Below the pieces are notes generated by a model. It ran no database searches and was not told where the DNA came from. It saw only the letters and a list, made by a program, of their open reading frames with translations. DNA of 64,000 nucleotides from Schizochytrium sp. TIO01. Its lineage: Eukaryota > Sar > Bigyra > Thraustochytrida > Thraustochytriidae. The stretch spans positions 7,088,668 through 7,152,667 of the forward strand of contig SMSO01000032.1 of the NCBI GenBank assembly GCA_004764695.1. The letters run 5' to 3'. Position numbers and translations under genes: made by a program. This document shows, one piece after another, positions 1 through 64,000 of this stretch. The number at the start of each line of letters is the position of its first letter. Positions within the stretch are counted from its first letter, which is position 1.

Positions 1-599
1 CTTCTTTCACAAAGCCAATTGCGAGCTTGCGATGCATCTCAGTAATCCAGTAGGACGAGTAAACCCGGTCTGTTCAAGTTAACCTCTCTACAGATATCGT
101 CGTACACGGCGGAGGTCTGGATAGGCACGCTGGAGGTCAATCATCCAGCATTTGTAATTCTCTATTCGCTCGGCGGAGGTCGCTGTGGCGTAGATAATAA
201 TGGCAGCGTTGCTCGCAGCTCCAGGTGCGCTTTTAATCGCCACTTGCGTGGACGCAATTGCCTCCCGAATGGCCATTGCTGAGGCGCCGAATTTCTGGTT
301 GAAGTACTTTGATAACCTGGATTGAAGGTTTGCCTCGCCTGTCGCGTTTGGAGCTTGGTGGTTCCTTGGCCATTCCAGTTTCTTACCTAACCTCCGTCAT
401 TCTAATAATTATAGTATTCCATTTAGAATGCTCACTGCCATTTGGAGGTTATGTAAGTGCTGCTGCTGCGGCTGGTGCTGCTACTGAGGCTCCTAGGGTT
501 TACTATGATGAGATGGATGACCTGACTGACTTAAAGTAAAGTACGCAGAGGAACCGCTCATTCCCAAGAGAGTCATGTGACATCGGCAGATTGCTAGTA

Positions 600-916
600 A
601 GGGGTAAGTGGATCCTATGGTGGTGGCGATTGCTTTTCACAATCTGCAGAAACTTGGAGCCTTTTGACGTCACGGGTGTCCACGTACCGAATGCACAACA
701 TGGACCAACTAATCGACGGGGGTGATGTCTGTTAAAGACAACAAAGTACCTGTGCCAGGAGTTAGCAAAAATCTTGCGGTAATATTTGGGATGAAGAATA
801 TTTGGATTGAAAGGAGACGAAGCCTAGTAACAGCGATATGGGCATTTCATCTGATAGCACTTGTACTTACATGTTCAAATTGGGAGCTACACCTTGCCAC
901 TAGTCGAAGGAGATGA
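600..916 (+). pseudogene. Possible decayed piggyBac-like transposase fragment
   Basis: In two adjacent plus-strand frames, broken by a stop, the translation reads HNLQKLGAF and then, after a frame change, SVKDNKVPVPGVSKN (roughly 628-775). This order resembles the piggyBac transposase pattern in which an 'L..LG.y.tGT..' segment precedes a 'WKDnkpV..lS' segment. The match is short, the tryptophan is replaced, and I found neither TTAA-flanked inverted repeats nor an intact DDD core. I see only the pattern; the family call is inference and could be chance. Confidence 0.25.
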
Positions 917-3900
917 CCAAGGCTATTGTTAATGGACTTGACCTCAAGTCTTTCTATGCAAGGGATTGAAGACATCGGTGCTCGTGCAAAGGCATGCGTT
1001 CCCAAAAGAAAGAAGTTGGTGAGACAAAATTATAATATCTTCTGTATCACAATTGTAGTTATAGGAAGAGACGGACTAAATAGGTACAAAAGAATCACTC
1101 CTAGAAACATATCTCTCGAGAAGTTAGCCCGTTCTTGAAATGTTCACCATGAGCGGATTGATGTAGTAGCTGGAGAACAGAGTTATCTTTCGTCGAAAAA
1201 GCAAAATGAAATCGTACAAGACGAATGCACCTTCAATACTTCAATTATTGTGAAGCGGTCAAATAATTATGTTAGAGAATCACAACTCCAATATCACTAA
1301 CTATTCACTACATTCCTAAAATTTTGCCTCCTGCTCTCCAGAGATGGGCTCCCTTGGTGGGTAACAACACCCGGCATAACGAACATACAATCTAATTTGT
1401 AGCTATATGAATTAGTGCGGTTGCTGTGCACAATGTATGTTATGTTGCAGCCGTCTGAAGCACCAAGCTAGAACTTTGACTTTTTGGTGGCAAGGTAACT
1501 CTCCAGGAAGAACTCGTCTTCGAAATAATCGATACCAGAGTGCTCTAGACCTTTTCCAACTTGAGTGAAAGTCTATATAAAAGTCAGGTCCATGATACAG
1601 CTAAGTGTTAAGAAAAGATCTTGAGTAGCGGATAGTTAACCAAAAAATTAAAACGCCGTTTTACATGTTTCTAGAAAGATCTTCACGTATTCCTGAAAAT
1701 CAATTCAATGAAGCAGTTAAAGAGTTCATTGAAGTTTTGATTATCAAATCAATCATACGCATGAAAACGGTTGCTTTACACGTCAGAATTCTAGTCTTAA
1801 AAATGTAAAAGAGGGAAATTGCTTACCGCCACTACATAAATTCTATTTTTATGATTTGATTGTTCACTTTCGAAATTTTATTTTAATTTTCTACTTCCTT
1901 TTCTAGCATTTTCCTCATGTTTTTCTTTCAGTTCAGACATTTTGCAACAATGGCATGAACAGTCAAGCTCCTGGGCCGAGCTAGATAGATTTCCTTTAGG
2001 GAAAGCATCTAATTTTACAATTTAAACAGTAGCGTGAGCTTGACGGCAATGCTAAATATGTAGAGAAATAAAGCAGGTACTGGGTTATTACGACTGAGTC
2101 GAAATCATCTTAACAAGTTGTTCTAAAGCTGAACGCATGCAAACGAATAATGGTTTTGGATCCTGAGACGTCATCGGAAGATTATGTAAGCAAAGCATTG
2201 TCTGATTCCTTGTTACACCATTCCTGATTACGGTTCATGTAGAATAAGAACTAGTCATTCACATTTGCGGTTGTGATGTCAAGTGACTCAATGTTAAAGT
2301 GATACATGTAGAATCGATAGAAAGTGCATAGAAATTGTAAATTGAAGGCTCAAAAGGTAAACAAAGCTATTTCTCTCAAGTCTGCATCAAATGAATGTTA
2401 TCTGCCCTAGTTTCTTAAACTGATGTGAGTAATTCTACCTTGTATTTTGTCTCGAAGGTTGATAAGAGGGCAAATTTTAAAAGTGTTGTCTTGTACACTT
2501 CTTCGTAGAATTGGCCTTTTCAGGTTGCATGAAAGTACTTCGATGCTTCAGAAGACGCTTTGCAAAGTAGAGATGGACTTTACGAAAGTTCTTATTTCCA
2601 ATTACTCAAGGTACACCAGTGTTTAACTCACAGATAAAATAAATAACGAGTCTAGTATTATGGTCTTGCAATCTATACACCTCAACCCAAGAACAGTAAT
2701 GTCTTACAAATAATGCAAAGTTTATTTATGTGGAAGAAGACTCGCAAGTCTATGTATTTCAATCTTTCAAATTATGTCTGAAAGTTGCCGCTTGTCTTCT
2801 TCCAGAGACTACATGCCTGACTTTATAAAAGAAAAGGGTTTCAGTCAAACAAGCTGTGCTCCGAAATATGTTGACTAAGCATTTCCACAAAAAAAAATTG
2901 AATTGAAGTTATTGATGCGAAGTATACCAATAACTCTATTTCACTCAATAGCAGGCCATCTGAACATAAATTGCTCTTCCGGATACTGTTATTGAGTGTA
3001 ACGGCATGATTCTCTTATTTGTATAAGAACTTGAATGCATCAGTAGTACGTAGCACCATGACTCGTACCATGCATCTTTCGACAGGACTGGTTGGCTCAC
3101 TTGGCACACACGTGTCATCGTTGTTCTAGGAAGTACTGATACTACTACTCACTATTACCGTCAGAATGGGCTAAAGTTCTGGCAGTTAAAGTACTCGTTT
3201 ATTTTTTTGTAGAAAGTTTGAGTTGATATGATTTGTCACAGCTCACAGCTCTTTTTCAATTTGCCTGATTGAAAACGTTGATAATTTCGAGGGACTAGCT
3301 CAAAGAGATAACAAACTGAATATTGATTCTTTCAAAATATTCAACCTCCATTCCGCCTAAATTACAGTTTGGACATGATCGATTCCGACGGATTGAAGTT
3401 TCGAACGATGTGTTGCCTGAAATGCACTGAGATTTTCAAATTGAGTACGAGAGTGAAAACATAAAAAAGATAAAAGAGAGATTGAGCTACTGGAAGGCTC
3501 AAAAGATCCAAGCTGATCTTGGTTTTATTTATTTCGGTGATTTTAGATCACATTTGCTCTGGCAGTGGCTGCGCAGTTTGCACAGTATACTAAATAAAAT
3601 CTGAGGGTGTTTGCACCAGTAGCTTCTACTCTTTAGTAATAGTATGCACTAATGGCGAGTCTTTAGAGGCTTACAAGCTACTACTCCTCGCCCGAGGTGA
3701 GGTCTTGAAGAATATTAGGATGCATTTCTCGATTGCAAAGTCTCTACTACATGTTCAGTCTTATGTCATCCAGCGTGTGAGATCCTCCTTTCTGAGTAGC
3801 AGTATTATCCTGCTAGGAGAGATGCGTCTTTTGCTTCCACAAGCAAGCTCAACTACACGTTCAGGTGGGCTAAACTTGGCAATTAATAACGATCTACAAC

Positions 3901-4647
3901 TAATTGTCACCGCTATTACATTACTCATACGAAGCGTTGTTCACATCCACAACTTCACTTGTAATTGAGCGGTAGCCGTAGCAGCACCAGCACCAGCATG
4001 ATTCCGCAAGGTTATATACATTATCACGATTCATGACCCGGTTAAGACGATGACCGTCATGATCATAGACATTATCAGTACTCTATCATTCTTTCATATG
4101 CAAGTCCCGATCCTTCTCCCTTCCAAATTAGGGGTGTGCACGAGCTATGTAGCACACCTGTAGGAACTCCTACCAGGAGGAGGGAGGACTCGCGGCACGT
4201 GCACAACCTGAAAAAAAGAAAGGATGTCATGATGGATAAAGAAAAATAGGACTTCTGAAGAGGAGCTCACGTTGGTTGTTTGTTTCACTCCTCCAGCAGT
4301 CGCGATTGTAGAGAAACGTAGAAGAAAAGGCAGGGGCGATGCTTCACGAGGCACCTCTGCACTCAAAAAATAAAAGTGTAGAAGTCATTGATTATCAGCA
4401 TGCACGTCCATGAGATACATAAAGTTAAATTGTAAATTGTACAAAATTTGTGATTACTTTTTCGCGAAGTTACAACAATCAGGTAGCCCCTTGGCAATCG
4501 ATCGATAGCCCTGGCAAACCGTCTTCTTGACGTAGGCAGCCCGATCAAACTGAGATATTCCTTTTGTAGTTGTGTATATCCCGTGGCAAGCGTATCATTA
4601 TTGATCAAAGGTACAAGGTCCGTGCTCAAATATTGCACTAAGTTTTA

Positions 4648-4661
4648 CCAATCGGCGGGAA
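4648..4661 (+). promoter_or_regulatory. CCAAT box overlapping region with E2F-like site
   Basis: The bases CCAATCGG are followed at once by CGGGAA, giving an NF-Y-type CCAAT core joined to a GGCGGGAA E2F-like core about 320 bases before the ATG at 4980. Both motifs are known eukaryotic promoter elements. Their use here is inferred from position only. Confidence 0.3.
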
Positions 4662-4979
4662 CTTCACTTCTTTCACTCTTTCTTCCTCTCAGCTTCTCTC
4701 TTTCTGTCACCAAGCTGGAAACTAGGTAGCAAGAGTGAGAACAGAGACCCACCTCCGTTTATCAGCAAACCGATCTGGCCGCTCCAGCCGGCTCGCTCTG
4801 TGCGCAGCCGCAGTCGCGGCCGCAGCGAGCTCACGAGGTGTTGAAGTCGAGGCCTCGGGTGCAAGACCTCGCTTGCCCCCTTGCACCACGTCGCACTCTG
4901 AACTCAATTCACGCAATCAACAATTCGATCTCTCTTGTCAGTCTTACTTAAGTGAACGCTGTGCAGCAAGGTCAAGACC

Positions 4980-7433
4980 ATGACCAGCAATGTGACCAAC
5001 GAGAGCCCCTGGTGCTTTGAGTACAATGCAGACGATACTGGTAGCTTTGGAGATTGCTGCGACAGCCTAGGTGTTGTTCCAAAACCCTGGTGGTGGTACT
5101 TGGTGCTCACAGTGCCAGTGGAGTACGCATTAGTATTCTTTAGGGAGAAAGAAGATGGCAGCATAGGAGAGCGCAAATCAAGACAGGAGAACATTGTCTT
5201 TAGTATCATCACGGTCATTGGTGTGGCCCCGATCATTACAAGATTGGTCATTCCGTTTTATAATGATGACTATGAAATGCTCTGCGACGGTGGATGGAAC
5301 TGTTATCAGGCCTTCGTCTACAGCTTTGCTAACTCCGCTGTATTACTCACCTGCCTCACGCTCTGGGTACGCCTTAAGTTCAAGAGGTACTTTCCAGTTC
5401 TTGTGCGTGCGGCCCAAGCCTGGATTGTTAATCCAATGTTCACGACAGAACTCTCCATCACCAAACACAAGGTCTTCATGCCATTCAAGATGATACAACG
5501 CGTTGTCTGCCGCGCGGATAAGGTACTCTTTTTAAAGTTTCACAAGTCTGAAGAGATGGATGAGCTCGCTTTACAGGGTACCGATCCGGCCTACGAACAT
5601 TATTTTGCTCTTCTGGTCATTTGTGGCGGTGGGGGTCTTACGCACGTAGTCCCGGCGTTTGGAGCTTATCTCTGGATTTTCCTACCATTTCTTTTCATGC
5701 TTCTTATTTCTCACGCCTTACGTGTTGGTCTCCTTCAAGACAGAACTTTGAGCTGGACCATTCTTAACATTCCATGCTCTGTTATTTTCTTTGTGGTCCA
5801 TCTTATTCTCACTGTATTCATGCCATTGCTATTTTTTGCAAATCTTATCGGGGTTATAGTTGCAGGAGCTGGGCTCGCTGTCTACCGTGTGGTGAGTGGA
5901 TTTGGTCTTTTCTTCTGGCGCCTACCTACAGTAATTGCGTATGCCCGTGCTCGGCGTCAAATGAGGCACATTGACCCTGCCGCGGTACGTCGCAAGCTTC
6001 GTCACTTTACTAGCCGTGCGAAGACAGTTGAGGAGCTGATCGAGTCGGTTTCCCCAGTAATTGCGAGTATGCGAGCTTTGGTACGAAACGAGCTTGAAAA
6101 AATGGTTGAGAAGGAGTTGCAGGCTATCAATGCTGAGCCAGACGAGAATTTTGCAGGGTCCTTACCGCGCCAGCAGATCATAAACTCACGCAAGGCCTAC
6201 GCTCACAATTTTGATAATCGCATTATCCTCCTAGAGCGAGACTTACTGATGGCAATTGAATGGGAACGTGTTGGGCACGTGCAAGGTGAAGCAGCCCCAA
6301 CCGACCCCTTCGAGTCACGGATTCGCTTCATGATCGCAGCATTGTTCTTTCGATGGGAGTTTACGCTCTTAACTGACGACCTCGCATTACTGCGACGTGA
6401 TTTAAGTCGAAGAGCTCGTGAAACCTCACAAGACCGTCTTGCTTATGTCGATGAAGTGAGCAAGCAGCTGGAACTTTTAGAGTCTATGCCCAAACCGTAC
6501 TTGGATATAGTCGGTGAGTTGCAATCAACTCGTGACAAGTGGGAAAGTGAACGTGACGATCGAAATAGGATTCGAGAATCAAAATGGAGAGAAAGTCAAG
6601 AATCTTTCCTAGAAGAGGAGGGAATGACAGCCGACGAATATGAAGATGACTCAGTGAAAAGTTCATACTCAAAGGGTTTTACTAAAGGAATATCTCCTAT
6701 CCGGGGCCGGCTTTCTTTCGGACGAGCTTCGCCGAAAAAGTCAAAGAAGAAAAAAGAACCTTCAAAGGATTCGTCTTCAGCCCCGTCTAAGCCGCTCGCT
6801 CCTCTTCCAATTGGTAGAATTGACGAAGAAACAAGTACGCTTGAGTCTGCCATTCAGAAAGAATGGGATATCAATAGGAGACAGACTTTGTCAGCAGCAG
6901 GATTTCTTGGTGGTGAGGTCGAAATTAAAGGCCCCCTGCAGGCCAAGCGTGCTGACCGACGACAAAAAGAAGATATGGAGGAGTCTTCTTCCTTTGCAGA
7001 AGAGCAGCACAAGCAGACTCATATTGCAAAGGCTGCGCAGACCTTGAAGGAGTTCTTGAAGCAACTCAAGCAAGTGATCTTATTCGACGCCCTCGGTGAT
7101 GTCGTAATGTTGGGGACTGCATTTTGTCTGATTTGTTTTGGAATGGCAACGAACTACAGCTTGCTTCTGTATTCGGGGGCGCCGTATATTGATATTCCAG
7201 AGATCGAATTCCACTCGCGCGGGTCGAGTCGTGTTATTGATTGCTACACGACAGGTCTAACTGGATTTTCGTGGAATCTAAGTGCGCTTTCACTGATTGA
7301 CTTGGTCATTACGCTTCTGGGTCTCTTGATGTCTCTCATTTTTGGTTTCCGCTTCATCATTCTTGTTCTTACTGAGCCGGCCCTCTTTTCTACCCGAGGA
7401 CCTGAACTTCAGACTCTTGCCTCTGCAGTTTGA
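4980..7433 (+). CDS. Multi-pass membrane protein of unknown family (817 aa)
   Basis: The start is the ATG at 4980 in a good context (ACCATGA), with no in-frame ATG before it. The N-terminus has two possible N-glycosylation sites (NVT at 4, NES at 7) and several Cys residues. Hydrophobic segments lie at about residues 37-54, 71-93, 111-131, 208-250 (possibly two), 258-285 and 287-318. A long, charged, mostly helical region follows (about 325-690) with a Lys/Ser-rich linker near 575-605, then two more hydrophobic segments at about 703-728 and 773-797. This looks like a transporter-, channel- or receptor-like protein with a large cytosolic middle domain, but I recognise no family and assign no function. 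It converges on the deaminase-fold gene, 543 bases away. The gene is certain as an open frame; its role is unknown. Confidence 0.85.
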   Translation: MTSNVTNESPWCFEYNADDTGSFGDCCDSLGVVPKPWWWYLVLTVPVEYALVFFREKEDGSIGERKSRQENIVFSIITVIGVAPIITRLVIPFYNDDYEMLCDGGWNCYQAFVYSFANSAVLLTCLTLWVRLKFKRYFPVLVRAAQAWIVNPMFTTELSITKHKVFMPFKMIQRVVCRADKVLFLKFHKSEEMDELALQGTDPAYEHYFALLVICGGGGLTHVVPAFGAYLWIFLPFLFMLLISHALRVGLLQDRTLSWTILNIPCSVIFFVVHLILTVFMPLLFFANLIGVIVAGAGLAVYRVVSGFGLFFWRLPTVIAYARARRQMRHIDPAAVRRKLRHFTSRAKTVEELIESVSPVIASMRALVRNELEKMVEKELQAINAEPDENFAGSLPRQQIINSRKAYAHNFDNRIILLERDLLMAIEWERVGHVQGEAAPTDPFESRIRFMIAALFFRWEFTLLTDDLALLRRDLSRRARETSQDRLAYVDEVSKQLELLESMPKPYLDIVGELQSTRDKWESERDDRNRIRESKWRESQESFLEEEGMTADEYEDDSVKSSYSKGFTKGISPIRGRLSFGRASPKKSKKKKEPSKDSSSAPSKPLAPLPIGRIDEETSTLESAIQKEWDINRRQTLSAAGFLGGEVEIKGPLQAKRADRRQKEDMEESSSFAEEQHKQTHIAKAAQTLKEFLKQLKQVILFDALGDVVMLGTAFCLICFGMATNYSLLLYSGAPYIDIPEIEFHSRGSSRVIDCYTTGLTGFSWNLSALSLIDLVITLLGLLMSLIFGFRFIILVLTEPALFSTRGPELQTLASAV

Positions 7434-7976
7434 TAATTTACATGAAAACTTTACTTTTACTAATACCTACTCCTATTCCTACAAGTGATTCACCCTTGTA
7501 ATTTTGAAGATGCGATCATTTTTGTACGTGTCCTCCATCCACTCTGATCCAGTTTACCTAAATAGCGTAAATGAAATATGCTCCTGAACATGAAAAAACA
7601 CCTGTTTGCCTTCTGCTCCTTTCCTTCGCTTTTGAAGGTATCTCCTGACGTAATTTTAGAATTGAATGGTACTTGCTAAGAAAGCAATATCTACTGAGGA
7701 ATGGAGATACGCAATAAGCTGCCCTCCTCTTTTCAGAAAGATGTAAAGCATGTGAAATCCAAAAAGCCAAAGATAACCTTTCCAGTGAACCGCATATTCT
7801 TCAAGAGAATGTCTTTTGTTCGTGTACGGTACATTCCTTTATTAATCTGTAATAAAAAAAACAATCATAAAGATAGAACACAGACATCCGAGAAGACAAG
7901 AGATTGAAAATGTCGGAAAACATTTGCGGATGGTCTCCTGAATCCCAGCTAATTTCTATTTTCAGGATAGAAGATT
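7434..7976. other. Convergent spacer (543 bp)
   Basis: The gap between two 3' ends is AT-rich and has an A-run with an AATAAA-like stretch near 7850. No gene is visible. It probably holds both 3' UTRs. Confidence 0.5.
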
Positions 7977-10085
7977 TTAGTTTTCGATGTCATGCACGAA
8001 AGCTTCTTGACAATCAGAGTTGGGAAATGTGACCACCTTGAATGTGGGATTAACCTCTGCAATTTTCTTGAGCCATTCATTGCAGGCACCACATGGCTCA
8101 ATAGGATTGCGTTCGCCAGCAAAGCGAGAGTTGTTGCCATTTCCAGAGTAAACACTCAGAGATGAACTCTGACTACGCGGTCGTCGGTAGTTGCGTCGCG
8201 GTGAGGGTGGTTTACTGCCAATGCTTGTATCCACTTTACCCTGCGTTGCTAAGGACGATGGGGATGGTGGGACCGTTAGGGTGCTCATTGTTGTTTTTGA
8301 CCGCGGAATTTGCGCAGAGACAGGGCGCAAGAGGGGGGAGTGTTCAGGTGTTGTGCTTGCAATTGATAGTTGAGAAGGCACAGCTCGGATTGAAGATCCC
8401 ATGTCCGCACGCATATGGTCTGGGGTCAAGGTCCTTGCTGTTTGAAACTCAATATCTGCTGCAGAGTGGTTCTCACGTAACGAAGAAGGGGCATTCGTTT
8501 GAGTTGGCACATTATCTAGTGCCACAGAAAGAACTGTTATGTAGCGAAAGTCCTGGCGACGAAGGGTTTGGTTAGAAGCTAGGGCTGTACCAATAACATT
8601 TCGCTCTGCGCAGAGGGATCCTGTCGGAAGTGATACCTCCAGATTCATACCACGATAGAATCGCGGCTCCCTATCGCCTGGTGCCTGAACCATGAGGACC
8701 GAAAGAACAACTTTGCGAGATTTGCGGAGCCAAAAGTCCTCCATATCGCGTAATTTACCGGCGCGCTTAGCTTCGATAAACTCTTGCTTGTACTTTCTCA
8801 TCTCCTCCACGGCAAGACGACAATCTGGCTCCAGGTCTGCGATTGGAACAGGCGGCTTGGTTTCCATCGTCTCAAAAGTCTGGAAAATTAAATCCGAGCC
8901 TAAAAACTTTAGCTCGTACCAAAACGACTTGAGTTGCCACATGTGGAGGTAGTTTGGGCGGTATTGTCGAAGGGAAGCATTCAAAGCAGCGAGGCGGGCA
9001 GGTGACCCATCCGTGAGTGCTACGGTCATGCCAAGACGCTTTTGCCATTGATTACCAAACCGAGAAACAAGGGGGTTGCGGATCTGATTCACAGCAGGTA
9101 GTAAGACATCATTGCAGAAGCGTACATTTTGATCATAGTGAAAGATATCCAAGCCTGAATCAAGACATGTTACTTCCACACTGGGGCATGTTCTCTCGAT
9201 AAATAGCTTGATAATCCGCGCAGCAGCTTTTGTAGAATTCGACTCAATTGGTAGAGCACGGTTGCGTGGAGTGCCGCATCCGCTCACAAGAATAACAATT
9301 TTGTGTGTTTCCTCGTCTGGGCCTAAGGTTGTATCTGCATCTTCGCCTTCCACAATGCCCAACCACGTGAACAAGAGCTGAGATACCAGAGGTAGCATAA
9401 TTGAGCAGACTTGGGGAGGTTTTGCGCACACAGCTGGGGCCTGCGACAGGTCCAGACCGCCTGCATCATTAGTCTTCACAGAAAGCGATCCCCATGAGTC
9501 TTCTTCTACAGCGTGCTGGGAAAAGTTGAATCCCACCGGCAGGATTACGCCGCTCCCGGTCATGCTAAGTAGCGAATGGGTTGATGCAGCCGAGTGCAAA
9601 GACATATGGCGATGTCCATTGCACTCTTCACGAGCGTGGACTAGTGCAGCTCCTGCAGCAACTGCGGCATTCGTTTGCGCAGGGCTCATAGTTCCTGTAA
9701 GATGCTCGCCGCTTGGAGTCCTGGTAAGTCCAGAAGATCGCCGGCGATCGAGTTCTTCTTGATTAGGGTCATGTTCGCAGTCGATAATAGATGCATCATC
9801 GCCGAGGGCAAGAAGAGCGTCTTCAATTTGCAATGTAAGCGGGTAGAAGCGATTGAATCTAGGTCTCGCTAGGATTTGCGTCGAGGCCACATCCTCCATG
9901 CTTGTCATGTTCTGCAAATCTTCTTGTTGTAAATCCCTGTTGACCCCCACGATCACGTCCACATGAGATACATTGTATACTAGAATTTGCACGTTGCTAG
10001 CATTCTCCAGCTTCAGTGGAGGAGCAGGTGCGTTTGTAGCAGCCGCAAGAACGGCCGTCTTGGCCGACTGGATTGTCGGCTCCAT
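7977..10085 (-). CDS. Cytidine-deaminase-fold protein with N-terminal Rossmann-like region (702 aa)
   Basis: The C-terminal part carries the hallmarks of the CDA-type zinc deaminases: LCAERNVIG at 491-499 (Cys492 as zinc ligand, Glu494 as the proton shuttle) and PCGAC at 664-668 (Cys665 and Cys668 as the other zinc ligands). All catalytic residues are kept. In ordinary tetrameric cytidine deaminases these motifs lie about 30 residues apart; here they are about 170 apart, split by a Ser/Pro/Thr/Arg-rich, probably disordered insert (about 530-655). Residues 260-400 alternate strands and helices, starting with HKIVILVSGCGTP, as in a Rossmann-like ligand-binding domain. Residues 110-220 are low complexity. 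A free-cytidine deaminase is usually near 130-150 aa, so a plain salvage enzyme is unlikely; the substrate may be a nucleoside, a nucleotide or RNA and cannot be told from sequence. The start is the only sensible ATG. Confidence 0.8.
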   Translation of the reverse strand: MEPTIQSAKTAVLAAATNAPAPPLKLENASNVQILVYNVSHVDVIVGVNRDLQQEDLQNMTSMEDVASTQILARPRFNRFYPLTLQIEDALLALGDDASIIDCEHDPNQEELDRRRSSGLTRTPSGEHLTGTMSPAQTNAAVAAGAALVHAREECNGHRHMSLHSAASTHSLLSMTGSGVILPVGFNFSQHAVEEDSWGSLSVKTNDAGGLDLSQAPAVCAKPPQVCSIMLPLVSQLLFTWLGIVEGEDADTTLGPDEETHKIVILVSGCGTPRNRALPIESNSTKAAARIIKLFIERTCPSVEVTCLDSGLDIFHYDQNVRFCNDVLLPAVNQIRNPLVSRFGNQWQKRLGMTVALTDGSPARLAALNASLRQYRPNYLHMWQLKSFWYELKFLGSDLIFQTFETMETKPPVPIADLEPDCRLAVEEMRKYKQEFIEAKRAGKLRDMEDFWLRKSRKVVLSVLMVQAPGDREPRFYRGMNLEVSLPTGSLCAERNVIGTALASNQTLRRQDFRYITVLSVALDNVPTQTNAPSSLRENHSAADIEFQTARTLTPDHMRADMGSSIRAVPSQLSIASTTPEHSPLLRPVSAQIPRSKTTMSTLTVPPSPSSLATQGKVDTSIGSKPPSPRRNYRRPRSQSSSLSVYSGNGNNSRFAGERNPIEPCGACNEWLKKIAEVNPTFKVVTFPNSDCQEAFVHDIEN

Positions 10086-13000
10086 GAGCGCTCTAGCTAG
10101 AGAACTGTTTTCGTTTCGCTTCTTTGTTGACTTTCTTTTCTTTCAACTCTTGCTTTTTGGCCTCGACGCCCACGAGACCTAGTCAACGGGCGTGACTTAG
10201 GCCAAGCAGCAAGTTGCTCGCAGAGGCCTCAGCTGCAAAGTGCGTTCTTCGTTTATGTGTGTGTTGGCTTGTTTATTGATTTATTGCGTCACAAGATATG
10301 AAATTGTTTAGATTCTACTGCTAGAAGTACCTATGTCAACTGTAGAGTATGTATGTCACATTTTACCAGTTAGCTAGACTGCCCAGGTGACCGTTCAAGA
10401 GAGTACGTAGATGCTTCCTTACTATTTGAGGAGCTACCAAAGCGATCCTTTGCGCTCTATTACTCATTTAGCCTCTTTTGCATTTGTAAATCCTTTGGTT
10501 TGGTAGTTGCTTTAGTAATGGACACAGACACGACTTATGAGTGGGCGTCATTTGACCGTTCCAAACATATGATCTGTTTCGGCGTCCAGTGGCATTTTCA
10601 TAAAGAACCAAGTTGGTGTCAATCAAAGAAGCACATGTGTACATGGTTGTTGATAGCAGAAACGGTTGATGTGGTGAAGCGCACTGGTAAGTAGTTTAGC
10701 TCAAGACGATTATAGTCTCAAATTTGCTTAAATATGTCACGAATAAGAGTGGTCTGTAATGATGTGCATTGAAGAAAGTTAGCATGAGCTCCCGGCGGGA
10801 TATCCCCACTCAGGGATAAATAAACGAAAACTGAAGAGTCTTGACTGATGTGTTGTTTGTCTTAAGAGTAAATATGCTTTGAAAACCTGTATGACTCTTT
10901 TCTATGATGAGAATATAAGACTCATCTGCTAGGCAGTAGTCAGGTATTGGCCATCTAGACAATTAATATAAGTTCACACCCTTCGGAAGATATCGAATTT
11001 CGAGCTGGGCACTAGTACGCGACTATTTCTCACAGTGGACGCTTCTCTCAATTATTTTGAAGTTGTTTCTTCACCATGCGCAGTATTTTGATGCCCCTTA
11101 GGCTAGCTGCTTTAGTCACGATGATTAAATTTTTTATCTACGTTGGCTATGGTATGGCAACCCTAACCCAACCTAAAAATAGCACACGCCTGTTTGTAGG
11201 TCGCGGAGAGGACATTTCGCGGCACGAGCTATTTTAAATTTAATAAATTCCTTGGGACTAATATGAAAGTATCACAGCGTCTTCTACGCGCAGTTGAATC
11301 AAGGAGATCGATTAAAATCCTAGACATTTAGAAAACCATCGGTGTGCCAAGGCTGGGGCATGGATAGAACTTGACTCGATTTTTGGTACACACCTGGGAA
11401 GCTTCGCTCCCTGAAGACTCAGTAGACTAGGTATCAATGTGTCGCAAGGAGCAAGACTTATATCCAGTTTAATACGAGTGCCGCAAAATCATTGCTAATT
11501 TCAACAACTGTGGCTATTGAATAAAGGAGGATACTTCACGATGAGCGGCTTGTTGTCCATCGCCTTAATTTATGTATTTTCAATTTATCTTAAATTTGCC
11601 AGGGCACCATTTGTAAATGCGAGCAATGTATTTCTTAAATGCAACGAAGACTACAACTTGTTTTCAAATACTTCACCAGGTACCTGGAAATTGTCACGCC
11701 TTCTAAATGCAGGCTGTACTTCCCATACAAGGCCCGTCTCGCCAAAAGGAAAAGAACGCTTTTATCCAGCGCCGCCGACGCAAGCCTTTTTTAGAGATCT
11801 TTAGCTGAAAACTTGATAGAAGCAAAGACGAGTTTCTAGTCCTGCGTACTTACTTTCGTGTCCCTCAATATTAAACTGGCATGAGGCAGGACTGATCAGT
11901 GTGTAAACTCTTACCATAAACGCTCCTAAATGACGAGCATGAAATACAGTACTAGGATTCATTCGCTCATCATAGTTGTGCACACGGGCCTGGCGTACAA
12001 TTGTTTCTGCAAATATACAACATCTAGATGACCGACGATACCTGCTCGAGTTGACTGACCTGCAGTATGCGTCCTTGCCAACATCACCCTGTCAGTAAAA
12101 CCCTAGGTCGTGCTGGCTGCGCTGGTCTGGTCCATCTGGTCCGTACCACTCAAGTTCCTCCAGCTCGATTTCGTCTTCCTCCAGCTGGACCGCAGCAGCC
12201 TCTGCATTCTCATAAGTCCCCTCTAAGAGAAAGGTTGTTTCTGCACAGCAATCAACCATCCTGGTTGCTTACAAGTCGCGTCTGCTGCTATTCAATCCAA
12301 TTCATGTGGCCACACGCATTCGGCGTCGATCAAAGGGCTTTTCGATCCCCAAAACGTGATGCAGATGCTGACAGAAACTTAAGCTGCAAAGATCAGCATT
12401 TCATTTTCACAAGAGCTAATCAAACTGATAATATAGAAGGTAGGTCGTTCAATATTATGTGCTTGGTTCTCCCAGGCAAGTAGTAGAAGTCTTCGGCAAG
12501 CTGGCAAAGGCAAAATGTGTGCTCTGAGCATGAGCGCACGTTACGCAGCAACCTGAGCTTGAAGAACAGTACCCAGGTGCCCTATACAAACTCGAGAAAT
12601 CCATCTGTACCCAGTTAGAGCTCAGCATCGATTTCTAATTTGGCGAAAGGGGGATTGAATTGTTCTTACCAGAAGCGCCCACTTCGCTCTAGCAGGTCGC
12701 ACGTTTGCGCTATGGCCAAACCAACATTGAAATCGCTAAGCCTATGGCCTGAACGCTGCCATTGCGTAGGTAAGTACGCATCTACTGGCATGCGAGTCTA
12801 CGATTCGGTCAGGCTTTTTATTGTGGCCTAGCCAGCCTGAGAAGAGTTGAGCTTCGAGTTTCTTCAAGTTTCTTCAGCTTGCAAGATAAACAAACATTGA
12901 GAGCCGCGGCATCACCGATGTGTGTACGGAGGTGTGCACTATCTATCTATCTACTGTGTGTATCGCTCGCTACCTACGGTTAATGGGTAGAAGTAGACAA

Positions 13001-14690
13001 CCAGATCATCTCCTCGCTACGATCGTCGTCAACATCAATGATGCTAGGTACTTTCTCGAGGAGCCCGCCTACGAGAGCGAGTCAGTTTGTGCAACGAACG
13101 AAGCCCGTGCCGCTCTGCCGCCTTCCCCCCTCACGACCGGGACCCCCGCTGGATACACGTGCCACCTCCAAGAACTTGAAGTGCCTTCTGCCTAAACCTT
13201 CCCAAGTGAGCCGGCGCCCGCGTGCCGCAATTCCTACTTTGTAATTCCAACAAAGTCGTGGTCTTTGGAATGATTGAATGATTGATTTCTTTCTCAAAAC
13301 TCCAAAGATATATATATGAGACGTAGGTAGGTACTTACCTGCCTGGCTAGCTGCCGGCATCTCGGTGCTTGCAGCCGAGTACAATGACTGACACTTGGTT
13401 TGGGTGCTTGCATGGATCGGCGCATTGTCTGAAGCGAGTTTGTTTGTGCGCGAGTGCGTGGTGACATCGATTTAGTTCTTTCATTTTCTCTTACACGCTT
13501 TCTGCTATTTCAATCTCAAGGTACTCCTAGCAGTGCATAAGCTATGACTACCTCATTTGTGATTTTTAGTTTATTTAATTTACTTTTTTAATGCTTTGCA
13601 AGCTGTGAATTGCCTTTCTGTTATTCTGATGGTGAAGATGGCCAGTGAATGTAAGTACGGCGAAGCAACATCGCAGGCAGCTGGTACTTAGTATCCACGC
13701 CTTTCTCACCACAGGATACTTGCAACTTTCGTGCTGGAAGGGCGAAGGAGATAGAAGCACCTGCGTGTAAGTTAGAAGAGCAGAGCTCTCTAAATTCTCT
13801 CTACTTAGTAAATCATAGTATCATCGCGTAGGAGTGAAACTAATAGAAAGTTTCACTAAAAGTCAAAAGGGCAAGGGAGACAGACACCCAAGAACCACAC
13901 GCAGTGCTTCTTGGACCTCTACAGGCCAGACAACTCGCTCTTAGCCTCCCTCTCCGAAGCTTAGCTGTCTTCTTAAGCGGTTTGCTTCGCCAACTCATAA
14001 CCTAGAACCTTGTGGCCGCGGTAGCTGAGCTTGAACACGCGTTATCGTTTACTCAATCTTTCACTCACTCACTCGCTCACTCGTTCGATCGTTCTTTTCT
14101 CCTTTTTATTATTATTATTAAAATAGCGCCACCACTGCGGCTGCACGTGCCGCGCATCGACACCGTCTTCGAGGTCTTCAGATCTTCAAGCCAGGTCTCC
14201 TTCGAGACAGGGGGAAAGTTGGGCAATCCTGTGCTCTAATCGTTATTGGCCACGTTCTCGCTTTCTGCCTCTGGCCAGGTTTCGTTTCGCATCGGACGGG
14301 GTGTAGTAGAGAAGGGCCAGGCGATTGATTGATACCTTGGAGGCGTACCCCTGCTGCACAGCTCCTTGGAGCTGCAATCAGAGCAATAATACATTCACTC
14401 GAGGTGACCCATCAAGAAAGGATAGCGGATTTCTTGAAAGACATCCCGGAGTTTGTGGGTTTCAAGGAGAACGGGATCATCAGGAGGTATATACACATTT
14501 TTGGCTTGCCAGTTCGTACTTACCTCTGCTCACAGTACCAAAGTTTAATCTGTTTGGGTATTAACAACCAGAGCCTTGACGCAGTGTAGGGAAAGAAAGT
14601 ATTTCTTTGGGATCAGAGGTCTTTTCTACGCCAGCAAACAACAAATAAGTCTCTGTGTTGTAGTTGTTACATACAGCCTACTCTGCAAAA
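10086..14690. other. Divergent spacer (4.6 kb) with exon-like scraps
   Basis: The spacer lies between the 5' ends of the deaminase-fold and PH-costars genes. It is mostly AT-rich. Two short stretches look like isolated exons: 12092-12222 on the minus strand and about 14358-14487 on the plus strand (both listed under findings). Consensus GTAAGT-type donor sites occur on both strands, for example CAG|GTAAG on the minus strand near 13337. No complete gene can be assembled. A possible 5' UTR acceptor ends in CAG just before the PH-costars start. Confidence 0.5.
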
Positions 14691-17600
14691 ATGTCTGCCG
14701 AGGAGTTTATGGAGAATTGGAAAAAGCTCGATGGCAAATTCGATGAGTATGCAAGGTTACGTGAGCTTCGATCACTTGTGGCACAGGGCGCCATGAGCCA
14801 GGAGCTTTACGACACAATGCACAGATATGTTCTGGAGAAAAACTTATCAAGTGATAGCAAGAAAAAAATTCTGCGCAAACATCTTACCCGTGGTAAATCA
14901 AAGCATGGAGATGCACCAGCCTTGCCCCCACGCAGGAGATCTCTTTTTCAAGGTGGACGTAAAGATTCAGTTCCTGCCGGTACCCGAGTTGTTGAAAAGG
15001 GCGGTGAAGTTTTACTTGAAGGTGACGAGCAAGCGGCGCTTTGGGGTCGCAAACCGGTCATGGAAGGTTTTCTCTACAAACGTGCAACTAAAAGTGGCCG
15101 CAACTGGAAAAAACGCTATGTTAAACTTTATTATGATCGCATGGACTACTATAGCAAAAGACATGATCGTACACCACGAGGCACAATCAGCCTCACGAAG
15201 GACTTTTTCGTTGCGGATTCTATTTTGCGTCGTATTCGCAACACTCGGCCGCATGGCTTCATGGTCTCCGACTTTGCAACTACATTTTACCTTGCAGCTT
15301 CATCACCCGAGGCAAAAGTGTATTGGATGCATACAATCCAACGTGTTTTGCAAAAGTTGAAAGATCAGGATGATGAATTAGATACCCCAGTACTCCTCGA
15401 CGAGCCGGAGCGAACCCCTTCTATGCGGGAGCGTGATTACCAGGCGCGACTCCAGGCCTATCGCCAAGGCTTATCAGTCACTGAGGTGGCGCGTCATGTC
15501 TCACAAAGAGCAGCAGCAATCAGCATGAAGAAGGCGGCTGCTAAATTGCACGAATCGTCCAAGAGTACTCGAGGTTCCTCTTCAAGTAAGAAGCACACAT
15601 CAACTGAAAGCACACGAAAATCTACTGCAAGTCAGAAACGCCGCACGGCAACTGCCCTTGCTGAAGAAACTTCACGGCGTGAGAAGGTTCTCGCTGCGAA
15701 GGGTATGGCCGAAGACCTGAATGCTCATGAGTTAGAAGCTGAAGAAGAAAGCGAGATGCAAGAAGTGAACGACCTCCAGTACATTCCTGATTCAAGGGAC
15801 GAAAAGAACGCACGATTAACATCACAGTCAGGAGAGCTTCCCGAAGAAAAAAGAGATGTCAAAAAAACAGATGACAGTCATGTTTCTCAGACCCAAGACA
15901 CTGTACCCCTCAAATCACAGTCAAAACGTTTTTCACGTGCATCTTCTGGACGTTTGAGCCAACCTGTAAGACCTACAATTGTCACATCAACTCGTATTCT
16001 ATCGTCCTCTTCTCATGCCGCAAGGCATAAAACCTTGTTGAGCATGGAGCGCGAGGAGAAAACGCGTAGTCTTGCTGATGCTGCTTTGAGTGCTCATGAA
16101 TCAGCACGTTTAAGTGCTCAAGTTCATCTGGGTCTCGACGTTATGTCGTATGATCAGCAGGAAGATCTACGTGATCAAGCCGCGCAAGCAGAGGCCGTAC
16201 GTCTCATGGCCGACATGGAGAACCAAGCTGCGATTGTAGACATGGACGCGGCACTCCAAGAAAAAGATACTCTCAAAAAAGAGTTAAAGGATGCTGAAGA
16301 TGATGGTGACGAGGAGCGCTACAAGGCCATTGAGATGGAGTATGAGACGACTCGCCACCGGCTGGATGACCTTGGTGAAACTATGGCGAGGTCTGCAGCA
16401 GAGCGTGCCGAAGCCGAAGAAATCGCAGAGCGCAATCGTGAACAAATAGCCCGTGCTAATGCTGCTAACGCAATTGTGTTAGAACTTGCTCAAGTGGACG
16501 AGGCCATTTTACGAGCGGAGCAGCTTGCAGAAAAGGCTGAGGAAGCACGGCAACGAGCCGAAGCTGCAGCTCGCAAGGTTCATGATGAGGCCCTCGAGGA
16601 ATCTCGCGAGCACGAACGTCGTCTGGCAGAGGCAGAAGAGGAGGCACGTAAAGCTCAGGAAGAAGAGGAAGAGCGTGCTCTTCAAGAGCAACTAATTCTG
16701 AAGAAATTGGAGGAGACCGCAAAAAAGAAGGTTAATGAAAAGCAGCGTAAAAAAATTGAGGAGGTTGCCGAACGCGCTGCTCAAGCTCGCGCCGAAGCTG
16801 AGGAGCGTCGGTTTGAAGCCGAGCTCAACGCCACCGAGCTTGCAAACCAGAGATTAGATGCATTAGCAAAGGCGGCCGCTGTTGAGCGTGCGTTGCAGGA
16901 AACCCAAGCAATGCTCAACAAGTCCCGCGTACGCCAAGGTCTTGAGGAGTATGGTTTTGCAAACCCCCGTGAGAGCCGCCATGCAAGTGCTGCTGCTACT
17001 ACAGCTGCTGGTTCCCGAACAAGTTTATCTTCTCAAGCAACATCATCAACCAAAGCAACCGAAAGACAGAAACGTCCATCTTTCTTTGAGAAGCTTCGTC
17101 CTCGCTTAAGTCTAACATCAAGATCTCAAGGTGGGTCATCCTCATTGACTGAAATTCAGCCAGCAAAGAAATCAAAACCCAAGCCCGAGGCAAAGCCAGC
17201 AGCAGTACCTTCGCGTCAATCATCAATAACAGAGAGCTCTAGCGAGACTGCTGGTGATCCTGGTGAAGCTGCGAATTCTTTTCGCAACTTTTTCACTTCA
17301 TTTACACAAGCTGCAGTGGATGGTTTTGAATACGTTACTGGTATTCAGTGGACTGGTGATACCCCCGAGGTTGACCCTCACGAGCAACAATACGAAGACG
17401 AACTTGACTCTCTGTATGGTGATAATGATGATGACACATCTTCGATTGATGATGATGAATTTGATGAGCGTCTTCGCAATGTTGGAGAGCAGGAACGTAA
17501 GAAGGCGGCATCTGCATGGATTGATTTTGAGACTAACCGTCTTCTAGAAATCATCAAGGAGATTGGATACGAAGACAAGTATGGACGCCCCACTACGACA

Positions 17601-17750
17601 TTTGGTGAGCTGCTCGAAGTGTACGAAGATATTTCAGACACCTTAGTTGGTATTCTTATTCGTGCAAAGCGCTCTGGTAAGATTTACTATGAAGGTAACA
17701 TGCTCTTTGAGTTGGAACACGACGATACAGAGATTACTGCTCTTGAGTAA
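14691..17750 (+). CDS. PH domain, long coiled coil and C-terminal costars domain protein (1019 aa)
   Basis: I chose the ATG at 14691 (CAAAAATGTC); the open frame extends nine codons upstream only through a TTG. A pleckstrin-homology domain spans about residues 119-225, beginning VMEGFLYKR with the usual basic first hairpin (NWKKRYVKL) and a conserved Trp in the closing helix (YWMHTIQRV). A Ser/Lys-rich linker follows, then a long Ala/Glu/Arg-rich coiled coil (about 450-760), then a Ser-rich segment. The last ~75 residues match the costars domain of the ABRA/costars family: TFGELLEVYEDISDTLVGIL, then KRSGKIYYEG and a final DDTEITALE. Costars proteins are known regulators of actin and of Rho/SRF signalling. 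PH domains commonly bind phosphoinositides. The inferred role is a membrane-to-actin linker. The neighbour on the other strand is actin itself, 894 bases away tail to tail. Domain calls are strong; the role is inference. Confidence 0.88.
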   Translation: MSAEEFMENWKKLDGKFDEYARLRELRSLVAQGAMSQELYDTMHRYVLEKNLSSDSKKKILRKHLTRGKSKHGDAPALPPRRRSLFQGGRKDSVPAGTRVVEKGGEVLLEGDEQAALWGRKPVMEGFLYKRATKSGRNWKKRYVKLYYDRMDYYSKRHDRTPRGTISLTKDFFVADSILRRIRNTRPHGFMVSDFATTFYLAASSPEAKVYWMHTIQRVLQKLKDQDDELDTPVLLDEPERTPSMRERDYQARLQAYRQGLSVTEVARHVSQRAAAISMKKAAAKLHESSKSTRGSSSSKKHTSTESTRKSTASQKRRTATALAEETSRREKVLAAKGMAEDLNAHELEAEEESEMQEVNDLQYIPDSRDEKNARLTSQSGELPEEKRDVKKTDDSHVSQTQDTVPLKSQSKRFSRASSGRLSQPVRPTIVTSTRILSSSSHAARHKTLLSMEREEKTRSLADAALSAHESARLSAQVHLGLDVMSYDQQEDLRDQAAQAEAVRLMADMENQAAIVDMDAALQEKDTLKKELKDAEDDGDEERYKAIEMEYETTRHRLDDLGETMARSAAERAEAEEIAERNREQIARANAANAIVLELAQVDEAILRAEQLAEKAEEARQRAEAAARKVHDEALEESREHERRLAEAEEEARKAQEEEEERALQEQLILKKLEETAKKKVNEKQRKKIEEVAERAAQARAEAEERRFEAELNATELANQRLDALAKAAAVERALQETQAMLNKSRVRQGLEEYGFANPRESRHASAAATTAAGSRTSLSSQATSSTKATERQKRPSFFEKLRPRLSLTSRSQGGSSSLTEIQPAKKSKPKPEAKPAAVPSRQSSITESSSETAGDPGEAANSFRNFFTSFTQAAVDGFEYVTGIQWTGDTPEVDPHEQQYEDELDSLYGDNDDDTSSIDDDEFDERLRNVGEQERKKAASAWIDFETNRLLEIIKEIGYEDKYGRPTTTFGELLEVYEDISDTLVGILIRAKRSGKIYYEGNMLFELEHDDTEITALE

Positions 17751-18644
17751 GAGTGGAGTCTATGCTTCAAGATAAATCTCCGTTTTCCGGGTTCATTTAC
17801 TTGCGTCTTTTTGGTTAATTATTCATTCCACGCAATGTACTTTTCATTGCAATTCTTCTGTTTTGTTTTGATATAGGCCTAACATATATATATATAACTT
17901 TAAAGCTTATGGCTACTACAAATAAACTTCAATGTTGCTGTTCTGTGAAAAAACGAAACAAATAAACTCAAGGGCTTCATTTGTTTATCCTTTTCAAGAT
18001 AAAAGTCCAAGGCTCATCATGAGTTACTTGTATTACATCGTTTTAATGGGAAGACTCAAGGAAATACCAAGCTTCAATTCAATGGCTCCGTTGTCCTACA
18101 TTGTTGTCTTTGGGAATCAGAAAACCGTCTACCAAGACACCAATTTGGATTTATGTGCATATTTAAGTGGTCAAAGATATGAATGGATCCATGCTGAAAG
18201 AAAGCTACATTCCCTGTAAAAACACTACCATGAAGAGCCAAAAGGAATCAACGTAGGAGAACACACAGAACTCGATCGACAAAGACATATCGTAAGGCGC
18301 GATACAAAGTCGAACTTCAAAAATTAAAGGTCAGCAATAATATCTAACCATCGAGAAGGGTTCATAAATTTCAATTCCAAGATAGATATTGTTTTGACAA
18401 GTTGTTGGTAAAAGAGGATGAATCTGTAACAGAGTTGAATTTATGTAATTCATGATTATGGGCAATGGGTTTTGGGGGTGTTTATTTATGGTTGTATGTA
18501 CGTTATGTGCAGCACAACAAGCAACACAAGCTCATAAGCTATACTGAAACAATCTCACCTGCAGAGGCTCGGACTCGAGTCGAGGAAGCACTGAAGCCTA
18601 CAACTCGACAAGTCCCTCCTACTCTAGGCCAGGATTTCAGCAAC
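17751..18644. other. Convergent spacer (894 bp)
   Basis: This AT-rich gap lies between the 3' ends of the PH-costars gene and actin. It holds a short TA run near 17885-17895 and AATAAA-like stretches near 17920. No supported gene is visible; a 95-codon open frame at 17932-18219 has no recognisable feature. Confidence 0.5.
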
Positions 18645-18693
18645 TTAGAAGCACTTGCGGTGGACGATCGAGGGTCCAGACTCGTCGTACTCC

Positions 18694-18725
<32 letters not shown>

Positions 18726-19775
18726 GAGGGAGGCAAGAATGGAGCCACCGATCCACACGGAGTACTTGCGCTCAGGGGGGGCGACGACCTTGATCTTCAT
18801 GGTGGAGGGGGCAAGGGCGATCATCTCCTTCTCGAGACGAGCGGCGAGACCCTCGTACATGGTGGAGCCACCAGACATGACGATGTTGGCGTAGAGGTCC
18901 TTACGGATATCGACGTCACACTTCATGATGGTCTGGAACATGGTGTCGTGGACACCCTGGGCCTCCTTGCCGATGAAGGACGGCTGGAAGAGGACCTCGG
19001 GGCAGCGGAAGCGCTCGTTGCCGATGGTGATGACGTTACCGTCCGGAAGCTCGTAGGACTTCTCGAGGGCGGAGGACTCGGCGGCGAGGCGCATCTCCTC
19101 GTCGAAGTCCTGGGCGACGTAAGCAAGCTTCTCCTTGATGTCACGGACAATCTCGCGCTCGGCGGTGGTGGTGAAGGAGTAGCCACGCTCGGTGAGGATC
19201 TTCATCATGTAGTCGGTGAGGTCACGGCCGGCAAGATCGATACGGAGAACGGCGTGCGGGAGAGCGTAACCCTCGTAGATGGGGACGGTGTGGGTGACAC
19301 CATCACCAGAGTCGAGGACGGCACCGGTGGTACGACCAGAGGCGTAGAGGGAGAGAACGGCCTGGATGTTGACGTACATGGCGGGCACGTTGAAGGTCTC
19401 GAACATGATCTGGGTCATGCGCTCACGGTTGGCCTTGGGGTTGAGGGGGGCCTCGGTGAGGAGAACGGGGTGCTCCTCGGGGGCAACGCGGAGCTCGTTG
19501 TAGAAGGTGTGGTGCCAGATCTTCTCCATGTCGTCCCAGTTGGTCACGATACCGTGCTCAATGGGGTACTTGAGGGTGAGGACACCACGCTTGGACTGGG
19601 CCTCATCACCGACATAGGCGTCCTTCTGGTCCATGCCGACCATGATACCGGGGTGCTTGGGGCGGCCGACAATGGAGGGGAAGACGGCGCGGGGCGCATC
19701 GTCACCGGCGAAACCGGCCTTGCACATACCGGAGCCGTTGTCAATGACAAGGGCTTGAACTTCGTCGTCAGCCAT
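18645..19775 (-). CDS. ACT1: Actin (376 aa)
   Basis: This is a full-length conventional actin, the ATP-binding subunit of microfilaments. It starts [20 protein letters not shown], carries the first phosphate-binding loop and the second one ([12 protein letters not shown], about 155-166), the adenosine-loop segment IVMSGGST, and ends in the canonical SIVHRKCF. The length matches the usual 375-376 residues, with no insertion, frameshift or intron. The start ATG lies in an AAAATGGC context. Codons are strongly biased to C and G at third positions, much more than in the neighbouring genes, as expected of a highly expressed gene. This bias also leaves a long stop-free antisense frame, which is not a gene. 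The promoter must lie within the 8.5-kb spacer on its 5' side. Confidence 0.98.
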
Positions 19776-22700
19776 TTTGCTAGTTGGGTGCTTGTTCTTC
19801 TACTGTGTTGTTGCTTCTTGAGCTTGAGGTTGCGGGTTTGCTGATCCTGGAGCGCAGCCGTCGCGACCACGATACCGCCAGCTGGCAGGCACCCTCTCTC
19901 GAATGCCTCCACTTAAGGAGGATCCTTTCGAAATCCACCCCCTCACACCCCCTCTCATCACCACTGCCTCTGAGGGGCACCCGGACTGCTGCCTCATTTC
20001 CTCCTCACAAACACACCCCTCTTCCCCCTAGCTTCACTTCCTTTCCATCTCAAACTGGAGCTTTTGCCTCAGTAAAGCACCCCAGTGTGGAGGGAGGGGG
20101 ATCTTCAAGAAAATCGCGAGAAAGTCGAGATGCCCCCCTTCACTTGCGAGAATTGTGAAAAGATGAGTGAGTGAGTCAAACAGATAGATACACAGACAGT
20201 CAAATGGAAACATACGGATAGCACAACTAAACAAATAACTAACTAACTAACTTCCTCAACCAAAAGAACTTACGAAAAGAAAGTGTGAACTCTCTTGCCA
20301 CCCCAGTTCCAATTTTCGCTACCTACTCTTCTGTTTTCTTAGTTAGATAAAAATTGTCTAATATAGGGCATCTATTATACTTTTAATTTTTAGCTTTACA
20401 AAAGAATAATTTTCAATATGTTATATATACTTTAGCTTTTAATTAAAACTTTGCTGGGCTCTACCGTATCACTAGTCTTGTCCCTAGCGGCGCCCCTTTT
20501 GAACCCTTCGAGATAAGGGCGAGGAGGAGAATGAATATGAATGAGTCTCTCGTTGGCGTTCATTCTTTCTTTCTTTCTAAGTTCTTTCAACATTCCTCTT
20601 TCAGAAGTCTGATCTGTTGGAGGTGGAGGTATGATTTTAGGATTTTATTTTTTTAAATTTTATTTTTCGTGGATTGAGCGATCCTTCGCTGTCGATAAAT
20701 GTGTAAATCGCGCTCTTTGCTCGCACACTCCGCGTCAGAGGCCGCCCGATCTGTCTGGAGGCGGGCTATTTATGCACTCACGGGTGTATGTATTTATGGA
20801 TGCATCTTCTTTGGATGTATGAATGGATGTTTTGTGTACCTGGCTTAACAGCTAATCAGCTAAAAATCAAGGTTGTGCGCACACGCGGCAGTCAATACTC
20901 GTCGCGCCGCTACACACCGACGGCAGTGTGACATTGCCCGTCTGTCTTGCTCCCTTGTTTGTCTGTTTATCTACTTGTTTCTGCTATCTCACGTCACAGT
21001 GATTGATCGATTAATCGACTTTTACTTTAGGAAAGAATTAAAAAAACAAAAAATAGAAATAAAACAGAAGGATACAAAGCAAACAATCCATCGATCCGTC
21101 GAGAATCCATCATCCACAATCACCCTTACTCCACGAAGCGTTCCCTCGCGCACTCACTCTCTGGTACGCAAGGGGGCAAGTCGCTATAGCTATCGCTGTC
21201 CAACCGCACAAACGCAGCGGCATCACTCGAGTAAATAAGCTTTATGTTTTATATTCAGTTTTTATATGACGGACGAGATGTAATGCAATACTTCTTACAC
21301 ACCTACCCCCCTTCACAGACGCTGTTTTCTCCATTTCAAAAACCTTGATTCTTTCCAGTCTACAACTCTGCTAGGCGTACACCTAGCTGCGCCAGTACGT
21401 ACCGTAAGGTACCATCTCTCCAGTTTGTATGTTTTTCTTTTCCATACCATTAGAAAAAAGGACTTTTCATAATATGTTCTGCAGAAGCTGCTGTTCCTTT
21501 TGCTTTTATAACATAGAACACGTAAAGTCGCGACGAAAGGCCGCTTTCGCACTCAACAAGCACATGCTCTCGAGAGTTTAGGCCGACTCGATTCCGAGGA
21601 AGCGGCGCTTCTGCAGCAGATTCGAGCGATGCAGTGCAGTCTGATGACTACTGACTGACTGGCTGGCTGACTGAGTCGTTGATTGGTCTGTTCTCTCCGC
21701 TCAGGTTCGACTTCTTCTTCGCCGGAGAGTCGAAGCCTCCGGCTTTCGCATCGGCGGTGGGTTGGAACCACCTTACGCACCCCCTTAGCTTTTCCAGTAG
21801 CAGGCGGGTGCAAACCACTCTGCGCTATTCTTTCTTTAACCCTGTTCACACATACGTATCGTATGTATGTATATGTAAATCTTGTATATACACTCAGTAC
21901 GTATGGTCGCTAGCGTTAACCTCTACAACAAGTTCAACAATAAAAATATCTTTTTAGTTTAGTTTTCGTGCAAATAAACAAATAAGTAAAGTGGGTTATT
22001 TATGCGCTTCTGGAAAGATAGATATAGGTGACCTGGAAACTCGAAGCAGCCGCTGACGAAGAGCTAACTCGTTGGAGAAATGGAAAACGCATTGGAAGCT
22101 GGGCGGGCCAGGGAGACAACCACTCTTCGCGTTGATCAGACCAGCTTTCAGGCATTTCCTGTGCAACGGCGCAGCTCTTCCTAGCTGCATCCCTGCCTCC
22201 GCCCTGGAAATGACCAGCCACGGCAGAGTTGGCTCCGCAACCTCAGTTCTTTCATACCTAGTTTCCTAGCATTCCTACCTACTGACAGTACCAGTAGGAC
22301 GAAGGGCAGCCTCCTACCTCTTACCATAGTAGTAGCTTGGAGCAAGGCCTGCCTTGTGGTCTGTTCCGTTCTGTTTGTTCTTCACTGGAGCGTAGGTGCC
22401 CCCTACTGCCATTAGGCCGTGTTCTTTCATTGATTGAAAATCATTTAAGGCGCTGAGCTATCGCGGTCTTCAGCTACGATCTGCTTCTGATGGTCCTCGC
22501 GACTTCTGTGACAACCGCTGACACCTCAGACGTTGGTCAGAACGAAGCAGCAAGCTCGGTGGCTGCCCGATTGCTGGCTGGGCTAGTTGACAGCCTGGAG
22601 TGGAGGCCGGAAAGCCGAGGTGGGTTCTGGCTTCAGGGTATCTTGAGCCCCGCTCTGTGATTGATTGCTCAAGAGCATCACATTTCTGGACCTCGAGATC

Positions 22701-22898
22701 ATAGATATGTTGTAGTAGATAGTACGTACTGATATTGGAGTTGCTCAAAAACTCACTTCGGATGGAACTGAAAATCGGTGTGCGATTTGAAATCACTCCA
22801 TCTTGGAAATCAGAGAGTGAAAGGTGCAAAATCTTGATTTGTTTGCTCCTCCATACCTACTGAGAGCTTCTAGGTCAGCAAGCGACTTGATAAAGTCT

Positions 22899-22915
22899 GA
22901 TTGATTGAATGAATG

Positions 22916-22949
<34 letters not shown>
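22899..22949. repeat. (TGAT/TGAA)n tetranucleotide array
   Basis: An uninterrupted run of TGAT units with a few TGAA variants, about 12 units long. Confidence 0.95.
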
Positions 22950-23460
22950 AGCGAAGGTTTACAAAAATATCAAGCTCAGCAAAAGGTCCTACTTCAGTGA
23001 ATCTTAGGCGTGTCTTCTAGGCGATACCTTATATAAGGAAATAGAGTTGTTTCCTAAACTTCGAATATTTAAACTTTGTTCTTTAACTTCTATTTATTCC
23101 AACTTGAAAACTAATTTTATAGTTAAAGAAAAAGGGGTTTCAAGGAAAAGCTCTGCAGATACCAGTTCCTCGTATCTTGTGGCTTAGGAATAAGACTTGG
23201 CGCAACGCCATGCAACGCTTCCGAAGAAAGGGCTCCTTCAGGGAGCCAATCCCTCGATCATCCATCAACCAACCGATCAGTTGATCAGATTGGACAATTA
23301 GCCGGTCAGCGGGGGTGCAAAGCAGCTCCCTTGGCAGCTGCAGAGCTATAAAGCTATAAAGCTGTTTTTATAGACCTACTTTCTGCAGCCACACCTCTTT
23401 CGACCATCTAAAGTCAAGTTTTTCTTCGAGATCTCAAGTTTACGTATCAATCGACAATCG

Positions 23461-23487
23461 AGTAAGTAAGTAAGTAAGTAAGTAAGT
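23461..23487. repeat. (AGTA)n tetranucleotide array
   Basis: Nearly seven perfect AGTA units. The array contains overlapping GTAAGT sequences that mimic 5' splice sites. Confidence 0.95.
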
Positions 23488-23693
23488 CCCTCTTCTCTTT
23501 TGCAAACTTGAAAAGAACGAAAAAATCTACCTTCGACTTCTTCTCTTTTTACATCATTGAAAACATTTTAAACATTGGACATGTGCCTATGAGTAGGTAG
23601 GTACAGCTCGTTGAGTTAATTACTTCGATATCGATAGGGGTGTATAGCTTAAATAGTAGCAGTGTCCAGGAGGTCGGTCAGTCAGGCGGCAGG

Positions 23694-23719
23694 CAGTCAG
23701 TCAGTCAGTCAGTCAGTCG
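23694..23719. repeat. (CAGT)n tetranucleotide array
   Basis: About six perfect CAGT units, preceded by looser copies from about 23675. Confidence 0.95.
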
Positions 23720-24118
23720 ATCGCAAAGGAGACTGGTGAAGTAAAGAATTTTCACTTTTTATATTTATTTATTTTTCGTCTTAAACCAAAGAAAGTTTTA
23801 TGTACTAATAAAACAAGATAGCGCACAAAGGTACTTGAGGAACACTAGCTCATGTGAAGGCAGTGTGGGCATGTTTTAGTGCGGCATCAGAGGAGATGGG
23901 CACCTGTACACTGAGTGGCCAAGCTCTCGCCCTCGACTGTGTATTCCTCCGCAGATTTAAGAAGTTCTCCTCCAAGTGGCCCTCTTACCGCGCCCTCACA
24001 CCTCCTCACGCCCACTGGCAAATCTCTCCCTGCACCACCAATCCCACAGTGCAAAAATTGATTTCTTTTTACACCAGCTAAGAGTCCCACGATGCCCCCA
24101 TAGTTTTCAAGTTCGCCC

Positions 24119-24304
24119 CAATTGATTGATTCATTGATTAATCGATCGAATGATCTATTAGGTTTGAATTCGATTGATTCATTCATTCATGCATTCATTC
24201 ATTGATCGATTGAATGATTGATTGATTCATTTGGTTTTAATTCGACCGATTGATTGATTGATTGATCCATTCATTTGATTTTAATCAGATTGATTGATTG
24301 ATTT
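24119..24304. repeat. Imperfect (ATTG/ATTC)n tetranucleotide region
   Basis: About 185 bases made largely of ATTG, ATTC and ATCG units with substitutions and breaks, that is, an old or diverging microsatellite. Confidence 0.85.
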
Positions 24305-25917
24305 GATCGTGGCTTTCTTTCATTGATGTGATCCCCAAGATCTAAGGCTCTTTCATTTACAATCCGCGCAAAACGATGGCTGTGGCTTCCTGCAAGTGCC
24401 GTGCATGCGCCGACGGACGTGGGTTTGGACGCTCGAAATCGGTCGCAGGAGCGAGCGAGCAAGAAGGAACAAAAAAAGAAAGGCGCGGTTTCTTTCTGTG
24501 TGTCGTTCGTGGCAAGGGTCGAGGCGGCTGCTCTCAGAAATCAGAGCGAGCGAGCTAGCTAGCTGTCTCCTTCTTGGCCAACTTCCTAAGGTCTTCACGT
24601 TCTTGTGCCACCTTTTTCGCTACTACAGTCTTCACCTCAAGACAAGTTCTTCCTTTCTCGCACACCAGTGCACACTTTTGCCAGCGAGCGAGGGAAGATG
24701 GTGTATCAAGTAGGCCTCATTCAGGCTAAACTATGGGAGTACTTTGCGTGTCACTTCGGAGAGAGACGCGTCAAGTTTGCTGACAATTATATGTGGATAT
24801 AGTACTGAGAACGGAGGACTTGTATTTAGGGAAGGGAAGCAAAGCCGCGAGGGGTGTGCACGGCCTCTCTCACCGCCGCACACGTGCTCCCTCTCTCGCG
24901 GGGCGTGCAATTATTCCTTTTTTTTTGCAGTGGCACTCTCCACCACAGTGGCGCAAGGTTTAAGAGGAGGCGCTGCATCCCACCCCGAACTTTGCCGCAT
25001 AGGCCCGAAAGAGCAGGTGCTAGGGTTCGTGGCTTTGAAGGTAAATAGTCTTAGCAAATGCACAGGGAGTTTCCGGCGCCTTCCAAATAATCCTAGGAGG
25101 GGCCTTTAGCTTCAAAACACCCCAGTGGGGACTGGTTGGCCTTCGATAGCCCTCCACTGCAACATGCATGTGAGGAGGGAAAGGCAAAGCTCTGAAGGGT
25201 CCGCAACTTTTTTCAACTCTAAATTCGTAAGACGGTCCTGGAAGGCGGACCTATACTCTTGCGGCCTTTGGTGGTCTACTTTCTGTGTGCGGCACAGATT
25301 CTTTTACACGTTATCATTAAAACAAAAGCATTGATGCAGTTCCTACCTAGGTGCCTAGGACGCATTTTTAAACTTTAAAATGTTTTAAGAGGATCTATTT
25401 ATAGTTTTTTAAATTAATAAAATTAAATCAAAAATGAAAAGTCTTGAAAAATCTCTTTTCGACAATCCGATAAGTTGGTAGAGGCAACAGTCGATATGGA
25501 ATAACGATGCTCCAATTTAATTCTGAGATCTGAAGATCGAACTTCGCGCGCTTCAAAATGAAGGACAATCACTCTCGTGATCTTGAAGCAAAGAAAGGCC
25601 GATGAAATCTGCGGTCGCGAGGGCTTTTGGGTGGCGGTGCCACAAGCTAGTGTGCTTAACGTGTCAAGCCGCTTGGAGTTCAAGTTGCTTGAAGTCTACG
25701 CGTGAATGAAGTTGGTAACTAACTTTCAAGAAGGATGAAGTTGGCACCGTGGCACGTTCACGCTCCTTCTCTGCCGTTTCATGTCCAAGCTCTAGTCCCA
25801 AGCCGTTTCTTCGGCTCTCCGAGCGGACTCTGCGAAGTAGCAGCAGTCTGAGGAAGGTCCTTGAAGGTCGATGCTCTACGTGGATACTCTCTTCGAAACG
25901 AAAGCTCGAACTTTTTC

Positions 25918-25953
25918 AAAGAGAGCTTTGAGAACAAAGAGAGCTTTGAGAAC
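25918..25953. repeat. Perfect 18-bp tandem duplication
   Basis: The 18-base unit AAAGAGAGCTTTGAGAAC occurs twice with no spacer and no mismatch. No gene is visible here. Confidence 0.9.
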
Positions 25954-28289
25954 GACGGCAATAGGTGTCGCCAATCCTGTTGACTCTGTACTGCGCAGAG
26001 GCCTCTATCATCATTGAGAAAGTCGATCTCACGAATGAAACTTGATCTTGCATTTCTGAGGGATTGGATTCGAAACCCTCTTCACAATGTGACCATGGGC
26101 TTCGAGGTAGAACTTCAAGCTCGCTTTGAGCTTGAGCTTGAGCTTGAGGTCGTGCCGCCGCAAATTTGGAGCGAAGTCTGAGGTGATTGGTTGAGAATCC
26201 GCATCTAATTCTTTGTGGAGGCTGCTCATGGCGCCGCTTAAAGTTGGCTGATAGAAGCACACGCTCGCACGCTCAATCCCTCGTAGCTCGCTCCCTCGCT
26301 CGTGCCCACGACGCACGCCGAAGTTGGCAGGCAGCAACACAGCCAGGGAGGGAACCCAGCTCCCACTCGCTGCCCGTGCGGAAGGAGCGGAGGATCATGG
26401 AATTCAACTTGAACTTCGCAAGATGAACTCGCACAGAACCCAGAGCAGAACAGAGCACGACCAAAACGTAGGTTGGGTAGGTGCTTAGGTCCTTTCTTAT
26501 CACTGCGATGTGCGAACCTGGATGAGTGTGAGGGATCTGGCAGTGAAGCCTGCAACCATGACTACTCAAGCTTGCTCTCGCCTCCAAGCGCCCGCTCAGT
26601 CGAGATTCTCGATCAAGAGACCACTCCCGTACTGATCTGATTCTGCCTGGTTTTAGTAAACTCAAGTGCTCTCGCATCGACCACTCTCAGATTGCGCAAC
26701 CCCAAATTCAAAAACAAACAGAACGTTCTGATTTTAGGGAAGAACATCGGAAAAACACCAACGTGGCTGATGTGTGGGTGGTTCCTTTTCTTCAGCTAGA
26801 AGATAATCAATCTTCAAGTTGTAATAAGCATCATGGCCATCATGGCCTCTGCCTTTGCTATGGCCTAGGAGGAGGCAACTTGAATATCTCGTCAGTACAG
26901 CATATATACCGTTGTCAAAGAGCAAACAATGAGATTGGGGTTCCTGCCAAAAACACGCCAGGCTAGTGCTAAGTGCTGCAGCCGTGGACGGTGGCTGCTC
27001 GCATCGTCCTGAAATCCAATAACTTGAAGCGAAGTATGACCTTTGGAAGCAGATGCCACAGAAAAGGTGTTACAATGGAAGGCGACGGCCAATCCCGCTT
27101 ACTTTCACGGCTCGCTTGGCAACCAGGGACTCTGTGAGCAAGAGTACCTACCGAAGTAGTGAAAAGGTGAAGAAGTGCTTCTCAATCCACCAGCACTTCT
27201 CGACGCCAACGCTGCCCCACCAAGGATGAGCTGCAAGCGCAGTATTAGCAGTTATTGGTTTCAGACTCGAAAGTTGTATTATATTGAGACCCAGCAAATC
27301 GGCCAACGCCGCCATTGACAGCACCTCGAGGTTGAGCGACTTTGTGAATATGGCCTCTATGAAGCCGAGCCTTTTAGCGTCACTTGGGAGCTGGTGTTGT
27401 CCTCTCCCTTCAACTTAGACCTTGCTCCATCCTCTACCTTGTAACCTAAACAGACTTGAGTCCTGGGCCCTGGTCACGCAATAGTAACTAACCACTACGT
27501 GAGTTTCATCCCGGCGATTCATGTTTTGTTTACATAACTTGTCAAAGGACCCATGCATCTTGCCATCGTTAAGTTGTCAATGATGCTAGATCGTTGTCTT
27601 GTCACCAGGTGTGCATCTCATCACTCTAATAAAGCATTCCTTTCTCTTGATCGCTCTCACTCTAGCTTGTTAAGTCTGGTACCGGCCCTGTGTCGTGTCA
27701 GTCCACATCCACTTGGATTGCGTGCATGGACAAATCCTCTGTACCTGCCATCATCCTTGTGGCCGCCGTACAATGGCAATCTGATTTTCTCGCTATCCCA
27801 AAGCCAACTCATATGTAAATTCATAAACGGTCTATCAAGAGGTCTATCCACTCTATTCGTTTGCAGTGTGCGGCTCTCATGTCCCCCACCCGCGAGTTGC
27901 CACTTGACTAACGAAATGGACTACTTGCTCGCTCTCCATTAGAAGCACCTTCAATTCAGGCGATGATATTAATATTAGCCTGTGTTGGCACGGGGCTTGC
28001 CAAGTGGAGTATAGTCCGTATAAGTAACTTTATCAGCAGTATATTTCATTTAGAGGCAGGTATAATGTACTTTGGGTACTGGATATTTCACTTGTGGCCA
28101 GGGCAGTGAGGCGCTAGTCGGTCGCGAGCAGACTTGGCGCTGCGACGATTCGCTGCGGCGGTGGAGAAGCAAAGCCACTGCGCCGAGGCGTAGGGCATAG
28201 CCTTGGATACATCGTCACTCATTGGTTGAGCTGTGGAAAGTGCAACGGAGTAGGTGTCGTCGGGCCCGCGTGGGGCGGGAATTAGCTGG

Positions 28290-28966
28290 ATGTGGGGCCG
28301 CTCTCACAGCAGCAATACCCTGAACACGCCTGACGATTTTGGGGCGCAACACATTCGCCCGGACTCTGTATCCTCATCTCAAGATTGGGGTAATGGAGAT
28401 GTAGTTTTCGTTGACAGCGACGACGATGTTGAGGACCTGGAGGATGCCACCAAATTTGGCGATGATGACGGCAAGCAATTTGCGGATGAAGATCTTCAGC
28501 AGGCAGCTCAGCAAGACCATGCCTATCTTCATGCGCAACAGCAGCAGGTTATGCAACACTCAGGTATGCCAGGGCAGTTTCAAAATGGTCATTTTCAACA
28601 CCAACTAATGATGGATCAGCAGCGAAGGCTACAGCAGCAACTCCATCTCCAACAGCAACAACAACAGTTCTCTCACCAGCACTTAGATCACTTGCCACGA
28701 GCCCCGAGCAACCAGTTTGCGATGAATATAAATACCACTTACCAGTCTGGCCCGGATAATCACCAGGGTCAGATGAACCCGCCATCTTTAGCTGCAGCCC
28801 CTGGAGGACTTCAGTCCAACCCGGTGCAAGGACATCCAGCTCTACAAACACCGCAGCCACTGCAGCAGCAGCAGCAACAGCCACTGCAGCAGCAACAGCA
28901 ACAGCCACTGCAGCAGCAGCAGCAACAGCCACTGCAGCAGCAACAACAACAGCAACAGCAGCAGCC

Positions 28967-29054
<88 letters not shown>

Positions 29055-31679
29055 CTGCAGCAACAACTGCAGCAACAACAGAAGCAACAACAGCAGCTAC
29101 AGCAAGTTAAACGAGAAGATAAAACTGCACGTCAAAATCAAGACAAACCGTTAACACAGCCGGTGAGTAACGCAAAATCTAGTATTAGCGTTGATGCTCC
29201 TACCTCAGTTTCGTCAAAATCTGGATCTTTATCTATGTCTTCCTCATCTGCCTTGCCTACAAACCCGCCAAAGGTGAATGGTTCGCAGGTGCAGCCCGAC
29301 ACTATCAAATTTAGTGCAAAACCTGAGGTCAGGCAGTCGGCGTTCAAAAAGCAAAGTGCATCAGCCGCGTTTACAAACAATCCTACGTCTTCATCTTCGA
29401 CGTCATTTACATCAAAGGCCTCTGCTTCTCATGTCTCCTCTTCAGCAGCCCTGGCCTCCAGTGAAGATTCAACAAAGGGTACCAAAATAGACGCAAAACC
29501 AGCTAAAGCTAGCAAACCTGAGCAGCCCGCAATGCGTAAAGCAGAGGACATTGCCGCAGATGCACTTTGTGGTGCTATTGGCCTCGATGTTCAAGATTTG
29601 TCGCAATCTCCTAGTGCCCCCCTCTCATCTACCCCAACATCTCTGGCAAGTACCCCGGCAAGGCAAGGTCCTTCGAATCCTGGTTTCACTGCAAATATCC
29701 CTCACACAATAGATACATCAAAAATGTCCTCGGAGCAGGAAATCATCGATCTTCATGGAGCAGTCCAGATGACCGGTACCTGGAACCCAAAAGCTATGAA
29801 CTGGACTGGAAACTGGTATCAAACAGATCTTCCAGAGATCGACGCTCCCTTTGAATATAACCCACTTCCTGCCGAAGTTGATGCAGAGATGAATGACATG
29901 CCTTGCGAAGTATGCAAAGGTTCTGATGCCGAAGGCTTCCTCTTTTGCGATCTGTGCGACCGAGGCTTCCACATGTGGTGTTGTGGTGTTAATAAAGAAC
30001 CCGCTAAAGACGAAGAGTGGCACTGCAAATCATGCCAAACCCTGCTTGAGCGTTTTAAGGTGCAACTTCCCCCAAGTCGCCGTTGGTCAGGCTGGTTCCG
30101 TATGTCTAAGAAGGCCAAAATGAAAGGTTATCAATACAAGGAAAAGTTCAAAGTACATTTCCACTATGCAGATCGCTCTCCAGATCTTAACCACATTGCC
30201 AGATTTGACGGCAAGGGAACAAACCGCTATGGCACGTTTCGCTTCGTTGGAGATATGACCTATGAAAATGGCAAAATTGTCCTCCGCGCTCGCAAAACAT
30301 ATTACCGTGAACAGGTGAAGCGGAAAAAGTCACCTACAGGATTGGGCCGCAACCCTCTCAAACTGAAAAAGAATTCCGACTCTCGCTCTGTCTCGCCCGT
30401 TGGTCCAGACTCCCCAGGCTTTCGTTCGCCCACGCATGCTAGCGAGTCACGCACGAATAGTTCGTCAACTCCAGCTCAAGACAACACGGGCAGCAACAAC
30501 AAGCCGCATCACCTAAAACGTGCTGAGTCGTCAAGCTCAATTGCTCGCTCTATCCAGGACCAACCTCAGCCCCAACAAAAACGTCGTGCATCTGTGCTGC
30601 AAGTTCCTGTAGGGGCAGACTTCGACAATAGCAGTGCTCTTGGGACCAATGCGGGAAACACTATCGGTGGAAACAGCAGCAACAATCAGAGTAGCAGTAG
30701 TATTAGTCTTAGCTCTTCTCGCCCTGCAAGCAATTCCTTTTTTGTTGATACAAATGATGCTCGCAAGCTCACTTTGGCACTGAAGATTGTTTCTCAAGAG
30801 TTAGATCGTGTACGGGGCCCAAAGACCACACTTGTTGTTACGGATATGGATTGTTCCCTGTTTCTTGGAAACAACGACCGTAATTCCAAGCAGCAATCTA
30901 CTAATCTTGCACTCCCTCAGGTTTGGAGCTATGTTTCTAGCCTTTCAGGAAATATGAAGTGGATCTCCGAGGTATCTCGTGGCGGTTTAGAGGTTGTCTT
31001 CAAAGTTCACTCTCATAAATATCTCACGAAACTCATGCGTAAGGTCAAGCATGATGACGAACTCAACATTGATTTAACAGCAGCCTTGAAAGCTTGCGGT
31101 GCTATTTCCACCGCCATATCTAGTATTGTTTCTGATGCCAACGAGGTCCCACACTTGCGTCTTCCCTCGCGTAAAGTTCCTATTGCAAGTAATGCTCTTG
31201 TTTTAGCCTACCCTGAGAGTGGTATGACAGGTCGTGCTGGACCCATCTCTGACGCAACGATCTCCTCCGCTGCTTTATCCGAAGCTAGTGTGATCAATTA
31301 CGTAGCGCATGGAGCGATTCATGCACGCGACTTGCTGGACAAACGGGTAGCTATCCTTTGTTTTGAGCCAGCGCCAGGAACAGAAGAAATTGTCAAAGAT
31401 ACAGATATTTTCTTTGCTTCCGTGCACGCTACGAGCCGCATGGAGTGGCTCGAGAAGCTGCGCCCAGCGCTTGAGAAGCTACGCGATTTCCGCCCGTCTG
31501 TGCTTATCGTCTCCCAAGCCTTTGTAGCACCACCAGAGTGCATTCCCGGCATTGTACGCAAGTTGACTCTGGATCTTCTTAGCATCTGTACTCAGCTCAT
31601 CTCTGTTGTTGAAAAGGTAGAACCGCATCGTAAGGATCACCTTAAGGCACACGTTGAAGCACTTCAAGCATCAGTTTAG
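28290..31679 (+). CDS. PHD-finger protein with polyglutamine tract and catalytically dead HDAC-like C-terminus (1129 aa)
   Basis: The first ATG after an in-frame stop at 28251 is at 28290; its context is weak, so an upstream non-coding exon is possible. An acidic N-terminus (DSDDDVEDLEDA) is followed by a Gln-rich tract at about 190-272. A PHD finger follows with all eight ligands in Cys4-His-Cys3 order: C539, C542, C553, C556, H561, C564, C579, C582. PHD fingers read histone-tail marks, so a nuclear chromatin role is likely. Residues about 845-1129 follow the order of the arginase/histone-deacetylase fold: KVHSHKYL, LKACGAISTA, RLPSRKV (957-963, where deacetylases have RPPGHHA), RVAILCFEPAPGT (1019-1031, where they have a DxDxHHGNGT motif), FFASVHA and RPSVLIVSQAF. 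Every catalytic His and zinc Asp is replaced, so it should be a pseudoenzyme. The PHD call is firm; the HDAC-fold call is my alignment by eye. Confidence 0.82.
28857..29106 (+). repeat. CAG/CAA glutamine-codon repeat with 24-bp subrepeat
   Basis: Inside the PHD gene, four copies of a 24-base unit coding for PLQQQQQQ are followed by pure CAG and then pure CAA runs and a looser Gln-rich tail. It encodes about 80 mostly Gln residues. The mix of a minisatellite with two trinucleotide phases suggests recent slippage. Confidence 0.95.
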
Positions 31680-33019
31680 TCTTTCTTTGTTTGCTGCAGT
31701 CTCTTATGCATATTTGGGCTGAGCAGTAGGGTATCACACACCTTAAACAATAGAAAGTTTTTTCCAACTTTACTGCGTCTTTTGACGAAATTAGAATAGA
31801 AACTCAACCTCTCAATTTTCTTCTACCCAATTTTGCATCTTGATCTATCGATTCCAAACCCTCCTCTTCTAACCTCTTTTGCAATTCTTGTGTTCAATTC
31901 ATACTAATATGGCTCATGTTCTTAGAGATCAACTCCGCAAACGAATGCAGCTCAGCAACTGTGTACCTTTGGTTATGCGAACTACACGTGCAGGCTGATT
32001 ATCGCCTTCACCATAATGTTACCTCTTGCCAGCATTTAGTTTAACGCATCATCATAAATCCTCTTTTGAATATTGATGTTGAAATGAGTAATGAGCAAAC
32101 CATACTTATACATATATATATATTTTTAAAGGATCACATTTTCGGCTGAACTCTTTGCATGAAAGTCATCTAATAGAAAAGCACAGGTTGCCAGATTACT
32201 ATATCTAACCTATTACTTCACTAGACATTTAGAGATTGAATGACGGAAAACCAAAGCTGATAAGTGTGCTACAACCCAGAAATCAGATAGTCGAGCTATT
32301 CAATACAGAATTTCACAAACGAAGGTCTTTCATTTGATACAGAATTCTAATAATCTGCAATTTAAGATTTCAATACAAACTGATGGACTTTGGATGTCGA
32401 ACTTGTTTGTGTGAAAGTGATTTGTAACTTGACAATATTATGACAAACTCTAAATGTTTGGGAATCCTGAGTTTGAACACTGGTGTTATGATTCTTTCAT
32501 CGATATATAATGTCTTAGACTTTTGAAAAGACGCAATCGTTTTCAAAGTAAAGAAATCTACACCAGATTACTTCAATAAATATATTTTCTAGATGATGCC
32601 ATCGCCGTCAACCGTTGTGAAGAATACCAAGAATTTTAAGAAATTTGGAAAAAAAAAATAAAAAATTACTGAGGATCGTTTAGATCAAGAAAGGCTTTGC
32701 GTAGCATACCACGATTGTTTGGCATGGTCAGTCGACCAAAAAATATGCGAATAAACGGAGAGGGGGCACTGATGTGTCAAAAGAACTCACATCAGATGCG
32801 GTTTGCGGAAAGGAGCTGACTACAGCTCGGAAGCGAGACAACTGTATATAGGTACGTTTTCCACTAATCTGCTATAAAAAAGATAGAATCTTCATCTGTC
32901 GATGACGATTAAATCCATTCAAGGGCACGATGCGTTACCAAATTGCCAACACGTGCGGCAATTGTAGTAGAGAAAAGTAGAAAAGATACCAACAAGAAGA
33001 AGCCAAAACTGCTGAGAGT
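31680..33019. other. Convergent spacer (1.3 kb)
   Basis: AT-rich sequence between the 3' ends of the PHD gene and the ankyrin-methyltransferase gene, with a TA run near 32110-32125. No gene or structured repeat is seen. Confidence 0.5.
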
Positions 33020-34300
33020 CTACTCGTTAGCAGCAGCAGACGAAGAGGGAGCGGGTGGCATGGAAAAACGGTACAGGGTGAATTTAGTCTCCGCGATTTC
33101 AGGGAAACGAAGAGGAAAGCTAGCGGCGGCCTCTGTAAACGGATCCTCCAAATATGCACTAGGAGCTGGGCGAGAATCCGTGGTAAAGCCGACCTTCTTC
33201 ATTGCAGTCACAAACTCCTTAAGACCAGCACGATCATCATCTGCAGAAACGTAAAAAAAGTCACCTCCATCCCGGAGAAGCGAACGCACGACACTAACAA
33301 GGGGCGTAACAAGCTCAAGATCGTAAATCAAATCAGAGCCGATGAGAATGTCGGTCTGGCTCAGGAGGTCTTCGGGCCAGGTTGCCTCATCCTTCCAATC
33401 CAACGCGTGAGCTGTGAGCTCCGCACCTTCACGGCGACCCTCGTGCAGGCCAACGTTGTGTTCGGTATTGGGGAAGGTTGGCGAATCAAGGTCCGAAATA
33501 ACAACACGTTGGGCATCCGTGCACCGATAGGCCACGACACCAGGGAGGCCACATCCAGCGCCAAGTTCACAAACCACCTTTCCTGCAAAGAAGTCCTTTT
33601 CGTCAATGATCCACTTGCCAAGCGCGAGAGAAGCGGCCCAAAGAAATGCACCAGTGGTCTTGAGGTCGTCCGTATTACGCGAAGTATCAAGGAGGCCAAC
33701 CTCTCGAATCTCCAAAGAATTGCCTCCAAATTCACAGACGCTCTGCGAAGTTTGGAGCTGTACACCTTGGTCCTCTGAAGCTCCGTCTTGACCTTCGCCT
33801 TCTTCTTCCTGGCCATCCTCGGTAGTTCCATTCTTCTTGCTCTGCTGCTCGAGTTTCTTGGCACTTGGGTGGTTGAGCACAGCCTCCACGATGGTTGCGT
33901 TCTCGCTGTCAATGGCAAGAGTGACGCTAGACTTTTTGTTATCGTTTTGCTCCAGAACATCAATCTCAGGAACATCACGAATCAGCGCCAGAACTGCGCC
34001 CTCCTGCTTGTTCTCGAGTGCCCAATGCAAGGGCGTATTTCCAGCACGGTTCCTGGAAAATTTAGCCTTCTTCTCCTTGACCAGAAACTCGATGATTCGC
34101 ACGTGTCCATTCGCTGCCGCCATGTGCAAGGCTGAGTTCTGGTCTCCATCCACAAGGTCTGCACTCAAGTCGGGCACCATTTCCCACAGAAGGTGAAGGT
34201 CCTCAAGCTCGTCGTACCGAGCGCACTCCAGAACATCATTGGTGGCGGCGGCTTGGTCCTCCGCCGAAAGCTCTGTAAACTTGCGACCCATCGCTGCCAT
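33020..34300 (-). CDS. Ankyrin-repeat protein with family-16 (METTL21-like) methyltransferase domain (426 aa)
   Basis: The N-terminal third holds about three ankyrin repeats; the clearest are NSALHMAAANGHVRIIEFLV (55-74) and NTPLHWALENKQEGAVLALI (88-107). An acidic linker (about 160-182) leads into a seven-beta-strand S-adenosylmethionine methyltransferase of family 16. Visible motifs are TGAFLWAASLALGKWI (216-231), the SAM-binding motif I CELGAGCGLPG (244-254), the acidic end of strand 2 (ISDLD, 268-272) and GSDLIYD (321-327), which carries the D-x-x-Y signature of this family. Known members methylate lysines on chaperones, elongation factors and other single proteins. The ankyrin part may select the substrate, which cannot be told here. 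All key residues are intact. The ATG at 34300 has a good context (gagATGG). Confidence 0.9.
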   Translation of the reverse strand: MAAMGRKFTELSAEDQAAATNDVLECARYDELEDLHLLWEMVPDLSADLVDGDQNSALHMAAANGHVRIIEFLVKEKKAKFSRNRAGNTPLHWALENKQEGAVLALIRDVPEIDVLEQNDNKKSSVTLAIDSENATIVEAVLNHPSAKKLEQQSKKNGTTEDGQEEEGEGQDGASEDQGVQLQTSQSVCEFGGNSLEIREVGLLDTSRNTDDLKTTGAFLWAASLALGKWIIDEKDFFAGKVVCELGAGCGLPGVVAYRCTDAQRVVISDLDSPTFPNTEHNVGLHEGRREGAELTAHALDWKDEATWPEDLLSQTDILIGSDLIYDLELVTPLVSVVRSLLRDGGDFFYVSADDDRAGLKEFVTAMKKVGFTTDSRPAPSAYLEDPFTEAAASFPLRFPEIAETKFTLYRFSMPPAPSSSAAANE

Positions 34301-36304
34301 CTCGACGCTAGTGGTGGTGGTAATGCAAGTATATTGATTGCGATGCGACTATGCTGACAACGGCGACGCCAGTGCTGTTGATGCTGATCTTATTTGTTCA
34401 AGAGAACTGGGCTACTTCTAGCGATTCTGACCTCGCTTCGTTCGCAGCGAGTGAATAAAGAGTTCTTTTCTCGATTCCATACTATTATGGTGTTCTTTTT
34501 TTAATAGAACGATTAACCATCGCACTACTCTTACCACCACGTAAGAGCAAAATGCCGTGCTATTACACTCTCACTCAGAGGCTACTGCTTCTATCAAGAG
34601 GCTCTTGATTTGGGTAGAAACCCAAGCCAGAACAACCACTCATTGTACTGTTGTGTTACACAGAGCAAGCTGTGGCTGTAGACACCTATGTACATAGCCA
34701 ATCTAAACAAAGTTCGCAATCTTATTCTTAAATGTTTATTTCGTTTGGCCTGATCTTCGCTAACTTGTCATTACAATATAGTTGCAGAGCTTTGATCCTA
34801 CCCTAGTCGTGAGAACAATTCATTAAGTTAAGCTCAATGGATAGACGAATCAATTGTCGTTTTGCAATAGCTACACGTAAGTACTTGTTGCACAGATTCT
34901 GAGTAATAATCATCATGAGTTTAATTTGGAAACCTATGTTTTCATGGATCACCCGCGTAACTCCATGAAACTCACACCTATTCAAATTAAATACAAAATT
35001 GCGGAGCTCGACGTCATGGCTTGCAATGCCACACAAGTGCCAAGAAGGTTGCATGTACCTAATCAATCTCTTCTTCATTTGGCATCTAATTTTCAATGTT
35101 GAAATCCCGTATGCGAGTTCTAAGAAATGGGGAACCAAGCAACATACTCCTACTATAAATTTGGGATGCTGATACGTTTGGGAGGAAGGTTCCAACATAC
35201 CATCCAGTGAATGGATAACCGGAAATTAATTGATCCCCTTCTTCGAATTTTCTCTCACTTTGTCGTCCTTCAAAGCTATCTTACAGAGTAAGAGTAAGTT
35301 ATCACCACGTTCTGGCCCACCTTCCTTCTCACACGCACTGGCTCGATGATCCTAAATTAGTTATACTAAGTCTCCTCATTTATGGGTGCGGTAAAATTTT
35401 GGGGCCCTTGATCTAGTTCTACGAGGTCGTCCTCAAGTAGAGGACACTTGCTAAAGGTAATAAACGTTCAAGTTAGCGAGCCCTTAGGTCACCTGAAGCT
35501 TTGAGATGACAACATCTGTCATCGATGCCATCTTTTTCGTGTTCGTCTGCGCATTTGCTGCTCTGCTCTCCTATCTGTAAATATGGACAAAGTCTCAACT
35601 AGCGATATTGCTGATGGTGATGGTTGGCACTGGACTATTACCACCACTACTACTACTACGCATAGTGAAGGCACTCAAAATATTGTTCAAAAGAGTGGCT
35701 TGGTTGGGCCTGTGGATGATGAGTAGCTCGTTATAGGGCGCAGGCTCTGGCACTCTAAGTTTTTTCTTCATAGTTAGGCCCCTGCCCAGATAAATGTTCT
35801 GATAAGACGAGCCACTTGGTCCTTAGCAATAGATACTAGAAAACCAGTTCACAGTTTGAAGTTCCTGTTCCTGAGAAGCGAGTTCTTGACCATCAAAGGA
35901 ATTCGCAGGAGTAGCCTCGACATTTATTGTTTGTGTATTTAGCTAAAGAAAAGTGGAAAACACACTCTGAGACAAATTTTATTCTAACAATTTGACTATG
36001 TATTAATATTGGGTGTTTTCAATCCTGGTTCCTTTGATTTAGCATTTATTGCTGCCATCGCTGTGCTCATCCAAGTATCAACGAGTTTATCTGCTCATGG
36101 AAGTGAGTCATATCGCTTTAGGATCCTGCTATTTGTCTGGTGTTTTCCTCAACTACTAGTAGGCAGAATCACTCTCTACGTATGTGTCTAATGCTCAATA
36201 CTCCTAATAGCTAGGCCCTAGGTACTTGCTACATCTTTTGAGGCGGCGCTTTTTCTTTTCCAAATTCTTTCCACGCTTTAATCAAAAAAACTAATCTGCG
36301 TCAA

Positions 36305-36844
36305 ATGGCATCAAAGCTTTCGCAATGGAGCTGCAGAACGAAGCCTTCAGCGTGCCTTGCCTCGAAGAGCTCCAAGACAGGCATAGCCAGCGTGTTGAAA
36401 GCGACCTTCCTCAAGTGTCTCATTGTAGGTACAGTATAGTACACGATTCTCGCTCTGCATTTCTTGAAAGCACTTCATCGACATTCTCCAGCTCATTGAG
36501 CAGCAACTTAAGGTCGTCAAATCGGCGACTTGTGATTGATTGTATTGCGAAACACGATCACTATTTTTGTCTTTTCTCGTCCTGTTTTAGAAGCGTATTG
36601 GTGGCAAGAATTGGTTTGGCTGTTCGGAATGTGCCAAGAAGGAAGGAAAATTTGCAGGCAGAGTGTCTCGGCATCCTCGCTGCTTCAGTGGCAGACACCT
36701 CGAGTCCATGCTGTCAGGTCACCTTCGTGCGAGTTTGCGTGTGTATTTCTGATTGACGAACAGCCACATTCACCGATCTCAACTTGCTTCTTGAAGAGAC
36801 AGGCCTCCATCCTTCTTGACTTCGTACGTGCGCAACACGAATAG
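36305..36844 (+). CDS. Possible small two-exon gene, hypothetical protein (125 aa)
   Basis: The first exon runs from the ATG at 36305 to 36428 and reads MASKLSQWSCRTKPSACL..., which is basic, rich in Ser and free of acidic residues, like a mitochondrial presequence. A GT (GTACAG) follows at 36429. A textbook acceptor, a pyrimidine-rich run ending TCCTGTTTTAG, ends at 36590. Joining 36428 to 36591 removes 162 bases and keeps an open frame of 84 more codons to a TAG at 36844 (EAYWWQELVWLFGMC...). The product resembles nothing I know. A second ATG at 36325 opens another frame that stays open with or without splicing, so the frame choice is uncertain. None of the 13 firm genes needs an intron, which lowers the prior. 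Confidence 0.25.
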
Positions 36845-37025
36845 CAACGCGATCAACAACTGCTAGTAGCTAGATAGAAGCTACTGTAGGTGTGACGATC
36901 CGCTTTTAAAGGCAACTTCAGGTCCCCTATTTCTTTTCTTCTCCTATGCTGGGAGTAGGTAGTGCTACTCCCCTATACCTACCTATAGTTATGTTCTATA
37001 AATGCTTTCTGAGTCAAGAAACTTT

Positions 37026-37026
<1 letters not shown>

Positions 37027-37081
<55 letters not shown>

Positions 37082-37084
37082 AAA
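37027..37084. repeat. (GAAA)n tetranucleotide array
   Basis: About 14 near-perfect GAAA units, purine-only on the plus strand. Confidence 0.95.
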
Positions 37085-37130
37085 ACTGAGGTGTTTTATG
37101 TTTAGTTTAACTGACTTAGTGCCGGAAACC

Positions 37131-37153
37131 ATTACATTACATTACATTACATT
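37131..37153. repeat. (ATTAC)n pentanucleotide array
   Basis: Four and a half perfect ATTAC units, followed by looser CATCACATTGACATCA copies to about 37190. Confidence 0.9.
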
Positions 37154-37798
37154 GAATCACAATGACATCACATTGACATCACATCACATCAGCATTTGTT
37201 CTTGTGAAATCGACGAATCCATCACAATCAATCCATCACAATCAATCGCACGGCCATCGATCAGCCAGCCAACCAGCCAAGTCGCTAGCCAGCAAGCTCC
37301 GCCATGCGTGCGAAGCTGGGTCCCGCTCTGCGAGCAGACAAACAAAGGTCTCTCCGCTGCCCAAGGTTTACAGGTCAGCCCGAGTATTGGCCCAAATGAA
37401 TAAGCGAACAGAATCAATGAATCAATGAGTCATTCATTCTATCGAACAGTCAACCAACATATCGGCCAACAAGACAAGAGCGGGCAGCGCGAAAGTATCG
37501 GCTTAAATGCAAAGAATCGGCAGGGTTTACTGCCACGCACAGCGAAGCTTGGCCTGTTGGTACGGAGAAAAGCGCTCACTCACTCACGAGCAGATGCGAA
37601 CAGTCGTAAGTACCTGTTCTAGCTCAACTTCAGACACAATGTTATCTCACTCCCTGCGAAAGAAGCAGCAGGAGACCTGCCAGGACGAGAACTTCACTTC
37701 AAAGCAGGTCATGCAGGTCAGCTGCATTCCAGGTAGGCTCTCGTTGGCTTTGCACCTCAAGAGCCACGCCGATCTGCAGAAGAAAGCAAGCTTGCGCT

Positions 37799-37843
37799 GT
37801 TTGTTTGTTTGTCTATTTGTTTGTTTATTTGTTTGTTTGTTAG
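37799..37843. repeat. (TTTG)n tetranucleotide array
   Basis: About 11 TTTG units with three substitutions. Confidence 0.9.
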
Positions 37844-38577
37844 TCTCAACTGCTTTCTCTCGGTACTCCTGGCTGCCTGGCTGGCTAGCCAGCTAGCTAG
37901 GTAATTAGGTAGCAGTGGCAGGAGATGGTCTCTGTTTCTTTTGGGCATCCCTGAAGTTTACTCTACTGTGTGTTTCTGGATACTTCATAGTACACGGGGG
38001 TGTACACAGTAGGGTATTCGCCTCTCGCACAGAAGGTTATAGGCTGAAGGCGAAAGAAGGCGGGAGGAAGAAGTGAGGAAGAAGCGCAGCGAAAAAAAGA
38101 CAAGGACCGCGTATTTTTATCCATACATTAGTAACCACCTGACTTGATTTAAATACGCGCAGAACACTTCTACAATAATATATGGGTAAGCCATGTAGTC
38201 TTGTATTATTTATTGAAGCGCGCAGAGTGAGGGAGGAAAAGAAAAAAGGAAGAAAAAAAAAGAAAATGAGACAACTAGGGACCGCTGTAATGTTAACACT
38301 ATGAGCGTAGAATGATACGTGCCTGGCGATGATAAGTAGGCGTAATGTGTCTTACCAACTAAACGATTATTCCCTACGAACTCATTCAAGATCTTGTGAT
38401 TCTCGCCCGTCAATGAGTCAAACGTAGAAGATAGTGCGGAGGTAGCTTAGTGGGGCCCTGATTGTAGGAGGCATTGGCACAAGCCGAAGCTGATTAGGCC
38501 GAAACGTATCAAACTGAAGTAAAATGTATTAAACAACAAGCAAACAAACAAATAAAATGAGGATAAATAAAATACGT

Positions 38578-38633
38578 GTCTTCTTTTTCTTTTCCTTTTT
38601 CTTTTCCTTTTTTTTTTTTTTTTTTTTTTTTTT
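38578..38633. repeat. T-rich tract with long T homopolymer
   Basis: A CTTTTTC-type pyrimidine tract running into more than 20 consecutive T, about 280 bases before the SYF1 start. On the minus strand it could be a remnant of a poly(A) tail, but no upstream retroelement body is visible. Confidence 0.85.
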
Positions 38634-38912
38634 CGCATGCCTACTACTGCCTAGATATCTAATACTAGGTTTTCAGGTACTTTCACCATACTCTCTAATA
38701 AAAGATAAATAAAAAAATTAACATTTTCGTTCAAAAGTATGGAAGGTGTAGTATTTTAATACAGCAGAGACTGTTAGGCCTATGGTAGCCTAATTAGAGG
38801 CTGATGAAGAATGATATGAATAATATGAATGAATGACAGAGACGCCAAACTTGAATCAATCGCTCCTCCGCGGAGGCCTGCAGGCAGGTCGGCGCGCTGA
38901 GGCGGTTCCGCG

Positions 38913-41324
38913 ATGGAGGTGGCGGAGGAAAACCTCGTGCGGGAGCCCCACGTGGTGCGGCGGTGGGTAGAGTACCTGGCGCTCCGCAAAGACGCGGCTT
39001 TCGCGCTGCGAGTGGCCATCTACGAGCGCGCCCTCTTCCACCTGCCTGGCAGCTACAAGTTATGGTCCCGATACCTCGACGAAAGATGCAAACATGTGCG
39101 TGCAAGGCCGCTCTCCGACGAGGAGTGGGAGGCCACCAATGAGGTCTTTGACAGGGCCCTGGTCTACATGAATAAGATGCCGAGGATCTGGATCATGTAT
39201 GCCACATTTCTGATGTCGCAGGACCTCATTTCTAGGTGCAGGTTAGCCTTTGACGACGCTCTGAGAGCCCTCCCGGTGACCCAGCACGATCGTGTTTGGG
39301 AAGAATACTTGAATTTCGTGCGCAAGCACAACGTCATCTGGCAACTCGGATGCCACGTATGGCCAAAGTATTTGCAGTTTGAGCCGCGTCACCGTGAGCT
39401 CTATGTTGAGTACCTGCTCAATGCCAACCGTCATGCGGAGGCCATGGAGCAGATTGGCATTATGGTCAGCAAGCCAGGGTTCTCGTCAATTCAAGGTCGA
39501 ACTCTGCACGATATTTGGATCCAGCTCTGCGACCTCATTGTGAAATACCCAGCCAAAGCAGCCTCCCTGGGCCCTAACAAGCTCGACGTGGAGGGCGTGC
39601 TTCGAGCAGGCCTGAAAAGGTTTAGTGACGAGACAGGACGTCTGTGGTGCGCACTTGCAGAATACCACATCAAACTCGGACGGTTCGGTGCCGCGGAGGA
39701 TGTCTATGAGGAAGGCATGCGCTCTGTCCGCACAGTGCGAGATTTTAGTACCATTTTTGATGCCTATACACAATACCAAGAGTCAATGTTGAATGCCAAG
39801 ATGGACCTTTTTGCCGACGAAGACGATACAGACGCCGCAGAAGGCGAATCAGATGCCATGTCAATCACAACTGGAGAAAGGCGCCGTCGCGCGGCCTCGG
39901 CACCCTTTTACCAAGTCAACGCTGACTCCGAAGACAAGATCAACGATGTAGATCTTCGGCTTGCTCAAATGTCCCACCTCATTGACCAGCGCCCATTCCT
40001 GCTTAACGAAGTTATGCTACGACAAAACCCTCACAACGTTGAGGAGTGGCTCAATCGCGCAAACCTCTTTCGCGAGAAGAACGATCTCACGCAGGTTGTT
40101 CTTACCCTTAACCGTGCTTTGGATACGGTGAACCCTGCTCTGGCCGTGGGAAGGCCGAGCGAGCTCTGGATCCAACTCTCCAAGGTATACGAAGATAACA
40201 AGGATTCCAACGAAGCCCGCAAGGTCCTTGCTGCTGCAGCAGAGTCCCCCTTCAAAGACGTGGAAGACCTCGTTGCTGTGGTATGTGCCTCTATCGAACT
40301 GGAACTTCAGCATGAAGCATTTGATCGCGCACTCGCCATTGCTCGCGATGCGGTTCAACCTCCTTCAGAGCGTATGATTGCAGAAAAGCTTGCCTTGCAG
40401 CGCCAAAAGCGTGCCAAAGGCATGGCCGAGGAGGACAAGAACGAGATTGTTAAGGAAAAGTTCCGCTTGCATCAAAAGCTCTTCAAATCTACGAAATTAT
40501 GGGGCTTGTATGCCGACCTCGAGGAAAACTATGGTACTCTTCAAACTGCACGTGCGGCCTATGAGTCTATGATTGACCTAAAGGTCGCCACCCCTCAAAC
40601 TATTCTCAACTTAGCCTGCTTACTGCACGAGAATAACTTTTACGAAGATGCCTTTAAGGCTCTCGAGAAAGGTGTTCACATGTTCGATTGGCCCCATGTG
40701 GGCGACATCTGGACAGCATACTTGGCCAAATTTGTCAATCGCTACGGAGGCTCAAAGCTGGAACGGACGCGCGAGCTTTTCGACCAGGCCCTCTCCGGTG
40801 CCCCGGGGGATCAGGCCAAGCCTGTATTTCTGCTCCTCGCTGATTTTGAGGAAAAACACGGGGACTCAATGCGAGCCATGGACACCTATGAACGCCTCTG
40901 CAAAACAGTGCCAGAGGACCAGAAGGTTGACATGTACATCCGAGCTGCCGTCAAGGCCCAGGAGTTGATTGGAGTCTCGCGTGTTCGTAGCGTATTCCAA
41001 GCCGCTTTAGAGGACCTCGAAGACCCTGCAAACTTGCGTGAAATTAGCCTTCGCTTCGCAGAAAAGGAGCGCTCGCTCGGGGAGATTGACCGCGCCCGTG
41101 CAATTTACAAGCATGGCGCACAGTTTGCCAACCCTCGGACTGTTCTTTCGTATTGGAAAGAGTGGCTGGACTTTGAAGTTAATCATGGCAACGAGGACAC
41201 TTATAAGGACGCATTAGCAACACAACGCGCAATCAAGGTTCGATTTCAGGACACAAATTATGCTGCTGACCCGGACGATGACGATCTTGAACCAGCTGCA
41301 AAGCGAACAAGAACAAAAGCGTAA
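38913..41324 (+). CDS. SYF1: Pre-mRNA-splicing factor SYF1/XAB2 (803 aa)
   Basis: This is the HAT-repeat scaffold of the Prp19-associated (NineTeen) complex, which stabilises the catalytic spliceosome; in animals XAB2 also acts in transcription-coupled repair. The whole length is built of half-a-TPR repeats, with typical motifs such as RVAIYERALFHLPGSYKLW (residues 33-51) and PRIWIMYATFLMSQ (about 90-103). The N-terminal order (RRWVEYL, LWSRYLDERC, WEATNEVFDRALVYMNKMP) and the C-terminal repeats match SYF1 rather than its relatives CLF1 or RSE1. At 803 residues it is slightly shorter than yeast and human proteins (about 855-860). A short acidic insert (EDDTDAAEGESDAM) interrupts the repeats near residue 307-320. 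The start is ATG in cgATGG context, and the protein ends in a basic KRTRTKA tail like a nuclear signal. Confidence 0.95.
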   Translation: MEVAEENLVREPHVVRRWVEYLALRKDAAFALRVAIYERALFHLPGSYKLWSRYLDERCKHVRARPLSDEEWEATNEVFDRALVYMNKMPRIWIMYATFLMSQDLISRCRLAFDDALRALPVTQHDRVWEEYLNFVRKHNVIWQLGCHVWPKYLQFEPRHRELYVEYLLNANRHAEAMEQIGIMVSKPGFSSIQGRTLHDIWIQLCDLIVKYPAKAASLGPNKLDVEGVLRAGLKRFSDETGRLWCALAEYHIKLGRFGAAEDVYEEGMRSVRTVRDFSTIFDAYTQYQESMLNAKMDLFADEDDTDAAEGESDAMSITTGERRRRAASAPFYQVNADSEDKINDVDLRLAQMSHLIDQRPFLLNEVMLRQNPHNVEEWLNRANLFREKNDLTQVVLTLNRALDTVNPALAVGRPSELWIQLSKVYEDNKDSNEARKVLAAAAESPFKDVEDLVAVVCASIELELQHEAFDRALAIARDAVQPPSERMIAEKLALQRQKRAKGMAEEDKNEIVKEKFRLHQKLFKSTKLWGLYADLEENYGTLQTARAAYESMIDLKVATPQTILNLACLLHENNFYEDAFKALEKGVHMFDWPHVGDIWTAYLAKFVNRYGGSKLERTRELFDQALSGAPGDQAKPVFLLLADFEEKHGDSMRAMDTYERLCKTVPEDQKVDMYIRAAVKAQELIGVSRVRSVFQAALEDLEDPANLREISLRFAEKERSLGEIDRARAIYKHGAQFANPRTVLSYWKEWLDFEVNHGNEDTYKDALATQRAIKVRFQDTNYAADPDDDDLEPAAKRTRTKA

Positions 41325-42502
41325 ATCACTCGCGTACACATATTTTAACCCCTGCCTCAATGTCAGCCCTTATACATCAAGTCAGACACGCACACAGATA
41401 TGCAGACAGACACATCTGGCTTGTAGCTAGCTAGCTCCCTCGTATATATCTATCGCAATATTGACCACTGCTCATAGATGTGCGTACCATCTATCCATGT
41501 TTTCTGGCGAGGTTTGTCTTGATGTCATACATGCACTAGTCAGCAGCAGGGGGGGAATCCGAGGGAAATAGATCGTCTAAATTCCTTTTATACGGCACCC
41601 CCTCTTCTTTTTCGTTCTCTTCCGCTCATGACTTTACCTATACCTACCTAAATACCAACCAGCCCACTTCCCCTGCACCATGCTCCATGCTCCATGTTCA
41701 ATGTTTAATGATCATATGCGAGTTCATGTGATGTGGACTCGATCTGGCTCGCTCTACTAGCCACATTCGCACATATCCTTCATCCTCCCCTCATTCCTTA
41801 TTAACAAACTGAATGTCCACAAGTCAAAATTATCCCCATCCTCCGTCAGTTTCTTCATGCTTTACTTTTTCCCAACTTGATGGCTACTTGATTTCACATT
41901 CACATTTTGGCACAAACGTGTCTTCCTGACCTCCTCATATATTCTTTTCCGTATTGTAATGGATTATTCCAATTTGAGCATACCCCCCCCCGATTAACAA
42001 ACAAAACAAAAGCTCCTTTACCGTGTGACGAGCCTTTGTATAACTCCAAGCAACTATCACTTTGAGATTTAAAAATAAACACAAAAAAACAGAAGAACAA
42101 AATAAATAAATGTAACTTACTAAAGGCTTGAGAGCTTATCAATTTCCTCAATACATTTTCGATGATGTAGGGTTATAATTAGTAGTCGAAGAATTACTTA
42201 TATTGATAGTTTTAATAACTTTTAAATTAATTGCCAAACCTACAAAGCTGGTTTCAACGAAATGACTCCCCTCCTGCTTTATTCATTTTCTTAAGGAAAG
42301 AAAATAAAGCTTTGTATTTACAACAAAACAGGTATAGCCCACATTGACTAAAGCACGAGCAGGAAAGTTTATCAGACATCACTACATGTTTTCTTATTTT
42401 ATTTCTACCTTGGTATATTATACACAATCTGACGCGAGCTATAAAAGTTCACGCGAAACTTAATCATTTTAAGGACCCCTTTTTTACTGTGCATAGTCTA
42501 AT
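41325..42502. other. Convergent spacer (1.2 kb)
   Basis: The spacer lies between the 3' ends of SYF1 and the 910-aa orphan gene. It starts with TA/CA-rich sequence and becomes AT-rich; a C homopolymer (nine C) ends near 41991. No gene is visible. Confidence 0.5.
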
Positions 42503-45235
42503 TTACTTATCGTGCATTCGAAGGTATATGTCGTACACCCTTGGCATTTCAAATACAGAGTCATCATAGAAAGTCTCGATAAGAGGAAGAATAGTCTGAG
42601 ATTGGAGGTACTCAGCGCGATGACAAACCTTCAAAAGAAGCTTCAAAGGCCGAGAGTGTGAATATGGATCAAGTCCGGTTTCAATCTGATGAAGCCATTG
42701 CAAAAGCTGCACTAGCACTACATCATCCCCATGAAGAATGTCGCCATCCAGAATACGATCAACTACAGCAAGAACCTTAAGCATTGTATCCTGTCCTTTC
42801 GCACAACGCCAAATCTCCTGGAGAATTGGAATACATTCCTTCACAATAGTCTTATTATGACGAGCGCTATGATAAATACGTTCTAGATCACGCATACGTA
42901 TCGGAGAATCATCTTTTGTGAGGTTGATTAGAATACGATGCAGCTCTTCAGTGTGGGTTATCCACTGACCTGCAACGGAACCATGAAGACGTCGCCGCAT
43001 ATTCTCCATAGTACGCTGAATGCCTTTGTCAGTATGTGAACCTATCACTGCTGACTTCAGCCCAGTAAACTCATTAATTGCACTTGCCAGCTGCGTGATT
43101 TCCCGCTTCGTGAAAGGAAACAGCTTTATCACCTCTGTATTAGTATAGATCGCAAGATACGAGCGTGATCGATCCAACGCGCCAAACGTAAAGTTTTTTA
43201 AAGCTGAGAGAGGGATCGTATATAAAGACTCTGAAATTTCCTCCAGAGCGTCCGGATCTAATTCTTCACCGTCTGGAAATTCACTTTGAAAAATATGCTG
43301 TGGACCCATTTCATTACCAATGTGACTTGCCAATAAACGATGAAAAGCACGAGCTATAGGAGATGCAACATGACATACACGAGCATTAGAAGAATTACAA
43401 CGCTTTCCGCCTGTATTCCCTAAATATCTTGAATTGTAATGACGTATGACGGACTCATCTGATGGATCTCCTCTCTTTGCTTCTACATCATAAACACTGT
43501 TAAGATTCAGATTGCCATTGTCTCGATCAGCATCATTCGTCATTACAGACTCTGAGTCTGACATACCGAATCCTGTGATAGGACCAACAGTGGCATTGAC
43601 CATGATCCACGTTAATCGATTTTTGTATAAACGGAAGGTTCCATAAGATTTAGAGGTCATCTCGTCGTCACCGACAAGGTCAGGCTGGGCTAATGCGATG
43701 CTCTCAGGGTTTGTGTCTACTTGGAGCCAAATCCCAGCTACCTCTGCCACCTTGGTACCTTGCGGCGCTGTGTAATACTTATCCGGATCAAAATCCACCG
43801 AAGTTGGCTTATACTTTCGAGACTCATTCCGTGCGGGGTCAATTAACTCTGAACCGCGCCTTTCGAATGCTAATTCTTCTTCCTCAGGTACTGTTGAGCT
43901 TGGTCGCCCACCACCTGACGTTGAAGAATGGAAACCAGCTGATGTGGAGGAGATCAATGCGGAGGGATCCCTAGGGATCATTGCATGGCGGTGAGGCTGA
44001 ACTCCACCGGTCATGCTTGCCATTGGGGCTCCCATCCATTGGGATGTAGATGAATTCAAGTGGCTCAAAAGTCGATTTGCCGACTCCATTCGAAGTGATG
44101 CTTCTCTGCTTTGGCTTTGGTGACCAGAGCTCTTGTTTCGACGCTGAGTAATATTGTGACGCGAGCTCATTTGTAAATGAGTCGCCTTTGTAGCTTCTAG
44201 TGCACGATCTAGTACAACCCTGCACTCATTCACAACATTTTCGATTTCTACGAGTAGTGATTGAGGGTAAATAAATTCAGCTGCTGATCCACTGAGTTTA
44301 AGTGCTTCAGAGTATAAAGCATACGCTGTTGGAAGGGAAGGAGGAAATGAACTCGTCTGCCGTATGAAGGCTCGAGCAACATAACCAAACCTGGTTTCTA
44401 GTTCAGAAACCTGTGAAGACTCCCTCTCCATAGCTTGCATGTAAGACATCAATGCCATGTAGGATTCGCTGCGCATCGATCGATCTCGGAGTTTTAATAC
44501 AAGTAGTTTTTTATCATAACTTCCAAATGAGGTTACCCGCTCCTCAAAAGCAATACTGCGAACCGCGCTAAGGAGGTTCGCAGTGCCAAATTGTGTAATG
44601 TCTCCTTCGCCATATACGTTGAAGGCATTTTTAATAACTTCTTCAACCTCAAGTGCTGACAATGAGGTCTGCATAACAGGAAGAATTGGACCCAAAGGTT
44701 GCCTCCCTAAAATGTCAAAGGTGGTTATTTGCGCTTGTCTCGATAACACTTTGCTATGTAAACCTGTTCGCAGCGAGGCATAAACTCGAATCACCTCCAC
44801 TGCACCAAGTGGAGAACCTGCTGGAGTGTCAATTCCAAAATCATCCAGCCAAGAAATAAGACTATCGAGTAAGCTTTGATGTTTCACAGCAAGAGCTTCA
44901 CGAAAAATATGTGCCCATGCTCGGTAAATGTTTAAGATTCGAAATTGGTTGGTTTCTTCTGCCAAGCCTGAGGGGGGAAGAGGTTCAGGAATCGGGCTTT
45001 GTGTGTATGATGAATGAGCACTAATTCGCCCATTACCATCATCATGGGCGCCTAGAGAGCTTGCTGCTGATGTAGTTCGCTTAATATATGGAGTGTCTTT
45101 GTTTGAAAGGCGTTCACGAGTACGAGCATCAAGAAAACGTTTTAGTGAGGATATTTCTGCCGTACCTGAAAAGACACTGCAAAGCTGCTCCACTCGATCT
45201 TCAAAAGATGGCACCACCTCTTCAGTAGGGTTCAT
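42503..45235 (-). CDS. Large helical protein of unknown family (910 aa)
   Basis: The open frame is long, starts at an ATG (aaggATGAA) and ends cleanly, but I recognise no family. The N-terminal 350 residues are mostly helical (for example YRAWAHIFREALAVKHQ) and end in an Arg/Ser/Gln-rich linker. A central part (about 490-740) has alternating strands with short motifs such as SYGTFRLYKNRLTWIMV and SYLAIYTNTEVIKLFPF, which would fit one or two PH-like barrels split by a loop; this is a guess. The last 160 residues are again helical (ECIPILQEIWRCAKGQ, LKLLLKVCHRAEYL), like an armadillo- or VHS-type solenoid. There are no membrane segments and no obvious catalytic motif. A cytosolic scaffold or trafficking factor is possible, not shown. 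It is divergent from the MORN gene (1.7 kb) and convergent with SYF1. Confidence 0.85.
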   Translation of the reverse strand: MNPTEEVVPSFEDRVEQLCSVFSGTAEISSLKRFLDARTRERLSNKDTPYIKRTTSAASSLGAHDDGNGRISAHSSYTQSPIPEPLPPSGLAEETNQFRILNIYRAWAHIFREALAVKHQSLLDSLISWLDDFGIDTPAGSPLGAVEVIRVYASLRTGLHSKVLSRQAQITTFDILGRQPLGPILPVMQTSLSALEVEEVIKNAFNVYGEGDITQFGTANLLSAVRSIAFEERVTSFGSYDKKLLVLKLRDRSMRSESYMALMSYMQAMERESSQVSELETRFGYVARAFIRQTSSFPPSLPTAYALYSEALKLSGSAAEFIYPQSLLVEIENVVNECRVVLDRALEATKATHLQMSSRHNITQRRNKSSGHQSQSREASLRMESANRLLSHLNSSTSQWMGAPMASMTGGVQPHRHAMIPRDPSALISSTSAGFHSSTSGGGRPSSTVPEEEELAFERRGSELIDPARNESRKYKPTSVDFDPDKYYTAPQGTKVAEVAGIWLQVDTNPESIALAQPDLVGDDEMTSKSYGTFRLYKNRLTWIMVNATVGPITGFGMSDSESVMTNDADRDNGNLNLNSVYDVEAKRGDPSDESVIRHYNSRYLGNTGGKRCNSSNARVCHVASPIARAFHRLLASHIGNEMGPQHIFQSEFPDGEELDPDALEEISESLYTIPLSALKNFTFGALDRSRSYLAIYTNTEVIKLFPFTKREITQLASAINEFTGLKSAVIGSHTDKGIQRTMENMRRRLHGSVAGQWITHTEELHRILINLTKDDSPIRMRDLERIYHSARHNKTIVKECIPILQEIWRCAKGQDTMLKVLAVVDRILDGDILHGDDVVLVQLLQWLHQIETGLDPYSHSRPLKLLLKVCHRAEYLQSQTILPLIETFYDDSVFEMPRVYDIYLRMHDK

Positions 45236-46971
45236 CCTTTCTTGATGTGGAAGTGGCGGATTTTAGCTTCAGCTGCCAAAACGCAGAGAGCGCACGGCGC
45301 CCTCGCGTTTGTGACCGCCAGACAACTTCAGCGGGTGTCTAAACGGTGAAGCAGTGACGACCAAATCCCCAGAGATATCAGAAATGCTTTGACCGAGTTT
45401 GCTGGATAGTTCTAGCCAGAAAGTTGTCAGAAAGTTGCTTTCTCAATTGGCTATTTCCTAGTCGTCTTGTTCGAAAAAAGTATTCTATCACTGCACTTGG
45501 CTATTTCACTCTTCATGCAATGCGTGACACCTCGGCAGGCTAGACACGACTCCACGTCGCGTGCCACCTCGCGCAGCAAAGACAGTTGATCTACCGAGGC
45601 TGCTAATTTTAAAGCCTTGCCGTGCTATGCTGTTCACGCGCCTGCTTTTTGCTACCTTTTCATGCCAAAAGCGTGTGCACTAGCTTGCAGTACAGTTCCA
45701 CAATGAAAATTTAGTTGTCTACACTCATATCACAACTTGAAAAACTTAACACTAACACTTTACTTCTTCATTAGCTATTCTGTCGCCTTCTTCCAATTAT
45801 TATACCAATCTTGACAGGTTCTCTCTGAACTTCACCTTCAGTGCTTGTAGCGCTCACAGCACTTACATAAAAGTTGCTTACGCACCTGTCGATGATAGCA
45901 GCTCCGAATCAACGACCGTAGTGTCTACTTGTAACGGATCAAAAAAAAAAAAGCATTAGTACTTAGTAAAGGTTTTACTATAAAAGACAATATTTCTCTA
46001 AATGTTAAAAAAGGAAACTAAATTAAGCTACCAATATGGTTTTAGCTACCCCTGCGTGGTGAACAACAAAAGTCTCCCCATAGCAGAAAGCATTTCATTG
46101 CTCGAAAAAGCGTTGTCCATGACCGCCTGCTTAGCATTTTGCATAAAACACGGGAAATAATTCTTCCACGTAATAGTTCACGCCATCACGACTTAGGTGT
46201 GCAAAATAAAGGTAAATAACCCCTATCTTGCAGGTGAGTACTTTCTCTACGGTGTCTCTGCTATTACGTTACTTTACAAATCCCGTGCCTTGCCTTCCTT
46301 TTTTAAATTAACAAATATTCATTCTGATTTTAGAATTTGGCTCTTCACTTGCGCATCTCATCTTCTCAGGGTTCTCCGTTCTTGACTCCCGTGAGTTTTT
46401 TCTTGATGATTGGTGTGTAATCAGAGTCATTTTGTAGGCCTTACAGAACCTTAAGATGGCTAGATGGTGCGATACTAGTCATTTGTAAATAGTTCGTAAC
46501 AACACCAGATCCCTTCACATGAATCCTTGAAAGACACCGCTCTCGTTATTTTTTTAGTTTTCCATTTTTTCCCTCATGGGTATAGAGCACCTACCTACCA
46601 GTGAAATGGTTTTGCCTCCTAGAACATCATTTCGTTCTGCGTGTGCACTAAACCCATAGCTTGAGAACTTGAGCTAGAATCTCATTTTAGAAAGTGAAGA
46701 AATATGAAAAGTGCTACGAAGCTGATGTCATGGGTGCTGAAGCACCACCATAGGGTGGTGCAGCATATAATTGTTGAGATTAGTAATGTCGCCTGGGCGT
46801 TTGTAAGGAGCAGATCATCGCCCGCGTTGTGGCTTAAAAAGCAATAAACTAGTTTGATGTCTGCAAGGCTGGGGATTGTACGGTTTTAGTGTATTCTAGA
46901 GAATACAGAACCCAGCACCAGGATTAGGCAGAGGCCGCGTGGTGGCGGCCAAGGCCTTTTGAGATTGGAAA
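45236..46971. other. Divergent spacer (1.7 kb)
   Basis: This is the shared 5' region of the 910-aa orphan and the MORN gene. It contains an A-run of 12 near 45941 and several AT-rich blocks. No gene or clear promoter motif is seen. Confidence 0.5.
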
Positions 46972-48579
46972 ATGCTCGGTCGAGCTCGAGTCAAAGCTCG
47001 TGCTGCTAAGTCAGCAAAGAATACAAAGCCTACAGCAGACAAGAATGCTGATGAAGCGATCGCGGAGACTACGCCAGAAGTTACACGAATGGAGAACCAG
47101 AGCAAACCAAGCAAAGATTCCACGCCCTTGGAGAACTCACGCAGCGTTCATGATGACCGAAGCATTCAGAGCCACGGTCTACTTGAGGACAATCTTCAAC
47201 ATTCGGAAAGTAAAAACGATACAGCGGACCATGGCGAAACTGAGCATGGGTTGTTAAGTAACCAGGATGCCCCGGAAAGCGGCGGTGAAGATGATCTTTC
47301 TGAAGGGGAAGGGTCTCTCTCAGATTCAGATTCAGACGACGAGGATCTTGAAATCCCTAAAGATGAGCAAGAAGACGCTAGAGCCAAAGTAGCGGCAGCA
47401 GCAGCTGCTACAAAGGCTGCTGCAGAAGCAGAAATGAAAAAAAGGTTGGCTGACGTAAAGAGCCATCGTCGAAAAGCAAAACTTGCTGCCCAAAGAGCTA
47501 AAGAACAGGGAAAGGTTCTTCTGTCGAGTGCAGCACAGAAGCTCGTAAAGAAGTTTGAAATTCCGCCTCCCAAAGCTCGCACCTATAAGATTCTGTTTGG
47601 AGATGAAGAATGGACCTACATTGGAGAATGGCGAAAGGGCGTTCCTCATGGCAAAGGTACAGCAACGTCTCCAGATGGAGAACAATATTCAGGCGACTGG
47701 CAAGAGGGAATTCGACACGGGAGGGGGAAATATGCATGGGTTGATGGCAATACATACGAGGGTGATTGGCATGATGGTGATTTCATGGGTGAGGGCAAAT
47801 ACAATTGGCAAAATGGAGACTGCTATGAAGGAAGTTGGGTCAATGGGATCAGGCATGGTCATGGCACATTTTCATGGAACAATGGAGATGTGTACACTGG
47901 TGATTGGGTGAATGGAATTCGTCATGGCAAAGGCAAAATTCGTTGGTCTTCTGGTGCGAAATACTCCGGTGAATGGAAATTCGGGCGTCCAGATGGCCTC
48001 GGCAAGAAACGATGGGAAAATGGATCAAAGTACATTGGGATGTGGAAAAATGGAATGCAAAATGGATACGGAGTCAAATTGCACGAAGGCTCACGCCACG
48101 AAGGAAACTGGGTTGATGGCCGAGCTGATGGGTATGGAATTAAGACATGGAGTGACGGAACTGTGTATGAGGGACGCTGGATGAAAGGTCTGCATTCTGG
48201 ACACGGAATTAAAAAATTTGAGAATGGAAGCAAATATGACGGAGAGTGGTTTGCGGGTACGCCGCATGGTCGAGGAATGCTTTTTTGGCAAGACGGCCGC
48301 TGCTATGACATGGAGTTTGAGCACGGCAAGTATAAATCTCTAGTGAAATCTTATGACAAACATGGGCAGTATGCAAATGACTGTCTTGCAGAAGTTGTTC
48401 AGTATTGCGAGTGTGTAAAACGTGCTCTGAAACGAAGACTCAAAGTAGATAATAACATGTTTTCTGCTTTGAATTACCCTTATGTAGAAATGAGAATGCC
48501 CCAAAAGGCCTTGTTTGTAGGCCGCGAAAACTTACGTGGGGTTCACGGAGCCCCTCCTATAAAAGCAGTTTATGATTAA
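46972..48579 (+). CDS. MORN-repeat protein (535 aa)
   Basis: Ten full MORN repeats of 22-23 residues plus one degenerate copy fill about residues 216-460. Each has the form Y-x-G-x-W-x-x-G-x-x-x-G-x-G, for example YTGDWVNGIRHGKG and YDGEWFAGTPHGRG. MORN arrays form flat beta sheets that bring proteins to membranes or act as structural rulers, often in cilia, basal bodies or with phosphoinositide kinases. The N-terminal 215 residues are polar: a highly acidic patch (EGEGSLSDSDSDDEDLE, about 112-128) and then a basic Ala/Lys-rich helix. The C-terminal 75 residues are unassigned and contain several Cys. There is no kinase or other catalytic domain, so it is a pure scaffold. It ends 323 bases from the end of eIF3a, the tightest spacing in the window. 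The repeats are also open in other frames, which are shadows. Confidence 0.93.
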   Translation: MLGRARVKARAAKSAKNTKPTADKNADEAIAETTPEVTRMENQSKPSKDSTPLENSRSVHDDRSIQSHGLLEDNLQHSESKNDTADHGETEHGLLSNQDAPESGGEDDLSEGEGSLSDSDSDDEDLEIPKDEQEDARAKVAAAAAATKAAAEAEMKKRLADVKSHRRKAKLAAQRAKEQGKVLLSSAAQKLVKKFEIPPPKARTYKILFGDEEWTYIGEWRKGVPHGKGTATSPDGEQYSGDWQEGIRHGRGKYAWVDGNTYEGDWHDGDFMGEGKYNWQNGDCYEGSWVNGIRHGHGTFSWNNGDVYTGDWVNGIRHGKGKIRWSSGAKYSGEWKFGRPDGLGKKRWENGSKYIGMWKNGMQNGYGVKLHEGSRHEGNWVDGRADGYGIKTWSDGTVYEGRWMKGLHSGHGIKKFENGSKYDGEWFAGTPHGRGMLFWQDGRCYDMEFEHGKYKSLVKSYDKHGQYANDCLAEVVQYCECVKRALKRRLKVDNNMFSALNYPYVEMRMPQKALFVGRENLRGVHGAPPIKAVYD

Positions 48580-48902
48580 ATTAGCTCCACTTACAGGATT
48601 GATTTATTAGCTCTAAAAGAATAGCAGATTATATTTGAGATTGAACCAAAAAACAAACGCAGATAAGGCATTACTATTTTGGGATAAGAGAACGCCTAAA
48701 AACATCATCAGGTCGGCTTACTTACAACCAGCTAGCTATACTCCAAGATTTCAGGTTTTGATATTAAGCCTCCTCTCTCAACAACCTCATAATTCATCAC
48801 AAGAGAGATTGTCTTGACTTATCGAAAAAGAGGGCGGGGTTTTGCAAATTGGTTTTTGTATTTACTAAATCGTATTTGTAGAAGTTGTAGTAGTAGTCTA
48901 AT
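48580..48902. other. Convergent spacer (323 bp)
   Basis: The shortest gap, between the 3' ends of the MORN and eIF3a genes. AT-rich, no feature; the 3' UTRs may overlap. Confidence 0.5.
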
Positions 48903-51900
48903 TTAACGCCATCTCTCGTTGTCGGCACCACCGGTACGACCGAAGGCACGCTCGCTTCCACGGTCGCCACCGCCAAAGCCACCACGGCCACCGCCACGCT
49001 CGCTTCCGCCAAAGCCACCACGGCCACCGCCAAATCCACGCTCGCCACGGGGCTCACCACGGGGCTCGCCACGAGATTCACCTCCTTCAAAGCGGTCCTG
49101 GTTGTAGTTGGAGCGTCCTCCTCCAAAAGCAGAACTTCCGGGGCGGTCTCCACCAAATCCGCCACGACCACCGCGGCCACCACCAAATCCAGAACGTTCT
49201 CCACGCTGCTCTCCGCCCTCAAATGGCTGGCGCTCTCCACGAGGTTCACCGCGGTTGCCGCCGAATCCGCCACGGCCACCTCCAAATGCAGAGCGTTCAC
49301 CGCGGTCTCCGCCACGCTCACCGAAGGGACTGGGACGCTCACCGCGGTCTCCACCACGCTCACCAAAGGGACTGGGACGCTCACCGCGGTCTCCACCACG
49401 CTCACCAAAGGGGCTGGGGCGGTCTCCGCTGCGATCAAATCCGCGGCGTTCTCCACCAAAGGATCCATCACCACGAGCTTGGGCCATGCCGAAGCGGCCT
49501 CCTTCCTCTTCGTAGCGCACGGGGGCACGGTCAGAAGGTCCGTCCATCATACCACGCGAGGGCGGCATTTCCTCCTCGTACTGCTCGCGCTCGGCACGTT
49601 CGCGCTCTTCGCGCTCCTGTTCGAGGCGAAGGCGCTCCTGCTCTGCCTCCTTCTTCTGACGTTCGCGCTCTACACGCTCTGCCTCTGCCTTGCGCATCTC
49701 GATCTCCTTGGAGGCCTTTGCGCGAGCCTTGCGGGCACGGTCGAGCTTGGCAAGTTTGAGGCGGCGGTCGCACTCGAGCCAGCGCTCCTGGCGGTCTGCC
49801 TCGTACTCCTCGGTCCAGCGAGACATGAGTGTGTCTTCGAAGCTCTCGCGAGCGCTCTGCATGTGCGCGAACTTCTGTTTGTTCTCGAGGTTCTGCTTGT
49901 GCTCCTCGAGGCTCTTGGACTTGAGTGCTGCGAAGCCCTTCTTGTGGTCCTCCTCGTCCTTGACGAGCTGCTCCTCGTAAAGTTCCTTGAGCTTGGGGAT
50001 CTCCTTCTCGCGAAGAGCCCTGACGCGGGTATCGAGGCGCTTGGCGGCTGCAATAAGCTTCTTCTCTGTCTCAATAGACTCGTCGAGGACCTTCTTGCGA
50101 GTTTCCTCGATGAGCTTCTCCTGCTCCTCGACAGTCATGCTGTTGTCGAGCTTGCTGACGTCCACACCCTCCTCGAGGAGTCTCTGCTTGAGCTCGAACT
50201 GTCTCTTCTCCTCCTCGAGAGCGTCCATCTCCTTCTTGGCGCGGGCCTCCTTGTGCTTCTGGAGACGCATGGCCTCGGCCTTCTTGCGAGCAAGTTCGGC
50301 TTCCTTGCGGCGGCGCTCCATCTCGATCTTGCGGGCGTGCTGCTCACGGTCGTGCTCCTCCTTGCGCTTGGAAATGATATCGCGTCTGCGGAGAACCTCC
50401 TGGTGTGTCTGGGAAAGGTGCTGAAGCACGGTCTTGGCGCGGGTGGCGCGAGCCTCGGCGTGAAGCTTGGCCTTGCCCTTGGGCTCAAGCTCAACGCAGA
50501 TGGATTGGAGGCCACGAGCCATGTCTGTGAGAACCCACTGGGTACGCTGTTCCTCCATGATGTCCTCTCCAAAGCGGATGCATCCTGCAGTGTGGTCGAG
50601 GGTGAGGGAGTGGGCCTCGATCTGGCGTGTCTTGATGGCCTTAATAAGGTAGGACTCAATCTCAATCCAGGGCTTTCCGAGCGGGCTCATCATCTTCTGG
50701 AGGTGCTCGAGACGCACAGTGTAGTAGACCTGGGCGAGCTGCGAGATAACACGGACAATGAGAAGCTTCTCGAGGGGCTGGACGTAGTGCTGAAGACGCT
50801 CGTCGGCCTTGAACTTCTCGAGGATGGGGGCAACCTGGGAAACAAGCTTAAGGGGTGCGAAGCAGCGCTCGAGCTGGAGGAAGACCTCACGGGCCTCAGG
50901 GGTGACGAGCTCGAGGATGTCGTTGTCAACGAGCTCCTTCATGAGGGTCTCGCGGTCAGCACCGGTCTCGAAGCCAACAAGGCGCGCGAGCTTGGAGTTC
51001 TTCTGCTTCTCGACGCTCTTGGAGCCGTATGTGGTGCCGGCCTTGGCGGTCTTAAGAGGGATGCTCATGGCAGCAAGGAGCACACAGCTAGCCATGTTGG
51101 CACTCTCCTCGGGAGTAAGGCTCTTGTTCTTCTCCACAGAGAGCAGGAAGTACTCGCGGTACGCATATGCGTGGAAGAGGTAGTTCTCAGCAACGAGGAA
51201 GAGGTCAGTGAGCTTCTGGTAATAAGTAGCGTAAAGCTGGCTCGAGACAACCTCGGTGTTCTCAAGGATCGTGTGAAGGTCCTCGATAGTACGGAATCCC
51301 TCATTCCAGAGCTTGAGCTGGGATGCAACCTTGAGCTGCTCGAAGCGAGTGGCGAGCTGAAGCTCCAGGGTCTCAGGAGGGAAGTCATCACGCTGCTGAG
51401 ACTTGTAAGTGTGGTTGCGCATAGTGTCACAAAGCTTGCGGAACTCAACCTTGCGTCCATACTCCGTGCAGAACTTCATAGTGCGAAGAGCGGTGCTGTG
51501 GTAGACGTGCGAAAGCTTGTGGTTGGTGCGCAGGATCTCAAGCACCGAACGGTAAGACTCCCACATGAAACGCAGCCATGGGACAAGCACCTCACGCTCC
51601 GTGCGCTCCTTGCTCTGCTCGCTGCTCACAGACTCCAGGAGAATGCTCTCCGGTGTCTTGTCGTTCTCGAGGTCCTCAACCTCATCCACAGCGCGGCGAT
51701 CGCACACAGCGGACATCTCCTTCACGCGAGTCTCAGCAAGGTTGAGCATGTACTCAATTACGGTCTCGAGAGACTGCGGCGCCTGGTGCTGACACAGGTT
51801 GCGGTACTGGTGAAGACCCTCCTTAGCCATGAAGTTGTTGCGGGCGTCCACACAGAGGTCCATGAAGCGCTCCATCACCTGCACGTGCGAAGGCTGCCAT

Positions 51901-52025
51901 TGTCTGAAGCGACGCTGCGAGAGCAACTCATAGAGCACCTCAAGGGCCTGCTTCTTCTTGCCAACGGCGATGAACTCATCGGCACGCTTCAAGACGTTCT
52001 CAGGCTTCACGACAAACCAGTTCAT
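48903..52025 (-). CDS. EIF3A: Translation initiation factor eIF3 subunit A (1040 aa)
   Basis: This is the largest scaffold subunit of eIF3, which holds the 43S preinitiation complex together and contacts the ribosome and mRNA. The N-terminus (FVVKPENVLKRADEFI, then KKQALEVLYELL) is the conserved eIF3a start. A PCI domain lies around residues 315-500, followed by a long charged coiled coil (about 540-840) like the spectrin-type region of other eIF3a proteins. The C-terminal tail (about 865-1040) is an RGG/GGRGGF-rich segment with a 14-residue unit repeated about three times, in place of the DDDRGPRRG-type decapeptides of animal eIF3a. RGG tails commonly bind RNA and are arginine-methylated. 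Its size lies between yeast (964) and human (1382). Third positions are strongly GC-biased, as in actin, which leaves a stop-free antisense frame of over 900 codons. The ATG at 52025 is in good context (aagATGA). Confidence 0.96.
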   Translation of the reverse strand: MNWFVVKPENVLKRADEFIAVGKKKQALEVLYELLSQRRFRQWQPSHVQVMERFMDLCVDARNNFMAKEGLHQYRNLCQHQAPQSLETVIEYMLNLAETRVKEMSAVCDRRAVDEVEDLENDKTPESILLESVSSEQSKERTEREVLVPWLRFMWESYRSVLEILRTNHKLSHVYHSTALRTMKFCTEYGRKVEFRKLCDTMRNHTYKSQQRDDFPPETLELQLATRFEQLKVASQLKLWNEGFRTIEDLHTILENTEVVSSQLYATYYQKLTDLFLVAENYLFHAYAYREYFLLSVEKNKSLTPEESANMASCVLLAAMSIPLKTAKAGTTYGSKSVEKQKNSKLARLVGFETGADRETLMKELVDNDILELVTPEAREVFLQLERCFAPLKLVSQVAPILEKFKADERLQHYVQPLEKLLIVRVISQLAQVYYTVRLEHLQKMMSPLGKPWIEIESYLIKAIKTRQIEAHSLTLDHTAGCIRFGEDIMEEQRTQWVLTDMARGLQSICVELEPKGKAKLHAEARATRAKTVLQHLSQTHQEVLRRRDIISKRKEEHDREQHARKIEMERRRKEAELARKKAEAMRLQKHKEARAKKEMDALEEEKRQFELKQRLLEEGVDVSKLDNSMTVEEQEKLIEETRKKVLDESIETEKKLIAAAKRLDTRVRALREKEIPKLKELYEEQLVKDEEDHKKGFAALKSKSLEEHKQNLENKQKFAHMQSARESFEDTLMSRWTEEYEADRQERWLECDRRLKLAKLDRARKARAKASKEIEMRKAEAERVERERQKKEAEQERLRLEQEREERERAEREQYEEEMPPSRGMMDGPSDRAPVRYEEEGGRFGMAQARGDGSFGGERRGFDRSGDRPSPFGERGGDRGERPSPFGERGGDRGERPSPFGERGGDRGERSAFGGGRGGFGGNRGEPRGERQPFEGGEQRGERSGFGGGRGGRGGFGGDRPGSSAFGGGRSNYNQDRFEGGESRGEPRGEPRGERGFGGGRGGFGGSERGGGRGGFGGGDRGSERAFGRTGGADNERWR
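49292..49424 (-). repeat. 42-bp coding minisatellite in eIF3a tail
   Basis: About three tandem copies of a 42-base unit encode the 14-residue motif PSPFGERGGDRGER. The copies are nearly identical at DNA level, including third positions, which points to recent duplication or gene conversion. Confidence 0.92.
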
Positions 52026-53022
52026 CTTGTAAGAGTGTTTTGGTCTGCGAAAAGATCGGCAAACTTAGATATATGCGCTTTCTGCTGTTCGAGAGCAAGA
52101 AAGCAAGGGATCTCGGCCGATGAAGAGCCAAAGATCGAGAATCTAGCACGTCCGAAGCGGAAGAGGCGCTGGACGAGAAAGCGAAAGGGCGCGCGAGGAA
52201 CCGCCTCGCCAAAGTACAATACGGGTTGCGCCGAGAGTAGCGCGCGCGAGCCTCGATCCTCGAGGGTCGCTGCTGATGGTTTTGTCGCCTGGCCACGTAT
52301 ACAGCTAGCTAATTTCTATTCACCTATTCTCTACAACTGACTCCACTGTGCCCTAAACTGTACTATTCTATACTTCACTATCCTATACTCGACTATTTTC
52401 TCTATACTCTACTTTGCTATTCAACCACCTAAATCTATCTATCTTCCCTACCATATCATAAGATACCATAGAGCTTAACATCCCTTTTCGAGTTTCTGCG
52501 GCTTCCAGGCCATCGATCCTATCTAGTACAAACAGATAAGACACCCTTACCGCCAGCCCGCTACCCTAGCTGCCAGAAAGAATACTCTATTTGTGGGAGG
52601 AGGCTATAAGTAGCTCAAAAGGTCTGGAAAGTAGAGAATGGGGGCCGTACTATAGAGTATAAAGGGCCGCAGCACGTCCTGGTGTTGCAAGTAGAGTATA
52701 CCTGCCCCGGAAGTAGGCTATTCAGATGAGTAGAACTCGAAAGTTTCCAAGGAAAGTAAAACAAACGGTCGCATAAACTGAAGCAAACTACAGTTTGTTT
52801 CACTTTAGACTTCTGTTGCACACCCCTTCGTAGGCATCTAACGAACAGACACCGTATATTGAATAGTAATAGCATGAGGAAGAAGATACCTTCCTTAGAG
52901 TAGTGTTAGGCGGAGTCATGATGGCCAAGGTGGCCTTCATCGTGGGCAGCAAGATCGGTATCTTTCTTTGCGATTGCAAACGCTTATAAGGGAGAGACTT
53001 GCGACGGAGAGAGCTTGTAACC
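52026..53022. other. Divergent spacer (1.0 kb), likely two promoters
   Basis: The spacer lies between the 5' ends of eIF3a and the Glu-Gln-rich gene. Between about 52340 and 52450 it has a pyrimidine-rich stretch with repeated CTATACT-like words on the plus strand. No gene is visible; the first 300 bases are open antisense to eIF3a only because of base composition. Confidence 0.5.
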
Positions 53023-53163
53023 ATGGGCGGCGAGATGGAGACCAAGGAGCTCGGCGAAAAGGAGGAGCAACTCCACGAGCTTCAAACCTCTTCTGAGCAA
53101 GAGCTAGAGCAACAAGACCAAGAATTGCTTCAAGAAACGGAGCAGGTGCAAGAGCAGGTGCAA

Positions 53164-53194
<31 letters not shown>

Positions 53195-53223
53195 TGCAAG
53201 AGCAGGAGCAAGAGCAGGAGCAA

Positions 53224-53258
<35 letters not shown>

Positions 53259-54771
53259 AGAGCAGGTGCAAGAGCAGGTGCAAGAGCAGGAGCAAGAGCA
53301 GGAACAGGAGCAGGAGCAAGAGCAAGAGCAAGAGCAAGAGCAAGAGCAAGAGCAAGAACCAGAAGAAAAGGAGGTCCTTTTAGAGCAGGGGCAACAAATT
53401 CAGAAAGAGGATGTAGAAGAGCCCAAAGAGAATGCTTTGGAACCTTTTTCTGATGGCGAAATCCACTCTGAACCCGCTGCGCCTTCTATTTCTGAAGTGC
53501 CAGTAGTTGCGCCTTCTGTTCCTGAAGTGCCAGTGGTTGCACCTTCTGTTCCTGAAGTGCCAGTGGTTGCACCTTCCGTTCCCGAAGTGCCAGCAGCTGC
53601 GCCTGCAATTCCGGCCAAGATCAAGGTCGAGGAAGAGCAAGTACAGCCGCCGCCTACCCAAAAATCTGTCTCGAGGTCCCCGTTGCTGAAGCTTGAACTT
53701 AAATTTCAAGCTCGCATGCCCAATGTAGGTGCCCATCTCGAAAACCTTCGTGAGCATAACGAATCTTGCAAGAGGGAATTTGCTGAAATGCGTGACGCTG
53801 CTGTGCGCAAGCATTTTGAGGACGTTGAAAAGGCGCGCCCTGGGATTGAGGCTGAACTTGAGTCCATGCGCAAGGCTCTTGAAGAGCGCACCAAGAAGAC
53901 TAGAGAAGCACACTTGGCACGCGAAAAGAGGTTTCGTGAAGAACGCGTCTCCAACGTGAAGGAATACGTCTCTGGCGAGGATGCTGCGAGCGCCAAGGGC
54001 AAAACAAAAGAAGAGAAGGCCTCACTTCGTGACCAGTACCGTGCTAAATTCAAGGTTGATGCTCTTAAGCGTCGCGAGAAGTATATCTCGGACCTCCGTG
54101 AGAAAAAGAAGGCTGAGTTTGCCGACACCGCAGACACATACGAGAAGGATAAGGCAGCTCGAGGTGGCCGGCCGTATGTGAAAAAGACTCCCGAAGCTCC
54201 GGCACGTACTGGACCTTACGTAGAGGCTGTGAACCCTGTGGTAGCAGAGCGCCGCGCGATGCCTGCTATTGAAGTGCGGGAGAAGATCCGCGTCCACGAG
54301 AAGCCAGAACCTACTATTGACACTGCCCAGGCCAAAAAAGATGCTCAGAATGCACCGACATTGTACAAGGAACGAATTACCAATGCTAGCAAACACAGCA
54401 AATCTCGACAGGCTGAGCAGAAGTCGAAACGTGAAGAAGAGCTGACCCAGTTTCTCAAGGAAGAGAAGTCTCAAGAGGAGGAGTCTGCTAGTTATGCACT
54501 CAAGATTACTGCCTCTCTGAAAGACAAACTTAACTCAGGTCGTATGGCACGCCAGGGCTTGATGAAGAAGGAGGCGCAGGAGCGCCACCAGAGTATTCAG
54601 GACTACTTGGTGCAGAGCAAACTCATTAAGGAACTTGAGGCACAGGAAAATGCTGCTAAGGCAAAGGAGATTTCCGAGCGCATTCGCAAACGCGATACCA
54701 CTCGCCGTGCCATGGACATGCAGCTTCGCGAGACTCTCTCTTCGAATATTTCAAAGACTTTGAAGGCATGA
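53023..54771 (+). CDS. Glu-Gln repeat, coiled-coil protein of unknown function (582 aa)
   Basis: I chose the ATG at 53023, an ideal Kozak context (ACCATGG); the open frame extends eight codons upstream only from a TTG. Residues about 40-112 are an almost pure Glu-Gln dipeptide repeat with scattered Val. Residues about 159-196 are a Pro/Val repeat with three exact copies of VPVVAPSVPE. From about 225 on the protein is highly charged and helical, with many Arg, Lys and Glu (for example RDQYRAKFKVDALKRREKYI), as in coiled-coil cytoskeletal or axonemal proteins. No catalytic or membrane segment is present. I do not recognise a family; a stathmin-like binding role is possible because of the long charged helices, but this is not supported by a clear motif. 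It shares a 1-kb divergent promoter region with eIF3a and precedes MPP10 on the same strand. Confidence 0.85.
53143..53357 (+). repeat. (GAGCAG/GAGCAA)n hexanucleotide array
   Basis: About 35 hexanucleotide units encode Glu-Gln dipeptides, with GTGCAA variants that put Val for Glu at semi-regular places. It lies inside the coiled-coil gene and keeps the frame throughout. Confidence 0.95.
53497..53610 (+). repeat. 30-bp coding minisatellite
   Basis: Three tandem 30-base units code for VPVVAPSVPE and a fourth diverged copy follows (VPAAAPAIPA). Small third-position differences show that the copies are slightly older than the eIF3a repeats. Confidence 0.92.
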
Positions 54772-55651
54772 TCGCTAAACTATAAATAGCTATGCAAGAA
54801 GGAACTACCACTAGATATCTCATAAAAAATCAGTAATTTCTTCACGAGCCCTGAAATTCATAACAATTCAATTCCTTTCCTTCCTCTTCATTTTTTTTAA
54901 TACCCTTGCTCATACCTTAAGTACGTTTATCCTTATCTCCAAAGTCCATCTCCGTGACACTCTACGTAGTTGAATTCTCCATAGCCTTTTACTCTTTACA
55001 TTTATTCTTAATACATTATGCATGACGTTCACAATCGTCTCTTCCTGTCTTTATCTTTCAAGCCGGGACCCCTGTCACAAGTCCCTCATATAGGCCCTTT
55101 ATTGAGTGTTCTTTTGAGACAGAAGTGGCCCACTTTGTCTGGCTGGTAAGAAGTCTCACTCGACTTATTTTTTGCTCTTCCTGCAGAGGAGATGCCTGCT
55201 ACTGATGCCTGTAAATTGAGATTTCGGATTCGTGTCATTGCCGATTTAAAATGATCATTTCACAAGGTCGCAGCAAATAAAGAGATCCCGATCCACCTTG
55301 AGGAGTCAGAATCACCTAGTAGTTCCTTTCCACTCATTTGGTTCATTTGTGATAGAACTGCCTACTACTCTCTAGTTCTATCAAATGGACCATTAAAGAA
55401 CGAAATAAGAACAGCATACTAATATACGTTCTGTCTGACTGGTGGTGCTCCGCCTTAGCGCCCTTGTTTTTCGCCTTGAAAACAGTCTCTGGAGTCCTCC
55501 AAACAAAGTCTCCGCATCGCACGCTCGCCGCGCTTTGCGTACGAGCGAAGTGGAGCACCAATAGGTAACGGCCTGCTCACCTCGCTTGTCTTTCCTTTCT
55601 CCTGGATCTTGTGAGCGTCTGGTTGGTTGCTTGCCTGCATCCCGAGGCGCC
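54772..55651. other. Tandem spacer (880 bp)
   Basis: The only gap between two neighbouring genes on the same strand. The first 600 bases are AT-rich 3'-flank sequence. The last 200 bases are GC-richer and should hold the MPP10 promoter. No gene is visible. Confidence 0.5.
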
Positions 55652-57928
55652 ATGGTGCGCGTTTCCATGGTGCGCGGCGATCTGCCTCCAGCGGCCTTGC
55701 TGCAGCAGCTGCAAGCCCTCCGCGCGGAGACCTTTGGAGGAGACCGTGAGGAACTTGCAGGTGCCGCTGCCATCTCTCTCCAGGGCCTCAAGGCTCTCTT
55801 CGACGCCGCTCGTGCTGCGGAGGCCTCAGCATCAGAGCTCCGTGCTGCCCGCGGCTCGGGCTGGGCTCATGACGGCGCCAATGATTCCGAGAGTGAATCC
55901 GAAAATGACTCTGAAAACGACTCTGAGAAGAAATCCCGCAAGAGGCGACGACCCGTTGCCTCAGGACGCCTAGATGAGCTCCCTGTGGAAGGCTTCGATG
56001 CGGAACAACTGTGGGCTATGCTGGACATGGACAACAAACCCACGATGAAGTACCTCGAAGATGCAGTAGAAAAGCTGACAGAAGCTGGACGTGAGGCTCC
56101 TATCCGCATCACCATCGAAGACAATGCATCCGAAGAAGAAGACTCTGAGGAGGAAGACGACGGTGATGATGATGAAGATGAATATTCCGGAGAGGAGGAT
56201 GAGGACATGGAAATGGACCTCGAGGAGATGATCAAGGCCAAAAAGGGGGCCAAGAAGCAGAATAAGGCCATCGAAGAGTCTGAAGAAGAAGAAGAGGACG
56301 AAGAAGAAGAAGAAGAGGACGATGATGAAGACGAAGACGAAGAAGAGAAGAAGGTGGCATCAGGAGAAGAGTCTGAGGATGAAGAGAACGACTTGAACAT
56401 GCCGACGGAGATGGACGATGATTTCTTTGCATTTGCGGAGATGGAGAAGTTCACTTCGGGAATTGAGGACGAAGACGTGAAATACAAACTGAAGCAGATG
56501 CAACGCGAAAAGAAACAGAAGGAGCAGGATGTCAAGGAAGCACGCAAGTCTGTCGGCAAGAAGGACGACGATGACTATAGCGACGACGGTGCCGTTGACG
56601 AAGCCAACATGTTTGACGATGAAGATGAAGATGATAATGACGGATCCTCCATTGACCTTGAAGAGGCAGACGGTGACGACAGCGAGGACGAAGGAAGACA
56701 TACCATGTTCAGCGACTTCTGGGGCAAGGGGTCCAAAAAGACCAAGACCCCCGCTGCTGCCTCAGCTAAGAAACAGAAGCGCTCCAAGATCGAAGATGAC
56801 GATGAGGATGATGATGAAGAAGAAGAGGGAAGTGACGAAGAGGAGGTCTCTGACGAGGACGAAGCCGAAATGGACGTTAGCGACGAAGAAGGGGAAGGTC
56901 TCGACGAGCTCGAAGGTGAGGAAGAGGACGAAAAGGTTGAGCCAAAGGAAGTCCGTTTGTCCACACACGAAAAACAGCAGCTCGCTCTTCGCGAGCAGAT
57001 TGAGGAACTTGAACAGGAACTCGTTGGTGAGAAGGACTGGGAGATGACCGGTGAGGCCTCTGGACACTCAAGGCCCCAAAACGCACTCCTGGAGAAGGGT
57101 GCCGAGATTCAGGTGGACTACCTCTCAAGGCCTGCTCCGGCAATTACTGAGGAAGTAACTCGGTCTCTTGAGGATCGCATCAAACAACGTATTCTGGACG
57201 GTGATTACGACGACGTGGAGCGTAAGCTTCCAATGGAGAAGGACGCAGACTACAGACCCAAGGCAGAGCTCTCTATGGAGAAGAGCAAGGTGGGTCTTGG
57301 CGAGGAATACGCACAAGCGTACGAACAGCAGGTCATGGGCCACGCCTCTGAGTCTGAGACAGCGCTGAGCAAGGAGCACGAGGAGTTGCACAATATGTTC
57401 ACAGCGCTCTGCCACAAACTCGACTCCCTGTCGAACTTCCACTACACACCGAAACCACCCACCTTGGAGGGAGAAGTCACGCCTATGAACACAGCCTCCA
57501 TCGAAATGGAGGAGGCCATGCCTGTGGCTATGAGCAGCGCAACTCAAGCTGCGCCAGAACAGGTGTTGGCAGCCAAGAAAGGCCGCGAAGGTGTGGGTCG
57601 CACTCGCGAGGAGATGGATCAGGAGGAGCGCAAGAGAATTCGCCAGGCCAACAAGACAGCCAAACGCAAGCGCCAGCGCCAGCGCGATGCAGAAAAGCGC
57701 GTTGTCTCCAGACTCAACCCGGGCCTCGGCAACAAACATGCCAAGAAGGCCGCAGCGAAGGTCGCAAGTGGGGCTGCTCCAGAGGGAGACAACACCAAAT
57801 GGACCAAGTCATCCAGCTTCTTTGCGAAGATGCAGCAAAACACACAAGACGCAGCCGCTGCTCAGCGAAAGGGCGCGGACAAGTCGAACAAAAACAACAG
57901 CAGCAAAACTGCTCAATTGCGCCTTTAA
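55652..57928 (+). CDS. MPP10: U3 small nucleolar ribonucleoprotein MPP10 (758 aa)
   Basis: MPP10 is a U3 snoRNP protein of the small-subunit processome, needed in the nucleolus for early cleavages of pre-18S rRNA, together with IMP3 and IMP4. I start at the ATG at 55652 (gccATGG); the frame extends upstream only from a TTG. The conserved family blocks are all present: MDDDFFAFAEMEKF, MFSDFWG, the IMP-binding type helix LREQIEELEQELVGEKDWEM with TGEA and RPQNALLE after it, APAITEEVTRSLEDRIKQRI, and LDSLSNFHYTPKPP. The C-terminus is the usual basic Lys/Arg-rich tail. The N-terminal half is extremely acidic, with long runs of Glu and Asp between the family blocks, which explains why it is longer than human (681) and yeast (593) MPP10. 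The antisense Ser-rich frames over these runs are shadows. Confidence 0.95.
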   Translation: MVRVSMVRGDLPPAALLQQLQALRAETFGGDREELAGAAAISLQGLKALFDAARAAEASASELRAARGSGWAHDGANDSESESENDSENDSEKKSRKRRRPVASGRLDELPVEGFDAEQLWAMLDMDNKPTMKYLEDAVEKLTEAGREAPIRITIEDNASEEEDSEEEDDGDDDEDEYSGEEDEDMEMDLEEMIKAKKGAKKQNKAIEESEEEEEDEEEEEEDDDEDEDEEEKKVASGEESEDEENDLNMPTEMDDDFFAFAEMEKFTSGIEDEDVKYKLKQMQREKKQKEQDVKEARKSVGKKDDDDYSDDGAVDEANMFDDEDEDDNDGSSIDLEEADGDDSEDEGRHTMFSDFWGKGSKKTKTPAAASAKKQKRSKIEDDDEDDDEEEEGSDEEEVSDEDEAEMDVSDEEGEGLDELEGEEEDEKVEPKEVRLSTHEKQQLALREQIEELEQELVGEKDWEMTGEASGHSRPQNALLEKGAEIQVDYLSRPAPAITEEVTRSLEDRIKQRILDGDYDDVERKLPMEKDADYRPKAELSMEKSKVGLGEEYAQAYEQQVMGHASESETALSKEHEELHNMFTALCHKLDSLSNFHYTPKPPTLEGEVTPMNTASIEMEEAMPVAMSSATQAAPEQVLAAKKGREGVGRTREEMDQEERKRIRQANKTAKRKRQRQRDAEKRVVSRLNPGLGNKHAKKAAAKVASGAAPEGDNTKWTKSSSFFAKMQQNTQDAAAAQRKGADKSNKNNSSKTAQLRL

Positions 57929-59063
57929 GTACCTTCTTGCTATCTACCTCTGTGCCTCTGCTTGCATGCTAATCAACTTCATACCCTCGAATAGAATAAA
58001 TTACAATTGTTGCTTTTGATATGATTGTTGTTTTATCATTGTTTTATCATATAGTATGAATTTTTATTCATACGCTCAGGCTGCTTTAACAACAGATCAA
58101 TTTATGAATACTGCTCAAATTCAATGTCACCTAGCGTAGACAAGGCACTCTGTTTGGTTCATTCGAAACCTCCAAATTTAAGATTGGCACAAATTTGCAG
58201 ATCAACCATCAGCTCCAGGCTGACTGACCTTCACCAAATCATTCATTACTGGGCATTGGAAGTATCGGTTTGCAAATTTTAAGATTGAATAAATTAAGGT
58301 AATAGTAGCAACACACTTGTTGGTAATGGTCTTGTTCCCCTCCCGGCGTTGATTTCGAGTAAAATCAGCGCATAGAAATGAAGAATCCTCTGGTGGTTAT
58401 TTTTTGGACAAAATGAGCTTGAATGATTACTAGTGCACCAAAATTCTATGCCTTTCCCTCGCAACTACCATGTAGCATTTGACCGAGTTTGTTTATTGGC
58501 TTGGAGGAAGTAGAAGAACGAGAACGAGACTGGAACACAATGTCCGCTTGATGAAATTTATCTTAATATAGAACTTATTCAACGATTCATTAATTTACAT
58601 ATAACTTTAATAGAAATAACATTGCAATAGTAAGAGTTCTACGTGAACCTTCGTAGACACGCTGAGTTAGACTCCACTTACTTGAGCAATAATAAGGGGA
58701 AGCCAATGAGTTTTAATAAAACCCATTATCAATTACATCAAAGAAACCAATCCACATGCAATCAAAAAGCGAGCTATTTTTTTTGTTGCGACAATTCCTC
58801 TATCTTTGTTTACAGAGGATGACTGTAGATGACTGTAGAATGTGGCGGATACTCAATGAAGAGAATATAGAACATGAGCGATTGTCTGCAAATCGCAAAC
58901 TAGAAAGTTGAGTTCATCGAAAGTGATGAACAGAATAGTTGCAAACCATATAATGGAAAGCGATGTGTCAACACGCTACGGTGTTTACACTTGATGAGCG
59001 AGAAATGGAGCAGAGCAAACACTCATTTTTAAACACTCATGCCTTGCTGCAAGAATGAGTCTA
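57929..59063. other. Convergent spacer (1.1 kb)
   Basis: AT-rich sequence between the 3' ends of MPP10 and the small orphan gene. A direct GTTTTATCATT duplication occurs near 58029-58050. No gene is seen. Confidence 0.5.
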
Positions 59064-59939
59064 TTAGGCCATGATGCGAAATAACGCTTCGAGCTCGCCT
59101 CGGGCATCATCTTCACGAAGCTCCACCAAAGAGGCCTCCTCTTGGCAAATATGACCAAAAGGATCGTACTCGTTGTCCCTCATGAAGCGGTCGAGTTTAT
59201 TCCGCATCCGTGTCTCAAACATCTTGATATCTGAATCCCGGTGTTTTTGGTGATTATAGTTTTTATCAGAACTTGCGCCCTCCACGAGCAAGCGAAGTTC
59301 AATATCCTCAAGATACTCCTCCATGACAGCCATGCATGCATCAAGTACAAAGTAGCAAGCGCAGATTGGACTGTGCGGCTGGAAGTAAGAAAAGGTGCGC
59401 ATTATACGAGGGTTCTTCCCACGCACGACATCAAAGTAAACGGAGTTGAGATACTTGCACAAGGCTACAACGGTGGCAGAGGCATCAACGGTTTTCTGCG
59501 AGTCCCGAATCGCAAGAATTCTACCGACGAGAGTGTCAATGACAAACTCCTTAAAAACCTCCTCGGCAGTTTGCCGATTAATTTCTTTGGCCAGGTTTGT
59601 TGCACCAGTGTAATTTGCTGTGCGATGGAATGCTTCTTCGAGCCGGACTGAGCGTTGCCGCCACGAATCACGCCTTTGTTCTAGCTGTGCCGCTACAAGC
59701 TTGGTGGAAGTATCATTGATTGTATACTCTGATGCTTGGAGCTTTGCCAATGTGCTGCGTCTGCCCCCGCGGGTTTGCGGTTGCACTGCAGTGCGTTTAC
59801 GGTCACCAAAATCTAAGCCATATAGCTCGTTGTGAGTGGTCAAAAGTCGAGAATCATCGTGGTCAGCCATTGTGAGTGCCCCAGGCTCTAGTGCTCTTGA
59901 CAACGAAGTGCCGCTCGGTCGTCCTGCGCAGCCTCCCAT
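59064..59939 (-). CDS. Unknown protein with possible N-myristoylation signal (291 aa)
   Basis: The first ATG, at 59939, gives MGGCAGRPSG. Gly2, a small residue at position 6 and a nearby Cys4 fit a dual N-myristoylation and palmitoylation signal, so membrane anchoring is plausible. A later ATG gives MADHDDSRLL at residue 24 and would remove it. The rest is soluble and mainly helical: an Arg/Gln-rich segment (about 60-105), then NRQTAEEVFKEFVIDTLVGR and a Cys-containing stretch (ICACYFVLDACMAVMEEYLE), ending in an acidic tail. I recognise no family and no catalytic motif. It is convergent with MPP10 and has no other neighbour in the window on its 5' side. The open frame is long for this AT-rich context and is probably a real gene. 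Confidence 0.78.
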   Translation of the reverse strand: MGGCAGRPSGTSLSRALEPGALTMADHDDSRLLTTHNELYGLDFGDRKRTAVQPQTRGGRRSTLAKLQASEYTINDTSTKLVAAQLEQRRDSWRQRSVRLEEAFHRTANYTGATNLAKEINRQTAEEVFKEFVIDTLVGRILAIRDSQKTVDASATVVALCKYLNSVYFDVVRGKNPRIMRTFSYFQPHSPICACYFVLDACMAVMEEYLEDIELRLLVEGASSDKNYNHQKHRDSDIKMFETRMRNKLDRFMRDNEYDPFGHICQEEASLVELREDDARGELEALFRIMA

Positions 59940-61092
59940 AATAGACTCCTTTTGGCAATTCACACAATCCACCAAGCTTTTGCAGGTATATTATGTGCGT
60001 GCGTGCTCACTAGCGAAGAGGGAGAGGGCTGGCTGTATACAACCCAATTGAAAGACCTCAGCAGCCAACCTCCTTCCGGGTCTGCGATGATGATATCTAA
60101 AGCCGATTAGTCAACGAAGATGGGTTTGTGAATTGGTTTTCTGATTTGCACCCAACACCTCTGTCTCCATAACTTCTTACTTTCGGCGAGTGAAAGAACT
60201 TCTGATCAACTTTTTCTCATCCCTGCTATCGGTAGCGCTAAGTACTTCTACTGCTAGGTGTTAGTTCTATCGACACTGGCTTGCTCCATGGAAGAAATAA
60301 TACAAGTAGCCCAGTCAGTTATACTTGGGTGCAAGTACAATATTCCTCTATAATCTACTTGTCATTAATATACTCTATTTATCAGCCTCCTCGATTCCGA
60401 CTTGTCCCGAGTTGGAGCTTGTGCGCACGCGTGGCACCCCAGTGACACCCAGAGGAGGCTCCATTGTGGTGAGCGGTGTTTCCTCTCTGTCCCACTACCT
60501 CACAAAAACCGCATATATCCCTTACTAAAATATAGTATTCGGTCAGATGTTGGTGAAATGTGGAAAAAATGCCCTTTAATACATGGTAGTGGCAGACACA
60601 TAAAAGCGCAGTGGGGGATGTGAGGGTTCACGTGCTACTGATCGAGAAATCTCGCTCTGAAAGCACAAAAGGGAAGTTCAGCGGGGCCACGCGAGCCTCG
60701 AATTCACAACTTGCCAAGTGAGAGTTTTGTTTCCCTACTGTAAGGTAGGCAACACCGCGATAACTCGTGGGCGACTTGTTCAACATCATGAAACGCGTGG
60801 CTCTTGACAATCTTGCAGTCGGAGGTGCTCCGGATGGTCACGAATGCCACAATGCCCGCGACGCATCCACCAGCCAGCCGGTGCCAGGTCAATCAACTGG
60901 CTGAGCGATGGAACAAGCGATCGAGCGACCGAGCGATCGAGCCAGCCAGCCAATACGAGGATAAATAGATGGATAGGTGGATGATTGATAGATGGACCAC
61001 TTCACCCACGCCAGGAGCGAGCTGGTGTTCTCGTTTGCTCTCAGCTCTCTAGCCAGGCTCGTGAGCGTCGTTGATGCCTCCTCAAGCTTAGG

Positions 61093-61140
61093 ATTTGCTT
61101 TGCTTTGCTTTGCTTCGCTTCGCTTCGCTTAGCTTAGCTT
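61093..61140. repeat. (TTTGC/TTCGC/TTAGC)n pentanucleotide array
   Basis: About nine pentanucleotide units whose third base changes in blocks from T to C to A, as if three variants had each expanded locally. Confidence 0.9.
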
Positions 61141-62373
61141 TCTTCTTCTAGCTACGAATCGAAGATGGGTCATGTAAACCAGCCAGCCATGTACGGGGAT
61201 TTGCTCCTCGTCTTGCCATTCTGGTTTAGACTATCAGAGGATGTTGTCAATGATCACGATCTCACGACCGTTGCCAAGCAAGTGCTGCGATGGGCCTCGA
61301 TGACCGACCGAGGCGTGATCGTGTCCCACGAGGGTGGCGAAGGTGCTTCCGGGCGGACTCTTTGTTCACCCAAGCAGCCGAGCCCACCGAAGTTTAGCAA
61401 GCAAGCAAGCAAGCAAGCTTTGGCGCTGGGCGGACCAGTTCTTCGTGCTCGCCATCCAGCGAGCGAACGAATTAGCAAACGTGCGATCGAGCCGAGCTGC
61501 ATTTACTTCGGTGAATAGGCCAGCAAGCTAGGCTTTTCGAGCTCTTTCACCGCCGTCCGGAAGCTGCCTGTCTTCGATGCGCACGTCCCGAGCACAGGGC
61601 GCAGAACAGCCACGACCCACCAGATTTGCGAGTCGAAGAGAAGCGATGATTCATCATCGTCGTCAATTGTTGTACACGCATACCTGCAAGGCGATGGGAG
61701 TGGCTGCGAGCGAGGAGCAGCAGCATGTATCTCTAGGTAGCTGGAGCAGACTTCAAACCAAGAAGAGATAGATCGATCGAGGGTCTTCGACTGCGGCACT
61801 CGCTCACTCCTTCAGCCCTAGTAGTCGGGTTTCATCTTAATCCAGAGCAGCAGGAGCAAGAGCAGGGCCCTTGGGCAAGTTAAGGCGAGAACAAGCAAGG
61901 AAGAAACAGCAAAAATACAACTATTCTGGTATTAGAAATCCCCAGGGGTCTTATCTTGCTGGTAGATAGTTCTACCTGGGTAATACATCCCTCCTTTGGG
62001 TTTCATGAAATGCAATCAATCATTCATCGCCATCGCAGGCAATCAATCAATGTTGTCCAAAGGAAGACGCCCATCTGCCTCGCAAATCGCACCAGCTGGC
62101 CATCGCCCTCTTGGCAGCGCAAAGGCTTGCTTAAAGCAGTGCCGAAGGCAAGGGAGTCCAGCACAACCTGAGGTTGGAAATGAAATCTGTACTATGATGT
62201 ACTGGATGGTGGGTGCAATTGGACAACTTAGATCGATATAACCTAATTCTATAGCTCTGTGATAACCTTTGGAGTCAAACTTAAGGGTCGCACCAGAGCC
62301 GGTGCGGAGAAGCCGTGGAGGCGCCTTCTGCTTGAATTGAAGCCTGGAAATTTTGCAACGCATACAATAAGTA

Positions 62374-62396
62374 GGTATGTATGTATGTATGTATGC
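62374..62396. repeat. (GTAT)n tetranucleotide array
   Basis: About five and a half perfect GTAT units. Confidence 0.95.
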
Positions 62397-63402
62397 AAGG
62401 AAACCTCGCGGGGAAAGGGGTTAGGAACACACTGCGAAGGTAGCACACGGGGGTTCTTATGTTTCTCCAGTGGCTGCTCCTTGGCCCCCCAAATCGCCAA
62501 ATTTGCGCCAAGATTCTTGCGACCACCTGACCAATAGATCCCTCTATCGTGAGCTTTCCAGCAGCATCAACAGGTTCTAGACCTACTCATGATTCTATTA
62601 CTAGAAATATATCAAAGTCATGGTTTCCTCAAGAGCAATTGATTCTTAGCGGTCATTCCACGGTTGCTGCGTTGTGTGACATAGCGAAACCTCGTATCTT
62701 GATCAGGCTGCCATGTGTCAGCATACTGGGCACTATAGTGATCATTATATGGCTAAGGCGGATGACCGTTGAAGGAGATCGAATTCGTCCTGGTTAGGGA
62801 GCTCTTCTCTAAGCAATTGAGTCGGTGAGACTTCTGATAAGACCCTAATATCAGCGCAGGCAGGAATATGAGAGGCAGCAGCAGACACACTTAGCAATAA
62901 ACGACTCCATAAACCCAGTTTAGGCGATGTCAGGGCTTAAAAATACTTGCAAAGCTTTGGAATGGAAAAGCTAGAAAAAGAAAAAATAGGAGCTAGATAC
63001 TCTTAGTCTAAGTTCCAAAGATTGAAGATACCTTGGACAACTCGATTGCATTTTCAATCGAATTGAATAAATTCATAGCAGAAACTATCCTTATAATTTC
63101 TTCACTTGGGTAAGAACTCTTTACTGTTTCTCAACTTGAGCACTCTCCTCTCCGCAACGTGCAATCGCACCCAAAGCACTTACAGTGAAAAAAAAAAAGT
63201 TTTGGAAATTCACACAAATTAAAATACAGCACAACCTGACTCTACGGAGACTAGTTGTTTTCGGTTGTATCGTTGAAAGTTGCAGCTCGAGGCAACGAAG
63301 GTTACCTAAGTAAGCTCTGGCACGTCATCTATAGTTGAAACTAAGTTTCCCTAGTCGTGTTGCAGAAACTCGACGAGAAGGATAGGGGAAGAGAGAATTT
63401 AG

Positions 63403-63487
63403 GTTATTAAAAATTATTAAAAATTAATAAATAATTTTAAAAATTTAAATTTAAATTAAAAAAGATAAATTAATAATATTAAAAATA
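63403..63487. repeat. A/T-only low-complexity stretch
   Basis: About 85 bases almost wholly A and T, made of ATTAAAAATT-like and AATTTAAATTT words with a local palindrome. It could be an easily melted or scaffold-attachment type region, but nothing more can be said. Confidence 0.85.
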
Positions 63488-64000
63488 AGGATATTGATGC
63501 TCAACAAGTACTATCGGTTCTGCTCTGCTCACAACTCTCCACCAGAGGTGCCTTCTTAAATGCATGTACTGGTCTCAAGCGCATTGTGATTGTCACAAGT
63601 TCGCAACCTCCAGCACTCCTCAATTGACGGGCTTAATGGATTGAGCCAAGGATAAATGCCAAAACATAGTTTCACACAGCCCAGTCTAGCGGCTGCGGTA
63701 AAGGGTTTGCAGGTGAATACTACCAGTGCCTCTGGTAACACATAGACTTCCAAAATTGCAATGAGTATTCCTACCAAGGAGAGCTTGTACCTTGCTGCGC
63801 TTGACATCAGGCGAACAACTTTGGCCTTCCTTAGAAAGTAAACACACGGTTTCCGTTGAAGGGCACAAGATCGCTATATATGTTGGTTCCAATAGAGGTC
63901 GTTCATGCTTAGACTCAAGGACAGTGAGTTTGCTAATTGATTCTCTCATGTGCATGACTGTGTCTGCAATAAATATTTGAGTTTTCTACAGCACACTCTT

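Follow-up and report, generated by a model that had tools for sequence, protein, structure and literature searches.

Known pseudo-deacetylase domains and the layout of the gene

Pseudo-deacetylase domains in the literature examined lie within the histone deacetylase (HDAC) family proper. The closest precedent for the domain described here appears, by analogy, to be the pseudo-deacetylase domain of HDAC10, which, according to excerpts of the report on the zebrafish structure, is devoid of zinc ligands, catalytic residues and the loops L1-L5, packs on the active domain partly via highly conserved helices, and contributes to an assembly said to resemble the HDAC6 and Clr3 assemblies (PMC5454378). 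A further likeness is offered by the class IIa HDACs (HDAC4/5/7/9), in which the HDAC domain is described as serving recruitment more than efficient catalysis; the excerpts used here describe these domains as pseudo-HDACs that recruit SMRT-HDAC3 (PMC4498904) and discuss class IIa HDACs as possible acetyl-lysine readers through the pseudocatalytic domain (PMC12383505). The pseudo-domain of HDAC10 follows an active deacetylase domain on the same chain, whereas the domain studied here follows a PHD finger, and the Pfam scan of the 1141-aa ORF gave no Hist_deacetyl match that would indicate an active deacetylase domain. The original prediction had regarded a PHD finger joined to a pseudo-deacetylase as unknown from other lineages. 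No PHD–pseudo-HDAC fusion was found among the matches listed in the open-licence PMC literature; pseudo-HDAC domains as such are known from HDAC10 and the class IIa enzymes.

The gene is located in a window of 64,000 nucleotides, which is the whole stretch of DNA analysed and to which all coordinates below refer (+ strand unless marked otherwise), and the assembly searched comprises 64 Mb in 37 contigs. It consists of one open frame (28254-31679) that is stop-free over 3.4 kb. Starting from the first ATG at 28290, the gene (28290..31679, stop codon included) encodes 1129 aa, while the mechanical ORF from the GTG at 28254 has 1141 aa; the residue numbers of the original prediction fit the 1129-aa protein. 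By eye, the N-terminal half is rich in Q and S and looks disordered. It is followed by a PHD finger (29904..30035; residues 551-594 of the 1141-aa ORF), which is the sole confident Pfam domain of the ORF (PF00628, E 7.7e-7, 29.5 bits vs a cut-off of 24), by an unnamed domain, and by the HDAC-like C-terminal domain. As read from the genomic DNA, the PHD finger and the C-terminal domain share one ORF, in frame and with no stop between them, so that the predicted fusion of the two is borne out. Pfam matches in the gene content include PHD, Syf1 and Mpp10, on the basis of which we regard the assembly as eukaryotic. The convergent neighbour gene (33020-34300, − strand) combines ankyrin repeats with a Methyltransf_16 lysine methyltransferase domain, and an ORF at 7977-10085 (− strand) carries a C-terminal LmjF365940-type CDD/CDA-like deaminase domain (E 1.1e-55).

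The nearest solved PHD fingers in the PDB comparison include those of MLL3, BAZ2A, ATXR5, DPF2 and KAT6A/B, several of which read the unmodified H3 tail. The PHD fingers of DPF2, KAT6A/B, BAZ2A and ATXR5 have a CDxCDRGxHMxC-like core in common with the one described here, but are combined with other domain partners. Because several of its nearest solved relatives read this tail, it is a fair guess that the PHD finger would also read the unmodified H3 tail. Directly after the PHD finger lies the unnamed domain (30042..30314), characterised by the motifs WSGWF and GxGxNxxGxFxxxG, for which neither the Pfam scan of the ORF nor the PDB comparison gave a match. It resembles a 261-aa open frame of the same genome (L013, at C5:1417283), and the C-terminal part of the domain matches this frame with 35.8 bits, a score reached by none of 200 shuffles. 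With L013 as query, the own genome yielded C24:540961 (E 4.2e-5), the PHD gene (E 0.015) and two more weak matches. A possible first half of the unnamed domain is found upstream of the PHD finger (WTGNW, within 29733-29879), where it pairs with WNGNW of L013 (18.5 bits). The PHD finger might therefore be inserted inside the unnamed domain, which we treat as a possibility because this match comprises 7 residues and its score is reached by 2 of 200 shuffles.

Homology of the C-terminal domain to histone deacetylases

The C-terminal domain (30813..31676, roughly 290 residues) gave no Pfam HDAC match, even with the limit raised to E 10, and its single hit, to VMAP-M19 (E 0.0017), which lay below the cut-off of that family, was treated as chance. 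A phmmer search of the PDB with E values up to 10 returned two sequences only. Both are acetylpolyamine amidohydrolases, which belong to the HDAC superfamily, and HDAC10 chains were absent from the matches. The amidohydrolases matched in two pieces in the right order and places, with E values of 1.1-1.2 that are not significant alone. Profile comparisons gave a far stronger signal. When the domain was aligned using hhalign with the 10 HDACs of its own genome, a probability of 96.5% was obtained (E 7.6e-10 for one comparison, 210 columns), and similar values resulted for the trimmed own-genome HDAC domains (96.3%) and for a set of 88 HDACs (96.2%, score 71.3, 211 columns), which consisted of the 10 own-genome sequences and 78 bacterial sequences from a scan of prokaryote genomes. 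Within the 317-aa segment, the hhalign match spans residues 30-272, and the MAFFT alignment reaches the C-terminus.

Several controls were used to evaluate these scores. Against the 88-HDAC profile, the reversed sequence scored 15.5, and none of 200 shuffles of the segment exceeded 25.7. In the ORF control, the gene scored 80.9 and the best of 357 other ORFs 39.5 (probability 53%). The 358 mechanical ORFs compared were drawn from the window and the bacterial loci with a minimum length of 200 aa; many of them are not real genes, and frames bearing HDAC motifs had been taken out beforehand. With hmmsearch, the whole sequence scored 20.3 bits against the class II subset, where none of 1000 shuffles exceeded 2.7, and 19.6 bits against all 88 HDACs, where none exceeded 5.0, while the best single stretch reached only 7.8-8.3 bits. 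Among the retained stretches is VHSHKYLT (31005..31028), which corresponds to the VHxxxYL of the HDACs.

Counts of individual columns are less informative. At columns with at least 90% conservation, the domain keeps 13 of 52 family residues, and shuffles aligned likewise (n = 100) keep 13.0 on average, which gives no support to the notion that invariant columns were preferentially lost. Hydrophobic residues occupy 54 of the 67 variable hydrophobic core columns (0.81; shuffles: mean 0.69, sd 0.05, maximum 0.82), and the commonest residue is matched at 23 of the variable core columns (shuffles: mean 15.0, maximum 23). A binomial p of 4e-10 calculated for the hydrophobic core was withdrawn, since shuffles aligned likewise already average 0.69. 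Invariant columns are thus kept at chance level while the profile match far exceeds chance, and because aligned shuffles keep as many invariant columns, homology rests on the profile scores and not on the column counts. Both hhalign and hmmsearch place the domain well above its shuffles and hhalign also above the 357 other ORFs, so the HDAC-likeness proposed originally is upheld, and the view that the domain is by descent a member of the HDAC superfamily largely holds on these sequence comparisons. A single-sequence AlphaFold model of the domain was poor (pLDDT 36.5); the arginase/HDAC fold is accordingly a prediction from the profile matches.

Loss of the catalytic site

Eight catalytic and zinc-binding positions, which we take to be those of HDAC8 H142, H143, F152, D176, D178, H180, D267 and Y306, were compared in one MAFFT alignment, in which the domain reads G, M, A, C, E, gap, V and gap and keeps the family residue at none of them. 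All eight family residues are kept by 9 of the 10 own-genome HDACs, which were found by Pfam regardless of motif, and by all 78 bacterial HDACs. The latter were retrieved by patterns that covered RPPGHHA and DxDVHHG, followed by a GHHA filter, so their agreement at these two sites is partly by construction, because the set was chosen on those motifs.

The MAFFT alignments agree with the original prediction on two of the three sites it had named. CFEPAPG (31359..31379) occupies the DxDxHHGNG position, with the first Asp replaced by Cys, the zinc Asp by Glu and the zinc His deleted; the best BLASTP piece with the own-genome HDAC L008, on the other hand, sets PAPGTEEIV on a later loop, off the DxDxHHG site. 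QAFVA (31515..31529) stands at the AGFDA position, where the zinc Asp has become Val. For the RPPGHHA site, RLPSRKV had been proposed, and this assignment has become doubtful. RLPSRKV is set there in both hhalign alignments made with the 10 own-genome HDACs alone, whereas five other alignments, namely BLASTP with L008 (second piece), hhalign against the 88 HDACs and three MAFFT alignments, one of which (A4) was built with 37 bacterial HDACs, favour YPESGMT (31209..31229) and leave RLPSRKV within an insertion of approximately 15 residues. The YPESGMT register, in which the catalytic His pair is replaced by Gly-Met, is preferred because its flanks match (SNALVLAYPESGMTG vs RNVFCAVRPPGHHAG). Both catalytic His residues are absent in either register.

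The changes extend beyond those named in the original prediction. Compared with the family, whole blocks of the active site are absent, comprising 9 columns in the PDT loop, 24 columns in the loop from YPGTG to NVPL and 14 columns around GGY, in addition to gaps of 2 columns at the zinc His and four of 1-3 columns each. The 14-column block, which in the family holds the final strand and the catalytic tyrosine of GGY, is missing at a junction at 31629..31634. Because these loop blocks are absent, the active site was removed as a whole, beyond point mutation. The HH pair, DxDxH, the GFD Asp and the GGY Tyr that mark an active zinc-dependent HDAC are all missing, and with every one of the eight positions examined changed or deleted, the predicted loss of zinc ligands and catalytic His is confirmed. 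Class IIa HDACs retain zinc and most active-site residues, whereas the domain described here is left without zinc ligands. The SMRT-binding rim of class IIa HDACs lies, according to the excerpts cited above, at the catalytic entry (PMC4498904), a region that is deleted or rewritten here. The domain agrees better with the pseudo-domain of HDAC10, as excerpted, which has likewise lost its zinc ligands and catalytic residues along with the loops of the active site (PMC5454378); here, zinc ligands and loops are lost and the core is kept, although the core stands only modestly above the shuffles.

Origin, proposed role and rival explanations

The own genome contains about 12 HDAC loci (15 matches). 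Ankyrin repeats were identified in three of them (L007, L008 and L017) and a PHD finger in none when the main open frames were scanned; these three differ from the gene described here, which has a PHD finger. The class II enzymes L007 and L008, which unlike the domain keep the catalytic residues, are its best own-genome pairwise matches, with BLASTP scores of 38.5 and 35.0 bits, respectively, exceeded by the bacterial HDAC L028 with 38.9 bits. BLASTP against the full L008 frame gave an E value of 1e-5, and the two have SRMEW in common, preceding the FxPxxxIxS strand. The insertion of the domain after the HHA position is of nearly the same length as that of L008 and longer than that of L007. 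In a maximum likelihood tree of the domain with 10 own-genome and 20 bacterial sequences, the domain is the neighbour of L008 (ultrafast bootstrap 89) and has a branch length of 2.39 substitutions per site. The AU test keeps six of the seven trees compared, including a grouping with other own-genome HDAC classes, and rejects only the tree that places the domain among the bacterial sequences (p 0.049). An origin by duplication of an L008-like gene is therefore favoured but unproved. A search of the own genome for a paralogue of the domain found the gene itself only, and a search of viral contigs gave four stretches that fit a pattern and no relatives.

We propose that a degenerate, non-catalytic HDAC domain derived from class II was joined to a PHD finger and the unnamed domain and serves as a docking or dimerisation module, a reading to which we assign a probability of roughly 0.6. 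The ancestor would have been a class II HDAC resembling the ankyrin-type HDACs of the own genome, and the domain would then have lost the zinc site and the active-site loops while the remainder stayed recognisable. The remaining helical face would pair with an active class II HDAC or a corepressor, and the PHD finger, which resembles readers of the unmodified H3 tail, would position the complex on chromatin. A docking rather than an enzymatic role is probable because the catalytic machinery is lost, and with the loops gone and the helices apparently kept, binding to such an HDAC or corepressor seems the most economical solution. To regard the protein as a non-enzymatic chromatin module, as originally suggested, is a reasonable inference. 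More tentatively, it could be a protist adaptor in which a PHD finger and a loop-stripped pseudo-HDAC pair with an active class II HDAC in trans, where HDAC10 does so in cis, alongside a second pseudo-HDAC of the same genome (L015, see below).

The alternatives differ in what the domain would still do after these losses. It might have kept a ligand-binding role, with a zinc-free pocket that reads acyl-lysine or a metabolite in the manner of class IIa HDACs, whose discussion as acetyl-lysine readers in the excerpted source (PMC12383505) lends this some appeal, as does the PHD finger as a second reader on the same chain. However, the vertebrate class IIa change amounts, in that source, to one tyrosine replaced by histidine (PMC12383505), whereas here the pocket-forming loops and every zinc ligand are gone, and by this analogy such a pocket would be less likely than docking and, taken on its own, rather improbable. 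The domain could instead be the functionless, drifting remnant of an HDAC fusion that was once active, in a protein that works via its PHD, Q-rich and unnamed domains, in keeping with a branch as long as 2.39 substitutions per site and with invariant columns kept no better than in shuffles. Against this, no stop interrupts the frame before its end, and a relic without constraint is unlikely because profile similarity persists over about 211 columns at such a distance.

That the domain is not a homologue but another Rossmann-like alpha/beta fold that merely resembles HDACs is highly improbable. The missing direct Pfam HDAC match, the poor single-sequence model (pLDDT 36.5) and the varying register at the HHA site would be expected in this case, but the match is collinear over about 210 columns, lies far above the shuffles and the 357 other ORFs, and takes in VHxxYL, the helix before the DxD strand, GTEEI, FFASVH and FRPxxLIVS. 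We consider it barely conceivable that the domain is still an enzyme with a different metal site or chemistry: the sole candidates for such a site are the Glu that replaces the zinc Asp and the Cys that replaces the first Asp, while the zinc His and the catalytic Tyr are absent, the GFDA zinc Asp is Val and the His pair is Gly-Met. If the docking role is true, binding could by itself be the reason for which an HDAC fold is retained, and a stand-alone, loop-stripped domain tied to a histone reader would allow a clean test of the surface by which the fold binds. A Pfam family scan can miss a pseudo-HDAC domain of this kind, as it did here, and therefore more of them may be hidden in protist chromatin proteins.

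Three further HDAC loci of the own genome differ from the usual form. A second pseudo-HDAC (L015:2452-3411; G000:C6:1332451-1333410) is recognised by Pfam with 171 bits and has its catalytic motifs replaced by GGMNHA, NLSGVH, GGGL and GGNGS, with one His of the pair kept. In the tree it groups with L002 and L003, which we take to be class I-like from their motifs, and L015 presumably with them. The HDAC at L017 (G000:C3:1633006-1634129) is split among three open frames, preceded by ankyrin repeats and followed by a PAH, the paired amphipathic helix domain of Sin3 type, a combination of ankyrin, HDAC and PAH that is unusual to our knowledge. Finally, L016:2633-4021 (G000:C32) contains about 165 extra low-complexity residues in the HDAC just before the DxDxHHG strand; the catalytic residues are kept and the frame is open, and the extra stretch may be an in-frame intron.
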